From the NCBI GenBank assembly GCA_944342025.1, contig CALVMD010000010.1, forward strand, positions 1 through 61,890: a stretch of 61,890 bases of DNA, in the 5' to 3' direction. Origin of the DNA: an uncultured Clostridia bacterium. Lineage in GTDB: Bacteria; Bacillota; Clostridia; Christensenellales; Borkfalkiaceae. This document shows, one piece after another, positions 1 to 61,890 of the stretch (position 1 is its first letter; the number at the start of each line of letters is the position of its first letter). The position numbers were made by a program, and so were the translations under genes. The notes under the pieces were generated by a model. The model did not search any database. It saw nothing but the letters and a program-made list of their open reading frames with translations, and was not told where the DNA came from.

Positions 1-295
1 CAAGGACGGAACGGAAACAATAACGCTTTCCGAGTTGGAAAGCGCAAAAAGTTCGGATATAAAATGCGTAGGTGCACTGAAAATTGCACAGCAGACCGAT
101 GATAGCCGTCATAATCCTGTAATCGAGCCGGTCTGTACCGAAAAAATACGGGCTCATCAGCCTCATCAGATCGAATCCGTTTTCCGAAAACCCCTTGCCT
201 AAAGACAACAGCGGCGCGGAAAGCCCCGCTATGGTCAGCACGCCGAGGGCAACAGCCAAAGCGCCGCACACCGCGCTTTTAAGCGTTGTTTTCAT
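1..295 (-). CDS. Partial small membrane protein (3' end off the window)
   Basis: An open frame starts at ATG 295 after a good ribosome binding site (GAGGAGGG) and stays open to the window edge, giving 98 residues of an unfinished protein. Residues 7-30 form a membrane segment. The N-terminus resembles the SHOCT protein at 2345-3016: both have MK, a Cys-Gly, a hydrophobic stretch and then ENGFDLM, so they look like paralogues. Function is unknown. The last 25 or so residues are less hydrophobic than the paralogue at that point, so a frame change or assembly edge near position 85 cannot be excluded. The real gene should encode more membrane segments off the window. Confidence 0.6.
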   Translation of the reverse strand, partial: MKTTLKSAVCGALAVALGVLTIAGLSAPLLSLGKGFSENGFDLMRLMSPYFFGTDRLDYRIMTAIIGLLCNFQCTYAFYIRTFCAFQLGKRYCFRSVL

Positions 296-319
296 TTTTC
301 CCTCCTCTCTGTATAATAC

Positions 320-347
320 ATTATAGCACCCGCTTTATAAAAGTCAA
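320..347 (-). promoter_or_regulatory. Promoter of the leftmost partial gene
   Basis: On the minus strand TTGACT (347-342), a 16-bp spacer and TATAAT (325-320) lie just upstream of the ribosome binding site and ATG 295. It is a housekeeping-type promoter. Confidence 0.75.
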
Positions 348-368
348 GTGTTGAACAATATGCAGACA

Positions 369-407
369 AGGCCTCCGCAGATTTTCTGCGGAGGCCTCCC
401 CTTTTTT
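369..407. terminator. Hairpin between two convergent-side ends, near stop of DUF262 gene
   Basis: A perfect 12-bp stem (AGGCCTCCGCAG / CTGCGGAGGCCT) with a short loop follows the DUF262 stop codon. The T run (402-407) is on the plus-strand side, so as a terminator for the minus gene it is only moderate. Confidence 0.55.
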
Positions 408-2277
408 AAAATTTAATATTCCAAATTTGTTTTATATCCGCAATAAACCCCTCCTCTCTTTTCGCAATTTCTCGCTCGTCCCATTCTTTTTTATCGATCA
501 GCGTTCTCGTAATCAGGCAATCTGCGAGATCTTTGATCCCGCGCTTTCTGCCCTCTCCGTTCATTTTCCTTTCAAACGAAAAGTTGCGCAAAGACGTATT
601 CAATTTGGCATTCAGCAAAGTCATATTGCCGATACTGTAAATCGCCTTGCCCCGGGTTTTGACAGCCTCTTGCTCATCCTGTACTTTTGCGCCGTCAGTC
701 CCGTATACAGGCACCTGTGCAATCGGCCAATATTTTTGCCATTTTTGCGGCATGATATGTTCCAAAGTATATGTATACTTAAGTTCTTTTATATCCGCAT
801 GGCTCTGCTCGCGCTTATAAAGCTCGATCCAAAACAGCAACAACGTCGCCAGTTTATTGCTTCTGACAGAAGTCAGCCCCGCCAGAAAACTCGTTTCGTT
901 AATTTCTCCCGAGCAATTAGCCATAAGCATTTGCACGCTTACGCCTTTCAACAGTTGCACACATTCTTTATTGTAATTCTTGGTCGTTGCGCCGCAGACC
1001 GCATGCAAAACGATATATCGCTCTATGTCGGCGCACTTTTGTTCCAATTCGCTGTCGTCAGGAGACTCTTCCTTCTGATTTTTGTAGAGCAAATTTAAAA
1101 AATACGGATAAAAGGTTGAAACCTCCAATATGTCGCAAATATGAATCAGTCGGAGAAAATAATCGTCGTACTTAAACTGCGTACAGTTTTCAAATGCAAC
1201 AATTTTTTCCTTATACAGCCCCGACATCTCTTTGATCTTTTCAATAAACTCTTTAAGGACCTCTTTCCCCATCCCCTCGATATGTTTTTTATAACAAACC
1301 GAAAGATCAGACATTTTCATTTCAGACGGATCAAAAAAGCCATCGATCACGGCTACGCAATGCAACAAAATTTCCAGATTTTCACGGAAAAGCCTGCCCG
1401 ACTGATGCTTCGCCGTCCAATATGCGATGTCCTCTGCAGAACTTAAAAACGCCTGTCCCCACGTTTCCTGATAAAAGGCGATCGCAGCAGCTTCCGCGTC
1501 TTGAATCGTCGGGTCGTCTTTCAATACGTCGATATATTTTTGATACAGAGCGTTTTTGATCGTGTCGGAACACGTCAAGCGAACGCCCGCAGTATTAACG
1601 GTGTCAAAAATAGCCTGTTCGTTTTCCTCTTCCCCCAAGTCGATATTGACTAAAAATTTGATTTTTTCTTTCGTAAGGTTTTCCCACAACCTTTGCACGG
1701 CATCAACTTCACACTTTTCCGACAAATATTGCATGAAATACCGATAGCACTGCAAGATTTTGTCTTGGGGCGCTTCGGGCTCACGAGACCGGATATCTTC
1801 ACGGCGCGCATTTTCATCGGCAACAAATTCGTCGGCAGAGTATGCCCCCTCGATCACTTTTTCATAACTTTTTTTGTCGACGTGCGAATGCCTTATCTTG
1901 ACCTCTTTCCGCCCGGTAAACGAATTCCTGATGACAAACAGCTGCGCGTTCAATGCCGACTCGAGCTGACTGCGCACTTCTTGCGAATAATCATTGGGCG
2001 TCTTCATCAAACTGTCGTAAACCGCCCTGAGCAGAATACTCAGCGTCGTCAGCCTCTGCTGCCCGTCGATAATCATAAACCGAGTCGGCTCTCCGCTCGG
2101 CGTTCTTTTCTGTTTGAGAATAATCGATCCCAAAAATGCGCTTTTCGACACGTCCAGTAAATTCTCGATCAATTCTTCCCAGTTCTCAGACGACCAAACA
2201 TATCCCCTCTGAAAAAACGGAACTTCATAAAAACAATCGCCTTTTATAAAAGAAAAGGCACGTTCGTGTGCTTGCAT
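406..2277 (-). CDS. DUF262/DUF1524 protein, GmrSD-like type IV restriction family
   Basis: This 623-residue protein carries an N-terminal DUF262 domain with the signatures PFFQRGYVWS (about 20-29) and IDGQQRLTTL (about 70-79), the ParB/Srx-like nucleotide-binding motif of GmrS. The C-terminal DUF1524 domain has HIMPQ (about 507) and IGNMTLLN (about 550), the His-Asn arrangement of the HNH-like nuclease in GmrD. Family members cut modified phage DNA; whether this one does is inferred. The start ATG 2277 follows GAGGAG. The gene stands alone and its base composition is visibly more AT-rich than the metabolic genes to its right, which suggests transfer. Two related membrane-protein genes flank it. 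Confidence 0.88.
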   Translation of the reverse strand: MQAHERAFSFIKGDCFYEVPFFQRGYVWSSENWEELIENLLDVSKSAFLGSIILKQKRTPSGEPTRFMIIDGQQRLTTLSILLRAVYDSLMKTPNDYSQEVRSQLESALNAQLFVIRNSFTGRKEVKIRHSHVDKKSYEKVIEGAYSADEFVADENARREDIRSREPEAPQDKILQCYRYFMQYLSEKCEVDAVQRLWENLTKEKIKFLVNIDLGEEENEQAIFDTVNTAGVRLTCSDTIKNALYQKYIDVLKDDPTIQDAEAAAIAFYQETWGQAFLSSAEDIAYWTAKHQSGRLFRENLEILLHCVAVIDGFFDPSEMKMSDLSVCYKKHIEGMGKEVLKEFIEKIKEMSGLYKEKIVAFENCTQFKYDDYFLRLIHICDILEVSTFYPYFLNLLYKNQKEESPDDSELEQKCADIERYIVLHAVCGATTKNYNKECVQLLKGVSVQMLMANCSGEINETSFLAGLTSVRSNKLATLLLFWIELYKREQSHADIKELKYTYTLEHIMPQKWQKYWPIAQVPVYGTDGAKVQDEQEAVKTRGKAIYSIGNMTLLNAKLNTSLRNFSFERKMNGEGRKRGIKDLADCLITRTLIDKKEWDEREIAKREEGFIADIKQIWNIKF

Positions 2278-2344
2278 GTCTGCTCCTCACATATAATTTT
2301 AATTTGTCCGCAACCCATCAGAATTTTTCCTGCGATGCGGGCGC

Positions 2345-3016
2345 TCAGCCATTCAGGATCTGTTTCTTTTTGGCGGCAAATTCTTCTTCCGTCAGAACGC
2401 CGTCGCGACACAGCTTGCCGTAACCTTCCAACAGTTCGAGGCGCTCCTTCTCTGTATCGCATGCGCAAAGATCGCGGCGTTTCTTTTCGGCCTCTGTGAT
2501 CGTGTCGAAAGCAGCCTTCCCGTCGGGAACTGCACCGCTTTCGCACAAAGCCTTATCGGGAACAGATCTTTTGCAGATACAAAACGCCGTAAACAGCACT
2601 GCCCCGAAAATGAAAGGCAGATACGCGTATGTAGTACAAAAAACATCATGATTTGCTTTCGTGATGCAGGCGTAGGCTATGCCGACAGCCGCATATACAG
2701 TTTGAGCCGCAAAAACGGCAATCGCCATGCCCGTCTGCGCACGCGCCGCCTTCGGAGAAAACACCGCACATACGCCGATGATCATCGCCGCAATGCCAAG
2801 CAGATATTGCAAAATGCAGTATATCCCCAGCAGGATAACGCCTGCCCCGCCTTGCGGAAAAAAGGTACTTTTCATCGACATAAGATCGAAACCGTTTTCA
2901 ACGACGACCGCTATCGAAACAGCTCCGCCAAGCGGGGCAATAAGCCCGGCAAAGGTTACGCCGCCCAAGTAAAACAACAGCAAGCCGCACATAAGATTCC
3001 GAACGGATACCTTCAT
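2345..3016 (-). CDS. Four-helix membrane protein with C-terminal SHOCT domain
   Basis: A 223-residue protein with four hydrophobic segments in the first 150 residues and a C-terminal SHOCT domain (about 193-223: short helix, DGVLTEEEF, then KKKQIL), a short motif common at protein ends in bacteria. No enzymatic role is known. It resembles the partial protein at 1-295. The ATG at 3016 is preceded by a run of ten G that serves as the ribosome binding site, so its translation may vary with tract length. Location in the membrane is a prediction from hydrophobicity. Confidence 0.75.
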   Translation of the reverse strand: MKVSVRNLMCGLLLFYLGGVTFAGLIAPLGGAVSIAVVVENGFDLMSMKSTFFPQGGAGVILLGIYCILQYLLGIAAMIIGVCAVFSPKAARAQTGMAIAVFAAQTVYAAVGIAYACITKANHDVFCTTYAYLPFIFGAVLFTAFCICKRSVPDKALCESGAVPDGKAAFDTITEAEKKRRDLCACDTEKERLELLEGYGKLCRDGVLTEEEFAAKKKQILNG

Positions 3017-3019
3017 AAT

Positions 3020-3029
3020 CCCCCCCCCC
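3020..3029 (-). repeat. G10 homopolymer at the ribosome binding site
   Basis: Ten consecutive C on the plus strand (G10 on the coding strand) sit 3 nt upstream of ATG 3016. A second ATG 22 nt upstream is out of frame at ten G but in frame at nine or twelve. Confidence 0.9.
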
Positions 3030-3138
3030 TTTTTTCATATAACCATTATATCCCGCCTGCACCGTATTTGCAACAAATTGGTAAATTTTTTACGGAAAAA
3101 ACGTCCGTCGTTTGCGCACGGCGTATGCCTAAGCATGC

Positions 3139-3183
3139 AAAAAGCCCTCGGGCGGGGAAGAGCCGTTCCCTTCCCGCCCGAGG
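3139..3183 (-). terminator. Intrinsic terminator after bofA
   Basis: A long GC-rich stem (CCTCGGGCGGG.. / ..CCCGCCCGAGG) is followed on the minus strand by a T run (3143-3139). Confidence 0.75.
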
Positions 3184-3198
3184 AGGCCTGCCTTTCCG

Positions 3199-3456
3199 TC
3201 AGATGAAAAAACTTACGATCAGCAGGACGGCGACGCCCGGAACGCCGAAGATCCCCGCGACGAGCGCCGTCCACCACTCGACGGGAATCGCCACGCCGGG
3301 AATGAGATTGAGCAAAAAGATCGCCCCGACGCCGACAGCGGCGTTGATTGCGACTTTTAAGATGGTTTTGAACGTGACCTTGAAAAGTTTTAAAAGAATG
3401 CACAGCACGACGAGCGCGGCGAGCGCGATCAGAATATATTGCAGCGTTTGCGGCAT
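3199..3456 (-). CDS. bofA: Pro-sigma-K processing inhibitor BofA family protein
   Basis: The 85-residue protein has an N-terminal membrane helix, a second hydrophobic region and the family signature LIPGVAIP (about 51-58) followed by GIFGVPGVAVL (about 68-78). In Bacillus, BofA with SpoIVFA holds the SpoIVFB protease inactive in the outer forespore membrane until sigma-K is needed. In Clostridia the family is often kept although the SpoIVFB pathway may be absent, so the exact partner is unknown. The start ATG 3456 follows GGGGAGG at 7 nt. It is a single gene with its own terminator, and supports a spore-forming host. Confidence 0.85.
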   Translation of the reverse strand: MPQTLQYILIALAALVVLCILLKLFKVTFKTILKVAINAAVGVGAIFLLNLIPGVAIPVEWWTALVAGIFGVPGVAVLLIVSFFI

Positions 3457-3469
3457 TTTGCGACCTCCC

Positions 3470-3492
3470 CATAATAAGTTGTCCTTATTATG
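3470..3492. promoter_or_regulatory. Perfect inverted repeat upstream of the bofA ribosome binding site
   Basis: CATAATAAG and CTTATTATG flank a 5-nt loop directly before the GGGGAGG site of bofA. It could be an operator or an mRNA hairpin; no clear promoter could be assigned around it. Confidence 0.4.
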
Positions 3493-3605
3493 CGGCGTTT
3501 TGCCGCCGACAATACGGCTGTTCCGCTATTTCGCCGCCATACCGCAGCAATCACCCGCTAAACCGCGCGGCCGAGGCCGCCATGCTCTTCCCCTCTTCTG
3601 CGGTA

Positions 3606-3637
3606 TAAAAAAAGCGCCGGGATGCCGGCGCTTTTTT
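3606..3637. terminator. Bidirectional intrinsic terminator, end of rex-adhE operon
   Basis: AGCGCCGG / CCGGCGCT stem flanked by A run and T run, immediately after the phosphotransferase-like gene. Confidence 0.85.
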
Positions 3638-3644
3638 AAATTTT

Positions 3645-4391
3645 TTACTCGTAGTCCACAACGTTGACCCACTTTTCGAGGAAAGCCTGCTCTTCTGGAA
3701 CGGCCTTGGTCGTCTGGCTGGCCGCAACGATCGGGAGAGCTTTCTGTACGAGCTGTTTGGCGATGCCCGTCTTTTCGCAGAAGAGCCTGAGATACTCTTC
3801 GGCGATGTCGTCTTTGCCTTCGAGCTTGAACAGGAGATAGGTGCGCGCCGCGTCGCAGCGAGCGTTGCCCTGCGTGGCGTGCGCCCAGTCGATGATGAAC
3901 TTTCTGCCGTCGGGGCTGACGATGATGTTGCCGGGGTTGAAATCGCCGTGGCAGAGCTTATCGTGCTGGGGCAGAGAATCGAGCAAAATGTGCAGGTCGT
4001 AACGGGTGGTCTTATCGAACTTCGTCGACGAGATCTTGCGGTGCATCTTATCTTTGAGCTTGGTCAAAAGGGGCACCTTCTGCCCGAGGACTTCGACCTG
4101 CAGATCGACGAACTCTTCGAGATACTGCTGCATCTTGTCGGGATTTTCGTCCATCAGCTGCTGCATGGTCTTGCCCTCGACGAAATCGAGGACGATCGCC
4201 CATTCGCCGTTGACCTTGGTGACTTCGTGCACGGCGGGCACGTTGAGGGAGGTCCCCTCCTCTACGCGCGCCGTGTTGAGCGCCTCGTTCAGGACGTCCG
4301 ACTTCGGATAAGAACTGTTGAACAGTTTGACGAGCGTTTTGCCCTCTCTGTAAATGGTCTTTTTATCTGTTTTCTGAATAATTTCCGCCAT
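3645..4391 (-). CDS. Aminoglycoside phosphotransferase (APH) family kinase
   Basis: A 248-residue protein of the APH/choline-kinase fold. The catalytic loop HGDFNPGNI (148-156) supplies the base Asp and metal-binding Asn, and IIDWAHA (166-172) is the DFG-equivalent metal site. The true substrate cannot be read from sequence: many such proteins phosphorylate sugars, amino alcohols or proteins instead of antibiotics. The ATG 4391 has GGAGGGG upstream. It lies 15 nt after adhE and before the operon terminator, so it is probably co-transcribed with rex and adhE and therefore redox-controlled, which is unusual company for this family. Confidence 0.8.
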   Translation of the reverse strand: MAEIIQKTDKKTIYREGKTLVKLFNSSYPKSDVLNEALNTARVEEGTSLNVPAVHEVTKVNGEWAIVLDFVEGKTMQQLMDENPDKMQQYLEEFVDLQVEVLGQKVPLLTKLKDKMHRKISSTKFDKTTRYDLHILLDSLPQHDKLCHGDFNPGNIIVSPDGRKFIIDWAHATQGNARCDAARTYLLFKLEGKDDIAEEYLRLFCEKTGIAKQLVQKALPIVAASQTTKAVPEEQAFLEKWVNVVDYE

Positions 4392-4406
4392 GGTATTTTC
4401 CCCTCC

Positions 4407-7007
4407 TTATTTACCGTAATAGCATTTGAGATACATTTCTTTGATCTCGGAAATGAGCGGATAGCGGGGGTTCGCGCCCGTGCACTGGTCGTCGAACGCC
4501 TGCTCGCACATCTCGTCGAGCCTGTCGAGGAAGTTCTGCTCGTCCACGCCGTATTCCTTGATCGTCTTTTTGATGCCAACTTTCACTTTCAGCTCTTCGA
4601 TCGCCTTGATGAGGTTTTTCACCTTCGCGTCGTCGTCCTTGCCGCCGAGTCCGAGATATTCCGCAATCTCCGCATAGCGGCGCTTAGCGTGCGGATAACC
4701 GTACTGCGGGAAGGTGCCCATCTTGGTGGGAACTTCGGCACTGTTGAAGCGGATGACTTCGCTGATCATGAGCGCGTTTGCGATACCGTGCGGGATATGA
4801 TGGAATGCGCCCAGCTTGTGCGCCATGGAGTGGCACACGCCGAGGAAAGCGTTCGCAAATGCGATACCCGCCATCGTGGACGCGTCCGCCATCTTTTCGC
4901 GCGCTTCGGGATCGTTCGCACCGTTCTCGAAAGAGCGGGGCAGATATTCGAAGATGAGTTTGAGCGCGACGAGCGCCTGGCCGTCGGTGTAAGGCGTAGC
5001 CATGATGGACGCATACGCTTCGAGCGCGTGGGTCATCGCGTCGATACCCGTCGCCGCCGTGAGGCCGCGCGGCATCGTCATCATGAAGTCTGCGTCGACG
5101 ATCGCCATCTTCGGCAAAAGTTCATAGTCGGCAAGAGGATACTTGATGCCCGTCGTCTCGTCGGTGATGACGGCGAACGGCGTGACCTCGGAACCGGTAC
5201 CGGCGGAGGTAGGAATGGCGATGAAGTATGCCTTTTCTCCCATCTTCGGGAAGGTGTAGACCCTCTTGCGGATGTCCATGAAGCGCATCGCCATGTCGAG
5301 GAAGTCGACTTCGGGATGTTCGTACAGCACCCACATGATCTTGCCCGCGTCCATCGCGGAGCCGCCGCCGAGGGCGATGATCACGTCAGGCTGGAAGTCG
5401 GTCATCAGCTTCGCGCCTTCCTTCGCGCAGGCGAGGTTGGGATCGGGCGCGACGTTGTAGAAGCAGGTGTAACGGATGCCCATTTCGTCCAGCTTGTCGG
5501 TGATGGGTTTGATATAGTTGTTTTTATACAGGAATTCGTCGGTGACGATGAACGCCCTCTTCTTGTCCATGACGTTTTTGAGTTCGTCGAGGGCGACGGG
5601 CAGGCAGCCCCTCTTGTGATAAACTTTTTCAGGAAGTCTCAGCCACAGCATATTTTCTTTCCTCTCCGCTAAGGTTTTGATGTTCAGAAGGTGTTTTACG
5701 CCGACGTTTTCGGAAACCGAGTTGCCGCCCCACGTGCCGCAGCCGAGGGTGAGCGAAGGGGTCAGTTTGAAGTTGTAGATGTCGCCGATCGCGCCCTGAG
5801 AAGAAGGCATGTTGATGATCATGCGGCAGGTCTTCATCGCTTCCTGCCACATGGCGATCTTGTCTTTGCCGGTCACGGTGTTGATATACAGGGACGCCGT
5901 ATGGCCGTAGCCGCCGTCCGCGATAAGGCGCTCGGCTTTCGCGACCGCCTCGTCAAAATCTTTCGCGCGGTACAATGCGAGGACGGGCGAAAGTTTTTCG
6001 TGCGCGAACGCCTCTTCGAGCTCTACGCTCTCCACTTCGCCGATGAGGATCTTGGTCGTATCGGGAACGCTGAATCCGCAGATCTCCGCGATCTTGGGCG
6101 CGCGCTGACCGACGATCTTCGCGTTCAGCGAGCCGTTGATGATCATGGTGCTGCGGACTTTATCCTTCTCTTCGTCGGAGAGGATATGGCAGCCGCGCTT
6201 GACGAACTCTTCCTTCACCGCGTCGTACACCGCGTCTTCCGCGATGACGGACTGCTCGGACGCGCAGATGAGGCCGTTGTCGAACGTTTTGGAATGAATG
6301 ATGGAGTTGACCGCGAGCGTAACGTCTGCCGTCTCGTCGATGATGGCGGGGGTGTTGCCCGCGCCGACGCCGAGGGCGGGTTTGCCCGAGCTGTATGCGC
6401 TGCGGACCATGCCGGGGCCGCCCGTCGCGAGGATGATGTCGGCGGTCTTCATGAGAGTGGTCGTCATTTCGAGGGAAGGAACGTCGATCCAGCCGATGAT
6501 GCCCTCGGGCGCGCCCGCTTTGACGGCCGCTTCGAGAACGACCTTAGCCGCCGCGATGGTGCAGCCCTTGGCGCGGGGGTGCGGCGAAATGATGATGCCG
6601 TTGCGCGTTTTCAGGCAGATGAGCGTTTTGAAGATCGCCGTCGAAGTCGGGTTGGTGGTCGGGATGACCGCCGCGACGACGCCGATCGGTTCCGCAATCT
6701 TTTTGACGCCGAAGGAGGCGTCCTCTTCGATCACGCCCACCGTTTTGGTGTGCTTGTACTTGTTGTAAATGTACTCGGCGGCGTAGTGGTTTTTGATGAC
6801 CTTGTCCTCTACGATGCCCATGCCCGTTTCGGCGGCAGCCATCTTCGCGAGGGGAATCCTCTGGTTGTTTGCAGCGAGGGCCGCGGCGGTAAAGATTTTA
6901 TCCACCTGCTCCTGGCTGTAGGTTGCGAAGATTTCCTGCGCTTTCCTGACCTGCTCGATCTTCTGCATCAATGCTTCGACCGAGTCGACGATTTTTTCGT
7001 TCTCCAT
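4407..7007 (-). CDS. adhE: Bifunctional acetaldehyde-CoA/alcohol dehydrogenase
   Basis: AdhE converts acetyl-CoA through acetaldehyde to ethanol, re-oxidising two NADH in fermentation. At 866 residues it has normal length. The N-terminal aldehyde dehydrogenase half has the catalytic Cys 248 in NGLICASEQ; the linker is followed by an iron-dependent alcohol dehydrogenase half with GGGSAMDAGK, GTGSEVTPFAV and the iron-ligand region HSMAHKLGAFHHIPHG. Such proteins form cytoplasmic filaments (spirosomes). The ATG 7007 follows AGGAGAGG. The gene starts 21 nt after rex, so Rex likely represses it when NADH is low, the standard arrangement. Confidence 0.97.
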   Translation of the reverse strand: MENEKIVDSVEALMQKIEQVRKAQEIFATYSQEQVDKIFTAAALAANNQRIPLAKMAAAETGMGIVEDKVIKNHYAAEYIYNKYKHTKTVGVIEEDASFGVKKIAEPIGVVAAVIPTTNPTSTAIFKTLICLKTRNGIIISPHPRAKGCTIAAAKVVLEAAVKAGAPEGIIGWIDVPSLEMTTTLMKTADIILATGGPGMVRSAYSSGKPALGVGAGNTPAIIDETADVTLAVNSIIHSKTFDNGLICASEQSVIAEDAVYDAVKEEFVKRGCHILSDEEKDKVRSTMIINGSLNAKIVGQRAPKIAEICGFSVPDTTKILIGEVESVELEEAFAHEKLSPVLALYRAKDFDEAVAKAERLIADGGYGHTASLYINTVTGKDKIAMWQEAMKTCRMIINMPSSQGAIGDIYNFKLTPSLTLGCGTWGGNSVSENVGVKHLLNIKTLAERKENMLWLRLPEKVYHKRGCLPVALDELKNVMDKKRAFIVTDEFLYKNNYIKPITDKLDEMGIRYTCFYNVAPDPNLACAKEGAKLMTDFQPDVIIALGGGSAMDAGKIMWVLYEHPEVDFLDMAMRFMDIRKRVYTFPKMGEKAYFIAIPTSAGTGSEVTPFAVITDETTGIKYPLADYELLPKMAIVDADFMMTMPRGLTAATGIDAMTHALEAYASIMATPYTDGQALVALKLIFEYLPRSFENGANDPEAREKMADASTMAGIAFANAFLGVCHSMAHKLGAFHHIPHGIANALMISEVIRFNSAEVPTKMGTFPQYGYPHAKRRYAEIAEYLGLGGKDDDAKVKNLIKAIEELKVKVGIKKTIKEYGVDEQNFLDRLDEMCEQAFDDQCTGANPRYPLISEIKEMYLKCYYGK

Positions 7008-7028
7008 GAGACCTCTCCTTATAAAAAA

Positions 7029-7685
7029 TTATTTCTCGTTGTATAAAATTTCCGCGAGGCGCTTGGACAGGATCGCGAGCGATGCCGCCATGTCCTCGTT
7101 TTTAACCGCTATGCTGTCGGGAAGATTGAGATGCGCCGAGGCGAAATTCCAGATCGCCCTGGCCCCGCCCGAAACGAGCGCGTCCGCCGCCTGTTGCGCC
7201 GCGGCTTTGGGCACCGCGATGATGCCGATGAGCACGTTCAGCCTTCTGACCATGTGCGCGATCTCGCCCGCGTCGAACACGGGCACGCCGTTGATCTTTT
7301 TGCCGATAAGATCCGGATCTTTGTCGAACGCGGCGACGATGTTCAGGCCGTAGTTGCGGAACCCCCCGTAACCCGCCAGCGCGCGTCCCAGGCCTCCCGC
7401 CCCGACCAACACCGCGTCGGTCACGTTGTCGTAACCGAGAAAACGGTTGATGTCGGCGATGAGATCTGCGATCTCGAAACCGAGCTTCGGCTTTCCCGCG
7501 ACGGTGCTGATGACGGCAAGGTCTTTTCGTACCTGCACGGCGTTCAGCCTCAGGTCTTCGGCAATGGCGGTGGACGAGATCGTCCGCTCCCCCGCAAGCT
7601 CCTTTTCTTTCAGGTAGCGCAGGTAAGCGGGCATACGCCCTATGGTCGCTTTCGAGACGTTTGCGATCTCTTTGTTGTTCCCCAT
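7029..7685 (-). CDS. rex: Redox-sensing transcriptional repressor Rex
   Basis: Rex senses the NADH/NAD ratio and releases DNA when NADH rises. The 218 residues show an N-terminal winged helix (about 1-75, including VRKDL at 52-56) and a Rossmann domain with GAGGLG (95-100). The length is typical (about 210-220). It heads the operon rex-adhE-aph and has its own operator over its promoter, so it is probably autoregulated. The ATG 7685 is in the context of a clear upstream promoter. Confidence 0.96.
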   Translation of the reverse strand: MGNNKEIANVSKATIGRMPAYLRYLKEKELAGERTISSTAIAEDLRLNAVQVRKDLAVISTVAGKPKLGFEIADLIADINRFLGYDNVTDAVLVGAGGLGRALAGYGGFRNYGLNIVAAFDKDPDLIGKKINGVPVFDAGEIAHMVRRLNVLIGIIAVPKAAAQQAADALVSGGARAIWNFASAHLNLPDSIAVKNEDMAASLAILSKRLAEILYNEK

Positions 7686-7733
7686 TCTGCCGCCGTCCGA
7701 CGATATTGATAAAAATATATTGATATCTTTTTA

Positions 7734-7770
7734 TCGATAAAATTTTATCAAATCATACCCCCGTTGTCAA
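7734..7770 (-). promoter_or_regulatory. rex promoter with overlapping Rex-type operator
   Basis: On the minus strand TTGACA (7770-7765), 17 bp, TAAAAT (7747-7742). A palindrome GATAAAATTTTATC (7736-7749), extendable to TCGATAAAATTTTATCAA, covers the -10 box and resembles the clostridial Rex site TTGTTAA-N4-TTAACAA. A further palindrome TTTTATCGATAAAA overlaps it. From about 7775 to 7955 I see nothing else. Confidence 0.75.
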
Positions 7771-7955
7771 ACGGATGCGGCATTTTTTTCGGAAATGCGA
7801 AATCTTATCGGCTCGAACGAAGTTTGTGAATTTTTATCAATCCGCAGCTTGTTTTGCCGAGGAGATCACTCGTTTTTATCTTATCACGTTTTTTGTTCCG
7901 ATGCAAGAGTTTGCCGAAATTTCTGCTTTTCTTTTTTGTCGGAATTTTTTCGGAC

Positions 7956-7991
7956 AAAAGCCGCGCCCGCAGAAAAACCTGCGGGCGCGGC
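7956..7991 (-). terminator. Intrinsic terminator after yfhO
   Basis: A 13-bp GC-rich stem (GCCGCGCCCGCAG / CTGCGGGCGCGGC), then TTTTG on the minus strand. It ends the ispE-glycosylation operon. Confidence 0.75.
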
Positions 7992-7997
7992 AACATT

Positions 7998-10730
7998 TTA
8001 CTGTGATTCTTTTTTCTTCCCTGCGCGGGCGGCGCTCACCGCCCATATGGCGGCAGCGGCGAGAAACGCCGCCCCTCCCGCGGCGGAAAGGACGCAGCCC
8101 GCCGTCAGCCACGGCGTTTTGTATTCGAGCAAAATCTCGTGTCCGCCTTCGGGCAGGGCGACCGCCATAAACCCGATATTGGCGCGGATGAGTTCCTCCT
8201 TTTCCCCGTCGACGTAAGCCGACCAGCCTTTACTGTACGGGAGAGAGAAAAACATCCAGCCCGCCTCTTCCAGAGCGACGCTGCCCGATACGAAATCGTC
8301 GCCCCATTCGACGTTTTCCAGGTGCGGGCGCGCCTGCAGCGCCTCGGCGGCGCGCATCGTCCGGGCGGCGTCGTGCCCCAAAAATTCGGCGCGGTCAAAG
8401 GAAATGCCGCCGCCCGAAAGGAGAGAGAGCGTGACGGTCAGCTCGTCGGCATCGGAAACGCCCAGGCACACGCAGGCGTCGCGAACGTCTCTGTACATAT
8501 TGGAGCCGCGCGGCGTAAAGCGATAGGTGCGCGTTTTGCCGTTGCCCGACACGGAAAATTCGGTGTTTTCGTCCACTTCCGCCGCGCCCGAAAGGCGCAC
8601 ATAGATCTCTTTGCCCGCGCAACCTTTCAGCGCGATGCGCACCGTTTCTCCCCGCGAGAGGGAAAAGCCTTCCGCTTCGCCCGAAGAAAAGGACGCGTCC
8701 AGCGGGACCAGTGCGCCCGCATCCGCGCTCTTTTCAGAGCCTTCCCCTTCCACTGCCATCGCCGAGAGCATGGCGTACTGGCGGGACAGCGGGTCCAAGG
8801 AATCCAGATAGCGGCGGGACACCGTGTTTTCATACACGAACCCGAAGGGAACGTAATATTCGTATTCGTACAGATCGCTGAATCCGGCAACGGGCGAAAA
8901 GCCGTAACCCGCGTCGCCGTAATAATAGCGCACGGAAAGCAGGCTTTGCAGGGCGGGGCGGTCGTCCAGCCCGCTCATGCCGAGATTGCCGGGCGGAGAG
9001 TAGATCTGATTTTGAACGGAGAACGCATAAGGCTCTTCGGCATTCATGGAATTGTAGAGCGAAGTGCTCATATACCCGTTGTTGACGCCCCTGTTGCTGA
9101 AACCGCTCCACCACGTATCCGCGGCGCCGTCGTCTGTGCGGAAAAACTCCGTCCGGTTCTGTTCGGAAACATACGCCTCTTCGGCGGAAAACAGGGAGCG
9201 GTAGAGCGCCGCGCCCGTATGCTGCGCCGAATAACCGATATAAAAGTACAGCGCGAGAAGGAGCGCGAGGGGCACGGAAAGTGCCTGCAGCACGTTCGGC
9301 TTTGCCAGCGCCCGCACCACGCGGTTATCGAGGATCTTCGGCGGGACCGCTCCGTCCGCAGTTTTTTTGTCCGCAAAAAACGAATGTTTCGGAGAAAAGG
9401 CGAACCATTCCGCCGCCGCGACGGCGGCAAGGGCGATCAGAATAAGCGCGATGAGCACGCCCTTCGCCCAAGCGGGCAGGCCGCTCTCTGCGCACGTTCT
9501 GACGCCGAAGGCACAGCCGAGCAGTGCGAGGATGCCCAGATAAACGCACATCGCTTTGACGATCCTCCGCCGTTCGGGCACAGAATACTCCCGATCTCCC
9601 CGCTCTTCCGATTGCAGGGCGAGCAGGGAAAAAACGCAGAACGACAGGATATAGACCCAGCGGTTATTGCTGTAATTAAAAATATTCATCGCCCAGCCGA
9701 ACAGCGGAACGACAAACCCGACGGCGAAAACGGCGGTCACGGTGCGGTAAGCGAACGTCTTTTTTGACGGGAAGAGAAACGCCGCCATGCAGAGGATGAG
9801 CGAGGCAAGGTTGAGCATGAGCGGGCTGTAATTGGGCGCGCTGACGGGCGCGATGAAGGAGACCAGCTCCATCAGGAGCGTTTTCAGGTCGAAAAAGTCC
9901 AGCCCCTTCGAGCCGCCTCGCGCCGCGTGCAGGTACGCATACGCGTTGGGGAGGAGCATAAAGCCCGCAAGAAAGATCGCGATCAGATAAAAGACGGCAA
10001 CGCGCCACAGCGAGGGCACCAGCGTCTTAAAATACTTTTTCCCCTCCGCGCGGCACGCCTCGCCGTGATACGCGAACGCGTACAGGACGACGAACACGGA
10101 GTTGAAAAAGAACATGTAAAAGGAATTGACAAGGCATAAAAAGGAAAAACCGATCAGAACGAAGGGATTTTGCCTGCGGTAAGCCATTTCCAGCCCCATT
10201 GCCATGAGAGGGAGATAGATCGCGCCCGAAGTCAGGTTCAGATGCCGCGCAAAGGTGAACACGACGTAGCCGCACAGCATGTATAAGAGCGAACAGGCGA
10301 CGGCATAGCCGCCTTTGACCTTGCGGAAACGCAGGTAGGCGAGCATCGCCGCGCCCGCCGCAAAAAATTTTAAAACGATGACGATGTCGTATACCCACAC
10401 GACGTCGAACGGAAGAATAAAGACGAATACGTTGAACGGGTCGAACAGGGACATGAAACTCATGGCGGTGAGAAAATCCATGCCCAGCCCCAGCTGAAAA
10501 TCGTAACTGCCGACCGCCCTGAACCAGCCGACTTCGCGCAGGTAGGCAAAAAAGGTCAGGTGCTGGGTCGCGCCGTCCGCCTCCCGCACCGCCCAGATCA
10601 GGTGATTGCCGCGGACGATAAAGGGCAGAAGAAGGATAAACAGCGCAACGGCTGCGGCCGCAAAAAAGCGCAGCCACAGCCCGATCCCCTTGCGGGAGTT
10701 CATATTCAATAAAAGAGCATCCGCGCGCAC
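7998..10730 (-). CDS. YfhO family membrane protein (GT-C type sugar transferase candidate)
   Basis: A 910-residue protein with about a dozen membrane helices in the first two thirds, a large extracytoplasmic domain and a final C-terminal helix. The first outer loop holds READGATQHL, at the place of the acidic catalytic residues in GT-C enzymes. In Bacillus and Listeria, YfhO-type proteins move a lipid-linked sugar onto lipoteichoic acid outside the cell, after a CsbB-type GT2 and a GtrA flippase; both partners are encoded directly upstream. The acceptor here is unknown. I chose GTG 10730 because GGGGAGGG stands 8 nt upstream and the preceding stop codon (10734) is only a few bases away, implying translational coupling; ATG 10703 is an alternative. 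Confidence 0.88.
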   Translation of the reverse strand: MRADALLLNMNSRKGIGLWLRFFAAAAVALFILLLPFIVRGNHLIWAVREADGATQHLTFFAYLREVGWFRAVGSYDFQLGLGMDFLTAMSFMSLFDPFNVFVFILPFDVVWVYDIVIVLKFFAAGAAMLAYLRFRKVKGGYAVACSLLYMLCGYVVFTFARHLNLTSGAIYLPLMAMGLEMAYRRQNPFVLIGFSFLCLVNSFYMFFFNSVFVVLYAFAYHGEACRAEGKKYFKTLVPSLWRVAVFYLIAIFLAGFMLLPNAYAYLHAARGGSKGLDFFDLKTLLMELVSFIAPVSAPNYSPLMLNLASLILCMAAFLFPSKKTFAYRTVTAVFAVGFVVPLFGWAMNIFNYSNNRWVYILSFCVFSLLALQSEERGDREYSVPERRRIVKAMCVYLGILALLGCAFGVRTCAESGLPAWAKGVLIALILIALAAVAAAEWFAFSPKHSFFADKKTADGAVPPKILDNRVVRALAKPNVLQALSVPLALLLALYFYIGYSAQHTGAALYRSLFSAEEAYVSEQNRTEFFRTDDGAADTWWSGFSNRGVNNGYMSTSLYNSMNAEEPYAFSVQNQIYSPPGNLGMSGLDDRPALQSLLSVRYYYGDAGYGFSPVAGFSDLYEYEYYVPFGFVYENTVSRRYLDSLDPLSRQYAMLSAMAVEGEGSEKSADAGALVPLDASFSSGEAEGFSLSRGETVRIALKGCAGKEIYVRLSGAAEVDENTEFSVSGNGKTRTYRFTPRGSNMYRDVRDACVCLGVSDADELTVTLSLLSGGGISFDRAEFLGHDAARTMRAAEALQARPHLENVEWGDDFVSGSVALEEAGWMFFSLPYSKGWSAYVDGEKEELIRANIGFMAVALPEGGHEILLEYKTPWLTAGCVLSAAGGAAFLAAAAIWAVSAARAGKKKESQ

Positions 10731-10733
10731 GGC

Positions 10734-11696
10734 TCAGCCCTCCCCGCCGTCTTGCCCGGATAAGGGAGACGTCGCTTCCGTTTCGCGCTCGATATACAGT
10801 GCCCTGCCCCGCACCTGCAAAAAGATCTTTTTGACGTATTCGCCCAAAACGAATATACCGAAAAAGAGGGCCGCCGCCGTGAAGAACAGGACGGGCAGCA
10901 GGATCAACAGGGCGGAGACCGGCCTGCCGAGAGCGGCAAGCACGACGTCGGCGACGGCAAAGCCGAACGCCGCGAGGAAAAACAGCACCGCAAAAGCGAG
11001 GTTGATCTTCAAAAGGGCGGGCGTGGCGCTCTCGATGCCGTCGACGGCGTATTTTGTCAGCTTTTTAAAGCTCCACTTCGTCTTGCCGCCCGCGCGCTCG
11101 ATGTTTTCGTATTCCAGCCATTTGGTCTTGAACCCGACCCAGCTGAACAATTCTTTGCTGAACCGCTCCCGCTCGGGCAGGGACAGGATGGCGTCCGTCA
11201 TGCGGCGGGTCATCATGCGGAAATCGCGCGCGCCGTCCATGATGGGCGTGTCCGTCATCTTGTTGATGATCTTATAGAACAGTCGCGCGAACGCGCTGCG
11301 TATTTTGGGCTCGTTACGCCGCGTAACGCGGCGGCTGGCAACGCAATCGTACCCCCCCACCGACAAGAGGCCCGCGAGCATTTCCGGCAGCAAATCGGGC
11401 GGATCCTGAAGGTCTGCGTCCATCAGGGAGACATAGTCTCCCGTCGCGTGGCGAAGGCCGGCGTAAATGCCCGCCTCTTTGCCGAAGTTGCGGGAAAACG
11501 ACACGTAGCGCACCCGCCTGTCTTTGGCGGCAAGCGCGCGCAGGATGGAGAGGGTGCCGTCCGTGCTGCCGTCGTCCACGAAGACGAATTCCGTTTCGAC
11601 GGGCATGCGGGAGACGACTTCCCGCGTCTTTTCATAAAAGAGAGGGATGCACTCCTCTTCGTTATAGCAGGGAACGACGATGCTGAGTTTTTTCAT
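10734..11696 (-). CDS. GT2 glycosyltransferase, CsbB/DPM1-like (own start inside a longer open frame)
   Basis: Starting at ATG 11696, with a strong AAGGAG site 5 nt upstream, this gives a 320-residue enzyme. It has the GT-A motifs KLSIVVPCYNEEE at the N-terminus, VDDGSTDGT, and LMDADLQDPPDLLPEML, then two C-terminal membrane helices (about 230-300), the CsbB/YkcC/dolichol-phosphate-sugar-synthase plan. It should load a sugar onto undecaprenyl phosphate on the cytoplasmic face, feeding the GtrA flippase and YfhO. The same frame continues upstream without a stop through a poly-G tract into gtrA. So it can be made as a separate protein from its own site or as the C-terminal half of a fusion. Confidence 0.88.
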   Translation of the reverse strand: MKKLSIVVPCYNEEECIPLFYEKTREVVSRMPVETEFVFVDDGSTDGTLSILRALAAKDRRVRYVSFSRNFGKEAGIYAGLRHATGDYVSLMDADLQDPPDLLPEMLAGLLSVGGYDCVASRRVTRRNEPKIRSAFARLFYKIINKMTDTPIMDGARDFRMMTRRMTDAILSLPERERFSKELFSWVGFKTKWLEYENIERAGGKTKWSFKKLTKYAVDGIESATPALLKINLAFAVLFFLAAFGFAVADVVLAALGRPVSALLILLPVLFFTAAALFFGIFVLGEYVKKIFLQVRGRALYIERETEATSPLSGQDGGEG

Positions 11697-12296
11697 GAGT
11701 GCTCCTTCTTTTGCAAACGCGCTAGAGGCAAAGGCGGCAACCGCCGTTTCTCTCCCTCGGGAAAACTCCTCTTTGTCTAAGGACCCCCCCCCCCCCCCCC
11801 CCGCTTGTGCGGAAGGAGCGGCTTTTTTCTGCCTGAACAGCAAAAGGCGCTTGGAGACGTAATTGTAGATCATGACGACGATGGTCAGGACGATCTTGAC
11901 GATCCACTCGTCGATGCCGAGAAGGTCGTACCCGACGTACATGCCGACGAGGTGAATGGCAAGCCCCGCGGCGGAGAGCACCGTAAACAGCGCAAAGCCG
12001 TACACGCCCCTGCTCTTGCCCTTGTGCGTAAAGACGAACAGGACGGAACAGACGTAGTTGATGACAAGTCCCACGAGAAATCCCGCGCCCGTGCCCACGA
12101 CGGTGGCGAGCGTAGAGGGTTCTCCCCCGCCGTACCACACGTTGTAAAAGTGCGGATACAGCGACGCGTCGAACAGGTACAGCACGACGCCCATGGCGAG
12201 CATGTCCGCGACCGTGGCGATGCCGCCGACGATCAGAAAGCGCACGATCTCCATAAAGAGCGGATATTTTTCGTTGAGTTTTTTCAGAAAGTTCAT
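10734..12296 (-). CDS. GtrA-like flippase fused in frame to GT2 glycosyltransferase
   Basis: From ATG 12296 (GAGGG, 8 nt) the frame runs 520 residues. Residues 1-165 are a GtrA family protein: four membrane helices, IVRFLIVGGIATVADM at the start and a typical basic end (VSKRLLLFRQKK), thought to flip lipid-linked sugars. Six Gly codons (166-171) from a 19-base G run and a 29-residue linker follow, then the GT2 enzyme from residue 201. GtrA proteins normally end near residue 150-160, so the join looks accidental or switchable. Loss of one G gives TAG at 11777; gain of one gives TAG at 11722. Both ends at the join are predicted cytoplasmic, so a fusion is topologically possible. Confidence 0.8.
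   Translation of the reverse strand: MNFLKKLNEKYPLFMEIVRFLIVGGIATVADMLAMGVVLYLFDASLYPHFYNVWYGGGEPSTLATVVGTGAGFLVGLVINYVCSVLFVFTHKGKSRGVYGFALFTVLSAAGLAIHLVGMYVGYDLLGIDEWIVKIVLTIVVMIYNYVSKRLLLFRQKKAAPSAQAGGGGGGSLDKEEFSRGRETAVAAFASSAFAKEGALMKKLSIVVPCYNEEECIPLFYEKTREVVSRMPVETEFVFVDDGSTDGTLSILRALAAKDRRVRYVSFSRNFGKEAGIYAGLRHATGDYVSLMDADLQDPPDLLPEMLAGLLSVGGYDCVASRRVTRRNEPKIRSAFARLFYKIINKMTDTPIMDGARDFRMMTRRMTDAILSLPERERFSKELFSWVGFKTKWLEYENIERAGGKTKWSFKKLTKYAVDGIESATPALLKINLAFAVLFFLAAFGFAVADVVLAALGRPVSALLILLPVLFFTAAALFFGIFVLGEYVKKIFLQVRGRALYIERETEATSPLSGQDGGEG
11784..11802 (-). repeat. G19 homopolymer at the gtrA/GT2 junction
   Basis: Nineteen consecutive C on the plus strand, G on the coding strand, inside the open frame. 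Of the three frames reachable by slippage, only the present one joins the two genes. Confidence 0.9.
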
Positions 12297-12349
12297 TCGT
12301 ATTCCCTCACGGCGCAAAGCGCCTTTTCCTCTGCGGAGCCCCGTTCCCC

Positions 12350-13234
12350 TTACTTTTTGAAATCGTCCGCGACCGAACGGACCAATTCGGCATATTCGGA
12401 AAGTTCCGCCGCCTTTTTGCCTGACCGGGTGGTACCCGCGCGCGCGTTTTTGGCGAGCGCGAGCCGCGCGGAGATAAATTTTTTCACCGCCCACGCGGCA
12501 AAGAACAGCAGCACGACCGCCGCCGCGATGCACACGATCGCGGGGATGAGGATGCCCATCCCGCGCACGGCGCTGATGAAGGAGGCAAGCACGCCGCCCG
12601 CCACGGCAAAGGCCGCAAACAGCGCGACGAACACGATCGCGAGGACGGTGCGATCGTGCGCCTCTTTTTCAAGCCCCGGGCGGACTGCTTCGCGCTCGGC
12701 CTTGTCTTTTTCGGCAAATTCCGCCGCCTCTTTCTCCGCCCGCGCGATCTCCCCTTCCATAGAGGGCAGATATTTTTCGGCGAGGGCGGCGCGGTCCTCC
12801 TTGCTCATGCGGCGGAGCGCGCGCTCATAGGCGTGTTCGCACTCGTAGATCTCGGAAAAATCGGTCAGGTCTTTGGTCTGCACCCGCACCACGCCGAACC
12901 ACGGCCGCCAGTCGGCGGCGTTCGCCGCGGCGCTGTCGAGATACTTTTCCCCCGCGCCCGGAAGATCGCCCGAATCGAACAGCTCGTCCGCCTCGCGCAA
13001 AAGTTTTGCCGATTCCTCTTTTTTGGCGGCGGCGGCCGTCTCGCGCTCGGCGGCTTTGGCTGCCAGCTCCTCTTCGCTCATGCCGACCCTGCCGTCTTCG
13101 GCGCGGAACTGATCGAAATCGGGCACTTCGATGAGAAGATCGTCCTCCTCCTCGCTCTCTTCGTCCGGGAACGCGCCGCCCTTTTTCAGTTTGATCTTTC
13201 CGTCGTCGTCCAGTTCGAGATTCCTCTCTTCCAT
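12350..13234 (-). CDS. Uncharacterised acidic protein with two C-terminal-half membrane helices
   Basis: I do not recognise this 294-residue protein. The N-terminal 60 residues are highly acidic (EESEEEDD near 26-32). Residues 55-190 are charged and helical, with a TPR-like stretch around 72-140 (LLREADELFDSGDLPGAGEKY). Two membrane helices follow (about 197-221 and 226-250), then a basic cytoplasmic tail. It lies between ispE (27 nt) and gtrA (53 nt) in the same operon, so it may serve envelope synthesis, but that is inference only. The ATG 13234 has AGGAG upstream. Confidence 0.75.
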   Translation of the reverse strand: MEERNLELDDDGKIKLKKGGAFPDEESEEEDDLLIEVPDFDQFRAEDGRVGMSEEELAAKAAERETAAAAKKEESAKLLREADELFDSGDLPGAGEKYLDSAAANAADWRPWFGVVRVQTKDLTDFSEIYECEHAYERALRRMSKEDRAALAEKYLPSMEGEIARAEKEAAEFAEKDKAEREAVRPGLEKEAHDRTVLAIVFVALFAAFAVAGGVLASFISAVRGMGILIPAIVCIAAAVVLLFFAAWAVKKFISARLALAKNARAGTTRSGKKAAELSEYAELVRSVADDFKK

Positions 13235-13261
13235 CTTTCGGATACTCCTTACAGCAAAATA

Positions 13262-14200
13262 TCAATCGTTTTTATCGTTTGCCCGCTCGATCTCCTCTTC
13301 GGTGAGGGCAAACGGGCTGAACGCGCGGGATATGCCGGACGAGTGCGCCTTCGGCGCGACCGTCTTTACGACGCGCGTTTTCAGGCCGCCCCTGTAACGG
13401 CTCTTTGCCCAGCGGCAGAGCTCTTCGCTCTCGAAAAGCGCGAAGACGGCGCTCCCGGACCCCGTGACCGCATACGCGGACGGAGAAAAGGACGCCGCGG
13501 CGCGGAGCGCTTCGTCCACTTCGGGATTCAGCCGTGCGGCAGGCGCGCCCAGCGCGTTGTATACGTTTTTGCAAATGCCCGAAAAGTCGCCCGCGGCGAG
13601 CGCGCGGACAAGCGCCCCGCTGTCGCCCGCACTGTCGGGCGCGCGGTCGTACTCACGGTAACACTCCGCAGAAGAGACTTCCGTTTCCGGCAAAAACAGG
13701 AGCATGTACAGCGTTTTGGTGCAGACGAGAGGGGAAATTTCCGTCCCCCTACCCGTCAGGCGGGCAAAACCGCCTTCCAGCATATACCCCGTATCGCTGC
13801 CCAGGCTGTCCGCCAACGCTTTGAGCGCCGCGCGGTCTTTGACCTTATACATTTTTGCGAGGGCGTTGAGAACGCCCGCAGCGTCCGCGGACGACCCGCC
13901 GAGGCCCGCGCCCATCGGGATGTCTTTATAGATCTCGATGTCGGCGCCCCGCGTTCCGAACGCGGAGACGAACGCCTCGCCCGCCTTGACGGCGTTGTTG
14001 CGTTCGGGCGGGATGTTTTCGCTGCCCAGGCCGTGCATGTACACGTTGACGAGCCTGTCCCTGCGCGATTTTGCCGCGATCGTGTCGTGAACGTCGATGT
14101 TCGCGACAACGCTGTCGATCAGGTGATAGCCCCCTTCCGCCCCGGCGATATGAAGAGAGAGGTTGACCTTGGCATAACTTTTCACCTTTGCCGCAAACAT
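13262..14200 (-). CDS. ispE: 4-diphosphocytidyl-2-C-methyl-D-erythritol kinase
   Basis: IspE phosphorylates CDP-methylerythritol in the non-mevalonate pathway to isoprenoids, including the undecaprenyl carrier. The 312-residue GHMP kinase shows AKVNL (10-14) with the catalytic-site Lys and the ATP loop IPMGAGLGGSSADAA (94-108). The ATG 14200 lies below a consensus promoter. It is the first gene of the operon that continues into the GtrA/GT2/YfhO genes, which use undecaprenyl-linked sugars, a plausible functional link. In Bacillus ispE also sits near veg, as it does here. Confidence 0.95.
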   Translation of the reverse strand: MFAAKVKSYAKVNLSLHIAGAEGGYHLIDSVVANIDVHDTIAAKSRRDRLVNVYMHGLGSENIPPERNNAVKAGEAFVSAFGTRGADIEIYKDIPMGAGLGGSSADAAGVLNALAKMYKVKDRAALKALADSLGSDTGYMLEGGFARLTGRGTEISPLVCTKTLYMLLFLPETEVSSAECYREYDRAPDSAGDSGALVRALAAGDFSGICKNVYNALGAPAARLNPEVDEALRAAASFSPSAYAVTGSGSAVFALFESEELCRWAKSRYRGGLKTRVVKTVAPKAHSSGISRAFSPFALTEEEIERANDKND

Positions 14201-14229
14201 AGACCGCCCCCCTTTTGCATATCGTTCGT

Positions 14230-14258
14230 ATTATAACATGATTCGCACGAATTGTAAA
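14230..14258 (-). promoter_or_regulatory. Promoter of the ispE operon
   Basis: TTTACA (14258-14253), 17 bp, TATAAT (14235-14230) on the minus strand. Confidence 0.85.
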
Positions 14259-14355
14259 CATTTCTCGCGGCAATTTCGCCAAAAGCACACACGGCCGCGC
14301 CATCCGAAACGAGAGACAAAACCGCGCGGCTTATAAACGCCACGAAAAGAGACAA

Positions 14356-14384
14356 GGCCGCCCGCGCGGCTTGCGCGGGCGGCC
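14356..14384 (-). terminator. Strong hairpin after the sipL-like gene
   Basis: A 12-bp stem GGCCGCCCGCGC / GCGCGGGCGGCC follows the stop at 14392. The T-rich part behind it is interrupted (TTGTCTCTTTT). Confidence 0.6.
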
Positions 14385-14391
14385 GAGGGGA

Positions 14392-15903
14392 TCACAGATC
14401 TGCCTGTTTCCTGCGGTAGATGACGATGCGTTCCCCGCCCGTGAGCGGAAATTCGAGTTCCGCGTTGGTGCGGCGCACCTCTTCGGGCGGCTTTTTCAGC
14501 TTTTTCGCGACATCCCACAGCCCGTCGCCCGCCGCAGGGATATACACGCTGACGGCGGCGGCGCTTTCGGGCACGGCGGTCCCCGCCTCGATGCGGGTAA
14601 CGGCCTCCGTGCGGGAAGATTCGTAAAGGGTAAAATACAGTTTGAGCGCACACTCCGCTTCCAGCTCGCCCTCCTTTTTCTGGCGGGCGGAAATGCCGCA
14701 GGCGAGCGCCGAAACGGCGACGCGCTGCCCCGCCTTTGCGCGGTCACAGCGGACGGGGAAGGAAAAGGGCAGGCTGAGTTCCGTGCCCGAAGGGACGCCG
14801 TCGCCGTCCTTCATCAGAACGGTCGCCGAAACGACGCCCTCAGCGATCACCTCTCCGTCCGACGCCGAGGCGGCGGCGCGCACGCCGCCGAAGGCGATCG
14901 CCTGCAAAGAACAGGCAAAATCCACCTTTTCGGAAATCGCCGCAGTGCCCGAGATGCGCTCCGCGGCGGAAAACGCCGCGACCGGCTCGCACGATTCCAC
15001 CGCCGTGCGCTCCAAAACGCTCTCATAGCCGGGGCAGAACGCGTCGGCGCCCATATAGACGGTCTCGCCGCGATAGGCGCGGCCGCTCAGCCCCAGCGTG
15101 AACTCCGCCAGGATGCGGCAGCGGTTTTTGTCCTCGTCGCACGACGCGGAGATATTCACCGAACGCACGACCGCCTCTGCCGAACACCCGCAGCCCTGAG
15201 ACGCCTCGTCGCAGGGGATCTCCGCGCGGAAAGGGATCAGCCGCTCGTAAGACACGGTGTCGTTCTCCCCCTCGCGCTTTGCCAGAATCCCCAGGCAGAT
15301 CTCGCCCGAAACGTCGAGCGCCCCCGCCGAGGCCGTGACCCGCTGCACGCACGCCCTTTCGCTGTGCGCGATGACGTCGCCGACGTATTCGGTATCGAAT
15401 TCCTCTTCGATCTCCGCTTCGCCGCGGCAGGCATGCACGCGGGTGACGCGGACGGGGCGAAGGTCGACCGCGACCCCGTCTCCGCCCGAAAGGTAGGAAA
15501 GTTCCGCGGGAACGAACAGCGTGATCTCTGCGGACAGGATGGCGGTGAGGACGATCGCCCTGCCGTCCTTTTTCGCCTCCACTTTCTCCACGCACAGCCG
15601 CACGTCCGCCGTCTGTGCGGGCGCGGCGCTCTCGCACTCCGCTTTGTGGGTGAATTCCGCGCCGCGCTCGGCGCCGATCACGGAGCCCTCGGGCGTGGCG
15701 GCAAGCACGGTAAAGTAGAGCCGCCCGCCGTAACGCACTTCGCCCGAAAGGACTTCCGCGCCCCCGAGCACGGTGCGCGCGTCGACTGCGAGGACGGTAT
15801 TGTCCGACCAGTCGGCAAGGCGGCACTCGACGATCGTCTGCGCGGCGAAGGGCCTGCCGACCGCGATATAAGTACATTTTTCGTATTTTCCGGAAACAGA
15901 CAT
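14392..15903 (-). CDS. SipL-like DUF3794/LysM spore morphogenesis protein
   Basis: A 503-residue protein made of repeated DUF3794 beta domains (roughly 30-150, 160-270 and 300-430) and a C-terminal LysM-like module (about 452-503: YIPAAGDGLWDVAKKL, then a P-P-E-E motif and a beta strand). This is the architecture of clostridial SipL, which binds SpoIVA and ties the spore coat to the forespore membrane. The ATG 15903 follows GGGAGG at 7 nt. The upstream sequence matches a sigma-E promoter, fitting mother-cell expression. Orthology to SipL proper is inferred from architecture. Confidence 0.85.
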   Translation of the reverse strand: MSVSGKYEKCTYIAVGRPFAAQTIVECRLADWSDNTVLAVDARTVLGGAEVLSGEVRYGGRLYFTVLAATPEGSVIGAERGAEFTHKAECESAAPAQTADVRLCVEKVEAKKDGRAIVLTAILSAEITLFVPAELSYLSGGDGVAVDLRPVRVTRVHACRGEAEIEEEFDTEYVGDVIAHSERACVQRVTASAGALDVSGEICLGILAKREGENDTVSYERLIPFRAEIPCDEASQGCGCSAEAVVRSVNISASCDEDKNRCRILAEFTLGLSGRAYRGETVYMGADAFCPGYESVLERTAVESCEPVAAFSAAERISGTAAISEKVDFACSLQAIAFGGVRAAASASDGEVIAEGVVSATVLMKDGDGVPSGTELSLPFSFPVRCDRAKAGQRVAVSALACGISARQKKEGELEAECALKLYFTLYESSRTEAVTRIEAGTAVPESAAAVSVYIPAAGDGLWDVAKKLKKPPEEVRRTNAELEFPLTGGERIVIYRRKQADL

Positions 15904-15930
15904 GTTGCATCCTCCCTTTGGTTCTCTCCT

Positions 15931-15960
15931 ATTGTATGCGGAGAAAAGGGGCGGTATGAC
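15931..15960 (-). promoter_or_regulatory. Sigma-E-type promoter of the sipL-like gene
   Basis: On the minus strand GTCATAC (15960-15954), 15 bp, CATACAAT (15938-15931). The -10 part equals the sigma-E consensus of Bacillus and Clostridium and the spacing fits. A vegetative reading is much poorer. Confidence 0.7.
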
Positions 15961-15988
15961 AGCGAAAAAGGGCGTATTTTGCGCCCGG

Positions 15989-15994
15989 TATAAT
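15989..15994 (+). promoter_or_regulatory. Possible -10 box of veg
   Basis: TATAAT lies 28 nt before the veg start. The -35 region at 17 bp is poor (AAAAGG), so an activator or another element may be needed. Confidence 0.4.
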
Positions 15995-16022
15995 TTTTTG
16001 CCCTTTCGGGAAAAATAGAAGT

Positions 16023-16274
16023 ATGATCAGACCGACGCAAAATATTCAAACCATCAAAGAAGAGATCCGCAATTTTTACGAAAAGGACGTGAGCGTCCGC
16101 GTAAACCTCGGAAGGAACAAGATCGTGCACTTTACGGGCAGGCTTTCGGGCGTGTATCCCGCACTGTTCACCGTGCAGCCCTACGACGCGAGTTACCGCG
16201 GCAAGACCTCTTACGCCTATTCGGAAGTGCTGTGCGGCAGCGTGAAGGTGCAGGCGGCGCCGAAAAAAGCGTAA
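16023..16274 (+). CDS. veg: Veg family protein
   Basis: An 83-residue Veg protein with the family core VSVRVNLGRNKI (about 23-34), a beta-barrel-like small protein abundant in vegetative cells. In Bacillus subtilis Veg stimulates biofilm matrix genes by opposing SinR; in Clostridia its role is unknown. The ATG 16023 has only a weak upstream site (GAAG at 3 nt). It is divergent from the sipL-like gene and close to ispE, the conserved veg-ispE neighbourhood. Confidence 0.92.
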   Translation: MIRPTQNIQTIKEEIRNFYEKDVSVRVNLGRNKIVHFTGRLSGVYPALFTVQPYDASYRGKTSYAYSEVLCGSVKVQAAPKKA

Positions 16275-16285
16275 CGGCACCGGAT

Positions 16286-16306
16286 TAAAGCCCGCTTTCG
16301 GGTTTT
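16286..16306 (+). terminator. Short terminator after veg
   Basis: CCCG-CTTT-CGGG with A on the left and five T on the right, 12 nt after the veg stop. Confidence 0.55.
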
Positions 16307-16312
16307 TCGGCA

Positions 16313-16348
16313 AAAAACAAGGCGCACGGGCATTGTGCCCGCGCGCCT
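16313..16348 (-). terminator. Terminator of the zinc-ribbon gene
   Basis: Stem GGCGCACGGGCA / TGCCCGCGCGCC, followed on the minus strand by TTGTTTTTTG. Confidence 0.7.
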
Positions 16349-16426
16349 TTGCCGGAATCCGGAAAAGACAAAAAGAGGACGGAAACCGATCCGTCCCCTT
16401 TTTCATTCTCTTAAACGGGACGCCGA

Positions 16427-16909
16427 TCAAAAATCGTCGTCCTCATCGTCTTCATCGTCCTCGTCTTCGTCCTCTTCGTCGTAGTCGATGTCGCCGTCGG
16501 GAAGGTCGAGATCGTCGTCCTCATCCTCGCCGCGGTATTCGTCGTCCTCGAACTCGTCGTCTTCGAAGTCGTCGTCAAAGTCTTCGCCGATGTCGATGGG
16601 CGGTTCTTCCTCGATGGTGTCGGCGTCTTCGTCGAGATAGTTGCGCCATTCTTCGTCCTTGTCGGGATCGATGTCCGCATCCGCCTCGTATTCGCTGTTT
16701 TTCTTGCATTCGTCGCACATCTTTTCGCCGAAACGCATGTAATTCACGCCGCAGACGGGACAAAGTTCCGTCTTTTCCTCTTCTTCGTCGTCGAGGTCGG
16801 CAAATTTCAGTTTCGCGCCCTGCAGCTCGGCAAGGCAAACGTCGCAGTACTCCTGTTTTTCAGGATCGATATAATTCAGGTCACATCTGGGGCATTTGAC
16901 ATACTTCAT
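16427..16909 (-). CDS. Zinc-ribbon protein with a very acidic tail
   Basis: I take ATG 16909 (GGAGGAG upstream) instead of an upstream ATG at 16948, giving 160 residues. Two CxxC pairs near the start (CPRC, CDVC) and two more (CPVC, CDEC about 50-70) form one or two zinc ribbons. The C-terminal 80 residues are almost all Asp and Glu. Such a DNA-mimic-like tail plus zinc ribbon is seen in several uncharacterised Clostridia proteins. Function unknown; a nucleic-acid or RNA-polymerase partner is only a thought. It has its own promoter and terminator, so it is a single-gene unit. Confidence 0.75.
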   Translation of the reverse strand: MKYVKCPRCDLNYIDPEKQEYCDVCLAELQGAKLKFADLDDEEEEKTELCPVCGVNYMRFGEKMCDECKKNSEYEADADIDPDKDEEWRNYLDEDADTIEEEPPIDIGEDFDDDFEDDEFEDDEYRGEDEDDDLDLPDGDIDYDEEDEDEDDEDDEDDDF

Positions 16910-17018
16910 ATCGGTTTTCTCCTCCCTATCTCGCTCATTATCAATCATATTAGCCCGCCGCGCACGGTGTGCGCTCTCTTTTGCGTTTCAAGCAAAAAGG
17001 CCTTTTTTTCATCGATAG

Positions 17019-17047
17019 ATTATACAGATTCCCGACGCATTTGTAAA
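17019..17047 (-). promoter_or_regulatory. Promoter of the zinc-ribbon gene
   Basis: TTTACA (17047-17042), 17 bp, TATAAT (17024-17019) on the minus strand, about 110 nt above the start. Confidence 0.8.
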
Positions 17048-17111
17048 GAGTTTTTTCGATTTTTTTTCAAATCATGCAAAGATTTCAGAATATTTTTTTC
17101 TTTGCGCCGGC

Positions 17112-17148
17112 AAATAAAAAAGGAACGGCACGCCGTTCCTTTTTTTTC
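17112..17148. terminator. Bidirectional terminator after the lipoprotein gene
   Basis: AGGAACGGC / GCCGTTCCT stem with A run to the left and eight T to the right. Confidence 0.85.
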
Positions 17149-17154
17149 GCCCGA

Positions 17155-19239
17155 TCATTTTGCCGAGCGACGCTTTTTCTTTTTGATCAGTATGACCGCC
17201 ACGACCGCGCCCGCAATGACCACGACGCCGATCGGCACGAACAGAGCCGCCCACTCCCACGTCCAGCCGTCGGACGATGTCTCCGCGGTATCGGAGACGA
17301 GGAGATCGCTCTTCAAAGACTCGTCGATCGTATCCGCATCCTCGTCGGACACTCTGCCGACAGCGTTCATGAAGTACGCCCTGTAATTCCAGCTCTCGTC
17401 GCCCTCTTTCAATACGCTCGCATCGAACGCGTTGCCGTATTTCTCGCAGTTGACGAAGGCATTGAACACTTCGAGATCCTCTTCCGTATACTGCTCGGCA
17501 TAGTCGGGATCGGAAAGAATGTCCGCGTCCTGCGTGTAGTAATAATACTCGGCCGCGTTGCCCGCATTCGAATACACCTCTGAAATATCGGCAAGCACTT
17601 CCTGCGCGTCGTCGTACCGGTCGTTGCGCGCTTTGAGGTCGGTGTTCGTTGCGGGATTCGCCGCAACGTATACGTAATCTTCCGCATAGTCTCCCGCATT
17701 CGCAAAGAAGAGATACCCGTCGACGATCTCGGGAGTATACCAGGACGTGTTGTAAGTCACGCCGGCATATTCGGTCACTCTGAATTCATCGGTGCGGCCG
17801 ATATTGCGATAATCGCTCTGCGCCCCGACGCAATTGATCCTGTAAAGATCTCCGCTGCCCTGCGTGAAGTAGAGGTAGCCGTCCTCAATGAGCAAAAACG
17901 TCACGCTCGACGTCGTTTCGCCGCTGTCTTCATCGGTAGAGGAACTGAGCCCCGTCGCGATGCTCACCGTTTCGCCCTTGTACGCGGTCGCGCTCTCGTC
18001 TACCCGGACGCGCACGATCTCGGATCCGCTCGCATACAGATAATACTGCGCACCCTCGTACTCGAAAAAGAGCGCCGACCCGCTCGCCTCATCCGTTCCG
18101 ACCGCGACGCGTTCGTTGACGTCGCTCTCCGCGCCGACCGCGTTGTTGGCGTTGCCCGAAACGGAATTCCAAGTCCCTGCCGAAAGAGCCGCGTCGAGCT
18201 CGGCTTCGGGCAGACGGTAAAGGATGGCGGTGTTGCCCGAACCGTTTTCCGTATTGGTATAGTACAGCCCGCCGTTCGTGTACTTGACGAGGGTATACGT
18301 GACCCCGTTCGTATAGTAAGGCGTGACCCCTTCGATGTCGTGGTTGAAAGGCGTGGGCTGATTGCTCTTGCCGATGCCGTCGAACACCAACGTCCCGAGA
18401 TTTACATAATCGAGCACTTCGCCCGAATCGGGATCGGTATAATCTTCGGAAAGGTCCATCTCATACGGGCTTTCCGTAACAAACGCGTTCACGCGGTAAA
18501 CCTGCTGGTACGACTCTTCCGTCGGAGAAGACTCGTTGTAATTGACACTGCTCACGACCGGCATCGTGTAAAATACGTTCGAATCGGTCAGATCGTCTTC
18601 GTTGAGCGCATAGCTCCCGTAACCGGAGACCAGCGTGGTATCGGTATCCGTCTCGGTATTGTAAGAATGGATCTCCGACGCCGAAGAATCGACGTAGAGA
18701 AGGTACACCGTGCCGTCTTCGTCCTGCACATAGCGGTAGACGGTGGTATTGTCTTCCATGCGGACATAGTAGCCGCTCATCGTCTCCGACCCGTCGAGGG
18801 CAGAACTTTTGAAATCGATATAAGAATTTTCCACGTCGCCGTCGGGGTTGCGCGCCGTCGTAGGAGACGCATAATAGACCCTGTCGCCGTAAATATAAAA
18901 CCCGGACGTATAATCCTGCGAAACGAGGAGCTGCGGCACGACGATGTCCGTCTCCGCATAATTGCCTGCGGCAAGATCGGACTTGGCGATCCGCATGAGC
19001 GTGCCCTTTACGGGCGTGCCGTACGTGTTGTCCGCCGTATAGCTCTCGACGCCGTTGATAAAGTAAACGTAATCCCCCGTCTCAACGACAAATCCGCCGT
19101 TAGACGCGACCTGTTCTGCCGTCGTATCCGCAGGATCCAGCGGATCGGATGTATACGATGCAGAACACGCCGCAAACAGCGAGAACGTCATCGCAAGCGC
19201 CGCAAGAGACGCCAGAATCTTTTTGCCTTTTCCGTGCAT
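17155..19239 (-). CDS. Large lipoprotein with an extra C-terminal membrane anchor
   Basis: A 694-residue exported protein. The signal peptide ends in a lipobox (LFAAC, Cys 25). The body is rich in Tyr, Asp and Ser and shows repeated strands of the type GDYVYFING and GDRVYYAS, like the DUF5050 beta-propeller-like proteins of Clostridia. The C-terminus has a hydrophobic helix (about 663-686) and a basic tail KKKKRRSAK, which should stay in the cytoplasm. The protein is thus predicted to be held at both ends, an odd topology. No enzyme motif seen. It is a single gene with promoter and terminator. Confidence 0.78.
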   Translation of the reverse strand: MHGKGKKILASLAALAMTFSLFAACSASYTSDPLDPADTTAEQVASNGGFVVETGDYVYFINGVESYTADNTYGTPVKGTLMRIAKSDLAAGNYAETDIVVPQLLVSQDYTSGFYIYGDRVYYASPTTARNPDGDVENSYIDFKSSALDGSETMSGYYVRMEDNTTVYRYVQDEDGTVYLLYVDSSASEIHSYNTETDTDTTLVSGYGSYALNEDDLTDSNVFYTMPVVSSVNYNESSPTEESYQQVYRVNAFVTESPYEMDLSEDYTDPDSGEVLDYVNLGTLVFDGIGKSNQPTPFNHDIEGVTPYYTNGVTYTLVKYTNGGLYYTNTENGSGNTAILYRLPEAELDAALSAGTWNSVSGNANNAVGAESDVNERVAVGTDEASGSALFFEYEGAQYYLYASGSEIVRVRVDESATAYKGETVSIATGLSSSTDEDSGETTSSVTFLLIEDGYLYFTQGSGDLYRINCVGAQSDYRNIGRTDEFRVTEYAGVTYNTSWYTPEIVDGYLFFANAGDYAEDYVYVAANPATNTDLKARNDRYDDAQEVLADISEVYSNAGNAAEYYYYTQDADILSDPDYAEQYTEEDLEVFNAFVNCEKYGNAFDASVLKEGDESWNYRAYFMNAVGRVSDEDADTIDESLKSDLLVSDTAETSSDGWTWEWAALFVPIGVVVIAGAVVAVILIKKKKRRSAK

Positions 19240-19338
19240 AGGATAAATAGACTCCTTTTTTAAGCCTTATTTTGAAACGCCGCGCCGAAACCGCAAAGCG
19301 GCCCTTCTCCGGCGGGCTTCTGTTTACTATACTTTCTC

Positions 19339-19367
19339 ATTATACACTAAAAAGAAGGTTTAAGCAA
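19339..19367 (-). promoter_or_regulatory. Promoter of the lipoprotein gene
   Basis: TTGCTT (19367-19362), 17 bp, TATAAT (19344-19339) on the minus strand. Confidence 0.75.
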
Positions 19368-19477
19368 ACAAAAAAAATTAAATTACGGTGAAAATTTTAT
19401 TTCGGCAGCCCATATCGCGCCGCACCGGGCGAAAGCCCCCGGACTTCGGGGAAAAACGGGCGCCGACGGGAGCAGTC

Positions 19478-19687
19478 ATGGAAAAATTCGGCCTGTTCAA
19501 CCTGCTGTCAGCGCTGATCGGCGCAAACGAAGAAGAGCCGCCCGCAAAGGAAGATCCCGCACCCGACAAGCCCGACAGCGGGCGTTCGGGCGGAATTTTT
19601 ACGCCCGAGCAGCGGCAGAACCGATGCGCAGGGATCCTCGAACGGCACGAACGCATTTCCCGCAGCATCGACCGCAGAAAAAAATAG
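19478..19687 (+). CDS. Small uncharacterised protein with basic C-terminus
   Basis: I prefer ATG 19478, with GGGAG 5 nt upstream, giving 69 residues, over an in-frame ATG at 19388 whose extra residues look like read-through. The protein starts MEKFGLFNLLSALIGA, continues with an acidic/proline linker and ends in a helix with HERISRSIDRRKK. It resembles small conserved Clostridia proteins of unknown role. It stands alone between the lipoprotein gene and rpsI, convergent with the ribosomal operon. Confidence 0.6.
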   Translation: MEKFGLFNLLSALIGANEEEPPAKEDPAPDKPDSGRSGGIFTPEQRQNRCAGILERHERISRSIDRRKK

Positions 19688-19710
19688 AGAGCCGAACGGG
19701 ACCGCCTATT

Positions 19711-19738
19711 CAAAACGCCGCGCAACAAGTTGCGCGGC
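19711..19738 (-). terminator. Terminator of rplM-rpsI
   Basis: GCCGCGCAA / TTGCGCGGC stem, then GTTTTG on the minus strand. Confidence 0.75.
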
Positions 19739-19769
19739 GCCCGAGGCCCGGCCGAAATGCCGGCAATAA

Positions 19770-20183
19770 TTATCTCTTCGAGAACTGAGGAGCGCGGCGT
19801 GCTTTCTTCAAGCCGTACTTCTTTCTCTCTTTGCTTCTCGGATCCCTGGTGAGGAACCCTTCCTTTTTAAGAGCGGGACGAAGTTCGGGCTGCGCCTGGA
19901 TGAGCGCACGGGAAATGCCGTGACGGATCGCGCCCGCCTGCCCCGTATAGCCGCCGCCCGCCACGTTTACGATGATGTCGTAAGCGGTTTCCGTCTGCGT
20001 GAGAACGATGGGCTGCTTGACGATGTACTGCAGCGTGCCCTGCGGAAAGTAATCTTCAAGCGCACGGTCGTTGATGACGATGTTGCCCGACCCTGCGGGA
20101 ATGAGGCGAACGCGGGCGATCGCTTTCTTTCTTCTGCCCGTTCCCCAGAACTGCAATTTCTTTTTCAAATTTGCCTTTGCCAT
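19770..20183 (-). CDS. rpsI: 30S ribosomal protein S9
   Basis: S9 of the small subunit, 137 residues. It shows [14 protein letters not shown] (about 14-27) and the universal basic end with [17 protein letters not shown], whose terminal Lys-Arg reaches the P-site tRNA. The ATG 20183 has GAGGTG upstream. It follows rplM by 13 nt, the usual pair. Confidence 0.98.
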
Positions 20184-20196
20184 GGTTTCACCTCAA

Positions 20197-20628
20197 TCAA
20201 AATAATTTCAGCACTTCGGGTTTCTGTGCTTCGTGGTTATGCTCGCCGCCCTTGTAAACTCTCAGCTTTTTGAGCATTTTTCTGCCCAAAGAGTTTTTGG
20301 GGAGCATGCCGCGCACCGCCTCATAGACGGCGACGTCGCTCTTTTCCGCCATCATTTTGCGGTAAGCGACTTCTTTAAGTCCGCCGATGTAGCCGGTGTG
20401 ATACCTGTAAAATTTGTCGTCGAGTTTTTTGCCCGTCAGAACCGCTTTGTCGCTGTTGATGACGATGACAAAGTCGCCAGCGTCGACGTTGGGCGTGTAC
20501 GTAGGCTTGTTTTTGCCGCGAAGAACGGCCGCCACTTTGGACGCGAGCCGCCCCAAGGGCACGCCTGCGGCGTCTACAACATACCACTTTCTCTCTACCG
20601 TCTGGGCGTTGGCCATGTAGGTCTTCAT
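20197..20628 (-). CDS. rplM: 50S ribosomal protein L13
   Basis: L13 is an early 23S rRNA-binding protein of the large subunit. The 143 residues show [16 protein letters not shown] near the start, [14 protein letters not shown] and the [12 protein letters not shown] motif. The ATG at 20628 starts [14 protein letters not shown] lies 8-9 nt upstream. It leads the rplM-rpsI operon behind a consensus promoter and a leader with a GC hairpin. Confidence 0.98.
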
Positions 20629-20640
20629 GATGTTGTTCTC

Positions 20641-20702
20641 CTTGATCGATTTCTATTTGAGGACGGGCGCTCCATAGGCGCCTTCCGTTGTTTACTCAAT
20701 AA
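20641..20702 (-). ncRNA. Candidate L13-type ribosomal leader of rplM
   Basis: The transcribed leader has the hairpin GGCGCC-TATGG-AGCGCC (plus 20664-20681) preceded by ACGGAA and followed by CGTCCTC, an arrangement like the L13 autoregulatory leaders of Firmicutes. I judge by eye; a covariance-model search would be decisive. Confidence 0.5.
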
Positions 20703-20731
20703 ATTTTATCTTATATGCAAAATACTGTCAA
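20703..20731 (-). promoter_or_regulatory. Promoter of rplM-rpsI
   Basis: TTGACA (20731-20726), 17 bp, TAAAAT (20708-20703) on the minus strand. Confidence 0.85.
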
Positions 20732-20829
20732 GCGGTTTTGCTCGCGGTTTTGCGGATTTTTTTAATTTTTTTTGCATTTACGCGGCGCTTCCCGACCCCT
20801 AAAAGGTGCGCCGTTTGCGGAACGGGAAC

Positions 20830-20868
20830 AAAAAAACGGCGGCTTCCTTCGGGAAAGCCGCCGAAAAA
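20830..20868 (-). terminator. Terminator of pckG
   Basis: CGGCGGCTT / AAGCCGCCG stem, then seven T on the minus strand (plus A run 20830-20836). Confidence 0.85.
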
Positions 20869-20882
20869 CTCGTTCCGATTAT

Positions 20883-22649
20883 TTATTTAAGATTGGCTTT
20901 GAGCGCTGCAAGCTCGTCGGAAAGCTCTTTCGGGAGCCTGTCGCCGAACTGTTTATAGAACTCTTCGATGCCGTCCGCCTCTTTCTTCCACGTCTCTTTA
21001 TCCACGGTCAGAAGCTCTTTGAGGGTTTCCTCGGACACGCCCGCGCCTTCGAGGTTGATGTCCTTCACGTCGGGCACATAGCCGATGGGCGTTTCCACCG
21101 CGCCCACTTCGCCCTCGCAGCGCTTGACGATCCACTCGAGCACGCGCATGTTCTCGCCGAAGCCGGGCCACAGGAAATTGCCGTCGTCGTCCAGGCGGAA
21201 CCAGTTGACGTTGAAGATCTTGGGCTGATTTTTCACCTTTTTGCCCATCTCGATCCAATGTTTGAAGTAGTCGCCCATATGATAGCCGCAGAACGGGCGC
21301 ATCGCCATCGGGTCGCGGCGGACAACGCCGACCGCACCCGTCGCCGCGGCAGTCGTTTCGCTCGCCATGATGGAACCCACGAACACGCCGTTATCCCAGC
21401 TCTTGCTCTGATACACCAGCGGAGCCGTCTTGGCGCGGCGGCCGCCGAACACGATCGCCGACAGGGGCACGCCTTTCGGGTTATCGAATTCTTTGCTGAT
21501 GCAGGGGCAGTTTTTTGCGGGCGCGGTAAAGCGCGAATTGGGGTGCGCGCCTTTTACGCCGGCGGCCTTCGCCGCGTCGTCCCACGGGTTGCCCTTCCAG
21601 TCCACCGCGTTTTTGGGAGGATTCTTGTCGAGGCCTTCCCACCAGACGGTGTTGTTGTCCAGATTATGCACGACGTTGGTAAAAATCGTGCCCTTCTGCG
21701 TGGTATGCAGCGCGTTGGGGTTGGACTTTTCGTTCGTGCCGGGAGCCACGCCAAAGAACCCGTTTTCGGGGTTCATCGCCCACAGCCTGCCGTCCGCTCC
21801 CACGCGGATCCATGCGATGTCGTCGCCGACCGTCCAGATCTTGTAACCCTTTTTGCGATAGATCTCGGGCGGGATGAGCATGGCGAGGTTGGTCTTGCCG
21901 CATGCGGACGGGAACGCCGCCGCGATATATTTGGTGTCGCCGTCCGGCTTTTCAAAGCCCAGAATGAGCATGTGTTCCGCCATCCAGCCCTCGTTTTTAC
22001 CGAGGTAAGACGCGATGCGCAGCGCAAAACATTTTTTGCCGAGAAGAACGTTTCCGCCGTAGCCGGAGTTGACCGACCAGATGGTGTCGTCTTCGGGGAA
22101 ATGCAGGATATACCTCTTGCTCTCGTCGAGGCCGGCTTTGGAATGCAGGCCCTTGACGAAATCGCCGTCTTTTCCGAGCGCTTCCAGAACGTCGGTGCCG
22201 ACGCGCGTCATGATCTCCATGTTGAGAACGACGTAGATGCTGTCAGTCAGCTCGATGCCGATCTTGGAAAATTCGCTGCCGACGATGCCCATGGAATAAG
22301 GGATGACGTACATCGTCCGGCCCTTCATCGAGCCTTTGAAGATGTCGGACGCCATTTTGTACGCCTCTTTCGGATCCATCCAGTTGTTGATGGGGCCTGC
22401 ATCCTCTTTATTTTTGCAGCAGATGAACGTTCTGTCCTCTACGCGCGCAACGTCGTTGACGGCGGTCCTGTGCAAGTAGCATTCGGGCAGCAGGTCTTCG
22501 TTGAGCTTGATCATCTCGCCCGTCGCGCATGCTTCGGCGCGGAGCGCGTCGCGCTGCTCGGCGCTGCCGTCGATCCAGACGATTCTGTCCGGCTGGCAAA
22601 GCGCGGCGCTCTCGTCGATGAATTTCAGCACCTTTTTGTTCTCTGTCAT
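20883..22649 (-). CDS. pckG: Phosphoenolpyruvate carboxykinase (GTP)
   Basis: This 588-residue enzyme interconverts oxaloacetate and PEP with GTP/GDP. The GTP-class signatures are clear: kinase-1a loop FPSACGKTNL (246-255) with the class-typical Cys, kinase-2 TVGDDIAW (273-280) and the GMTRVG-like oxaloacetate site. In anaerobes it often runs in the carboxylating direction to feed the reductive branch. The ATG 22649 has GGAGAG upstream. Single gene with its own promoter; three tandem copies of a 10-11-bp motif lie between promoter and start. Confidence 0.97.
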   Translation of the reverse strand: MTENKKVLKFIDESAALCQPDRIVWIDGSAEQRDALRAEACATGEMIKLNEDLLPECYLHRTAVNDVARVEDRTFICCKNKEDAGPINNWMDPKEAYKMASDIFKGSMKGRTMYVIPYSMGIVGSEFSKIGIELTDSIYVVLNMEIMTRVGTDVLEALGKDGDFVKGLHSKAGLDESKRYILHFPEDDTIWSVNSGYGGNVLLGKKCFALRIASYLGKNEGWMAEHMLILGFEKPDGDTKYIAAAFPSACGKTNLAMLIPPEIYRKKGYKIWTVGDDIAWIRVGADGRLWAMNPENGFFGVAPGTNEKSNPNALHTTQKGTIFTNVVHNLDNNTVWWEGLDKNPPKNAVDWKGNPWDDAAKAAGVKGAHPNSRFTAPAKNCPCISKEFDNPKGVPLSAIVFGGRRAKTAPLVYQSKSWDNGVFVGSIMASETTAAATGAVGVVRRDPMAMRPFCGYHMGDYFKHWIEMGKKVKNQPKIFNVNWFRLDDDGNFLWPGFGENMRVLEWIVKRCEGEVGAVETPIGYVPDVKDINLEGAGVSEETLKELLTVDKETWKKEADGIEEFYKQFGDRLPKELSDELAALKANLK

Positions 22650-22680
22650 ATCGATACTCTCCTTTTTGAGATTGATTTTA

Positions 22681-22714
22681 CGGTTATTTCCCGTCGGTTT
22701 CCCGCCGGTTTCCC
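22681..22714. repeat. Three tandem CGGTTTCCCG-type repeats in the pckG leader
   Basis: CGGTTaTTTCCCG, CGGTTTCCCG and CGGTTTCCCC follow each other with an 11-bp step, just downstream of the pckG transcription start. Confidence 0.7.
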
Positions 22715-22716
22715 CT

Positions 22717-22745
22717 ATTATAAAACAAAACTCGGAAAAAGTAAA
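22717..22745 (-). promoter_or_regulatory. Promoter of pckG
   Basis: TTTACT (22745-22740), 17 bp, TATAAT (22722-22717) on the minus strand. In the remaining gap to 22995 I see no gene, only a lone TATAAT at 22898-22903 that may serve the next plus-strand gene. Confidence 0.8.
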
Positions 22746-22995
22746 CTTTTTGAAGGCAGTTTATTTTTTTGTCCGCAGCCGCCCCGAACACAGGACAAGC
22801 GCACAGATGCGCCGCCGGAAAAGGCGACGCGGCACGGTTTCGACATGTTTTCCGTCTTTTCGGCAAAAGCCGTCCGTTTATTTGAAAGAATATATTTTAT
22901 AATATCGGCATATATACGCTTGAAAGGTTCGCCCTTCCGACGAAATACGCCGCCGCGAGAGGCAGAGAACACATTCCATTGCCGAGGTCGGGACC

Positions 22996-23994
22996 ATGAA
23001 TTTTTATATCAAAAAACTGTGCGTGCTCAAACAGCTCTCTTCGGGCTTTGCCGCAGACGGAAAAAAAGTTTCCGCCCTTGTGACGGCGGAGACATACGCG
23101 GGAAAGCTGACCGTAAACCTGTCCCTCATCAATTTTGCGCCCCTTTCGGACGGGCGGTACCGCGCGGTGCTTGCGGACGGGCACGGAACGGCGGAGATGT
23201 TCGACATAACGGGACAAAACGGCTGCACGGTGAAGCGGGAAAGCGCACTCGACATCGAAGACGGATTTGCCTGCCTGATCGCCTTCGCGGCGGGAGGCGC
23301 AAAGCCCGTCGCGTTCGGCAAATGCGGGGAACGGGTATACGACGTAAAAAAACTGTGCGCGATGATCGGAGAGGAAGAAAAGCCCGCCTCCGCCCGCACA
23401 AAAGAAGCCGGCAGCGGCACGCAGCGATCCGCCCCGCCCGAATACGACGACGAGGTGGTCGCGAGCGAAAATTATTTCGAATACCCGGACGCGGACGCGG
23501 AAAATCTGAAGATACGGGAGGAGGGAGATGCGGATACCCGACAAAAAACGGGAAGCCCCGGAAAAACGGCAAAAGACGGGGCGGGAACTGGAACGGATGA
23601 AAATGCTCAAAGCCTATTCCGACGCGCAGGCGCAGAAGATCTCCGAGAGGATGAGAGAGCTTGCTATTACGAGAAAGTAAAGAAAGAGCTTTCCTCCCTG
23701 TTCGCTAAATATCCGCGCGAAGAGCCGCTGTGCAGACTTCTGCCCGATTCCGAATGGGTGCGCATCGCCTTCGGAAAAGGGAAATATTACGTCGTCGGGC
23801 TGATACGCGAGGAAAAACGTCCCAAATACATATGTTACGGCGTCCCCGCGGAAAAGCGGGGCGACCCGCCCGCAGCCCTGAAAGGCTGGTGTTCCTTTCT
23901 GCCCGCGTCCCTTTTCGATACGGACGGCAAGGGCTACTGGATGATGTACCAGGACGCGGAGACGGGACACAGCGTAAAAATACATGCGACCTGA
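22996..23994 (+). CDS. Conserved protein of unknown function
   Basis: A 332-residue cytoplasmic-looking protein with no recognised domain. Residues 1-130 form a beta-rich N-terminal part (MNFYIKKLCVLKQLSSGF, then NLSLINFAPLSDGRYRAVL), a low-complexity charged linker runs from about 130 to 225, and residues 230-332 form a C-terminal alpha/beta part with Tyr and Trp. Two-domain proteins of this shape occur in many Clostridia next to varied neighbours. The ATG 22996 has GAGG 8-10 nt upstream. It has its own strong terminator. I cannot assign a function. Confidence 0.75.
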   Translation: MNFYIKKLCVLKQLSSGFAADGKKVSALVTAETYAGKLTVNLSLINFAPLSDGRYRAVLADGHGTAEMFDITGQNGCTVKRESALDIEDGFACLIAFAAGGAKPVAFGKCGERVYDVKKLCAMIGEEEKPASARTKEAGSGTQRSAPPEYDDEVVASENYFEYPDADAENLKIREEGDADTRQKTGSPGKTAKDGAGTGTDENAQSLFRRAGAEDLREDERACYYEKVKKELSSLFAKYPREEPLCRLLPDSEWVRIAFGKGKYYVVGLIREEKRPKYICYGVPAEKRGDPPAALKGWCSFLPASLFDTDGKGYWMMYQDAETGHSVKIHAT

Positions 23995-24033
23995 ACCTTT
24001 CCGAAAACCGAGTGACAGAGGGAAAATGACGCG

Positions 24034-24080
24034 CAGCGCCGCGGAGCCGATCTGATTCGGCGCCGCGGCGCTGTTTTTTT
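24034..24080 (+). terminator. Terminator of the gene at 22996
   Basis: CAGCGCCGCGG / CCGCGGCGCTG stem with a 16-nt loop and seven T. Confidence 0.85.
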
Positions 24081-24094
24081 GTATTTGTTTCTCG

Positions 24095-24328
24095 CTATTG
24101 CTCTTCTTTGCCCGCAGCCTCTTCCTTTCCGTCAAACTGCAAAATATCGCCCGGAGTACACCCCAAATGATAGCAAATGGCACTGAGCGTACTGAAACGC
24201 ACCGCCTTTGCCTTGCCGCTTCGCAAGATCGACATGTTTGCCTCCGTAATGCCGACCAATTCGCACAGCTCTTTCGACGTGATGCCCCGTTTTTTCAATG
24301 CGGCATCCAATTTAACGACGATCGCCAT
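24095..24328 (-). CDS. XRE/Cro-type helix-turn-helix regulator, partner of the DUF2975-like protein
   Basis: Starting at ATG 24328 it has 77 residues and is a single Cro/C1-type helix-turn-helix domain: LDAALKKRGITSKEL, then LVGITEANMSILRSGKA, the recognition helix area at about 25-40, and LSAICYHLGCTPGDIL. This small form, like YozG, regularly follows a DUF2975 membrane protein. The start is only 2 nt after the stop of that gene, so they are translated together. It probably represses its own operon; the signal is unknown. Confidence 0.9.
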   Translation of the reverse strand: MAIVVKLDAALKKRGITSKELCELVGITEANMSILRSGKAKAVRFSTLSAICYHLGCTPGDILQFDGKEEAAGKEEQ

Positions 24329-24330
24329 GG

Positions 24331-25308
24331 TCAGACGGTGAGTTGATTTTCTTCGTGCGCGGCGATGGCACGTTTCATGACTTCGGCGGCGATCGCGACG
24401 AGGCAAACGACGAGCAGCACGGTCAGCGAAAACGCAACGGTGTAAGTAACGGTAAAGAGCCATTTCGTGAGGGCGAGCTGCACCGCATTGCTCACGATCG
24501 ACGAACCCAGCCCGACATACAGCGCCCCTTTCGCCGCGCGCGACAGTCGGTTCAGGCGCGGCACAACGTCCGTTCCGAACATATCCGCTTTCATGGTGCG
24601 CAGCGTTTTCAGGCTTTCCAGCAACATCCACACGACCGCACCCGTCGCGGCCATGTTGCACAGCAGCCTGAACACGATGACAAAATAATTCAGACCTACA
24701 TGTTTGACACCGAGATTGTTCATCAGCTTCGCCGTATCGACCGCAACGCGCGCGTCATAAACGCCGCCGAAACAGACCGCAACGATAAACCCCGCCGCAA
24801 TAAGGTAAACGACGGCCTGCGCGAGCGGGTACGAGCGCTGCGGGCGTTGCCTGACTGCGGCGATGCATTCGACCAAAACGCACAGAGCCAAAAGCGCCGC
24901 CCAAAGGACGGACATGCCGCCCTCCGTGGCGATCCGATATGCCCATTCCGCTTCTTCGCCGAAAACCGCAGACGCGAGGATATCCGGATACGCGATCAGG
25001 TACAGCATCGCATATGTATATCCGCTGAGCAGGAGCCAGATCGGCGACAGTTTGTAGAACCTGCGCGTAACCGCCATCCTGACGGCGGGATACACGAGCG
25101 GCAAAAGCCCCATGAACACATACAGCGCCCATCCGCCCGCCGCGTTGTCCCCTCTCACGCTCTTTCCGATCCACTCGCCGATCGACCCGAACGGCTGCCG
25201 GATCAGCTGAGCGGCAGATTCTTCGCTGAACCCGGCAAACGCGGCCACAAAAATGCATACGAGCGCCAGCGCGCCGGCAAACACTTCGTCCCAATACTTG
25301 AATTTCAT
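24331..25308 (-). CDS. DUF2975-like multi-helix membrane protein
   Basis: A 325-residue protein with about eight membrane helices. The C-terminal half ends in a helix and the tail AHEENQLTV, which matches the end of DUF2975 proteins (EENDLTV-like); the N-terminal half is an additional membrane part, so the protein is about twice the usual length. It is followed directly by a YozG-like regulator, the standard DUF2975 partner. The pair may form a membrane-sensor/regulator unit, but no mechanism is established. A consensus promoter lies upstream. Confidence 0.75.
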   Translation of the reverse strand: MKFKYWDEVFAGALALVCIFVAAFAGFSEESAAQLIRQPFGSIGEWIGKSVRGDNAAGGWALYVFMGLLPLVYPAVRMAVTRRFYKLSPIWLLLSGYTYAMLYLIAYPDILASAVFGEEAEWAYRIATEGGMSVLWAALLALCVLVECIAAVRQRPQRSYPLAQAVVYLIAAGFIVAVCFGGVYDARVAVDTAKLMNNLGVKHVGLNYFVIVFRLLCNMAATGAVVWMLLESLKTLRTMKADMFGTDVVPRLNRLSRAAKGALYVGLGSSIVSNAVQLALTKWLFTVTYTVAFSLTVLLVVCLVAIAAEVMKRAIAAHEENQLTV

Positions 25309-25342
25309 CCTGTTCCCCCCTCAATTTCTTTTTTGCAAGCAA

Positions 25343-25371
25343 AGTATACCATTTAAATTATCGTTTGTCAA
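25343..25371 (-). promoter_or_regulatory. Promoter of the DUF2975-like/XRE pair
   Basis: TTGACA (25371-25366), 17 bp, TATACT (25348-25343) on the minus strand. Confidence 0.8.
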
Positions 25372-25435
25372 TAATTTTTTTAAAAATTATCCGCGATTCC
25401 TGTCGGCGGCGCGAAATGCTTCCGCGCCGCAAACG

Positions 25436-25483
25436 GCAAAAGCCGCCGCGGCGCCGGGTTTCCGGCGCCGCGGCGGCTTTTGA
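25436..25483. terminator. Very long terminator hairpin
   Basis: A perfect 17-bp stem (25441-25457 with 25462-25478), A run before and TTTT after. It ends the antiporter gene on the minus strand. Confidence 0.85.
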
Positions 25484-25509
25484 CACTGTCTGGGTTCAGA
25501 AGTCCCGGT

Positions 25510-27237
25510 CTATGCTCCCTCGGGAGAAGGAGCGGGCTCTTCGCGGTCTTTGAGTTTGATCATGGCAAGGACGTCCCCTTCCTGTATGACGGCGGCGCCG
25601 TTGGGCACGACCGTCTCCTTTTTGCGCTTGATCATGACGATGAGCATGCCGCGCGGCAGCGAAAGTTCGCGCACCTGCCTGCCCGACCAGGGGTGATTTT
25701 TGCCGATATACTCTTCATACATGCCGAATTCGTCGCGGTTTTCGAACTCGGGCGCGGCGGTCACGATCACGTCGCCGCCGAGAATGACGGTGTCTCCCGA
25801 CGGGACGAGGACGTCCTCTCCGCGGATGATGAGCACGGCGAGAAACTCTTTGGGCATGACCACTTCGCGCAGTTTTTTCCCGTACCAGGGGTGATTTTCG
25901 CCCACGCGGACTTTGACGAAACAGACGTCGCTCTCTTCCTGATAGTCGGTAAACGTGCGAAGGACGTTGTCGTTATCGCCGAGCATATGCATTTTTTTGG
26001 ACATGAGCGGCAGCAGAGAGCCTTGCAGCGCGATCGAGACGATGACGATGACGAAGACCACGCTGAATATATCGAAGCGGAGCGCGTCTCCGAGCTGGGA
26101 CATGGCATAAACGGCAAACACGATGGAAGCGACGCCGCGGAGGCCCGCCCAGCTGACGACGCCGATCTGATTGATCTTGGCGCGAAAAGGCGCCAGCAGC
26201 GCCGCGACGGCGGCGGGACGGGCGACGACCGTCATAAAGACGAAGATGAGGACGGCGGGGACGAGCACGTCGGGGCGGATGAGATCTTCGGGCGTCGCGA
26301 GGAGCCCCAACAGGAAAAAGATCATCATCTGCGCGACGCTCGTAAGGGCGTCGAAAAAGCGCACGCAGTCGCGTTTTTGCGGGATGCGGGCGTTACCGAT
26401 CATAATGCCGCAGATATAGACGGCGAGATAGCCGTTCCCCGCGAGCGCCGCGACGCCCGTGATCTCGCCGAGAAGGGAGGGAAGCGCATAGGTCATGAGC
26501 CCGACTGCGAGGATAAAGATGGTGCCTCCCTGCCCCATGTTGAAAGAAAACTTTTTCAGGATAAAGATGGCAAGGAACCCGAACGCCGCGCCGAACAGGG
26601 CGCCGAACCCGACCTGCGAAAAGAGCATGCCGACGATCTCGCCCGCACCCATCGAAGCCGCGCCCGCAACGCCGCTTTCGGCCGCCAGAACGGCGGTAAA
26701 GACGACGGTCAGCATGTACGAGGTGGGGTCGTTCGAACCGGATTCCATTTCAAGGAGCGAAGACGTGCCGTATTTGAGATTCAGCCTGCGCGAACGCAGG
26801 ATATTGAAGACGGACGCGGCGTCGGTAGACGAGATGACCGAACCGATGAGCATGCTTTCCACCCAGCCGAGGGACGGAAAGAACGGGAGCACCTGCGAGA
26901 CGAGGCGCACGAACACCCCGACGATGCCCGCCGTGAGCGCCGTACCCGCGAAAGACAGGAGAAGCGCCCTGCCCGCGACGGGACGCGCCTCTTTGAAGTT
27001 GGTGCCGAAGCCGCCGTAAAAGATGACGAAGACGAGACAGACCGAGCAGACCACATTGCCGAGACCGTAATCGGTAAAGTTTCCCAATCCCGCCACGCGG
27101 AACGCCACGCCGAACACCATGCCCAGCCCGATGAACAGGAGCAGCGACGGCACTTTGAGTTTATCCGTGACGCGGTTGATGAAGATGCAAAGGGCGATGA
27201 CCAGCCCCACCAGCATCAACAGATATACATATTCCAT
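25510..27237 (-). CDS. CPA1-type potassium/sodium-proton antiporter with two RCK_C domains
   Basis: A 575-residue antiporter of the NhaP2/CvrA type. About twelve helices fill residues 1-390, with the acidic SGSNDPTSYML region (about 168-178) at the ion site. Two TrkA-C (RCK_C) domains follow (about 405-475 and 490-560, each with a HPWYGK/HPWSGR motif), which gate by binding nucleotide or ions. It exports K+ or Na+ for H+ across the membrane. The ATG 27237 follows AAGGAGG. It is 37 nt after the lipid-kinase-like gene, likely one operon. Confidence 0.92.
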   Translation of the reverse strand: MEYVYLLMLVGLVIALCIFINRVTDKLKVPSLLLFIGLGMVFGVAFRVAGLGNFTDYGLGNVVCSVCLVFVIFYGGFGTNFKEARPVAGRALLLSFAGTALTAGIVGVFVRLVSQVLPFFPSLGWVESMLIGSVISSTDAASVFNILRSRRLNLKYGTSSLLEMESGSNDPTSYMLTVVFTAVLAAESGVAGAASMGAGEIVGMLFSQVGFGALFGAAFGFLAIFILKKFSFNMGQGGTIFILAVGLMTYALPSLLGEITGVAALAGNGYLAVYICGIMIGNARIPQKRDCVRFFDALTSVAQMMIFFLLGLLATPEDLIRPDVLVPAVLIFVFMTVVARPAAVAALLAPFRAKINQIGVVSWAGLRGVASIVFAVYAMSQLGDALRFDIFSVVFVIVIVSIALQGSLLPLMSKKMHMLGDNDNVLRTFTDYQEESDVCFVKVRVGENHPWYGKKLREVVMPKEFLAVLIIRGEDVLVPSGDTVILGGDVIVTAAPEFENRDEFGMYEEYIGKNHPWSGRQVRELSLPRGMLIVMIKRKKETVVPNGAAVIQEGDVLAMIKLKDREEPAPSPEGA

Positions 27238-27274
27238 ACCGCCCCCTCCTTTTTGCCGCAGCGCACGGCAGTTT

Positions 27275-28144
27275 TTATTTGCGATACATTTTCAGCTTGC
27301 CCTTGACCACTTCCACGCGGAACGGCAGATCGTCGTACAGTTCCCCGTCCACCTGAACGGTCAGCTTCTGTTCGGGAAAAACTTCCACCTTTTCGCAGCG
27401 GACAAAATCGGTAAAATCCTCCTGCAGGATCCTGCCCTTCATCAGTTTTACGAACGCGGCGGGGATGTGCGACTTTTTCACGTCGCTGCAGACCACGAAA
27501 TCGAGCCTGCCGTCGTCGAGCACCGCCTCGGGGCACATGCGGGTGCCCCCGCCGATCTGCCTGCCGTTTCCGATGCAGGCGATGAGGGCGCTGTAATCCT
27601 TTTCCTTTCCGTTGCAGACGGTGTGCATCTTATAATTTTTGAATTTGAAAAGAGAGATGATCAGGCTGACGATGTACTGAAATTTTCCGCGCAGGACTTT
27701 GGACGCCCGGCAGCGCTTTAAGATCTCCACATCGATGCCCGTGCCGATGACGTTGATGCCGCGCACCCCTTCCATCTGCATGAAGTCGGTCGGTTTGGGC
27801 GTACCGTTCAGGATCAGATCGAGCGCGGCGTCGGCATCCGTCGGAATGCCTGCGGCCGCGGCGAAATCGTTGCCCGTGCCCGCGGGGATCAGCCCGAGAT
27901 TGCAGCGGTCAAAATCGGCAAACCCGTTGAGCGCCTCGTGCAGCGTGCCGTCGCCGCCGACGACGATGAGGTCGCACGGGCCTTCGCTCGTGAGCTCGTG
28001 CGCGAGAAAGACCGCCTGTCCCTTTTTCTCCGTCTCGAAAATGCGATAGTCTTTGCCCGACGCGCGCAGGCACTCGGCGACGCGCCCGACGATCCTGCGC
28101 CTTTTGCCGCCGCCCGACTGCGGGTTTACGATAATGTTGTACAT
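27275..28144 (-). CDS. Diacylglycerol kinase family protein (DagK/YegS/BmrU type)
   Basis: I choose ATG 28144 (GAGAGGAAG upstream; the upstream GTG at 28168 would overlap this site), giving 289 residues. The nucleotide loop GGDGTLHEALNG (63-74) and NPQSGGGK (8-15) define the family, along with AGTGNDFA. Members phosphorylate diacylglycerol or related lipids; in Gram-positive bacteria DgkB recycles diacylglycerol freed by lipoteichoic acid synthesis, attractive given the glycosylation genes at 8-12 kb. It is transcribed with the antiporter from the divergent promoter at 28210. Confidence 0.9.
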   Translation of the reverse strand: MYNIIVNPQSGGGKRRRIVGRVAECLRASGKDYRIFETEKKGQAVFLAHELTSEGPCDLIVVGGDGTLHEALNGFADFDRCNLGLIPAGTGNDFAAAAGIPTDADAALDLILNGTPKPTDFMQMEGVRGINVIGTGIDVEILKRCRASKVLRGKFQYIVSLIISLFKFKNYKMHTVCNGKEKDYSALIACIGNGRQIGGGTRMCPEAVLDDGRLDFVVCSDVKKSHIPAAFVKLMKGRILQEDFTDFVRCEKVEVFPEQKLTVQVDGELYDDLPFRVEVVKGKLKMYRK

Positions 28145-28209
28145 AAAAATGCTCTTCCTCTCCCGCACGGCCGCCCGCCGTGCATTTTTTTTCGTAAAAT
28201 TTCTTTTCT

Positions 28210-28238
28210 ATTATACAATAAATCGCGCCCGATTGCAA
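28210..28238 (-). promoter_or_regulatory. Leftward promoter (lipid kinase-antiporter operon)
   Basis: TTGCAA (28238-28233), 17 bp, TATAAT (28215-28210). The -35 hexamer is palindromic and is shared with the rightward cca promoter. Confidence 0.75.
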
Positions 28239-28261
28239 TTTTTTTGAGAAATTGCTATAAT
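28233..28261 (+). promoter_or_regulatory. Rightward promoter (cca-rmuC)
   Basis: TTGCAA (28233-28238), 17 bp, TATAAT (28256-28261), using the same six -35 base pairs as the leftward promoter. Confidence 0.78.
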
Positions 28262-28302
28262 AGAGACGCAAAAAATTTTTTTGAACGGAACAAGGAACGT
28301 TT

Positions 28303-29658
28303 ATGCTTTTAAAAATACCCGAAAAACTGCGCGATCTGGCGGAAAAAGCGGATTTCCCCCTGTATGTGGCGGGGGGCGCCGTGCGCGACGCGCTGTCCGG
28401 CTTCGATTACGAAGACATCGACCTTGCGGCGCCCGCCGCGGCGGACGAGATGTGCGCACTCGCCGGACGGTGCGGCTTCACCGTCTGCGGCGTGTATAAA
28501 AACACGGGCACGGTCAACCTTTCGGACGGACAGAAAAAATACGAATTCACCTCTTTCCGCACGGACGTATACCGCCGCGGCGCGAATGCGGGCGGACACG
28601 CGCCCGCCGAAGTACGGTTTACGGGCAGCATCGAAGAGGACGCAAAGCGGCGGGATTTCAAATGCAACGCCGTATATTACGACATCGCAAACGACCGGAT
28701 CGCAGATCCCCTCGGCGGGGTGGCGGACATACGGGCACGCACGGTAAACACCACGCGCGACGCAGACGAAGTGTTTGCCGAAGACGGACTGCGGCTCATG
28801 CGCCTTGCCCGCCAGTGCGGCCAGACGGGGTTCACCCCCTCGCTCGAATGCATTTTCGGGGCGAAATTCAACGCCGCGCGCATTCAAAAGATCGTGCCCG
28901 AACGCATTTTCGCGGAGCTGAAACTTCTTCTGCACGCGGACGAAAAACACGGCGTGCGCTTCGGGCACTACGACGGGCTGAAACTTTTGGAAGGGACGGA
29001 CGTGCTCGGATACATCCTGCCCGAGCTTGCGGCGGGCAAAGGCATGCCCCAGCGGAAAGATTTTCACGACCACGACGTTCTGGAACACTCTCTGCGCGCC
29101 GCCAAGTACGCCGACCCGCGCGTGCGCCTTGCAGCCCTCCTGCACGACGCAGGAAAGCCGTGGTGCTACCAAAACACGGGCAAATACCACGGCCACGACG
29201 AGGCGGGCGCACGCATCGGCAGGCAGATCTTAGAGCGGCTGAAAGCGCCGAAAAAAGAGACCGAGACCGTTGTGCGGCTGATCGGAGCGCACATGTACGA
29301 CCTGGACGGGAAGGCGAGGGAGAACAAGGTGCGCGCGTTCATCGCGAAAAACGCGGACATCTACGAGCTTCTCCTGCTCGTAAAACAGGCGGATTATATG
29401 GCGTGCAAGGATAAAACGGACGTGTGCCCCACCATCGTGAAGTGGGAAGGCATCCGCAAAAAGATGCTGGACGAAGGGGCTCCCTTCACTCTGAAAGAGC
29501 TTAAGATCGACGGGAACGCGCTGAAAGGGCTGTTCCCGCCCGAAAAAATAGGAAAGGCGCTGAACGCGCTGTTTTTCGAATGCGTGTACGACGGGAAAAA
29601 GAACGATCCCGAAAAACTGCGCACCGCCGCGGAAAAACTGGCGGCAAAGGAGATTTGA
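28303..29658 (+). CDS. cca: CCA-adding tRNA nucleotidyltransferase with HD domain
   Basis: The enzyme adds or repairs the 3' CCA of tRNA. Of 451 residues, the class II nucleotidyltransferase head carries GGAVRD (24-29) and the metal pair in DID (38-40); RRDFKCNA (117-124) and EDGLRLMRLARQ (160-171) are motifs B/D regions. A C-terminal HD domain (HDAGK 281-285) suggests phosphatase/phosphodiesterase repair activity as in several bacterial CCA enzymes. The ATG 28303 has AAGGAA at 8 nt. Its TGA overlaps the rmuC start by one base. Confidence 0.93.
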   Translation: MLLKIPEKLRDLAEKADFPLYVAGGAVRDALSGFDYEDIDLAAPAAADEMCALAGRCGFTVCGVYKNTGTVNLSDGQKKYEFTSFRTDVYRRGANAGGHAPAEVRFTGSIEEDAKRRDFKCNAVYYDIANDRIADPLGGVADIRARTVNTTRDADEVFAEDGLRLMRLARQCGQTGFTPSLECIFGAKFNAARIQKIVPERIFAELKLLLHADEKHGVRFGHYDGLKLLEGTDVLGYILPELAAGKGMPQRKDFHDHDVLEHSLRAAKYADPRVRLAALLHDAGKPWCYQNTGKYHGHDEAGARIGRQILERLKAPKKETETVVRLIGAHMYDLDGKARENKVRAFIAKNADIYELLLLVKQADYMACKDKTDVCPTIVKWEGIRKKMLDEGAPFTLKELKIDGNALKGLFPPEKIGKALNALFFECVYDGKKNDPEKLRTAAEKLAAKEI

Positions 29659-30905
29659 TGGCGGAGATCTTTGCGGCTGCCGCGGCCGTGCTGGCGGCCG
29701 TATCGCTGGCTGTTTGCATACTCATACTGAAAAGGACGAAAACGGGCGGGACGCAGGACGTAAAAGGCGACCTCGTGCGGCTCGAACAGATGATGGACAG
29801 GACGCTGTACCTGAGCGAGACCAACGCGCAGAACGTACAGCACTACCTCGATTTCCTCTCCAAGAGCCAAAGCGGGAGCCTGAAAGGCTTGCAGGAGTCG
29901 ATGGACGCGCTGAACGCGGCGACGGAAAAGCGGCTTTCGGAAATGCAGCGCACCGTGGCGGGCGAAATCCGCTACATGGCGGAACAGAACGCGAAAAATC
30001 TGGAAAACATCCGTCAGACGGTGGACGAAAAGCTGACCGTGACGCTCGAAAACAGGCTGAACAAGAGCTATTCGATCATCAACGAGCGGCTGGAAGCGGT
30101 GTATAAGGGCATCGGCGAAGTACAGCAGCTTGCGGGCAGCGTTTCGGACATCAAAAAGGTGTTTTCCAACGTAAAACTGCGCGGCACGTGGGGCGAAGTG
30201 CAGCTTTCGGCTCTCCTCGAACAGATGCTCTCCCCCGCGCAGTACCGCGCCAACGTGAAAGTGGACCCGCTCGACAGCTCTGTCGTCGAATACGCCGTCG
30301 TCCTGCCCTCTCGCTCGGGCGAAACGGTGCTTTTGCCCATAGACAGTAAATTCCCCGTAGAGGAATACCGCCGCCTGACGGAAGCGAGCGACTCGCTCGA
30401 CAAAGAGGGTGCGGACAGGGCGCTGAAAAACCTGGAACGCGCCCTCAAATTACAGGCGGATACCATCGCGAAAAAATACATCCGGCCGCCGCTGACGGCG
30501 GACTTTGCGATCATGTTTTTACCCCTCGAAGGGCTGTACGCGGAGAGCATCCGCATGCCCGGCCTTGCCGAATATCTGGCGGCAAAACACATCATGGCGT
30601 GCGGGCCCTCTACCCTCGGGGCGCTGCTCACCACCTTGCAGATCGGGTATAAAACGGCCGCGATCGAAAGGCGCTCGGGCGAGCTTTGGGAACTTTTGGC
30701 GGCGTTCAAGCACGAATTCCGCAATTTTGTACTCATTCTGGAAAAGACGCAGAAAAAATTGCAGGAGGCGCAGGACACCATCGAAAACGCGGCGAAAAAG
30801 ACGCGCACCATCGAACGCAAGCTGAAAAACGTTTCCGAGATCCCGGGAGAGCGCGCAGAGCTTCTGCTTTCGGACGAAGAAGAGCCGCCCTTCGGCGAAA
30901 ACTGA
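29658..30905 (+). CDS. rmuC: DNA recombination protein RmuC
   Basis: With ATG 29658 (sharing its A with the cca stop) the protein has 415 residues. An N-terminal membrane helix (about 3-22) is followed by a coiled coil (about 40-150) and the RmuC nuclease-like core with LRGTWGEVQL (about 175) and LPIDSKFPVEEY (about 230), FLPLEGLY and the long C-terminal coiled coil. RmuC limits inversions at short repeats. Interesting next to the inverted repeats and homopolymers of this genome, but no direct link is shown. Confidence 0.93.
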   Translation: MAEIFAAAAAVLAAVSLAVCILILKRTKTGGTQDVKGDLVRLEQMMDRTLYLSETNAQNVQHYLDFLSKSQSGSLKGLQESMDALNAATEKRLSEMQRTVAGEIRYMAEQNAKNLENIRQTVDEKLTVTLENRLNKSYSIINERLEAVYKGIGEVQQLAGSVSDIKKVFSNVKLRGTWGEVQLSALLEQMLSPAQYRANVKVDPLDSSVVEYAVVLPSRSGETVLLPIDSKFPVEEYRRLTEASDSLDKEGADRALKNLERALKLQADTIAKKYIRPPLTADFAIMFLPLEGLYAESIRMPGLAEYLAAKHIMACGPSTLGALLTTLQIGYKTAAIERRSGELWELLAAFKHEFRNFVLILEKTQKKLQEAQDTIENAAKKTRTIERKLKNVSEIPGERAELLLSDEEEPPFGEN

Positions 30906-30930
30906 GGCAAAATTTTTCAGCGGCAATCCA

Positions 30931-30959
30931 TTGCAATTTACGCGCGCGCGGTGTATAAT
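30931..30959 (+). promoter_or_regulatory. Promoter of the leaderless gene at 30966
   Basis: TTGCAA (30931-30936), 17 bp, TATAAT (30954-30959). The ATG comes 6 nt later, so transcription should start at or next to the start codon. Confidence 0.78.
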
Positions 30960-30965
30960 AGAAAC

Positions 30966-31274
30966 ATGGAACTCATCAAGATCGCGGGCGGTGCCCGCAC
31001 AGAAGACAAAAGCGCTTTCGTTTTTTCCGAAAAAAAGGTGCAGGGCGCCGAACTCGGAAAGCGGGGCGACGATCTGTATGCCGTGTCGCCGAGGCGGTTC
31101 AAACTGTTTTCGGAAGGCAAAGAGCGTGTGAACATCCTCGAGGGCAGCGGCTATATCAAATGGAAGAGGGGAGAGATCCCCTTCTGCGCCGGAGACGCAT
31201 TCGAAGCGGACGGCGCGGGAGAATACGAAGTGAACGGGAATTGCACGTTTATCGTGCAGCGACAGATCACGTAA
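30966..31274 (+). CDS. Small cupin-like protein, probably leaderless mRNA
   Basis: 102 residues from ATG 30966; an upstream ATG at 30951 lies inside the promoter and cannot be used from it. The sequence alternates strands and turns, with NILEGSGYIKWKRGEIPF (about 57-74) and GDAFEADGAGEYEVNG, like the C-terminal half of a cupin barrel, but the His metal ligands are missing. I would not assign activity. It lies 20 nt before the large surface protein gene and may be expressed with it. Confidence 0.7.
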   Translation: MELIKIAGGARTEDKSAFVFSEKKVQGAELGKRGDDLYAVSPRRFKLFSEGKERVNILEGSGYIKWKRGEIPFCAGDAFEADGAGEYEVNGNCTFIVQRQIT

Positions 31275-31293
31275 CAAAATCAAGGAGAAAAAA

Positions 31294-34137
31294 ATGGTAA
31301 AAGCCAACATCAGCCTGGGCGGAAAACTGTTGCTTATCATTCTGACGATCATCATTTATACCCTCGTCGTCGTGGGAGGGATCGTCGGTTTTGCCTTTTA
31401 CGCGTATAAAAACATCAAAGTCCGCGACATCGCGGACCTGCTCGGCGCGGCCGACTGGATCGCGCAGGATTACGACAAGACGATCGAGGGGATGGTGCAG
31501 GAACTGCTGCCGCAGATCCAGGATCAGACGATCACGGTCAATTCGCTCATCTCCATCTCGCCAAAACTCGGCGAAACGCTGGACGGACTGATCGAAAAGG
31601 TGGACAGTCTCGGAGTCGTCTCCATCGATTCGGAGCTTTTATACGCGACGCCCGTCGTTTCGGTGCCGGAACAGCTGTCCAAAATCGTGGTCGTGACGGC
31701 GACGCTCAACTCGCTCTCTTCCAACTTGGGCTTTTCTCTGCCCGCAACGCCGCTTTTCATCGGCTCTGAAGAGAATCCCGCCTGGTTCTACACACAGGTC
31801 AATCCCGAACAGGAAGGGGGCGGCTACGCCGCGATCGAAAAAGCGTACCTGATGTCTTCGACGGAATATCAGTTCTATACCCGCACCCCCGTGTACTTGG
31901 ACACCTACGAGCAGGACGGAGAAACGCTCCCCGTTGCAGAGGCCAAAGAAAAACAACTTTACCGCCTGACCGGCGTAGAAGAGGCAAACGGCGTTCTCAC
32001 CTATAACGGAAGCGCGCTCTATCTCGGGCGCACGCAAACGGATGAAGACGGCGGCGTCACGCTCTCCTACACGCGCATCACGCCCGGAAACAGCGCCGTA
32101 TACGAAACGGACGGAAACGATGCCCTGTTCGCTTTGGACGAAGGCGAAGGGCTGTACGTGATCACGGGGCCTTCGGCGGAAGGCGACGGCTTTGCATACG
32201 GTTCGGTACTCCCCGATTCGAGCGAAGGAACCGTCTTGACAAGAGAAATCGCCGATCCTTACAAATATATCCCTCTCTATGTGCAGGCAGACGGCGAATA
32301 CGTGCTTGCCACGGCAACGGACGGCGAAGGCGGCTACCTGATAGACCCCGACAACGGCGGCTACGCCATCGCGGAAGAGTACAAAGACGAATACGATTTT
32401 TACTATCTGTCCTATGAGGACAGTGCGCCGATGACGGCGGAAGAGGCGCAGACCGCCGCCGAAACACAGCCCGTATACGTCAAGACGAACGGGATCGGCG
32501 ACATTCCCGTGCTGTACGCGATCGACACCCTTTCGGGCATTTTGGACATGAACGCGCTGACGCTGCACGAAGTGGAACTGTACTTCGGCGCGGCGCTGAC
32601 CGACAACGAGATGATCGAACGGGTCATGTATGTGCCCCTCGGACAGTTCGACGAAGCTCTCAATGCAGAAATGCAGAGCCTGTATCTGTCCGACTTTATC
32701 GAACTCAACGGAGATTCCCCCCGCATCCTTTTAAGCCTCGCCTATGAGGATTATACGATAAACGCGGACGGGTCGATCTCTTCCGACTCTCCGCGCAGGC
32801 TCGGAGACATCGAATCTTCGATGAACGAACTGGTCATATCCGACCTCATCGAGATCGACGAGACGGGCGAAAACTCTGCCCCCCTGCTCGTCGCGATCAA
32901 AGACTGGACGCTCAGCGACTTCGAAAACGAAGACAAGATCAATTCTCTGTCTTTGGGAGAGATCATGGATATCGGCGAAGACGAGAGCTCGCAGCTGCTG
33001 CAATCGCTGAAAGACGTGCCTCTCGGCGGGATCTCCGACGCGGTAAACGAGCTGACCCTGGACGAGATCGTTGCGATCGACGAGAGCGATCCTCTCCTCT
33101 CCGCGCTGAAAAAATCGACGCTGGAAAACCTTGCCGACGATATTTCCGCCCTGCCCGTGCAGGCGCTCTTTTCGGACACGATGTACGAACAGACCCTCGT
33201 CGGAACGGGTGCGGACTATGCGGAACTGAAAGCGATCTACGGAGAGGATAACCTCTATATCTACGAAGAGGGCGCTTATTCTCTCTGTCCGGCAAGCGTT
33301 GCCGACGGAACAAACATCTATTCCCCCTATAAACCCGTAACCGACCCCGACGAGTACGAAGGGACGATCCTGTATTACCTGGACGGCGGAAAAATGACCG
33401 CCGCAACGGGCGTGACGGCATGGTCGCTGCCCGACGTCCTGCCGGACGGCGTGGACAAAACGACGCAGTTTTACCTTTCTTTGGACGGCGGCGGATATGA
33501 AGCGGCGTCCCCTGCCGCGGACGGAACTTATTCGGCGGATAAAATCTGGTATTTTGATAAGGCGACGGAAAAAATGATGAGTCTGTCCCTTACCCCCGCC
33601 GCATACGGGCTGCTCCCCTCGGTTACGGACGGAAACGGCGAACCGACCGTCTCGCTGTTTACCAAGCTGACCCCCGCACAGACCGTCATCGTCGACGGCG
33701 AAGAGCGCTACGCGAACGGCAACCTGTTCTGGTTCGACATTTCCAAAGAGACCTGGGTCCTTGCCGAGACAGAGGCGCATACCGACCGCGACGGAAACGT
33801 GACGTACACCCTGGCAGACGCTTCCGCGGCGGGCAAAACGCTTTACACTTACGGAAGTCCCGTCGGCGTTTGGAAATACCTGCTCCTTCAAAACGGCGCG
33901 GAACAGACGTGTACGGTGCAGAACATCGACGCGCTCGTCGCCAACATCAGCGACAACATCGACTCGGCAACGGTCGGAGACCTCTACGCGGACGGCATGA
34001 TCGACCTCAGCGATCCCGACGCGCTGAACGAGGATCTGAGCGCCTTCGGCGGAAAGTACGTGGGAATGACGCTCGGGGAGCTGACCATCGAAGAGACGAT
34101 GGACCTGGTACTGGCGGCGATTGACCTGATTTCATAA
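31294..34137 (+). CDS. 947-residue surface protein with N-terminal anchor and internal repeats
   Basis: An N-terminal membrane helix (about 11-36) places the rest outside the cell. Residues 510-616 hold three clear tandem repeats of about 34-36 residues (starts near 510, 547 and 583), each running from a short strand such as LSLGEIMDI or LTLDEIVAI through an acidic turn to a LL-x-x-LK helix. Weaker copies lie at 419-450 and 462-490, and possibly near 80-110 and 876-900. Between them are Tyr-rich strands (YVKTN, YYLDGGK). No enzyme motif, LPXTG or S-layer signature is seen. The ATG has AAGGAG upstream. Function unknown; a stalk or adhesin-like role is inference. Confidence 0.82.
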   Translation: MVKANISLGGKLLLIILTIIIYTLVVVGGIVGFAFYAYKNIKVRDIADLLGAADWIAQDYDKTIEGMVQELLPQIQDQTITVNSLISISPKLGETLDGLIEKVDSLGVVSIDSELLYATPVVSVPEQLSKIVVVTATLNSLSSNLGFSLPATPLFIGSEENPAWFYTQVNPEQEGGGYAAIEKAYLMSSTEYQFYTRTPVYLDTYEQDGETLPVAEAKEKQLYRLTGVEEANGVLTYNGSALYLGRTQTDEDGGVTLSYTRITPGNSAVYETDGNDALFALDEGEGLYVITGPSAEGDGFAYGSVLPDSSEGTVLTREIADPYKYIPLYVQADGEYVLATATDGEGGYLIDPDNGGYAIAEEYKDEYDFYYLSYEDSAPMTAEEAQTAAETQPVYVKTNGIGDIPVLYAIDTLSGILDMNALTLHEVELYFGAALTDNEMIERVMYVPLGQFDEALNAEMQSLYLSDFIELNGDSPRILLSLAYEDYTINADGSISSDSPRRLGDIESSMNELVISDLIEIDETGENSAPLLVAIKDWTLSDFENEDKINSLSLGEIMDIGEDESSQLLQSLKDVPLGGISDAVNELTLDEIVAIDESDPLLSALKKSTLENLADDISALPVQALFSDTMYEQTLVGTGADYAELKAIYGEDNLYIYEEGAYSLCPASVADGTNIYSPYKPVTDPDEYEGTILYYLDGGKMTAATGVTAWSLPDVLPDGVDKTTQFYLSLDGGGYEAASPAADGTYSADKIWYFDKATEKMMSLSLTPAAYGLLPSVTDGNGEPTVSLFTKLTPAQTVIVDGEERYANGNLFWFDISKETWVLAETEAHTDRDGNVTYTLADASAAGKTLYTYGSPVGVWKYLLLQNGAEQTCTVQNIDALVANISDNIDSATVGDLYADGMIDLSDPDALNEDLSAFGGKYVGMTLGELTIEETMDLVLAAIDLIS

Positions 34138-34156
34138 AAACAGGATCGGGCTTTGA

Positions 34157-34193
34157 AGCGCCCGCCCGCAAAAATTTGCGGGCGGGCGCTTTC
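34157..34193 (+). terminator. Terminator of the surface protein gene
   Basis: A perfect 16-bp stem (34157-34172 with 34175-34190) followed by TT and pyrimidines. Confidence 0.7.
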
Positions 34194-34294
34194 CGATTTC
34201 GCGGAACCTTTTGCGAACCGACCGCTGTCTTTTCCGAAAAAAAACTGCCGTCGGGCAAAAAAACATAAAATACGCATACGGAAGGAAAAAATTA

Positions 34295-34323
34295 TTGACG
34301 GACGAAAAAAAATCCGCTATAAT
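34295..34323 (+). promoter_or_regulatory. Promoter of rpsF-ssb-rpsR
   Basis: TTGACG (34295-34300), 17 bp, TATAAT (34318-34323). Confidence 0.85.
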
Positions 34324-34329
34324 AGACTA

Positions 34330-34390
34330 TGCTCTGAAAAGAGCGCAAAACCTTGCGTGCGAAAAACGCACGCCGAATAAGACCGGGAGG
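34330..34390 (+). ncRNA. Candidate S6:S18 autoregulatory leader
   Basis: Two hairpins: GCTC..GAGC (34331-34344), and GCGTGCG-AAAAA-CGCACGC (34354-34372) whose 3' side continues CCGAATAAG. A CCG bulge beside such a stem is the hallmark of the S6:S18 leader described for rpsF mRNAs. Judged by eye. Confidence 0.5.
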
Positions 34391-34396
34391 TGTAAA

Positions 34397-34681
34397 ATGA
34401 AGTACGAAATGCTCTATCTGATCGATTCTTCCGTCGCGGAAGAGGCGAGAGACGCGCTGATCGCCAAGTTTGAAGACACTGTCAAAAATCTGGGCGGCAC
34501 CGTTCTTTCCACCGACAAATGGGGCGTAAAAAAGCTCGCGTACCCCATCAACTATAAGAGCGACGCTTTTTACGTTCTCATGACGTTCGAAGCGAACGGC
34601 GATTCGATCAAAGAACTCGACCGTATCGCGGGCATTACCGACGGCATTCTCAGAAGAATGATCACGAAAGCGGCGAACTGA
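34397..34681 (+). CDS. rpsF: 30S ribosomal protein S6
   Basis: 94 residues from ATG 34397 (GGGAGG at 6 nt): MKYEMLYLIDSSVAEE, KWGVKKLAYPINYKSDAFY and the typical LDRIAGITDGILRRMITK end. S6 binds S18 in the small-subunit platform. Heads the conserved operon rpsF-ssb-rpsR, possibly controlled by its own product through the leader. Confidence 0.97.
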   Translation: MKYEMLYLIDSSVAEEARDALIAKFEDTVKNLGGTVLSTDKWGVKKLAYPINYKSDAFYVLMTFEANGDSIKELDRIAGITDGILRRMITKAAN

Positions 34682-34695
34682 ACGGAGAGTGGAGA

Positions 34696-35106
34696 ATGAA
34701 CAAAATATTCCTGATCGGCAACCTCACGCGCGATCCCGAACTTTCGGAAACCAACAGCGGCGTTTCCGTATGCCGCTTTTCCATTGCGGTCAACCGCAGG
34801 TTTTCTTCGCAGGATCCCGAACGCCAGACCGACTTTTTTAACGTGACGGCATGGCGCGCACTCGCGGAGACGGTAGCCAAGTATTGCAAAAAGGGCAACA
34901 AAGTCGCGGTGACGGGCAGCGTCCAGATCCGCAACTATGAAGACAACGCGGGACAGAAACGCACGTTCGTGGACGTCGTTGCGGATGACGTCGAATTCCT
35001 GACCCCCAAGGGCGGCCAGGGCTCTGCAGACGACGATTATGCCCCCGCACCCAAGAAAAAGCCCACCCTCGAAGCGTTCGACGACGATTCGGATATTCCG
35101 TTCTGA
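34696..35106 (+). CDS. ssb: Single-stranded DNA-binding protein
   Basis: 136 residues with the OB-fold (MNKIFLIGNLTRDPEL, FFNVTAWRALAETVAKY, KKGNKVAVTGSVQIRNY) and an acidic tail ending DDDSDIPF, the partner-docking tip. It protects ssDNA in replication and repair. It starts 14 nt after rpsF behind GGAGAGTGGAG. The following 207 nt up to rpsR (35107-35313) show no gene or clear structure. Confidence 0.97.
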   Translation: MNKIFLIGNLTRDPELSETNSGVSVCRFSIAVNRRFSSQDPERQTDFFNVTAWRALAETVAKYCKKGNKVAVTGSVQIRNYEDNAGQKRTFVDVVADDVEFLTPKGGQGSADDDYAPAPKKKPTLEAFDDDSDIPF

Positions 35107-35313
35107 GTTTTTCCGCCGAACGGAACCGCACTTTTGCGGCGCGGGCGGTTTGCCGAGGTTTATCCCGACAACGCAGCGGACGCGGCAACGCTTTGATGCG
35201 GCATTCCCACGTGCGGAGAGGCCGGCGATTCGGGGGCCTTTCCGATCGCGAAAAGCATGGCCGTGCGCCGAAGTTTTCGTGAACCATTTCATCATTAAAA
35301 AGGAGTTATCATC

Positions 35314-35559
35314 ATGGAAGAGAAACCCGTCAGAAAACCCATGAAACGGACTTCCCGCAGAAAGGTTTGCGCTTTCTGCCAGGAGAAAGTTGAGGTTATC
35401 GATTATAAAGACGTCAACCGCCTGAAAAAATATATCACCGAAGGCGGCAAGATCCTCCCGAGGAGGATGAGCGGCGTCTGCGCGATGCACCAGAGAGAAC
35501 TCTCCAACGCCATCAAAAAGGCGCGCATCGTGGCTCTTCTCCCCTATCGCGGAGAATAA
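35314..35559 (+). CDS. rpsR: 30S ribosomal protein S18
   Basis: 81 residues with KVCAFCQEK (a retained CxxC), [23 protein letters not shown] and the basic end ALLPYRGE. The CxxC plus a Cys later (VCAMH) suggests the zinc-binding type of S18. The ATG has AAGGAG 8 nt upstream. It ends the rpsF operon at a good terminator. Confidence 0.97.
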
Positions 35560-35566
35560 ACAGCCT

Positions 35567-35601
35567 AAAAAAGCCTTTCGCTTACGCGGAAGGCTTTTTT
35601 T
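35567..35601. terminator. Terminator between rpsR and the permease gene
   Basis: AGCCTTTCGC / GCGGAAGGCT stem with A run before and T run after. Confidence 0.85.
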
Positions 35602-35668
35602 ATGCCCAAGCGGCAAGCCTGCGCCCGAAAGCAAATGCTTTCGGGCGCGGGTTTATGCTGCGCCTGCC

Positions 35669-36955
35669 TCAAACGATCAGCGCGTTCAGATAGCCTATGC
35701 CGATCAGGACGGCGAGAAACGAGAAATTTAAGAGCAAAAACTTTACGACGTACCGCTTGGTGTCGCCCGGACACACGCGGCGGTAGGTGTTGAGGGTAAT
35801 GAGGCTTGCGAGCGACGCGACGGGCGTGCCCAGCCCCCCGATGTTGACCGCAACGAGCAGGTTGACGTAATCCGATGTAAAGCGAGACAAAAGCACAGCC
35901 GAGGGGACGTTGGAGATGACTTGGCAGGAAAGAACGCCGAACGCAAGCGGGTCGAGCGAGACGAGCCCGCCCAAAAACTCTTCCACCGCGGGAATGCGCG
36001 CCATGTTCCCCGAAAAGACGAAAAAGGCGCAAAACGTGAGCAAAAGCCCGTAATCGACGCGCAGGATCGCTTTGCAGTCGACGATCAGAAGCGCCGCCGC
36101 AACCGCCGCCAGCCCCCAATAATAGGGGAACACGCGGAACACGATGAGTACGGACAGGACGAACAGGACGGCGTATACGATCACCCGCCAGACGGGCGGC
36201 GCCGACTTCGGGGCGGAAAAAACCTCTGCCTTTTCCGGCTTTACGAACAGGCAGACCCCGAGGATCAGCAAAAACGCCACGGCAAAGGGCAGCGCCATGA
36301 TCTTAAAAAATTCCCCTGCTCCGATCGAATAATAGGAATACAGGTAAAGGTTTTGCGGATTGCCGAAAGGCGTGAGCATACCGCCCAGATTCGCCGCGAT
36401 GTTCTGCATGATAAAGGTGAGCGCCGTCAGCTTTTTGTTTCCGCACGAATCGAGCACGAAATAGCCGAGGGGCAGAAAAGTGATGAGCGCCATGTCGTTC
36501 GCCATGATCATCGAGCCGAAATAAGTGACGAACACGAGCGCCAGAACGATGTTGCGCATGTTTTTAAATCGGCGCACGATGATGTCGGCAAGCCATACGA
36601 AAAAGCGGATGTTTTTGAACGCCGCGACGACCGCAAGCGTGCAAAACAGGCAGGAGAGAGTCTGCAGATCGAAGTACCCGAGATATTCTCTGTCTACGGG
36701 CACAAAAATACAGGTGATCCCCGCCGCGACGAGCGCGACGATGAGAACGACGCTGCTCTTGAAAAAGTGTGCGACGGACAACAGGACGCGCTTTTTTGCG
36801 CCAAGGCGCGGCGCTCCCGCATATGCGGCGCCCGCAGTCCCGCATTCGGACAACGCCGCCCCGCTTTCGGCCGCACCCGCCGCGGCGGGTGCGGCCGCGC
36901 TTTTTTCTTGCGCGGCCGCACTCTCCGTTTTTTCGTTCTCTCTTTCGTTTTCCAT
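35669..36955 (-). CDS. SLC13/ArsB-type ion permease
   Basis: I choose ATG 36955 (GGAG 9 nt upstream, about 30 nt after the -10 box), giving 428 residues; an in-frame ATG at 36994 would lie inside the promoter. A 55-residue Ala/Glu-rich cytoplasmic tail is followed by about eleven helices of the ArsB/NhaD/CitT fold, with NDMALITFLPLG (about 175) and NIAANLGGMLTPFGNPQNLYL (hairpin loop), and a second NVPSAVLLSRF half. Substrate (Na+/H+, arsenite or dicarboxylate) cannot be told. Single gene. Confidence 0.85.
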   Translation of the reverse strand: MENERENEKTESAAAQEKSAAAPAAAGAAESGAALSECGTAGAAYAGAPRLGAKKRVLLSVAHFFKSSVVLIVALVAAGITCIFVPVDREYLGYFDLQTLSCLFCTLAVVAAFKNIRFFVWLADIIVRRFKNMRNIVLALVFVTYFGSMIMANDMALITFLPLGYFVLDSCGNKKLTALTFIMQNIAANLGGMLTPFGNPQNLYLYSYYSIGAGEFFKIMALPFAVAFLLILGVCLFVKPEKAEVFSAPKSAPPVWRVIVYAVLFVLSVLIVFRVFPYYWGLAAVAAALLIVDCKAILRVDYGLLLTFCAFFVFSGNMARIPAVEEFLGGLVSLDPLAFGVLSCQVISNVPSAVLLSRFTSDYVNLLVAVNIGGLGTPVASLASLITLNTYRRVCPGDTKRYVVKFLLLNFSFLAVLIGIGYLNALIV

Positions 36956-36983
36956 ACTCTCTTTCTCCGAAAAATCCAAATCT

Positions 36984-37011
36984 ATTATACTCATCCGCAA
37001 GTTTCCGTCAA
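36984..37011 (-). promoter_or_regulatory. Promoter of the permease gene
   Basis: TTGACG (37011-37006), 16 bp, TATAAT (36989-36984) on the minus strand. Confidence 0.75.
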
Positions 37012-37030
37012 GCAAAAACCGACGGCTGCG

Positions 37031-37059
37031 TTGTCTTTTTTGCCCGGCCGTGCTATAAT
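37031..37059 (+). promoter_or_regulatory. Promoter of the DUF4250 gene
   Basis: TTGTCT (37031-37036), 17 bp, TATAAT (37054-37059). Confidence 0.75.
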
Positions 37060-37094
37060 AAAATAAATTTACGAATTGCAAGGAGAAGACAGAA

Positions 37095-37271
37095 ATGACA
37101 CTGCCCCAAGACCCCGCGATCCTTCTGAGTTTCATCAACATGAAACTGCGCGACGAATACCCCTCCCTTTCCGCCCTGTGCGACGATATGGACGTTAAGG
37201 AGGAAGACATCTGCGCGGCGCTTTCGAAAATCGGCTTTCGTTACGACGAAAAGGCAAATAAATTTTTATGA
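37095..37271 (+). CDS. DUF4250 family small protein
   Basis: A 58-residue protein starting MTLPQDPAILLSFINMKLRD, with YPSLSALCDDMDV and ending FRYDEKANKFL. This matches the DUF4250 family, short proteins widespread in Clostridia and of unknown role, probably a compact helical domain with a helix-turn-helix flavour. The ATG 37095 has AAGGAG 10 nt upstream and a clear promoter, and ends before a bidirectional terminator, so it is a genuine single gene. Confidence 0.88.
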   Translation: MTLPQDPAILLSFINMKLRDEYPSLSALCDDMDVKEEDICAALSKIGFRYDEKANKFL

Positions 37272-37343
37272 TGCGATCAATGCAAAAAAGCGCGGCCGCG
37301 AACTCACCGAAAAAAATACGATTCTGCGCAAGCCGTTCCAATG

Positions 37344-37384
37344 AAAAGGCGGCGCGGAAAGCACTGCTTTCCGCGCCGCCTTTT
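37344..37384. terminator. Bidirectional terminator between DUF4250 and degV genes
   Basis: A perfect 16-bp stem (37348-37363 with 37365-37380), AAAA before, TTTT after. Confidence 0.85.
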
Positions 37385-37414
37385 ATGCCGAAGATGTAAA
37401 CTCCGGCACCTTTT

Positions 37415-38227
37415 TTAATCTTTTGTGACGTACGCTACGCCGAAAGCGCCCCTGCCGATGTGGATGCTCAGCACAGGCCCCAGAACGCGCTGATGGATAT
37501 ACACGTTCGGATGGCTGGCTTTGAGCATTTCTGTAAGGGAGGAGACGTCCGTCTGCTCGCCGCAGCGGCACACGATGATCCGCCGGGCATTTGAAGGAAC
37601 GGCGGCGATCATTTCGTCCAGCCGCTCTCGGGACCCGCGCGCGTTGCCCTTGAACAGGATCTTGGCCTTCAATTCGAATACGGGACGGAAATTGAGGTTG
37701 GTTTTCGCCTTGCCCGTGTTCAGCCTGCCTCCCGCGATCAGGTTATCCAGCGTTTCGACGGTAAACACAATGCCGATCTTGCTTTTGAGCGCCTCGAGCA
37801 TCTCTACCGCCCTGCCGAACTCGACGCCCGCTTTGACGAGATTGACCGCCTCGTCGACGAGGAGATGCATCCCCGCACCGATCGTTCGCGAATCTATGAC
37901 GCGGATATTCCCCCCGACCTGCTGCGCGGCAAATTTCGCCGAGGAATAAGTGCCGGAAAGAGCGGAACTGAGGACGATGCAGATGACGTCGCACCCCTTT
38001 GCCGTGAGCGAAGTAAAAGTCTGAATAAAGTTATTGAGGGCGGGCTGCGCCGTTTTGCAGGGTGCGCCTTCGACGGCGGGCATGAACGCGCCGTTTTTAT
38101 CCGACGCTTTCTCTTCGTAATTCTTGCCGCCGATATAGTAATTGAGCGGCACGACGCTGACGATCCCGCGGTCCGCGATCTCCGCCGTAGAATAGCCGAC
38201 GGACGAATCGGTCACGATCGCAATCAT
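37415..38227 (-). CDS. DegV family fatty-acid-binding protein (FakB-like)
   Basis: 270 residues from ATG 38227, chosen because AAGGAGG stands just upstream. It begins IAIVTDSSVGYS, with the DegV-type DSRTIGAGM (about 120) and YIGGKNYEE. DegV/FakB proteins hold a fatty acid for phosphorylation by the FakA kinase, feeding exogenous acids into phospholipid synthesis. Its place 50 nt after accA, at the end of the fatty-acid operon, fits that role. fakA is not in the window. Confidence 0.9.
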   Translation of the reverse strand: MIAIVTDSSVGYSTAEIADRGIVSVVPLNYYIGGKNYEEKASDKNGAFMPAVEGAPCKTAQPALNNFIQTFTSLTAKGCDVICIVLSSALSGTYSSAKFAAQQVGGNIRVIDSRTIGAGMHLLVDEAVNLVKAGVEFGRAVEMLEALKSKIGIVFTVETLDNLIAGGRLNTGKAKTNLNFRPVFELKAKILFKGNARGSRERLDEMIAAVPSNARRIIVCRCGEQTDVSSLTEMLKASHPNVYIHQRVLGPVLSIHIGRGAFGVAYVTKD

Positions 38228-38277
38228 TTGCTTTCCTCCTTGTTTTTCCGCGCCCTTGCAGGGCTTTTTTTCTCTCA

Positions 38278-39038
38278 CTAAAATTTACGGAAACGGCGAT
38301 ACCGCGCTTCGATCAGCTCTTCGGGCGGGATCTCGCGCTGTTTTTTGAAAAATTTTACGATCGACTCTTTCAAATCGACGTAAAAACGTTCGGAAAACCC
38401 GTCTTCCGGCACGACGCGCTCTACCGCGCCGAGCGCGGCAAGGTCTGCCGCCGTCATTTTCAGGCATTCCGACGCGTCGGCGACGCGGGAGCTGTCTTTC
38501 CACAGGATAGACGCGCAGCCCTCGGGCGAAATGGCCGAATAGGTGGACGTTTCGGTGATCCACACCTCGTCTGCCGCCGAAAGGCCGAGCGCACCGCCCG
38601 AACCGCCCTCGCCGATGATGACGGAAAGGGTGGGCGTTTTCAGGCGGATCATCTCGAGAATGCTCATCGCGATCGCCTCGCTCTGCCCGCGCTCTTCCGC
38701 GCCGATCCCGCAGTACGCACCGGACGTGTCGACAAAGCACAGTACCGGACGGCGGAATTTTTCTGCCTCTTTCATCAGGCGGACCGCCTTTCTGTATCCT
38801 TCGGGATGTGCGCAGCCGAAGTTGTGCGCGATTTTGTCGTTGGTGTCGTTCCCCTTTTCGATGCCGATGACCGTGACGGGCATGCCGCCGATGTAACCGA
38901 TGCCGCCGACGACCGCCTTGTCGTCGGCAAAGCGCCTGTCTCCGTGCAGCTCGATAAATCCCTCGACAATGTTTTCGATATATTTTACCGCGGTGGGACG
39001 GCCCTTTTCGCGGCTTTTCAGAACGATGTCGTAAGCGC

Positions 39039-39042
<4 letters not shown>
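38278..39042 (-). CDS. accA: Acetyl-CoA carboxylase carboxyltransferase subunit alpha
   Basis: 254 residues, the shorter form without the extended N-terminal helices of enteric AccA. It shows FIELHGDRRFADD, GIEKGNDTNDKIAHNFG and GEGGSGGALGL, the crotonase-fold carboxyltransferase core. With AccD it moves the carboxyl group from biotin to acetyl-CoA, making malonyl-CoA. Its ATG overlaps the accD stop by 4 nt (ATGA), ensuring equal synthesis of the two subunits. Confidence 0.96.
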
Positions 39043-39929
<887 letters not shown>

Positions 39930-39997
39930 CTCCTGTTCACCCCGATCAGTAATCTATTTTCAAAGCGGCGCGCTGTGCGCGGCGCAGGCATATGGTC

Positions 39998-41344
39998 TTA
40001 TTTATAGTCTTTTAAAAATTTGTCGAGGAAGTTCGTGCAATAACTTCCGTCTTTAAATTCGGGCTGAGCGAGAATGTCGCTGGAAAGCTCTGCATTCGTC
40101 TGCACGCCCTCTATCACAAGCTCGGCAAGCGCCGCCTGCATCTTGCGGATCGCCTCCGTTCTGTCGCGCGCGTACACGATGAGTTTGCCGATCATGCTGT
40201 CGTAATAGGGCGGGATCATGTAATCCTGATAGATCGCCGTGTCGAAACGCACCCACGGTCCGCCCGGGATATGCAAAAGGGAAATCCTGCCGCAGCTGGG
40301 GCGGAAATTGCTCCTGGCGTCCTCCGAATTGATGCGGCATTCGATGGCGCAGCCGCGAAGGCGGATATCTTCCTGCTTATAGATGAATTCGATGCCCGCC
40401 GCGATGCGGATCTGCCACTTGACGACGTCGATGCCCGTAACGTATTCTGTGACGGGATGCTCGACCTGCAGGCGGGTATTCATCTCCATGAAATAAAACT
40501 TATTGTTTTTGTCTAAGAGAAACTCTATGGTGCCGAGGTTGGTATAATGCACCGTTTTGGCAGCCAGAACCGCCGCATCCATCATCGCCTTGCGCACTTC
40601 GGGCGTCAATGCGACGCAGGGGCTCTCTTCGATGAGTTTCTGATTGCGGCGCTGCATGGAACAGTCGCGCTCGCCGAGACAGACGACGTTGCCCTGTTCG
40701 TCGGCGACGATCTGCATTTCGACGTGTTTGACGTCGGTCAGGTATTTTTCGAGATAGCACTTGCCGTTGCCGAAGGCGCTCTGCGCCTCCGCAGACGCGG
40801 TGCGCACCGCATTCTCGAAATCCTCTTCCTTCCACACGATGCGGATGCCCTTGCCGCCGCCGCCCGCGCTCGCCTTTACGATGACGGGATAACCGATCTC
40901 GCCCGCGAATTTTTTCGCCTCGGCGACGTCGGTGATCTCGTCGAGGCCCGGGACGACGGGAACGCCCGCCGCCTTCATCGTGCGGCGCGCCTCGTCTTTG
41001 TCCCCCATCTTGGCGATGACCTGATAGCTCGGCCCGATAAATTTGATCCCGCACTTTTCGCAAAGTTCCGCAAATCGCGGGTTTTCGCTCAAAAGGCCGT
41101 ACCCGGGATGGATCGCCTGGCAGCCCGTCGCGATGGCGACGTCGATGAGGGCAGTCATGTTGAGGTAACTGTCCTTTAAAAGGGCGGGGCCGATGCAATA
41201 GCTCTCGTCGGCAAGGCTGACGTGCAGAGCCTCGGCGTCTGCCTCCGAATATACGGCGACCGTGCTGATGCCCATTTCATTGCAGGCGCGGATGATGCGC
41301 ACGGCGATCTCGCCCCTGTTTGCGATCAGAATTTTACTGAACAT
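39998..41344 (-). CDS. accC: Acetyl-CoA carboxylase, biotin carboxylase subunit
   Basis: 448 residues of the ATP-grasp biotin carboxylase: MFSKILIANRGEIAVRII at the start, the glycine loop KASAGGGGKGIR (about 159-170), MQRRNQKLIEESP and EMNTRLQVEHPVTE (about 288-301). It carboxylates the biotin on AccB with bicarbonate and ATP. It starts 18 nt after accB. Confidence 0.98.
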   Translation of the reverse strand: MFSKILIANRGEIAVRIIRACNEMGISTVAVYSEADAEALHVSLADESYCIGPALLKDSYLNMTALIDVAIATGCQAIHPGYGLLSENPRFAELCEKCGIKFIGPSYQVIAKMGDKDEARRTMKAAGVPVVPGLDEITDVAEAKKFAGEIGYPVIVKASAGGGGKGIRIVWKEEDFENAVRTASAEAQSAFGNGKCYLEKYLTDVKHVEMQIVADEQGNVVCLGERDCSMQRRNQKLIEESPCVALTPEVRKAMMDAAVLAAKTVHYTNLGTIEFLLDKNNKFYFMEMNTRLQVEHPVTEYVTGIDVVKWQIRIAAGIEFIYKQEDIRLRGCAIECRINSEDARSNFRPSCGRISLLHIPGGPWVRFDTAIYQDYMIPPYYDSMIGKLIVYARDRTEAIRKMQAALAELVIEGVQTNAELSSDILAQPEFKDGSYCTNFLDKFLKDYK

Positions 41345-41362
41345 TTCCCCTCTCCGTAAGGA

Positions 41363-41827
41363 TCAAAAGATCTTAAAAAGCACTTGGCCGAATTCGACCA
41401 GCGAGCCGTTCTCCGCGCAGATTTCGACGATCTCGCCGTCCTCTTCGGCGACGACGTCGTTCATCAGCTTCATCGCTTCGATGATGCAGAGCGTATCTCC
41501 CTTTTTGACCTTTTTGCCCACTTTGACGAAAGGTTCCGCCTCGGGCGAGGGGGAGGCATAAAAGATGCCCACCATGGGCGACCTGATGTCGCGGTATTTG
41601 TTATAATCTTTGATGTCCTGCGGGGCGGGCGCGGGAGCGCCTTCCTGCGGGGCGGGCGCGGCGGCAGGCTTCGCGGCGGGCATCGCGGGCATGGCCGCAA
41701 CGTATTCCGCCGGCTTTTCCAGCTTCAACGAGAAAGATTTTTCCGCAGAAGTCTCGGTCAGCTCCAGCTTGCCGAGGCCGCTCTCCTTGAATATCTCTAT
41801 GATTTCTGTCAATTTTTTCTTTTCCAT
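41363..41827 (-). CDS. accB: Biotin carboxyl carrier protein of acetyl-CoA carboxylase
   Basis: 154 residues: an N-terminal helix region, an Ala/Pro-rich linker (about 45-72) and the C-terminal biotinyl domain with EAMKLMN, whose Lys 120 is biotinylated. It shuttles carboxyl groups between AccC and AccAD. AAGGAGAT precedes the ATG. A terminator-like hairpin lies between fabF and this gene, so Acc may be expressed below Fab. Confidence 0.96.
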
Positions 41828-41851
41828 AAGATCTCCTTATTCCTGCGCATG

Positions 41852-41890
41852 AAAAAATATGCGTTTATCTTTCCGAACCATAAACGCATA
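41852..41890 (-). terminator. Terminator-like hairpin between fabF and accB
   Basis: TATGCGTTTAT / ATAAACGCATA, 11-nt loop, followed on the minus strand by TTTTTTC. It lies inside the operon with no new promoter seen behind it, so partial termination or attenuation is likely. Confidence 0.65.
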
Positions 41891-41900
41891 CCTTTCCCTG

Positions 41901-43133
41901 TCAGATCTTCTTGAAAGCGAGGCAGCCGTTGTGCCCGCCAAACCCGAGAGACGTGGACAGCGCGAATTTCAGTTCCGCGCGCACCGCCTCGTTTGGCGTG
42001 ATGTCGAGGTCGCACTCCTCGTCTTTGACTTTGTAATTGATCGTGGGCGGAATGACGCCCTCGTCGAGCGCGAGGATCGCCGCGATCGCCTCTACGCCGC
42101 CCGCAGCTCCCAGCATGTGCCCCGTCATGGACTTGGTGGAAGATACGTGCACTTTGTAAGCATCCTGCCCGAACGCACGCTTGATCGCATGCGTTTCCGT
42201 CTTGTCGTTGAGCGGAGTGCCGGTCCCGTGCGCATTGATATACAATCCGCCGTCCGCCGCAACGCCGCCCTCTTTTGCCGCAAGTTCGATCGCGCGGGCA
42301 GACGCGACCGCCTCGGGGTTGGGCGCGGTCATGTGATAGGCGTCGTTCGTGCAGCCGTAGCCGACGACCTCCGCATAGATCTTCGCGCCGCGCGCCTTAG
42401 CGTGCTCGTACTCTTCAAGCATGACCACGGCGCCGCCTTCGCCCATGATAAAACCGCCCCTCTCCTTATCGAAGGGGATAGACGCGCGGTCTTTATCCGT
42501 CGCCTGCGAAAGCGCCTGGCAGCTGATGAACCCGGCAAAGCACATCGGGACGATGGCAGCCTCGCTGCCGCCCGCGAGCATCGCGTCCGCATAGCCGTGT
42601 TTAATGGCGCGGTACGCCTCGCCGATGCTGTTTGTAGAAGTCGCGCAGGCCGTAACGATGCCGATGTTCGGCCCCTGCGCGTTATATTTGATCGCCACCG
42701 TGCCGGACGCGATGTTTGAGATCATCATCGGCACAAAAAAGGGCGATACCCTTGAGGGGCCCTTTTCGAGAAATCTCGTGTGGTCGGTTATGAGCGTATT
42801 GATGCCGCCGATACCCGATCCGATATAGACGCCGAAACGGTCGGGCGCTATGCTCTCTGCCGTCATGCCGGAATCTTCGTAAGCCTGCGTCGCGGCGGCG
42901 ACGGCGTACTGCGTGTACAGATCGGTCTTGCGGAGCTCTCCCTTGGGCATATAGAGGGTGGGATCGAACCCGCGCACCTCTCCCGCGAGCGAGCATTTAT
43001 ATTCCGATGCGTCGAACTTGGTCACCGTATCGATGCCGTTGACGCCTTTTTTCATATTCTCCCAAGTAGTTCTGACGTCGTTGCCGAGAGGCGTTACCTC
43101 TCCAAGACCAGTGACCACGACTCTTTTTGTCAT
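41901..43133 (-). CDS. fabF: Beta-ketoacyl-ACP synthase II
   Basis: 410 residues of the thiolase-fold condensing enzyme. The nucleophile is Cys 163 (TACATSTNSIGEAY); the two His are in INAHGTGTPLND and TGHMLGAAG, the KS pattern C-H-H. It extends acyl-ACP by condensation with malonyl-ACP. GGGAGG precedes the ATG. It is separated from fabG by nearly 500 nt that hold an inverted-repeat element and a hairpin; the promoter for this half of the operon is unclear. Confidence 0.97.
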   Translation of the reverse strand: MTKRVVVTGLGEVTPLGNDVRTTWENMKKGVNGIDTVTKFDASEYKCSLAGEVRGFDPTLYMPKGELRKTDLYTQYAVAAATQAYEDSGMTAESIAPDRFGVYIGSGIGGINTLITDHTRFLEKGPSRVSPFFVPMMISNIASGTVAIKYNAQGPNIGIVTACATSTNSIGEAYRAIKHGYADAMLAGGSEAAIVPMCFAGFISCQALSQATDKDRASIPFDKERGGFIMGEGGAVVMLEEYEHAKARGAKIYAEVVGYGCTNDAYHMTAPNPEAVASARAIELAAKEGGVAADGGLYINAHGTGTPLNDKTETHAIKRAFGQDAYKVHVSSTKSMTGHMLGAAGGVEAIAAILALDEGVIPPTINYKVKDEECDLDITPNEAVRAELKFALSTSLGFGGHNGCLAFKKI

Positions 43134-43151
43134 AAATATCCTCCCGGTTCA

Positions 43152-43188
43152 CACATTTTGTTTTGCGCTGACAAAACAAAATGTCGTG
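43152..43188 (-). promoter_or_regulatory. Long AT-type hairpin in the fabF leader
   Basis: ACATTTTGTTTTG and CAAAACAAAATGT form a perfect 13-bp inverted repeat with a 6-nt loop, 20 nt above the fabF start. No T run follows, so it is more likely an operator or mRNA-stability stem than a terminator. Confidence 0.5.
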
Positions 43189-43207
43189 ATTTTGAGGGTG
43201 ACACCGC

Positions 43208-43551
43208 TGTTCGCCGACATAAAGTCGGCTCGACAACGGTTTCTTCCCTTTTTGCGCCCATTATAAGGGCACACGCAATATGCAAGGGCGCAAATTCACC
43301 CTCTTCCCCTAAGGCAAAGGATTGCCAAACAGGGGTGCGCTGCGGAAAATTGCGATTTCCCTTGCGCGAGTAATTATTAAAAGATTTTTCTGCGTTTCCG
43401 AAAATCGCACTTTTCGGAAAAAGCCCCCGATTTGCCGCGATGAGCGGCTTGTCGAAAAAGAGTGAATGCGAAAATTGCTTTAATAGGTAAGCCCCTAAAC
43501 ATTTTCGCAGAGAGAAAAACATTGCAGAGCCGACCCGCGTGTCGGCGAACA
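43208..43551. mobile_element. MITE-like 344-bp element with terminal inverted repeats in the fab operon
   Basis: Both ends carry the same inverted sequence: TGTTCGCCGACA, a 4-5-nt loop, GTCGGCTC, two to three variable bases, CAA. Each end alone also folds as a hairpin (GCCGAC/GTCGGC). Inside there is no believable gene. No transposase is nearby, and no target duplication is obvious. It sits in the gap between fabG and fabF. The frame that crosses it on the minus strand has no start site worth the name. Confidence 0.6.
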
Positions 43552-43627
43552 ATGGCTGCCTCTCAGCTCACGGCGTTTCGCAGTGCCTTTGCACGAGAAA
43601 CGCGTGAACCCTTTTTTGTGAATATTC

Positions 43628-44368
43628 TTAAATATACATCCCCCCGTCCACTTTGAGGACGACGCCCGTAATGTAGCGCGCATCGTCTGAGACGAGGAAT
43701 TTGACGGCGTTTGCGATGTCCTGCGTTTCTCCGAGGGCGCCGAGCGGGATGAGCTTATACATCGCCTGTTTCTGCTCTTCGGTCAGCGCGTCGGTCATGG
43801 CCGTCTTGATGAAACCGGGAGCGACGGCGTTTGCCGTGATGTTGCGGGCGCCGAACTCCTTTGCGACCGTTTTGGTCAGGCCGACGATGCCCGCCTTGGA
43901 CGCGGCGTAGTTCGCCTGACCCGCATTGCCCATCAGTCCCACGACCGAGCTGATCGAAACGATCCGCCCGTAACGCTTGCGCATCATGTACGGGGTAACA
44001 TGTTTGATCATGTTGAAGCACCCTTTCAGGTTGATGGACAGGACCCTGTCCCAATCCGCCTCTTCCATGCGCATGATGAGTTTATCGGCGGTGATGCCCG
44101 CGTTGTTGACGAGGATATCGATTTTGCCGAAATCTTTGACGATCTGATCGACGACCGCTTTCGTGGCGGCAAAATCGGAAACGTCGCACCGATAATAGCG
44201 CGCCGTGACGCCCGCCTCTTTCAAAGCGGCGAGCGTTTCCGCCGCCGCCGATTCGTCGCTGTAATCGACGATCGCGATGTCCGTTTTTTCTGCGGCGAGG
44301 GTACGCGCGATCGTAGCGCCGATGCCCCTGCCCGCGCCCGTGATGAGGGCGACTCTGTTTTCTGACAT
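43628..44368 (-). CDS. fabG: 3-oxoacyl-ACP reductase
   Basis: 246-residue short-chain dehydrogenase: NADPH loop GAGRGIGA (11-18), NNAG (88-91), catalytic Ser 140 region SISSVVG, Tyr 154 and Lys 158 (YAASK). It reduces beta-ketoacyl-ACP. It follows fabD by 69 nt and is the last gene before the inverted-repeat element. Confidence 0.97.
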   Translation of the reverse strand: MSENRVALITGAGRGIGATIARTLAAEKTDIAIVDYSDESAAAETLAALKEAGVTARYYRCDVSDFAATKAVVDQIVKDFGKIDILVNNAGITADKLIMRMEEADWDRVLSINLKGCFNMIKHVTPYMMRKRYGRIVSISSVVGLMGNAGQANYAASKAGIVGLTKTVAKEFGARNITANAVAPGFIKTAMTDALTEEQKQAMYKLIPLGALGETQDIANAVKFLVSDDARYITGVVLKVDGGMYI

Positions 44369-44437
44369 ATTCTTATAAATTCCCTTAATCTATGATAGGC
44401 GAAGTTTACCGAAACACTGATTTTCCGCAAGGAAAGA

Positions 44438-45274
44438 TCAGCCCCGCTGCACGAGACCGGTAAGCACTTTCCCCGGGCCCACTTCGACGAATTCTTCCAC
44501 GCCGCGCGCCTTCATCGCCGCGACCGTCTCCGTAAAGCGGACGGGCGAGCGCATTTGCATGGCGAGCGTTGCCGCAAAATCGCCCTCGTACGGCTTTGCC
44601 GTAAGGTTGGCGTATACGTCCATGCGGGGCGCGTTCATCTTCAGCGTGCGCAGAAATTTTTCGAATTCTTCCGCTTCGGGCGCAAGCTCGGGGCAATGGA
44701 ACATGCCCGAAACGCGCAGTTTCATGGCCCTGCCGCCCGCCTCTTTGACTTTTGCGTTAAACGCTTCTTCCGCCTCCGCGCGGCAGGCGACGACCGTCTG
44801 CAGCGCACCGTTATAATTGGCGGGATGGGTGTTCGTGCCGTCGCAGAGCGCCTCCACCTCGTCGCGGGGAAGTTTTACGACCGCGATCATGCAGCCCTTG
44901 ACCCGCTCGGTATACGCCTCCATCAGCTCCGCGCGCCTGATAATGGCGCGGAACGCGTCTTCTTCGGACAAAACGCCCGCAAAACAGAGCGCGGGCACTT
45001 CTCCGACGGAAAAGCCGCATACGCAGTCGGGCGCGCCGAGCTCTTCTTCGCGGACATACGCGTAAGCGAGGTCGGCAAGGAACATGGTCGGCTGAGTGAG
45101 GAGAGTCCGGTTCAGCTCTTCCTGCGTGCCGCAGAGCATCTTATCGACGATGCCGGGGCGGACGGACTCCGCCGTTTCGAAGAGCTTTTTGACTTTGGGG
45201 ACGTCTTTCACGTCGCCCGCCATGCCGGGGATCTGCGCCCCCTGGCCCGCGAACAGGAAGGCTATACGTCCCAC
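44438..45274 (-). CDS. fabD: Malonyl-CoA:ACP transacylase
   Basis: 278 residues, slightly shorter than usual (about 300). It begins IAFLFAGQGAQIPGM; the nucleophile elbow is GFSVGE (Ser 89), where most FabD have GHSLGE, so the residue before the Ser is Phe and not His. The second catalytic His is in SGMFHC. GTG 45274 is the start: GGAGGG stands 6 nt upstream and the frame overlaps the fabK end by 13 nt, suggesting coupling. Confidence 0.94.
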   Translation of the reverse strand: MGRIAFLFAGQGAQIPGMAGDVKDVPKVKKLFETAESVRPGIVDKMLCGTQEELNRTLLTQPTMFLADLAYAYVREEELGAPDCVCGFSVGEVPALCFAGVLSEEDAFRAIIRRAELMEAYTERVKGCMIAVVKLPRDEVEALCDGTNTHPANYNGALQTVVACRAEAEEAFNAKVKEAGGRAMKLRVSGMFHCPELAPEAEEFEKFLRTLKMNAPRMDVYANLTAKPYEGDFAATLAMQMRSPVRFTETVAAMKARGVEEFVEVGPGKVLTGLVQRG

Positions 45275-46203
45275 TTTACGCCCTCCATCATCTTATCCGC
45301 CTGCGCCATGATCTCGTCCACGATCTCCTTTGCGCTCTGGCGCTTGCTGACCATGCCCGCGATCTGACCGGCGAGAAAACACCCTTCGTCCGCGTTGCCG
45401 TCTTTGGCGGCTTTGCGGAGAGACCCGACGCCGAACTGTTCGAGCTGTTCGTCGGGGATGTTGGAGTCTGCCTCCATCTTCGCATAGGTGTTCATATACG
45501 AATTTTTAATGGCGCGGACGGGATGCCCGAGCCGCTTGCCCGTGACCATGGTGGAAATATCCTTGGCGGCAAGCACTTTCTTTTTATATTCTTCGGAAAC
45601 GGTGCATTCGTCCGCGACGAGGAAACGGGTGCCCATCTGCACGCCGCACGCGCCGAGCGCGAACGCCGCGACCATGCCCCTGCCGTCGCCGATGCCGCCC
45701 GCCGCAACGACGGGGAGTTTGACCGCGTCGACGACCTGCGGGACGAGCGCCATGGTCGTAAGGTCGCCCACGTGCCCGCCGCTCTCGCCGCCTTCGGCGA
45801 TCACGGCGTCTACGCCCGCGCGCTCGACCATTTTTGCGAGCGCCGTGCTGGCGACGACGGGAATGATGACGATGCCCGCCTCTTTCCACATCTTGACAAA
45901 ACGCGAAGGATTGCCCGCCCCCGTGGTGACGACGGGAACTTTTTCCTCCGCGACCATTTTCGCCACTTCTTCCACGTGCGGGCTCATCAGCATGATGTTC
46001 ACGCCGAACGGCTTATCCGTGAGCGCGCGGCACTTTCTGATCTCTTCTCTGACCCAATCCGCATTTGCGTTCATCGCAGAAATGATGCCGAGGCCGCCCG
46101 CATTGGAAACAGCGCTCGCCAAAGAGGCATCGGCGATCCACGCCATGCCCCCCTGGATGATCGGATATTTTATGCCGAGAAGTTCGGTAAGTTTTGTCTG
46201 CAT
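45262..46203 (-). CDS. fabK: Enoyl-ACP reductase II (FMN-dependent)
   Basis: 313-residue TIM-barrel flavoprotein of the NMO/FabK type: YPIIQGGMAWIADASLASAVSNAGGLG near the start is split here as GGMAWIAD and SNAGGLG, then AEGGESGGH and GGIGDGRG for FMN phosphate. It performs the last reduction of each elongation cycle with NAD(P)H and replaces triclosan-sensitive FabI in many Firmicutes. No fabI is seen in the cluster. Confidence 0.95.
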   Translation of the reverse strand: MQTKLTELLGIKYPIIQGGMAWIADASLASAVSNAGGLGIISAMNANADWVREEIRKCRALTDKPFGVNIMLMSPHVEEVAKMVAEEKVPVVTTGAGNPSRFVKMWKEAGIVIIPVVASTALAKMVERAGVDAVIAEGGESGGHVGDLTTMALVPQVVDAVKLPVVAAGGIGDGRGMVAAFALGACGVQMGTRFLVADECTVSEEYKKKVLAAKDISTMVTGKRLGHPVRAIKNSYMNTYAKMEADSNIPDEQLEQFGVGSLRKAAKDGNADEGCFLAGQIAGMVSKRQSAKEIVDEIMAQADKMMEGVKWDV

Positions 46204-46212
46204 GGCTGCGCC

Positions 46213-46440
46213 TTACTTGTTTGCGACCGCCTCGTCGATCTTTGCGATGAGCTCGCCGACGGTGGAAAGCTGCATGTTGTCGCCGAGGGAAATGCCGTAG
46301 GCTTCTTCGATCTGCATGACGATGTCCACTTTGTCGAGAGAGTCGAACTCGAGCTCGTCAAAAGTCGTTTCGGGCGTGATGTCGAGATCTTCGCCCTTGC
46401 ACTCGCTGAGGATTTCCTTCAATTTTTCCAACGTTTCCAT
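46213..46440 (-). CDS. acpP: Acyl carrier protein
   Basis: 75 residues, acidic, four helices. Ser 34 in EFDSLDKVD receives phosphopantetheine. It carries the growing acyl chain between the Fab enzymes. AAGGAG precedes the ATG at 46440; it lies between fabH and fabK. Confidence 0.97.
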   Translation of the reverse strand: METLEKLKEILSECKGEDLDITPETTFDELEFDSLDKVDIVMQIEEAYGISLGDNMQLSTVGELIAKIDEAVANK

Positions 46441-46459
46441 AATTTTGTCTGCTCCTTTT

Positions 46460-47425
46460 TTAATCTTTATTCCAGGTTATGATGACTGCGCCGCTCGTCA
46501 GTCCGCCTCCGAACGCGACGAACAGCAGCTTGTCTCCTCTCTTAAAGGTGCCCTTCTTTGCGAACTGGTCGAGAAGGACCATGACGGAGGTCGCGCTCAT
46601 ATTGCCGCACTCCGCGATGTTGGTGAGAACTTTGCTCTTGTCTATTTTGAACTTTTTCAGGCTCGCGTCGATGATGCGAAGGTTCGCCTGATGCGGCAGG
46701 TACCAATCGATGTCCGCAGGGGTGAGACCCGCGCGCGCACACGCTTCTTCGATATTCCGCCCCATCGCGTTGACCGCAAATTTATACACCTCGCCGCCGT
46801 CCATGTGCATGGCGAGCTTTTCCTGCGCGATCTCGTTGTACGGGCTGTTCAGCCCCTCGATATTGGGCATGCGGATGACGTGCGAATCGGGCTTGGTGGA
46901 CAGAACGCCCGCCAGGCGGCCTTCTCCCGCCCTGACGACCATCGCGCCCGCGCCGTCGCCGAACAGAACGCAGCTCGCGCGGTCGGTCCAGTCCAAAAGT
47001 TTGCTCATCGCCTCGGCCGAGACGATGAGAACGGTTTTCGCCTTGCCCGACGAAATGAACGAATCGGCGATCTCCATCGCGTACAGAACGCCCACGCACG
47101 CCGCATTCAGGTCGAATGCGGGCGCCGTTGCGCCGACCGCCTCCGCGACGGTACAGGCGAGCGACGGCGTAAAGGTGTCCGCGCGCATGGTCGCGCACAG
47201 GATGAGATCGAGTTCCGCGCCCGAGGCCCCCGCCTCGCCCATCGCCGTCTTTGCCGAGGCGATCGCCAGATCGTCCAGGCGCTCGTCGGTAAGGACATGA
47301 CGGCTGCGAATGCCCGTGCGGGTGCGGATCCACTCGTCGGATGTATCCAAAAATGTTGCAAGATCGTCGTTGGTGACGACTTTTTGAGGCAGGGCGCTGC
47401 CCGTGCCTGCAATATAAAAAGACAT
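46460..47425 (-). CDS. fabH: Beta-ketoacyl-ACP synthase III
   Basis: 321 residues from ATG 47425, chosen because GAGGGAAC lies just before it; upstream in-frame residues are leader sequence. Nucleophile Cys 110 (NAACVGVLYAM), His in LPHQANLRI and Asn in the ECGNMSATS region form the C-H-N triad. It starts fatty-acid synthesis from acetyl-CoA and malonyl-ACP. First gene behind the fabH promoter. Confidence 0.96.
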   Translation of the reverse strand: MSFYIAGTGSALPQKVVTNDDLATFLDTSDEWIRTRTGIRSRHVLTDERLDDLAIASAKTAMGEAGASGAELDLILCATMRADTFTPSLACTVAEAVGATAPAFDLNAACVGVLYAMEIADSFISSGKAKTVLIVSAEAMSKLLDWTDRASCVLFGDGAGAMVVRAGEGRLAGVLSTKPDSHVIRMPNIEGLNSPYNEIAQEKLAMHMDGGEVYKFAVNAMGRNIEEACARAGLTPADIDWYLPHQANLRIIDASLKKFKIDKSKVLTNIAECGNMSATSVMVLLDQFAKKGTFKRGDKLLFVAFGGGLTSGAVIITWNKD

Positions 47426-47505
47426 TGTTCCCTCTTTTGCCCCTTCTCGGGGTACGGAGAAAAAGCGGCGCGGCCGAAGCACACAGCCGTCTTCTCCTTT
47501 ATTAG

Positions 47506-47534
47506 ATTATAGAAGATTTGCCCCGTCAAGTCAA
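47506..47534 (-). promoter_or_regulatory. Promoter of the fabH-acpP-fabK-fabD-fabG operon
   Basis: TTGACT (47534-47529), 17 bp, TATAAT (47511-47506) on the minus strand. No FapR- or FabT-type palindrome is obvious around it. Confidence 0.8.
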
Positions 47535-47596
47535 GCCATATTTTAAAAACGGCGCAAAAAACCGATCATTTGTCGCGTTTTTGCGCAATATGCGCG

Positions 47597-47632
47597 AAAA
47601 AAACAGTACGCCCGCATAAAATGCGGGCGTAC
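47597..47632 (-). terminator. Terminator of fabZ
   Basis: GTACGCCCGCAT / ATGCGGGCGTAC stem; seven T follow on the minus strand. Confidence 0.85.
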
Positions 47633-47652
47633 AAGCCGTTAAGACGCTCCGC

Positions 47653-48069
47653 TCACCCTTTTTTTTCGATAATGGCAAAAGAAAACTCGGCGCTCGTGCA
47701 CAGTTTTCCGTTCGCCTCGAGCTTGCCCTTGGCAAAGCAGAAAACACCTTTGCGCGCGGTCAGCTCGACGGTCATCACCGCCGTATCGCCGGGAAGCAGC
47801 GGATTTTTGAATTTTACGTTGTTCAGCCCCGTATAGAGCGGCGTCTTGCCCTTGCAGTCGGGCAAAAGCGCGACGGCGGTCTGCGCGATCATCTCGCACT
47901 GAATGACGCCGGGCACGATGGGGTTGCCGGGGAAATGTCCCTGCAAAAAAAACTCGTCGCCCTTGACGGCATACTTGCCGATCGCCTTGCCGTCTGCGAT
48001 CTCTACCTCGTCGAGGAGGAGCATCGGTTCGCGGTGGGGCAAAAATTCTTTGATCTCGTCTCTGTTCAT
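47653..48069 (-). CDS. fabZ: 3-hydroxyacyl-ACP dehydratase
   Basis: 138 residues, hot-dog fold. Catalytic His 45 in GHFPGNPIVPG and Glu 59 in QCEMIAQ. It dehydrates beta-hydroxyacyl-ACP. It is transcribed with the SecB-like gene from a consensus promoter and is separated from fabH by its own terminator, so its dose can differ from the rest of the pathway. Confidence 0.96.
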   Translation of the reverse strand: MNRDEIKEFLPHREPMLLLDEVEIADGKAIGKYAVKGDEFFLQGHFPGNPIVPGVIQCEMIAQTAVALLPDCKGKTPLYTGLNNVKFKNPLLPGDTAVMTVELTARKGVFCFAKGKLEANGKLCTSAEFSFAIIEKKG

Positions 48070-48114
48070 AACATGACCTGCCTTATCCTTTATTGCCGTA
48101 TGAGGATCCGCTTT

Positions 48115-48555
48115 TCAGCTCGTATAGCGCGACGCCTCGCCTTCCGCTCCCTCCCTGTCTTCCGGAAAAATGGGCCCGTTTACGACGGGAAGGACCAGCG
48201 GCGCCGCAAATGCCGCGCTCGTGAGGTTGGTGACCGCCGCCCTGAGATAGGGATACAGGGTCTCGGTCGCCTCTACGGTAAAAACCTTGCGCTCTTCGTC
48301 GGTAGAAGCCTCCGTTTCGAACATGCCCGTGAGTTTGACGCTCAGGTCGAAGGGCTTGGGTGATTCTTCGCTGTTTTCGATCTTCACCGCAAGGGTGACG
48401 AAAAAGAGTTTTTCGTTGCCCACCGTCTTTCTGACCTGGCGGGAAAAAGAGGGCTTGAGGTCGAATTTGGAATCTTTTGCGATGCGGACGTTGTTGAGCG
48501 CATAGCGCATTTCGTCCGCGCGGATGCCTTTGAGCGAAAAATTGACGTTCTGCAT
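48115..48555 (-). CDS. SecB-like chaperone family protein
   Basis: 146 residues of beta-rich sequence that fits the SecB fold: strands with FSLKGIRADEMRYALNN, KLFFVTLAVKIENSEES, and a C-terminal helix AAVTNLTSAAFAAPLVLPVVNG, close to the SecB LPPxNF area. True SecB is proteobacterial; SecB-like proteins in Firmicutes occur alone or with toxin-antitoxin or metabolic genes, and their clients are unknown. Here it leads a two-gene operon with fabZ, an unusual company. Confidence 0.75.
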   Translation of the reverse strand: MQNVNFSLKGIRADEMRYALNNVRIAKDSKFDLKPSFSRQVRKTVGNEKLFFVTLAVKIENSEESPKPFDLSVKLTGMFETEASTDEERKVFTVEATETLYPYLRAAVTNLTSAAFAAPLVLPVVNGPIFPEDREGAEGEASRYTS

Positions 48556-48627
48556 GTGTGTTTCTCCGTTTTCTCCGCCGCGCCGGCTGTGCGCCGGGGA
48601 GACTATGAATTTTGTTTGAATATTTTT

Positions 48628-48656
48628 ATTATAACGCCGGGAAAGCCGTTTGTCAA
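48628..48656 (-). promoter_or_regulatory. Consensus promoter of secB-like-fabZ
   Basis: TTGACA (48656-48651), 17 bp, TATAAT (48633-48628) on the minus strand, a perfect vegetative promoter. Confidence 0.9.
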
Positions 48657-48669
48657 TACTTCTATGAAG

Positions 48670-48696
48670 AAACCGCTCCCCCGTTTTCGGGAGAGC
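48670..48696 (-). terminator. Terminator of alaS
   Basis: GCTCCCCCG / CGGGAGAGC with a TTTT loop; then GGTTTCTT on the minus strand. Confidence 0.6.
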
Positions 48697-48720
48697 GAAC
48701 GCCTTTCCGGCAGAGAGCGT

Positions 48721-50550
48721 TCATTCGAGCACCGCTTTGATGCGGCGTACGCCGCTCGAAGAGGACTGCTCTTTCACGATGCGGAAATGCCCCAGTTCGC
48801 CCGTAGACGCCGCGTGCGGGCCGCCGCACATCTCGCGGGAAAAGGTGCCGATGGAATAGGTTTTGACGACGTCGCCGTACTTGGAATCGAACACGCCGAC
48901 GATCCCCTCTTCCCTCGCCCGCTCGTAGGGCATCTCCTCGTACACGACGGGGATGTTTTCGCCGATCTTTTCGTTCACGAGATCTTCGACCGCCCTGATC
49001 TCTTCCGCCGTCATCGGGCGGGAGAAATTAAAATCGAAGCGCAGCCTCTCGGGGGTTATGTTGCTGCCCTTCTGATTGACGTCGGGAGAAAGGACCGCTT
49101 TGAGCGCCGCGTTGAGAAGGTGCGTTGCCGTATGCAGGCGGGTGGCGGCGACGGAAGTGTCCGCAAGGCCGCCCTTGAATTCGCCCGCCGAAACCTGCGC
49201 GTGGCTCTTTTCCTGATGCTCTTTGAACGCCTCGGCAAAGCCCGCCTCGTCGACGGTATACCCGCGCTCGGCGGCCATCTCCACCGTCAGTTCGAGGGGG
49301 AATCCGTACGTGTCGTACAATTTGAATGCGGCCTTGCCGCCGATCGCCGTCTCTTTGACGTACGAAGGGTCCTGTTTGGACATGAATTCGTTTTTGCGCT
49401 CCAGCCCCGCGATCGTCTTTTCGAATTCCTTCATCCCCTTTTCGAGCGTGGATTCGAAGCGCTCCGTTTCGCGCGCGATCTCGGAGAGAATATACTCTTT
49501 CTTTTCGGGAAGGAGCGGATAAGCCTCGCCGTACACTTCGTCGATGAAGATCCCGGCGACCTTTTCCATCTCTTTGCTGGAAATGCCGAGCGCCCTGCAA
49601 TAGCGGATGGCGCGGCGCATGAGCCTTCTCAGGATATAGCCCGCGCCCGTATTGGAAGGCAGGATGCCGTTCACGTCGCCGATGAGCATGACCGTGGTGC
49701 GGGTATGGTCGGCGACGATGCGCATCGCCTTCTGCGCCTCTCCGCCGTCGTCGTATTTTTTGCCCGATGCCTTTTCGAGGTAGGCGATGACGCCGCTGAA
49801 AAGGTCGGTCTTATAGCCGTCCGTCAGCCCGTTAAGGAAGGCGAGCATCCTGTCCAGCCCGAAACCGGTGTCCACGTTCTTGTTTTCGAGGGGGACGTAG
49901 CCGTTTTCCGTCTTTTTGTACTGCATGTACACGTCGTTGCCGATCTCGACGTAACGGCCGCAGGGGCAGTTGATGTCGCAGGGCTTTCTGCCGCATTCCT
50001 CGTCTGTGAGGGGATAAAACCACTCGTTATCCGGCCCGCAGGGGGTGCCGACGGTGCCCTCAAGCTCCCACCAGTTGTTGGACTTGTCCAGATAAAAGAT
50101 GTTTTCCCGTTTGATGCCTAATTTTACGAGAAGCTCCGCCGTTTCGTCGTCGCGCGGGGCGGATTCGTTGCCCGCGAACACGGTGGAACAGATCTTGCCC
50201 GCGTCCAGCCCGAACTCTTTGGTGAGGAGTTCGAACGACCACGCCGTCTTTTCCTTTTTGAAATAGTCGCCGAGCGACCAATTGCCCATCATCTCGAAAA
50301 AGGTGAAATGGGTCGCGTCGCCGACCGAATCGATGTCGACGGTGCGGACGCACCCCTGCACGTTGCACAGGCGCTTGCCTGCGGGATGAGACTGTCCCAA
50401 AAGATAGGGCATGAGCGGCTGCATGCCCGCCACGTTGAACATGACGCCCGTCGTGCCGTCGCCGATGAGCGACACCGCGCCGATGTTGACGTGGCCCTTG
50501 CTCTCGTAAAAAGAGATCCATTTATTGCGCAGCTGTTTGGATGTGATCAT
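48721..50550 (-). CDS. alaS: Alanyl-tRNA synthetase lacking the C-Ala domain
   Basis: AlaRS charges tRNA-Ala. The class II catalytic domain (about 1-240: VMFNVAGMQPLMPYL, CVRTVDIDSVG, FFEMMGNWSLGDYF, DTGFGLDRM), the tRNA-recognition region, and the editing domain with HTATH (473-477) and CGGPH (575-579) are complete. The protein stops at 609 residues, about 260 short of normal AlaRS: the coiled-coil oligomerisation and C-Ala (DHHA1) part is absent. The end is clean, with a stop and a terminator soon after, so it looks natural. The ATG overlaps the cysE stop by 4 nt. Confidence 0.93.
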   Translation of the reverse strand: MITSKQLRNKWISFYESKGHVNIGAVSLIGDGTTGVMFNVAGMQPLMPYLLGQSHPAGKRLCNVQGCVRTVDIDSVGDATHFTFFEMMGNWSLGDYFKKEKTAWSFELLTKEFGLDAGKICSTVFAGNESAPRDDETAELLVKLGIKRENIFYLDKSNNWWELEGTVGTPCGPDNEWFYPLTDEECGRKPCDINCPCGRYVEIGNDVYMQYKKTENGYVPLENKNVDTGFGLDRMLAFLNGLTDGYKTDLFSGVIAYLEKASGKKYDDGGEAQKAMRIVADHTRTTVMLIGDVNGILPSNTGAGYILRRLMRRAIRYCRALGISSKEMEKVAGIFIDEVYGEAYPLLPEKKEYILSEIARETERFESTLEKGMKEFEKTIAGLERKNEFMSKQDPSYVKETAIGGKAAFKLYDTYGFPLELTVEMAAERGYTVDEAGFAEAFKEHQEKSHAQVSAGEFKGGLADTSVAATRLHTATHLLNAALKAVLSPDVNQKGSNITPERLRFDFNFSRPMTAEEIRAVEDLVNEKIGENIPVVYEEMPYERAREEGIVGVFDSKYGDVVKTYSIGTFSREMCGGPHAASTGELGHFRIVKEQSSSSGVRRIKAVLE

Positions 50551-51281
50551 GGTGTTTCTTCCTCTTTCTCTTCGCTTTTCTCGCCCTTTTCTCCCCTATC
50601 GCCCGTTTCCACGGCGGGAAACAGGGTCTCTTCTTCTTTGGTGCACTCGAATTTTTCGCCCGTAAGTTTTTCCAAAGCCGCCTCGAGCTTGTGCATGCGG
50701 CATTTGAGTGCGCGGATCTCTTCCGCGTTCGGGTCGACTTTTTCCTGTGAAAGGTCGGGCTTTTCCCCGCGGATGCGCACGACGCGCGCGGGAACGCCCA
50801 CCACCGTCGCGTGCGGCGGGACTTCTTTTAAAACCACGGCGCCCGCGCCGATCTTGGCGCCCTCTCCCACGGTAAAGCCGCCCAGGACCTTGGCTCCCGA
50901 ACTGATCACGACGTCTTTTTCGATCGTCGGATGGCGCTTGCCCTTTTCTTTGCCCGTGCCGCCGAGGGTGACGCCCTGATAAATGACGACGCCGCTCTTG
51001 ACTTCCGCCGTTTCGCCGATGACCACGCCCGTGCCGTGGTCGATGAACACGCCGCCCTCGATCTTGGCGGCGGGATGGATCTCGATGCCGGTGAGAAACT
51101 TGGCAAACTGCGAGACCATGCGCGCCAGAAGTTTGAGGTGCATTTTGTACAGCCGATTGGCAAAGCGATGCCAGGACAGCGCATGCACGCCCGAATAGGT
51201 GAGCCAGATCTCGAATTTGTTTCTTGCGGCGGGGTCGTTGCGTTTTGCCGCTTCGATGTCCGCCCGAAGCCGTTTGAACAT
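50547..51281 (-). CDS. cysE: Serine O-acetyltransferase
   Basis: 244 residues. A left-handed beta-helix of hexapeptide repeats (about 70-170) carries IHPAAKIEGGVFIDHGTG, VVIGETAEV, TLGGTGKEKGKRHPTIEKD (active His region) and a C-terminal charged tail that is longer than usual (about 190-244). It makes O-acetylserine for cysteine synthesis; cysK, the next enzyme, is 2.5 kb away in another operon. It overlaps alaS by ATGA. Confidence 0.95.
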   Translation of the reverse strand: MFKRLRADIEAAKRNDPAARNKFEIWLTYSGVHALSWHRFANRLYKMHLKLLARMVSQFAKFLTGIEIHPAAKIEGGVFIDHGTGVVIGETAEVKSGVVIYQGVTLGGTGKEKGKRHPTIEKDVVISSGAKVLGGFTVGEGAKIGAGAVVLKEVPPHATVVGVPARVVRIRGEKPDLSQEKVDPNAEEIRALKCRMHKLEAALEKLTGEKFECTKEEETLFPAVETGDRGEKGEKSEEKEEETP

Positions 51282-51344
51282 ATGCCCTCCCCGTAAAGCG
51301 CAAACGCCCTACTCCGTTATTCTATGCGCCGCGCCCGCACGGCG

Positions 51345-51989
51345 TTACAGGATCCTGCGGATATGATATTCGTCGAACGCTCTTGCCGCCATTTCGGGGT
51401 TATAGACGCGGTAATCGACGAGATAGCGCATCACGACGTCGCGCGCGTCGGAAAAATCGTAATGGCAGCCGCAGTCGCGCATCAGCGCGGCATTGTCTTC
51501 CCGCGAAAGGCCCAAAAGGAGGGTGATGCGGTATACGAGCAGTTTTTCGGGAATAAAATATCCCTTGAGAACGCCTTCCCAGATCTTTTCCGATTCGTGC
51601 AGCCTTTCTCCGAGTTTTTCCGCGTCTTCGCCGTAAGAGGCGGCGAGGCGCAGGATCGTTTTGGCCGCATCGCTCTTTTTGCCGAAAAAGGCGGGAAAAC
51701 GCACTTTGAAAGGCGCCGCGTGCACGGAAAACGTGAACGTGTTGTCCACGTACTTTTCTTTGCATTCGGCAAGGACCGCCTCGGCGTTCGGCTGATAGGC
51801 GATCTTGCGCATCTCGTTGGCGGCGTATTCGCCCTCTTCGATGCGGTTTTTGTTTTTCAGGATCATCGAGACGGTAACCGACTCGTATGACGGAAGGGAA
51901 CCGATCAGATCGAAATCGGAAAATTTCTTGGCAAAATATTCGTCGAGATCTTTGATGAAATCGTCGTTCCGTTCTTGATTGTTTTCCAT
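51345..51989 (-). CDS. Conserved protein of unknown function
   Basis: A 214-residue acidic, helical, soluble protein. It shows no known motif. Notable are ILKNKNRIEEGEYAANEM (about 43-60), KYVDNTFTFSVHAAPFKVR and LLLGLSREDNAALMRDCG, the last resembling a helix-turn-helix-like tail seen in lineage-specific proteins. It has its own promoter and is followed after 63 nt by cysE, without a clear terminator, so it may be the first gene of a cysE-alaS operon. Confidence 0.7.
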   Translation of the reverse strand: MENNQERNDDFIKDLDEYFAKKFSDFDLIGSLPSYESVTVSMILKNKNRIEEGEYAANEMRKIAYQPNAEAVLAECKEKYVDNTFTFSVHAAPFKVRFPAFFGKKSDAAKTILRLAASYGEDAEKLGERLHESEKIWEGVLKGYFIPEKLLVYRITLLLGLSREDNAALMRDCGCHYDFSDARDVVMRYLVDYRVYNPEMAARAFDEYHIRRIL

Positions 51990-52025
51990 AAATTTCAGGC
52001 TGTCCCTTGAAAAAAGTTTGACACT

Positions 52026-52053
52026 ATTATACTATATTTCGTGCGGTTTGCAA
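52026..52053 (-). promoter_or_regulatory. Promoter of the gene at 51989
   Basis: TTGCAA (52053-52048), 16 bp, TATAAT (52031-52026) on the minus strand. Confidence 0.7.
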
Positions 52054-52123
52054 AGTTTTTATTTGCCCGTAAAAAATTATTTTTTGAAATTTTGAAAAAA
52101 TTTCACAATATTTGTTTATTTTG

Positions 52124-52152
52124 TTGCGCGATCAACGAAAATATGTTATAAT
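52124..52152 (+). promoter_or_regulatory. Promoter of the DeoR-family gene
   Basis: TTGCGC (52124-52129), 17 bp, TATAAT (52147-52152). Confidence 0.7.
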
Positions 52153-52182
52153 TTAACGGCAAAGAAAAAAATAAAAAAGGCG

Positions 52183-52950
52183 GTGATCGGTACGAAACGA
52201 ACCAGAATCGAAGAGATCGCACTGTTGATAGAAAAAAACGGGAAAATGACGCTGGAAGAGCTTGCCGAACAGTTTCCGGACGTCTCCGACATGACGCTCA
52301 GGCGGGATCTGATGGAGCTGGAACAGCAGAATAAAGTCATCCGCGTGCGCGGCGGCGCAATGTCGGTGCTGGAAGTGCAAAAACGTTCGGGCGAAGCATA
52401 CGCGCAGAAATCCACCATCAATACGGACGCAAAGAAAGTGATCGCGAAAAAAGCTGTTTCCCTCATAGACGAGGGGGTGAGCCTGTTTTTGGACGGCGGC
52501 ACGACCGCGCTGTACCTTGCCAAAGAGATCCCCGACCAACCCTGCCACATCTTTACCAACGGCATCGCCGTGGCGGAAGAGCTGGCGCACAAAAAACAGC
52601 CCGAAGTGGTGCTCGTCGGCGGGGCGCTGATCAAAGAAAACCTCTCCACGGCGTCACCCTACACGAAGATCTTTTTGGAAAACACCAATTTCGAACTGGC
52701 GATCATTTCCGCCTCGGCATTCTCGTTCGAGCAGGGATTTTCCTGCATCTCGCAGGTGGAATCGGATCTTTTGAAATTTATCCTCGGGCGCGCAAAAATG
52801 GTATATATGATGCTCGATTCGTCCAAGATCGGCAAGATCATGCCCTACACCTTCGCCACGCCCGAAAACATCGACGTGCTCATCACCGACGACAATTTTC
52901 CCCTCAGCGCGAAGGAGAAATTTGAAGAAAAGAACATCGTCGTCATCTGA
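52183..52950 (+). CDS. DeoR/GlpR family transcription regulator
   Basis: 255 residues: an N-terminal winged helix (about 1-60, EELAEQFPDVSDMTLRRDL with the typical DMTLRRDL recognition helix) and a DeoRC sugar-phosphate-sensing domain (FLDGGTTALYLAKEI, TNGIAVAEEL, ADKSK-like position changed to LDSSKIGK). It should respond to a phosphorylated sugar, but no sugar operon is adjacent. The start GTG 52183 is preferred since there is no ATG and the family start fits; the upstream site is AAGG. Single gene with promoter and strong terminator. Confidence 0.88.
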   Translation: MIGTKRTRIEEIALLIEKNGKMTLEELAEQFPDVSDMTLRRDLMELEQQNKVIRVRGGAMSVLEVQKRSGEAYAQKSTINTDAKKVIAKKAVSLIDEGVSLFLDGGTTALYLAKEIPDQPCHIFTNGIAVAEELAHKKQPEVVLVGGALIKENLSTASPYTKIFLENTNFELAIISASAFSFEQGFSCISQVESDLLKFILGRAKMVYMMLDSSKIGKIMPYTFATPENIDVLITDDNFPLSAKEKFEEKNIVVI

Positions 52951-52991
52951 CGGCGCCTCTTGCCCAAAAGGCAAACTTGTGTTTTGTACAG

Positions 52992-53035
52992 GCCCGGGCG
53001 CGCGGAAATTTTTCCGCGCGCCCGGGCTTTTTTAA
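52992..53035. terminator. Strong terminator between deoR-type and zincin genes
   Basis: GCCCGGGCGCGCGG / CCGCGCGCCCGGGC stem, then six T on the plus strand. Confidence 0.85.
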
Positions 53036-53041
53036 CGCCGG

Positions 53042-53722
53042 TCATTCGCCGGTTTTGCCGTCCGTTTCGGGAAAGGCGCTCTGTTCGCCCGCGGCGGACG
53101 GATAAAAGGCGCAAAAACCGCACCGCGACGGATGGTCGAGGAGCAATTTCGCGCGGCAGAAGAGCGCCTTTGCCGCAATGAGAAGATCGCCGCCCGCGCA
53201 GAGGATATTGAAAACGCCCAGAGCGAGCAGGATGCCGTTCTGTACGCACAGCCCCCACACCGAAACCGCCGCGCCGAGAATCGCGAACGGAGCAAGAACG
53301 CCGATCAGATATTTTGCCCTGTTCATCGGCACGCCGCACGCGCAGTAGGGCGAACCGCAGGAGATGCCGAACGACAGGCCTTTGAAAGTGCCGTTCGCCG
53401 CGCCCCAGAACAGGGCGTGCAGCCCTTCGTGCACGGGAATGCTGACAAAGACCGACGCCGCAAACAAAAGCGCGTCTGCCCAGAATTTCCCGACCAGAGA
53501 AAACTTCCAGCCGGAAAGCAGCGCGCCGCAGACGATCGCGGCAGCCGCAAAGGGAAGCGCTGTCAAAAGCCCCTGCCAGTTCGCCCTGCCGACGGATACC
53601 GATCTGTCGCGAACGGTAAAGCCCGCCGCCTCGAGAGCGGCGCATTGTTCCTGAAACGCCCGTTCGCGGGCGCTCTTTTTTTCGGCGCGCGCAGCCGCGC
53701 GCGCCCTGCGTTTTTCGTTCAT
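53042..53722 (-). CDS. DUF3267 membrane zincin-like protein
   Basis: 226 residues from ATG 53722 (GGAG 5 nt upstream, 1 nt after the cysK stop). A basic helix (1-25) is followed by four to five membrane helices and the metal motif HEGLH (98-102), as in DUF3267 putative peptidases. The later region has CGSPYCACG and a Cys-rich tail. Substrate unknown. It is the last gene of the ABC transporter-cysK operon. Confidence 0.8.
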   Translation of the reverse strand: MNEKRRARAAARAEKKSARERAFQEQCAALEAAGFTVRDRSVSVGRANWQGLLTALPFAAAAIVCGALLSGWKFSLVGKFWADALLFAASVFVSIPVHEGLHALFWGAANGTFKGLSFGISCGSPYCACGVPMNRAKYLIGVLAPFAILGAAVSVWGLCVQNGILLALGVFNILCAGGDLLIAAKALFCRAKLLLDHPSRCGFCAFYPSAAGEQSAFPETDGKTGE

Positions 53723-53723
53723 T

Positions 53724-54659
53724 TTACTCCTGTTTTTCCGAAAAGAGCGCCGTCGAAAGATAGCGCATGCCCGTATCGGGAAGAACGACGGCGATGGCTT
53801 TCCCCCTGTTCTCTTCGCGGGAAGCGAGAACGCGCGCCGCATGCACCGCCGCGCCCGACGAAATGCCCGCCAAAACGCCGTCCGTCCGGGCGATCTCGCG
53901 CGCGGCGGCGTAAGCCTCTTCTTCCGTCACGCACACGACCCCGTCGATCAGAGAAGTGTCCAGAATCTCGGGCACAAACCCTGCGCCGATGCCCTGCAAG
54001 CCGTGCGGCCCCGCCTTGCCGCCCGAAAGGACGGGCGAGCCCTTCGGCTCTGCTGCGTACGCGCGCAATGCGGGATTTTTTTCTTTTAGGAATTTTGCCG
54101 CGCCGCCGAGCGTGCCGCCCGTGCCGACGCCCGCGACCAGAAGATCGATCTTTCCGTCCGTGTCCGCCCAAAGCTCGGGGCCGGTCGTCTTATAATGCGC
54201 CTCGGGATTGGCGGGGTTGACGAACTGCCCCGCGATGATGCTGCCCTCGTGTTCGCGGTGCAGCTGTTCCGCCTTTTCGATGGCGCCCGACATCCCCTTT
54301 TTGCCGTCGGTCAGGACCAGCTCCGCGCCGAACGCGGCGAGGAGCTTGCGGCGCTCTTCGCTCATCGTCTCGGGCATGGTCAAAATCAGGCGATATCCCC
54401 TGACCGCGCAGACGGCGGCGAGCCCGATCCCCGTATTGCCGCTGGTAGGCTCTATGACGAGCGAGCCTCTTTTGAGTTTTCCGCTCCGCTCCGCGTCTTC
54501 GATAATGGAGAGGGCGGCGCGGTCTTTGACACTGCCCGTCGGGTTGAAATATTCGAGTTTTGCAAGGATCGCGGCAGAAAGGGAATGTTTTTTTTCATAG
54601 CCGCAAAGCCGCAGGAGCGGCGTTTTGCCGATCAGTTCGGCAATATCGGTATAGATCAT
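53724..54659 (-). CDS. cysK: Cysteine synthase (O-acetylserine sulfhydrylase)
   Basis: 311 residues from ATG 54659 (GGAGGAACAG upstream). PLP Lys 45 lies in TGSVKDRAAL, the substrate loop in EPTSGNTGIGLA and the PLP-phosphate loop in GVGTGGTLGG. It joins O-acetylserine and sulfide to cysteine, completing the CysE route. Its ATG overlaps the stop of the ABC permease gene, so it is translated with a transporter of unknown substrate. Confidence 0.96.
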   Translation of the reverse strand: MIYTDIAELIGKTPLLRLCGYEKKHSLSAAILAKLEYFNPTGSVKDRAALSIIEDAERSGKLKRGSLVIEPTSGNTGIGLAAVCAVRGYRLILTMPETMSEERRKLLAAFGAELVLTDGKKGMSGAIEKAEQLHREHEGSIIAGQFVNPANPEAHYKTTGPELWADTDGKIDLLVAGVGTGGTLGGAAKFLKEKNPALRAYAAEPKGSPVLSGGKAGPHGLQGIGAGFVPEILDTSLIDGVVCVTEEEAYAAAREIARTDGVLAGISSGAAVHAARVLASREENRGKAIAVVLPDTGMRYLSTALFSEKQE

Positions 54660-55588
54660 TTCTGTTCCTCCGCAAACTGTTTTATTCTGCGCTTGGGCGG
54701 CAAAAGGCGCACGAGAACGGTGAGCGCCGCAAACAGCACCGCCGCGCCCGCAACGACCGCCGCCATCGCGCCCATGGAAACGGAGCGGCCGAAAAAGTCG
54801 AGTTCGAAAGAAAACTGCCCGGCGAGCGATTGCGCGAATTCGGGCGAAGACAGAGCCGCCAATTCGTCCAGCGCACCGCCCATGATAAAGTTGCGGAAAA
54901 GCCCCGCCGAATGGCTGCCCGGTATAAACGCCGAAAAATAGCGGACGCCCGCAGGGAACATAGAAAGCGGCATATACGCTCCGATCAGAAAACCGGTGAC
55001 CGTGCCCAAAATGACGTTGACCCCCGTAAAGGCGCCTTCCGTACGGATGAATCCCACGACGAACACGAGGAGCGCGGTGGAACTTAAAACCGAAAGGACG
55101 GTCGTGCCGAGCACGCCGAACACGTCTGCCGCGGACATGCACCAGCTGCCCGAAAGGGCGAGCCAACCGAATGCGAGGACCAGAACGCCCGCACAAAGCA
55201 CCAGCCCCGCCGCCGCGACCGAGAGAAAATAGGACGCGGGCGCGAGCCAGCCGGGGACGGGCGACGCTTTCAGATCGTTGACGATCCCCCGCCGCCTGTC
55301 CTGTACCATGACGCCGCACGCGCACAGCGGCACGGTGATGCACGCGCTCGAAAGTGCGCCCGCGATCATCCAGCTGTCGCAAAACGCGCGGACGGCGCCG
55401 TCCGCGCCCGAAGCGACGCCGAGAGAAGCGAGCGCCTCGTTGATGCCGTCTTCCTGCACCTGTCCCAAAAAGAGGATATACAGGACCAGCACGATGAGCG
55501 GACACAGGAGGGAGAAAAAGATGTTCGCCTTGTCTTTGAGAAATATTTTCAGGTTGCGGGACGTCATGGCAAGCAGCATGCGCATCAT
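54656..55588 (-). CDS. ABC-2 type transporter permease
   Basis: 310 residues with six membrane helices and one large outer loop after the first helix (about 40-75). It fits the ABC-2/DrrB-type exporter permeases, with FIPGSHSAGLFRNFI in the second half. Partner of the ATPase whose stop overlaps its start. The exported compound is unknown; drugs, lipids or peptides are usual for the family. Confidence 0.9.
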   Translation of the reverse strand: MMRMLLAMTSRNLKIFLKDKANIFFSLLCPLIVLVLYILFLGQVQEDGINEALASLGVASGADGAVRAFCDSWMIAGALSSACITVPLCACGVMVQDRRRGIVNDLKASPVPGWLAPASYFLSVAAAGLVLCAGVLVLAFGWLALSGSWCMSAADVFGVLGTTVLSVLSSTALLVFVVGFIRTEGAFTGVNVILGTVTGFLIGAYMPLSMFPAGVRYFSAFIPGSHSAGLFRNFIMGGALDELAALSSPEFAQSLAGQFSFELDFFGRSVSMGAMAAVVAGAAVLFAALTVLVRLLPPKRRIKQFAEEQK

Positions 55589-56508
55589 TCGTTTCCTCCC
55601 TGCAATTTTTTACCCGTGACGGACAGGAAAACGTCGTCCATGTTCCCCTTGACGAATTCGAAATCGGCGCAGAGATCGGGATATTTTACGAGGATGCCGC
55701 GCGCCTCGGCGGCGTTTTCCGCCGCGATCACGCACGCGCCGCCCTCCGCCGCCGCATTCAAACCGACAGAGCGCGCTCTTTCCGCAAGCGCGGGCGCGTC
55801 GCCGTACAGGCGGAGATAGTTGCGGGAAAACCTGTTTTTCAGCTGCACGGGCGCGCCTTCGGCGGCGATCTTGCCGCCGTCTATGATGACGACGCGGTCC
55901 GATCCGTCCGCCTCTTCCATGTAGTGCGTAGTCAGAAAGACGGTCATGCCTTCCGTTTCGCGGAGTTTGCGCACAATTTCCCACACCGTGCGGCGCGTTT
56001 GCGGATCGAGGCCGGTCGTCGGTTCGTCCAGAACAAGAACGTGCGGCCTGCCGATCAGGGCGCGCGCAATGTCCGCACGCCGCTTTTGCCCGCCCGAAAG
56101 TTTGCCGAACGGACGGTTCAGAAGGTCTTTCAACTCTAAAAGTCGCGCAAGTTCCGCAAGGCGCTGCGTCCACTTTCTGCCGTACAATCCGTAAAAACTC
56201 GCGCGGACGGTCAGATTGTCCCTGACCGTGAGCAGATCGTCGAGAACGGTGCCCTGAAAGACCACGCCCAGAAGGGGCTTGATCTTGTCCGGTTCGCGGT
56301 CGAGGTCATAGCCGCCGATCTCTACTTTTCCGCCGTCTTTGGAGAGAATGGAACAGAGGATATTGATGGTCGTGCTTTTTCCCGCGCCGTTCACCCCTAG
56401 AAAGGAAAACAGGCTGCCCCTCTCCACGGAAAAAGAAATGCCCCTGACAGCCCGGACGTTGCCGTATGCTTTTGTAAGATCTTCCGCACGGATAATGTCT
56501 TCTGCCAT
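55585..56508 (-). CDS. ABC-2 type transporter ATPase
   Basis: 307 residues from ATG 56508 (GGGGAGAG upstream). Walker A GVNGAGKSTT (38-47), signature LSGGQKRR (about 134), Walker B LVLDEPTTGLD, H-loop TTHYMEEAD, and a C-terminal extension of about 80 residues (DUF4162-like). DrrA/CcmA-type drug or lipid exporter ATPase. It heads the operon ATPase-permease-cysK-zincin. Confidence 0.94.
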   Translation of the reverse strand: MAEDIIRAEDLTKAYGNVRAVRGISFSVERGSLFSFLGVNGAGKSTTINILCSILSKDGGKVEIGGYDLDREPDKIKPLLGVVFQGTVLDDLLTVRDNLTVRASFYGLYGRKWTQRLAELARLLELKDLLNRPFGKLSGGQKRRADIARALIGRPHVLVLDEPTTGLDPQTRRTVWEIVRKLRETEGMTVFLTTHYMEEADGSDRVVIIDGGKIAAEGAPVQLKNRFSRNYLRLYGDAPALAERARSVGLNAAAEGGACVIAAENAAEARGILVKYPDLCADFEFVKGNMDDVFLSVTGKKLQGGNE

Positions 56509-56541
56509 GTTCTCTCCCCTTATTGGCCGGATTTTTATTTT

Positions 56542-56571
56542 ATTATACAATATTTCCCGATTCTCTGGCAA
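56542..56571 (-). promoter_or_regulatory. Promoter of the ABC-cysK operon
   Basis: TTGCCA (56571-56566), 18 bp, TATAAT (56547-56542) on the minus strand. Confidence 0.65.
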
Positions 56572-56644
56572 GCGTTCCGCCGAAAATGCGCCGCATTGCC
56601 CGCGCGGACGGCGCATTTATTACAAATTTATGACACCTTCTCCC

Positions 56645-56673
56645 TTTACCGCAGCGCGGACGTATGATATAAT
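56645..56673 (+). promoter_or_regulatory. Promoter of the flavodoxin-like gene
   Basis: TTTACC (56645-56650), 17 bp, TATAAT (56668-56673). Confidence 0.75.
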
Positions 56674-56709
56674 GAAAAAAAACGGCGTCCGCGCCGCAAG
56701 GAGGCAACT

Positions 56710-57249
56710 ATGCCGAATTTTTTGGTCGTTTACGGATCCCGCTACGGATCGACGGAAAAATATGCGCGGTTCATCGCGGAACGGCTGGGCTGCGCCGCCC
56801 TGCCCGCAGAAAAAACGAAAGCCGCCGACCTGAAAGCCTGCAACGCCGTAATTTTCGGCGGCGGAGTCTATGCGGGGAAAATTGCGGGCTGGAAAAGGGC
56901 CTCGCGCCTGATCCGCAAAGCGGGCATAAAAAGACTCGTACTCTTTGTATGCGGCCTTGCCGACCCCGCCAGGCAGAAAACGCGGGACGAGGCGAAACAG
57001 CTCTTTTACAGACACCTGCCCGCCGAGACGGCGCAAAAAACGCCCGTCTTCTGCCTGCGCGGCGGCATGGATTACGCAAAACTGAACTTTACCCACCGCA
57101 CGATGATGGCGATGCTGCTTTCCTTTTTGCGGCGCAAAAAGGAAAGGTCGGAAGAGGATGAAAAACTTTTGGAAAGTTACGGCAAAAAGATCGATTTTTA
57201 CGACGAGCAGACCGCTCTGCCCGTCGTTTCCGCCGCCGAAAACCTTTGA
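56710..57249 (+). CDS. Flavodoxin-domain protein (HemG-like fold)
   Basis: 179 residues. The FMN phosphate loop is VVYGSRYGSTEKYA (about 6-19), followed by IFGGGVYAGKI (about 48-58), as in flavodoxin-like protoporphyrinogen oxidases and menaquinone-linked proteins. No heme genes are near, so a general electron-transfer role is as likely. AAGGAGG precedes the ATG. Single gene. Confidence 0.85.
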   Translation: MPNFLVVYGSRYGSTEKYARFIAERLGCAALPAEKTKAADLKACNAVIFGGGVYAGKIAGWKRASRLIRKAGIKRLVLFVCGLADPARQKTRDEAKQLFYRHLPAETAQKTPVFCLRGGMDYAKLNFTHRTMMAMLLSFLRRKKERSEEDEKLLESYGKKIDFYDEQTALPVVSAAENL

Positions 57250-57273
57250 CCGCGGCGCAAAAACAGGCTCCGT

Positions 57274-57320
57274 AAAAAAGCGGGGCGCCGTTCCCGAATA
57301 TGGAGAGGCGCCCCGCTTTA
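57274..57320 (+). terminator. Terminator of the flavodoxin-like gene
   Basis: AAGCGGGGCGCC / GGCGCCCCGCTT stem, then TTTA. Confidence 0.75.
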
Positions 57321-57429
57321 TGCTTCTCTGTTTTGCCGCCCAGCCGAAGCGCCGCCCGCTTGCATATCCGTGCTTTTACGCCGCGCCGCGCTTGTGTGCC
57401 GAACCGCCTTTCAAAAAACGCTTGTACAA

Positions 57430-58069
57430 TTAAAGGCGGTGCGCTCAACCCAAGCGCACCGCCCGATGTGGCGTTTATACATTTGCACAATCCGTATATT
57501 CTGAAAAGTTTTTTTCGCGGATCGCAACTTACACTTTTTAACCTTTTTGCGACATCTTGTCAGTTAAATTCTGCGTTCCTGAAAAAAATTTTGCTTTCCT
57601 TTTAACGGCTTACCATTTTCTCCCCTAATCAACTCGAAAACCGACCAAAAATTTACCGATTGCATTTTTGCGAATGTGTGTTTGGATTTTCCTGCAAGCA
57701 GAGCCTTTTTATTCGGTTTGGAAATGTTTGCGCATTTCCGGAGTCAGTTATATAAACCCACTCAAAGGAAAGAGCTTTCTCCGGTTCAATCACTTTGTCT
57801 CCACCGATTTTCCGTACGAAAAAACCTGTGTCTGCAGATGAAACTCGGCAATTTACCGATCCGTTCGCCCTCTGTTCGTCCTTGAAAAGTCCTTCTCCCT
57901 TGCGCTTGCTTTACTCGTTTTGCTCGGCGCCGTTATCTTTTTTAAGGATACCGTCCTGCAGAATTTGCTTTGCAAAATTCGTTCGGCGTACGCTCGTTTG
58001 AATTTCTTATCTCAGAGTTCCTTTGGGTTCCCTTTTCGGTCAACACCCTTTGGCCGCTCCCTTTTTGTA
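57430..58069 (-). ncRNA. Candidate long non-coding RNA, about 640 nt
   Basis: Between a consensus promoter and a GC-rich terminator on the minus strand lies a 640-nt stretch with no credible gene: frames on both strands lack ribosome binding sites and look like random sequence. The strand is purine-rich with many AAAGG and GAGAAAG segments and short local hairpins such as GAATTTTGC-AAA-GCAAATTC (58005-57961 region) and CGG-TAAATT-GCCG. It does not resemble RNase P RNA, tmRNA, SRP RNA or 6S RNA in the motifs I know. It could also be a dispersed repeat. Confidence 0.55.
57433..57466 (-). terminator. Terminator of the candidate non-coding RNA
   Basis: GGCGGTGCGCT / AGCGCACCGCC stem, then TTTAATT on the minus strand. 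Confidence 0.75.
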
Positions 58070-58074
58070 CCTCT

Positions 58075-58102
58075 ATTATAGCACACAATTTTTGTTTGTC
58101 AA
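58075..58102 (-). promoter_or_regulatory. Strong promoter of the candidate non-coding RNA
   Basis: TTGACA (58102-58097), 16 bp, TATAAT (58080-58075) on the minus strand. Confidence 0.85.
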
Positions 58103-58160
58103 GACCCTTTTTAAAAATTTTTGAAAAATTTTTTAATTTTTTGATCGTTTCTATCAATAT

Positions 58161-58898
58161 TTAAAAGGGCTTGACGTTGTACGTTTCCAGATATCGGTTG
58201 ATGCGGGGAAAATCGGTCGGCGTGACGATGTTGAGCGCCTTTTCTCCCAAAACGCCGTTTTCGGTGACGATGACCGCCAGAAGATTTTTCTGTTCTTCGA
58301 ACGCCATAAACACGTCGAACACGGTCGCGTCGGCGGAGACGAGTTTGTAGCGCTTGAGCATTTCGTCGCTGACGATCTCGCCGCAGCGCGTTTTCGTGAG
58401 AAACTCGGTGAGATCTTTCCCCTCTTTTGCGCGGGCGGCGATCTCCTGGTACAGGCCGTACGAATTGATCATCCCGATCATTTTGCCGTGATCGTACACG
58501 ACGAGAGATTTCTGCCACGTTTCGGCAAACGTATCGACGGCCGTGATCAGCGGTTTATCCGCGAACACGGACGCGATCTTTTTGATCTTGATGGCGTCGA
58601 CCAGGCGCGGCGGGTGGCAGAGCTGTTTTTCGATGAACTGAATGTTTTCCACCACGTTGTCGCACGGGTTGGCGATGAAGACCTCCTGCGAATCGGTCGC
58701 GCGGTGCACGATCGCGTTGCGCAGTTTTCCGTAATCGATCAGCTCGTTTTCATACCGCCGCACCGTCATGTTGAGATCGGTGCAGCGCTTGACAAGGTCT
58801 GTAAAATTCTGCGTCGCCTTGCCTCCGTACAGAATTTTGAGCTGGCTTTCGATGCGGTTGTAACTTTTCAGGAATTTTTCCGCGTTTTCATATTCCAT
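58161..58898 (-). CDS. CBS-domain protein with helical N-terminal domain
   Basis: 245 residues. Residues 1-90 are helical (MEYENAEKFLKSYNRIESQL, then RRYENELIDYGKLRNAIVHR), like a HEPN-type or RNase-like helical domain with the RNAIVHR motif (RxxxxH) characteristic of HEPN ribonucleases. Two CBS domains (about 95-160 and 175-245) should bind adenine nucleotides. A nucleotide-controlled toxin-like or signalling role is possible but unproven. The promoter holds two direct repeats. Confidence 0.75.
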   Translation of the reverse strand: MEYENAEKFLKSYNRIESQLKILYGGKATQNFTDLVKRCTDLNMTVRRYENELIDYGKLRNAIVHRATDSQEVFIANPCDNVVENIQFIEKQLCHPPRLVDAIKIKKIASVFADKPLITAVDTFAETWQKSLVVYDHGKMIGMINSYGLYQEIAARAKEGKDLTEFLTKTRCGEIVSDEMLKRYKLVSADATVFDVFMAFEEQKNLLAVIVTENGVLGEKALNIVTPTDFPRINRYLETYNVKPF

Positions 58899-58918
58899 TC
58901 CTTTCCCTCCTCGGGGGT

Positions 58919-58947
58919 ATTATACCACATAATATTCGGCGTTTCAA
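58919..58947 (-). promoter_or_regulatory. Promoter of the CBS-domain gene
   Basis: TTGAAA (58947-58942), 17 bp, TATAAT (58924-58919) on the minus strand. Confidence 0.75.
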
Positions 58948-58971
58948 GAGTTATGCCACAAGATATTCGGC
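58925..58971. repeat. Two 16-bp direct repeats around the CBS-gene promoter
   Basis: CCACATAATATTCGGC (58925-58940) and CCACAAGATATTCGGC (58956-58971), 14 of 16 identical, 31 bp apart (about three helical turns). The first fills the -10/-35 spacer, the second lies upstream of the -35 box. A regulator-binding pair is likely. Confidence 0.7.
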
Positions 58972-59017
58972 TCATTGCGTTTTTCGGACGGAAAGCGGGC
59001 AAAAACCGTGCAGCCGT

Positions 59018-59046
59018 TTGCCAATTTTCCCGCGATGTGTTAAAAT
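59018..59046 (+). promoter_or_regulatory. Promoter of the leaderless HNH gene
   Basis: TTGCCA (59018-59023), 17 bp, TAAAAT (59041-59046). ATG follows 6 nt later. Confidence 0.7.
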
Positions 59047-59052
59047 AGCCCC

Positions 59053-59523
59053 ATGAAAAAATATAAATTGAATTTTCAGCTCGTACCCGACGGCTGCTGG
59101 TATTCGAATTTGCGCAGCGCCCTTCCGAAAGAGATATGGGACAGGCTGCGGCGCGCGGCGTATGCGCGCGCGGGCGGCAGATGCAGCATCTGCGGCGCGG
59201 GCGGCAGGCTGGAAGCGCACGAGGTGTGGAGCTACGACGACGAAAAACATATCCAGAAACTGGAAGACGTCATCGCCGTCTGCCGTGCCTGCCACGAAGT
59301 GATCCACATCGGGCGCACCGCGCTGACGGGGCGGGAAGCCGAGGCGCAGGCGCATTATATGAAAGTAAACGGCGCCACGCAGAGCGAATACCACGCCGCC
59401 CTGGGCGAAGCGAACCGCGTCCACGCCGAAAGGAGCCGCGCCGAATGGGTCACGGACATCTCCAAACTGCGCGAACTCATCGGCGGAGCGCAGACAGATT
59501 CGCGCGGGGAAAGAAAAAATTAG
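59053..59523 (+). CDS. HNH endonuclease-like zinc protein, probably leaderless mRNA
   Basis: 156 residues. Four Cys in two pairs (Cys 44/47 and 77/80) frame the HNH-like core: CSICG, LEAHEVWSYDDE (His 56), VCRACHEVIHIG (His 81 and 85). This is the HNH fold seen in small nucleases and in prophage or defence-linked genes, but the Asn typical of HNH is not obvious. No ribosome binding site is present; the ATG is 6 nt after the -10 box. It precedes the TIGR04076 gene by 30 nt. Confidence 0.8.
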   Translation: MKKYKLNFQLVPDGCWYSNLRSALPKEIWDRLRRAAYARAGGRCSICGAGGRLEAHEVWSYDDEKHIQKLEDVIAVCRACHEVIHIGRTALTGREAEAQAHYMKVNGATQSEYHAALGEANRVHAERSRAEWVTDISKLRELIGGAQTDSRGERKN

Positions 59524-59553
59524 ATCCGTTTACTGTTTGGGGAGGGATTTACA

Positions 59554-59898
59554 ATGAAAAAAGTAAAGATAACCGTCCTGCGCAAGACGTTGCAGGAAGA
59601 TCTGGCGAAGGAGTACGGCGCCGAAGGGCTGACCGCCTGCCCCATGCTGCGCGAAGGGCAGATATTTTACGCCGACTACGCAAAGCCCGATGGTTTTTGC
59701 GACGAGGCGTGGAAAGCCGTCTATCAGTACGTGTTCGCCCTCGCACACGGGAGCGGGAAAGAACTGTTCTACTTCGGCGACTGGATCCGCAAGCCGGGCG
59801 TGGCGATCTGCGCGTGCAACGACGGTCTGCGTCCCGTCATTTTCAAACTGGAAACGACGGACATCGACTCGGAAATCGATTACACGCCCGTCCGATAA
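59554..59898 (+). CDS. TIGR04076 family protein
   Basis: 114 residues: MKKVKITVLRKTLQEDLA, CPMLREGQIFYADY and the CDEAWKAVYQYVFALAHG stretch, with several conserved Cys. TIGR04076 proteins are widespread in anaerobes and of unknown function; the Cys suggest metal or redox chemistry. GGGGAGGG lies 10 nt upstream. It precedes the CDF transporter by 24 nt. Confidence 0.85.
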   Translation: MKKVKITVLRKTLQEDLAKEYGAEGLTACPMLREGQIFYADYAKPDGFCDEAWKAVYQYVFALAHGSGKELFYFGDWIRKPGVAICACNDGLRPVIFKLETTDIDSEIDYTPVR

Positions 59899-59922
59899 AG
59901 ACCATAATATAATAGAAGGAAT

Positions 59923-61083
59923 ATGATTTTCGGTTTTCTCATCAAAAAGGGCGAACGGCCCGCATCTCCCGCCGCACGCGAGCGCGTCGGCAAATTTTCC
60001 GGCATTTTCGGCATCGTGTGCAACACCCTGCTCGCGGCGGGAAAAATCGCCGTGGGTGCGCTGTCAGGCATGATCTCCGTCCTCGCCGACGGCATGAACA
60101 ACCTGACCGACTGCGGGAGCAACATCGTTTCCTTTATCGGCTTTAAAATGAGCGGAAAGCCCGCCGATAAGGAACATCCGTTCGGGCATCAGCGAGCGGA
60201 ATCCATCGCGGCGCTCGTCATCGCGGTCATCGTGCTCGCCGTCGCCGTCGAACTTGCGGTGCAATCGGTGGAAAAGATCGTGTCTCCGGCGGAGAGCGAA
60301 GTTTCCGTCTGGCTCGTCGCCGTGCTTGCGGTTTCGATCGCGGTAAAGCTGTTCATGTTTTTTATGAACCGTTCGTTCGCGCGCGCGCTCGATTCCCCCG
60401 CACTCAGAGCGACCGCCGCCGACAGCATTTCGGACGCGCTCGCGACGACCGCCGTTCTGGCATGCCTGATCGTCGCACATTTTACGAATATCGCGCTGGA
60501 CGGCTGGGTGAGCGCCGCCGTGTCCGTGCTGATCGCCTTATCGGGCTTTTCCATCCTGAAAGACACGATCTCGCGCCTTTTGGGCCGAGCGGCGGACGCA
60601 GAGACGATCCGACAGCTGAAAGGGCGCATCTGCGCCTTTGACAACGTGCACGGCATACACGATCTGACCGTGCACGACTACGGCGGGAACAAGCGCTACG
60701 CGACGGTACACGTCGAAGTGGACGCGCAAATGCCGCTGATGGCGACGCACGACCTTGCCGACTCGATCGAAAAGGAGATCGAAAAAGAGACGGGGATCGC
60801 TCTGACCGTACATATCGACCCGCTCGTTTTGGACGATCCCAAGACGAACGCGCTGCGCGGCGAAGTCGAAAAGATCGCAGCCGACATCGACCCTGCATTT
60901 CTCGTGCACGACTTCCGCGTCGTCGGCGGAAAAACGCACGCGAATCTCATCTTCGAAGTCGCGATCCCCTTCGACAGTCCTCTGAGCGAAGGAGAGATCT
61001 TGCAGAAGATACGGGAGGGCGTTGCGCAGTTCGGCAAAAATTTAGACGTAAACGTCGCGATCGAGCGGCAGAACTTAGATTAA
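59923..61083 (+). CDS. Cation diffusion facilitator family transporter
   Basis: 386 residues with six helices in the first 210 residues. The metal site is formed by LADGMNNLTDCGSN (about 54-67) and AADSISDA (about 166-173); HPFGHQRAES (about 85-94) is the CDF signature. A C-terminal cytoplasmic domain (about 215-290) plus a second ferredoxin-like half follows, longer than typical (about 300), so it is a two-domain CDF. It exports Zn, Mn or Fe for protons. A -10 box TATAAT at 59908 would start transcripts within a few bases of the ATG; the AGAAGG site is only transcribed from upstream. Confidence 0.9.
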   Translation: MIFGFLIKKGERPASPAARERVGKFSGIFGIVCNTLLAAGKIAVGALSGMISVLADGMNNLTDCGSNIVSFIGFKMSGKPADKEHPFGHQRAESIAALVIAVIVLAVAVELAVQSVEKIVSPAESEVSVWLVAVLAVSIAVKLFMFFMNRSFARALDSPALRATAADSISDALATTAVLACLIVAHFTNIALDGWVSAAVSVLIALSGFSILKDTISRLLGRAADAETIRQLKGRICAFDNVHGIHDLTVHDYGGNKRYATVHVEVDAQMPLMATHDLADSIEKEIEKETGIALTVHIDPLVLDDPKTNALRGEVEKIAADIDPAFLVHDFRVVGGKTHANLIFEVAIPFDSPLSEGEILQKIREGVAQFGKNLDVNVAIERQNLD

Positions 61084-61090
61084 ACGTATA

Positions 61091-61132
61091 AGACGGCAGC
61101 GCCGCAGGGTCTCCCCTGCGGCGCTGCCTTTA
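61091..61132. terminator. Terminator between CDF gene and the minus-strand membrane protein
   Basis: A 15-bp stem (61095-61109 with 61114-61128), then TTTA. Confidence 0.8.
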
Positions 61133-61133
61133 T

Positions 61134-61442
61134 TCAATACACTTTTTTACTGTCGATGAATACGCTCACGCGCTTTCCGAACAGTGATATGGCAATATTC
61201 GCTTTTATTTTTACCCGATCATATTCTCCTTCCGGAACAATACCGTTGGAAAACGAGGTTACGATCGTATGGTCCTCCGCTATTCTTTGTCCGTTTACAT
61301 CGATGTAATGCTTCGAAATATTGCTATACACATAAACGTCGAGCGCCCCATATTGCAAACGGATCTTTTTTCTGTTTAATATAAGCACAGTTGCCGTTAT
61401 CGCCACCAATATCACCAAAATCACGATCACAATAACAATCAT
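61134..61442 (-). CDS. Small membrane-anchored protein
   Basis: 102 residues: one N-terminal membrane helix (2-22) and an outside or inside beta-rich domain (YGALDVYVYSNISKHYIDVNG, KANIAISLFGKRVSVFIDS). No known family. AGGAGG is 8 nt above the ATG. Its promoter is overlapped by an AGGTC palindrome shared with the divergent XRE regulator, so it is probably the regulator's target. Confidence 0.65.
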   Translation of the reverse strand: MIVIVIVILVILVAITATVLILNRKKIRLQYGALDVYVYSNISKHYIDVNGQRIAEDHTIVTSFSNGIVPEGEYDRVKIKANIAISLFGKRVSVFIDSKKVY

Positions 61443-61466
61443 TCCAAGTTCCTCCTGTCTTTATAA

Positions 61467-61507
61467 ATTATATCAGGTCTTTTGACCTATGTCAAGACTT
61501 TTGACCT
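61467..61507. promoter_or_regulatory. Operator-promoter region for the membrane protein and XRE regulator
   Basis: Minus strand: TTGACA (61495-61490), 17 bp, TATAAT (61472-61467). The spacer contains AGGTCTTTTGACCT (61475-61488), a perfect AGGTC/GACCT palindrome; a weaker copy AAGACTTTTGACCT (61494-61507) lies 19 bp further and just before the XRE gene's -10 box. Confidence 0.7.
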
Positions 61508-61528
61508 GGATTTCCATACAATAAGGGC

Positions 61529-61732
61529 ATGGAAAATCTCCCTTATATCGACGTGCTGCGGCAGCTGATGGCAGAGCGGGGCATGAGCCAGCAAAAACTG
61601 GCGGACGCCCTCGGCGTGAATCAGACAACGGTCAGCCAGTGGCTGCTCGGACGGAAAAAACCGGGCTACGACAGCATCGCGCTCCTGTATGAAAAATTCG
61701 GCATTGCCCCCAATGATCTCTTCGGTTTATAA
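61529..61732 (+). CDS. XRE-type helix-turn-helix regulator, probably leaderless mRNA
   Basis: 67 residues, one Cro/C1 domain: VLRQLMAERGMSQQKLADALGV is the first half (quoted split: RGMSQQKLADALGV), NQTTVSQWLLGRKKPG the recognition helix region (about 31-46). It most likely binds the AGGTC palindromes beside it, repressing itself and the divergent membrane protein. The -10 box TACAAT (61517-61522) is 6 nt before the ATG and no ribosome binding site is present, so the mRNA is probably leaderless. Confidence 0.88.
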   Translation: MENLPYIDVLRQLMAERGMSQQKLADALGVNQTTVSQWLLGRKKPGYDSIALLYEKFGIAPNDLFGL

Positions 61733-61761
61733 CCCGCGGCGCAGGCATTTCGCCGAAAACA

Positions 61762-61790
61762 TTGACTTCGTGCGCGCACCATGATACAAT
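61762..61790 (+). promoter_or_regulatory. Promoter of the last partial gene
   Basis: TTGACT (61762-61767), 17 bp, TACAAT (61785-61790). Confidence 0.8.
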
Positions 61791-61809
61791 ACCGGCAAGG
61801 AGGAAAGCC

Positions 61810-61890
61810 ATGGATCTCGGATATTTTGACGAAGTGGCGCGCCTTGTGGGCGTGCTGGGACTGAAAATCACGCAAAACGGAGAACTTCTC
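61810..61890 (+). CDS. Partial protein at the window edge
   Basis: ATG 61810, with AAGGAGG 8 nt upstream and a clear promoter, opens 27 residues (MDLGYFDEVARLVGVLGLKI...) that run off the window. Too short to identify; a soluble helical start is all that can be said. Confidence 0.65.
   Translation, partial: MDLGYFDEVARLVGVLGLKITQNGELL

Follow-up and report, generated by a model that had tools for sequence, protein, structure and literature searches.

A 19-G Tract Between gtrA and a Glycosyltransferase Gene in an Uncultured Clostridia Bacterium: A Candidate Slippage Switch Between Fused and Split Proteins

The Locus and Its Genes

The window, that is, the whole stretch of 61,890 nucleotides that was analyzed, comes from the assembly of an uncultured Clostridia bacterium (GCA_944342025.1, contig CALVMD010000010.1; family Borkfalkiaceae) that, judging from its kin, would live in a gut. 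The features that concern us here are the following:

11811..12296, minus strand: gtrA module (GtrA_DPMS_TM), residues 1-162 of the open frame, C55-P-sugar flippase family (Pfam PF04138, E 7e-14; orthologs)
11784..11802, minus strand: G19 tract, six glycines in the assembled frame (sequence, open frame)
11697..11783, minus strand: rest of the linker in the fused frame, 29 residues, containing the stops of both other frames (11779-11777, 11724-11722)
11702..11707, minus strand: ribosome-binding site of GT2, AAGGAG (sequence)
10734..11696, minus strand: GT2, GtrB/CsbB-type polyprenyl-phosphate glycosyltransferase, from ATG 11696 to stop 10734 (Pfam PF00535, E 3e-33; PDB 5ekp, E 7e-58)
7998..10730, minus strand: yfhO, GT-C-type transferase, third component of the operon (Pfam PF09586, E 1e-90; ORF)

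The GT2 part matches the structures of sll0501 (5ekp, E 7e-58), a protein called GtrB. The locus thus holds all parts of a three-component system, namely, a GtrA-family protein, a polyprenyl-phosphate GT2, and a YfhO-type GT-C (PF04138, PF00535, PF09586; 5ekp), and the assignment of these genes in an earlier note on this DNA is confirmed by the Pfam matches and by 5ekp.

Reading Frames Across the Tract

Read directly, the minus strand carries exactly 19 G from 11802 to 11784. As assembled, one open frame of 520 residues (12296-10737) starts at the ATG at 12296, runs through gtrA, the six glycines, the 29-residue linker, and GT2, and ends at the stop at 10734. On the 3' side of the tract the three frames remain open for 349, 1, and 19 codons, so that the gain or loss of one G alters the product, as it does at a contingency locus. 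One G less leads to a TAG at 11779-11777, leaving a gap of 80 nt to the GT2 ATG (11696); one G more leads to a TAG at 11724-11722 and a gap of 25 nt. Whatever the phase, GT2 retains its AAGGAG and ATG. The tract lies close to the 3' end of gtrA and one frame joins the next gene, which is the arrangement of fusion-type (C-terminal) phase variation.

The earlier note had placed a G19 run joining gtrA and GT2 at 11784..11802, with stops at 11777 (one G less) and 11722 (one G more), gaps of 80 and 25 nt before a GT2 with its own AAGGAG and ATG 11696, and three states in all (fused, split by 80 nt, split by 25 nt). The exact sequence, the 520-residue frame, and the frames 3' of the tract agree with each of these points.

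An AlphaFold model of the fusion was built from 45 aligned sequences (mean pLDDT 79.6, pTM 0.63). It predicts GtrA helices until residue 153, with middling confidence for the GtrA part, a stretch of pLDDT <50 at residues 153-181, and a confident GT2 domain from about residue 200; by this model, the tract sits in a disordered linker between two folded modules. Both the GtrA and the GT2 modules are complete in any phase; no phase therefore keeps either protein from being made, and the effect of a length change may be small. ON/OFF switching of GtrA or GT2 is not favored for the same reason.

Rarity and Reliability of the Tract

The G19 tract is the sole G/C run of at least 14 in the assembly (1,574,352 bases, 25 contigs, 77.9% complete). 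When the decay of run lengths within the window is extrapolated, fewer than 1e-6 runs of at least 19 are expected per genome (8e-7 or 5e-8, depending on the length at which the decay is started), which places this homopolymer well past chance length, as one would expect of a contingency locus. Given its length, the tract very probably changes length by replication slippage. Runs of 10, on the other hand, are near chance, with 0.3-0.8 expected per genome from composition alone, and the assembly has just one other G/C run of at least 10, at 3020-3029.

This second run, a G10, lies directly 5' of the ATG of a 223-residue protein (2348-3016), behind ATGAAAAAA. The protein has a weak SHOCT match below the cut-off, and the G10 could be a ribosome-binding site or a slipping leader. 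As to a loss of mismatch repair as the possible cause of the tract, MutS_II gave no match in the 77.9% complete assembly and is present in 33 of the 40 genus genomes, including all 14 of those that are at least 90% complete.

The flanks of the tract are syntenic with relatives, which makes a chimeric join unlikely. With the contig ends also distant, a pure artefact is unlikely; the exact tract length is less certain. An error in the assembled length, such that the true G run has another length, gtrA and GT2 are related otherwise than as assembled, and no switch is implied, we consider unlikely as well. Homopolymer lengths are unsure in draft assemblies, two long G runs adjoin N gaps in a genome of the same genus (G032), and across the order many runs sit at the end of a contig; the present tract, however, lies within a 61.9-kb contig with no adjacent N, in an assembly with just two runs of at least 10, and its flanks and linker length match those of relatives. 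Viral contigs searched with the exact tract flank gave zero matches.

Fused and Split Junctions in Relatives

A gtrA match was found in 19 of the 40 genus genomes, and the junctions were read at the 15 strong matches, leaving out the weak ones (G017, G024, G025, G061). GT2 lies directly 3' of gtrA in 10 of these 15 loci, the window's genome (G000) included. In six of the 10, the genes are fused in frame (G000, G006, G009, G014, G021, G028); the other four are split by gaps of 17-35 nt (G008, G012, G031, G033), and in G033 a match spans both modules with a TAA between them. Fused and split states are both viable. They interleave on the gtrA tree, in which well-supported forks are few, and repeated change of the boundary is therefore probable.

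Fusion is confined to this genus in the genomes covered. Across 32 family gtrA loci, GT2 is directly 3' in 22, with 6 fused and 16 split; beyond the genus, 12 further family members have the two genes adjacent but split, often with an overlap of a few bases. Among 251 family genomes taken from a larger set, six gave a match covering both modules in one frame, all of them members of the window's genus, and in a profile test on the 80 matches listed from named genomes, only one, L067, again of the window's genus, was fused. A widespread GtrA-GT2 fusion architecture was therefore rejected, being seen outside the genus neither in the 251 family genomes nor in the 80 listed loci. One apparent fusion elsewhere (L350) was also rejected, as two frames merely overlap there.

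In three of the fused relatives (L019, L022, and L023, in G028, G014, and G006), gtrA is 77-82% identical to that of the window, and the fused GT2 only 36-38%; judging from these identities, the GT2 fusion partner may have been exchanged.

The earlier note had proposed to look for a G run at related gtrA/GT2 junctions as a sign of a switch. This was not borne out: none of the nine other genus junctions has a G/C run longer than 5, and none of the 21 other family junctions read has a tract (longest G/C run 5). Conservation of the tract at the same place in orthologs, as might be sought for a contingency locus, is accordingly rejected for these 9 genus and 21 family junctions. Nor is the tract what made the fusion, given that at five of these nine genus junctions the genes are fused in its absence.

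These junctions bear on two alternatives. The first is a neutral microsatellite: slippage lengthened a G-rich stretch whose surrounding linker is tolerant of length and frame, the fused and split states function alike, selection is blind to the tract, and its length may vary. The linker fits this, being disordered in the model and 25 to 52 residues long among the six fused forms, as do the lack of a tract at other junctions and the relatives fixed for either state. We regard this as possible though doubtful, and the evidence against it comes from tracts elsewhere, described below. The second is an expression switch through translational coupling, in which enough GT2 would be made only in the fused or the 25-nt phase and the 80-nt phase would be low. 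The 80-nt gap of the phase with one G less does exceed the 17-35 nt of the four split genus relatives, but the AAGGAG and ATG of GT2 stay intact in all phases, and we consider this explanation very improbable.

Tracts in the Same Operon of Other Species

The 32 family gtrA loci comprise those of 31 relatives and that of the window. The order gtrA-GT2-yfhO was found at eight of them, a count that may miss distant yfhO copies because the window's protein was the sole query for yfhO and several stretches end at a contig end. Two of these eight complete operons besides the window, in G006 and G467, have a run of at least 10; none was seen in the part counted of the remaining 24 gtrA loci.

In G006, a G10 lies within yfhO at residue 227. 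The frame is kept, there are two more residues at this point than in six orthologs, and Pfam YfhO covers residues 25-885 of the protein's 895. In G467, which belongs to another genus, the sequence TTGACA-TA-G10-TGCGTGC-TATCAT, with a spacer of 19, lies about 70 nt 5' of gtrA; a TATAAT further on would give a spacer of 29.

At each species' own rate, the seven other complete operons should together hold 0.095 tracts, and 2 were seen (Poisson P 0.004, computed post hoc). This excess should be taken as suggestive only, as runs of 10 are near chance length and the count was made post hoc. Both tracts nonetheless speak against the neutral microsatellite: a shift in the G006 tract would cut YfhO, and the G467 tract is in a promoter spacer.

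Poly-G Promoter Spacers Across the Lineage

The pattern H-G10 occurs 107 times, in 30 of the 40 genus genomes, and is present in 139 of 251 family genomes; runs of at least 14 are found in 38 of 297 order genomes, some of them at contig ends or beside N. The genomes used as controls are drafts. By an approximate count, with a crude gene finder whose codon scores were trained on the window, 81 of the 107 genus tracts have no overlying gene.

In 15 of the 107, the G strand has a TTGACA-like box before and a TATAAT-like box after the tract, as in a promoter spacer, with a spacer of 17-20 in 14 of these; for comparison, the C strand gave 2 of 107, and random positions gave 837 of 200,000. The 15 include three promoter calls that may be false (L160, L191, L233), since a predicted gene covers the tract there. 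In the family, TTGACA-N7-G10 with one mismatch allowed has 41 sites in 24 of 151 genomes, and the reversed pattern has 4. Such promoter-spacer tracts suggest that poly-G tracts are used in the lineage, which again tells against a purely neutral origin for the G19.

A suitably oriented gene follows 13 of the 15 promoter-type tracts, and 12 of the 13 proteins were scanned with Pfam (L160 was left out). The matches include GH123, alpha-L-arabinofuranosidase, GH116, a weak rhamnosidase, a BspA-repeat lipoprotein, two ABC transporters, a flavodoxin, and a GHKL-domain protein, and three proteins have no Pfam family. Twelve genus loci with G10-G11 between TTGACA-like and TATAAT-like boxes, mostly with spacers of 17-20 (L149, L150, L153, L154, L156, L159, L179, L200, L213, L222, L226, L230), are, from their sequence, candidate phase-variable promoters before glycoside hydrolases, lipoproteins, and transporters.

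Several single cases should be recorded here. The proteins behind the G10 spacers of L149 (G012) and L156 (G006), of 607 and 612 residues, look similar by eye, have signal-peptide-like starts, and match no Pfam family. The intergenic flanks of a G11 (L169, G030) and a G10 (L185, G032) are alike in two species, and the tract at this site may be conserved with differing length. In another family member (G424), an A-rich stretch is followed by a TTGACA directly abutting at least 17 G in seven copies (L321-L327), six of them at a contig end, as though the assembly breaks in the tract; in the interior copy a TACAAT follows. Several long G runs are clustered within about 130 bases in order members (L266, L291, G316:C26:1788-1911), some at contig ends. 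Caution is needed with some long G runs in drafts, which may be artefacts: in G032 a G24 and a G17 (L186, L187) abut N gaps.

A Candidate Switch Between Fused and Split Proteins

We put at about 0.5 the probability that the G19 is a real tract, probably hypermutable, that toggles between a fused and a split flippase-transferase. With slippage, translation would have three outcomes, one fused and two split. A single GtrA-GT2 protein would be made in one of the three phases; in the other two, GtrA would stop shortly past the tract, and GT2, which has a ribosome-binding site of its own, would start 80 or 25 nt on. What changes would be whether the flippase and synthase of GtrA/GT2/YfhO surface glycosylation are physically joined, and perhaps in what ratio they are made, rather than whether they are present.

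Several observations argue for such a toggle: a tract length far past chance, its position in a stretch of pLDDT <50 between two folded modules, a genus in which both states are fixed (six fused and four split, of 10) and interleaved on the gtrA tree, and the resemblance of the 25-nt gap with one G more to the 17-35 nt of the four split relatives. The excess of promoter-spacer tracts in the lineage (15/107 vs. 2/107; 41 vs. 4 sites), the G10 in the yfhO of G006 and in the gtrA promoter spacer of G467, and published precedents of fusion-type phase variation point the same way. Against it stand the lack of a tract at any of the 9 other genus or 21 family junctions, the post hoc count of operon tracts, and runs of 10 being near the expectation from composition. 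The phase-variable switch proposed in the earlier note is thus made likelier by the poly-G promoter spacers of the lineage and the operon tracts of G006 and G467, and less likely by the nine tract-less junctions, five of them fused anyway; as an ON/OFF switch it does not stand.

The tract would fit a lineage-wide habit of poly-G in promoters and genes, of which this operon may be a repeated target. A wider proposal, which we hold tentatively and rate below even odds, is that across the family poly-G contingency has recurred in the gtrA-GT2-yfhO surface glycosylation operon, with tracts of separate origin in a promoter (G467), in yfhO (G006), and in the gtrA-GT2 linker (the window). In the window's species slippage would then alter flippase-transferase coupling and not presence, and mixed fused and split cells would differ in surface sugar output.

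If true, slippage would here switch the fusion of two proteins that belong to a surface glycosylation machine, the sister species would be natural fixed controls for both states, and poly-G phase variation would be indicated as a habit of an uncultured Clostridia family. It also becomes testable whether it matters that a C55-P-sugar flippase and its synthase are physically joined.

Comparison With Known Systems

This kind of switch is already known; so far as the literature was searched, what is new is the pair of genes involved, the lineage, and the existence of relatives fixed for either state. That search, with most subscription journals outside it, returned nothing on slippage-toggled fusion in surface glycosylation or on poly-G phase variation as a family habit in uncultured Clostridia.

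A GtrA flippase, a C55-P-sugar synthase (CsbB-GtrB), and a GT-C YfhO make up multi-component transmembrane glycosylation (PMC8035078, PMC7389260). The same three components are adjacent on one strand here; in those accounts flippase and GT2 are separate proteins, whereas at 19 G they are fused. The gtr glycosylation genes of Salmonella are phase-variable too, but epigenetically, through OxyR and Dam at the promoter and with no repeat tract (PMC2909390). An intragenic G tract is also known from the pili of Bifidobacterium breve, a gut commensal; there the tract slips, and the system is ON/OFF and was measured by deep sequencing (PMC9187656). The poly-G promoter spacers of the lineage resemble the fetA spacer of Neisseria (PMC5320596).

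The closest likeness is to homopolymers near the 3' end of a gene that set the downstream gene apart or fused. In Helicobacter canadensis, such a tract decides between two proteins and one at HCAN_0660/0661, a case termed "perhaps unprecedented" in its report, which gives read-level ranges of tract length (PMC2823697); the window's tract, in contrast, is known from one assembled length. A later case is NGK_1211/1212 of N. gonorrhoeae, with pglB2 of N. meningitidis cited as another (PMC5320596). The latter acts in glycosylation and is followed by a gene for a glycosyltransferase, which recalls gtrA-GT2 (PMC5320596). Compared with the Helicobacter and Neisseria cases, the present locus involves other genes in another phylum, and both states are also fixed in sister species that have no tract.
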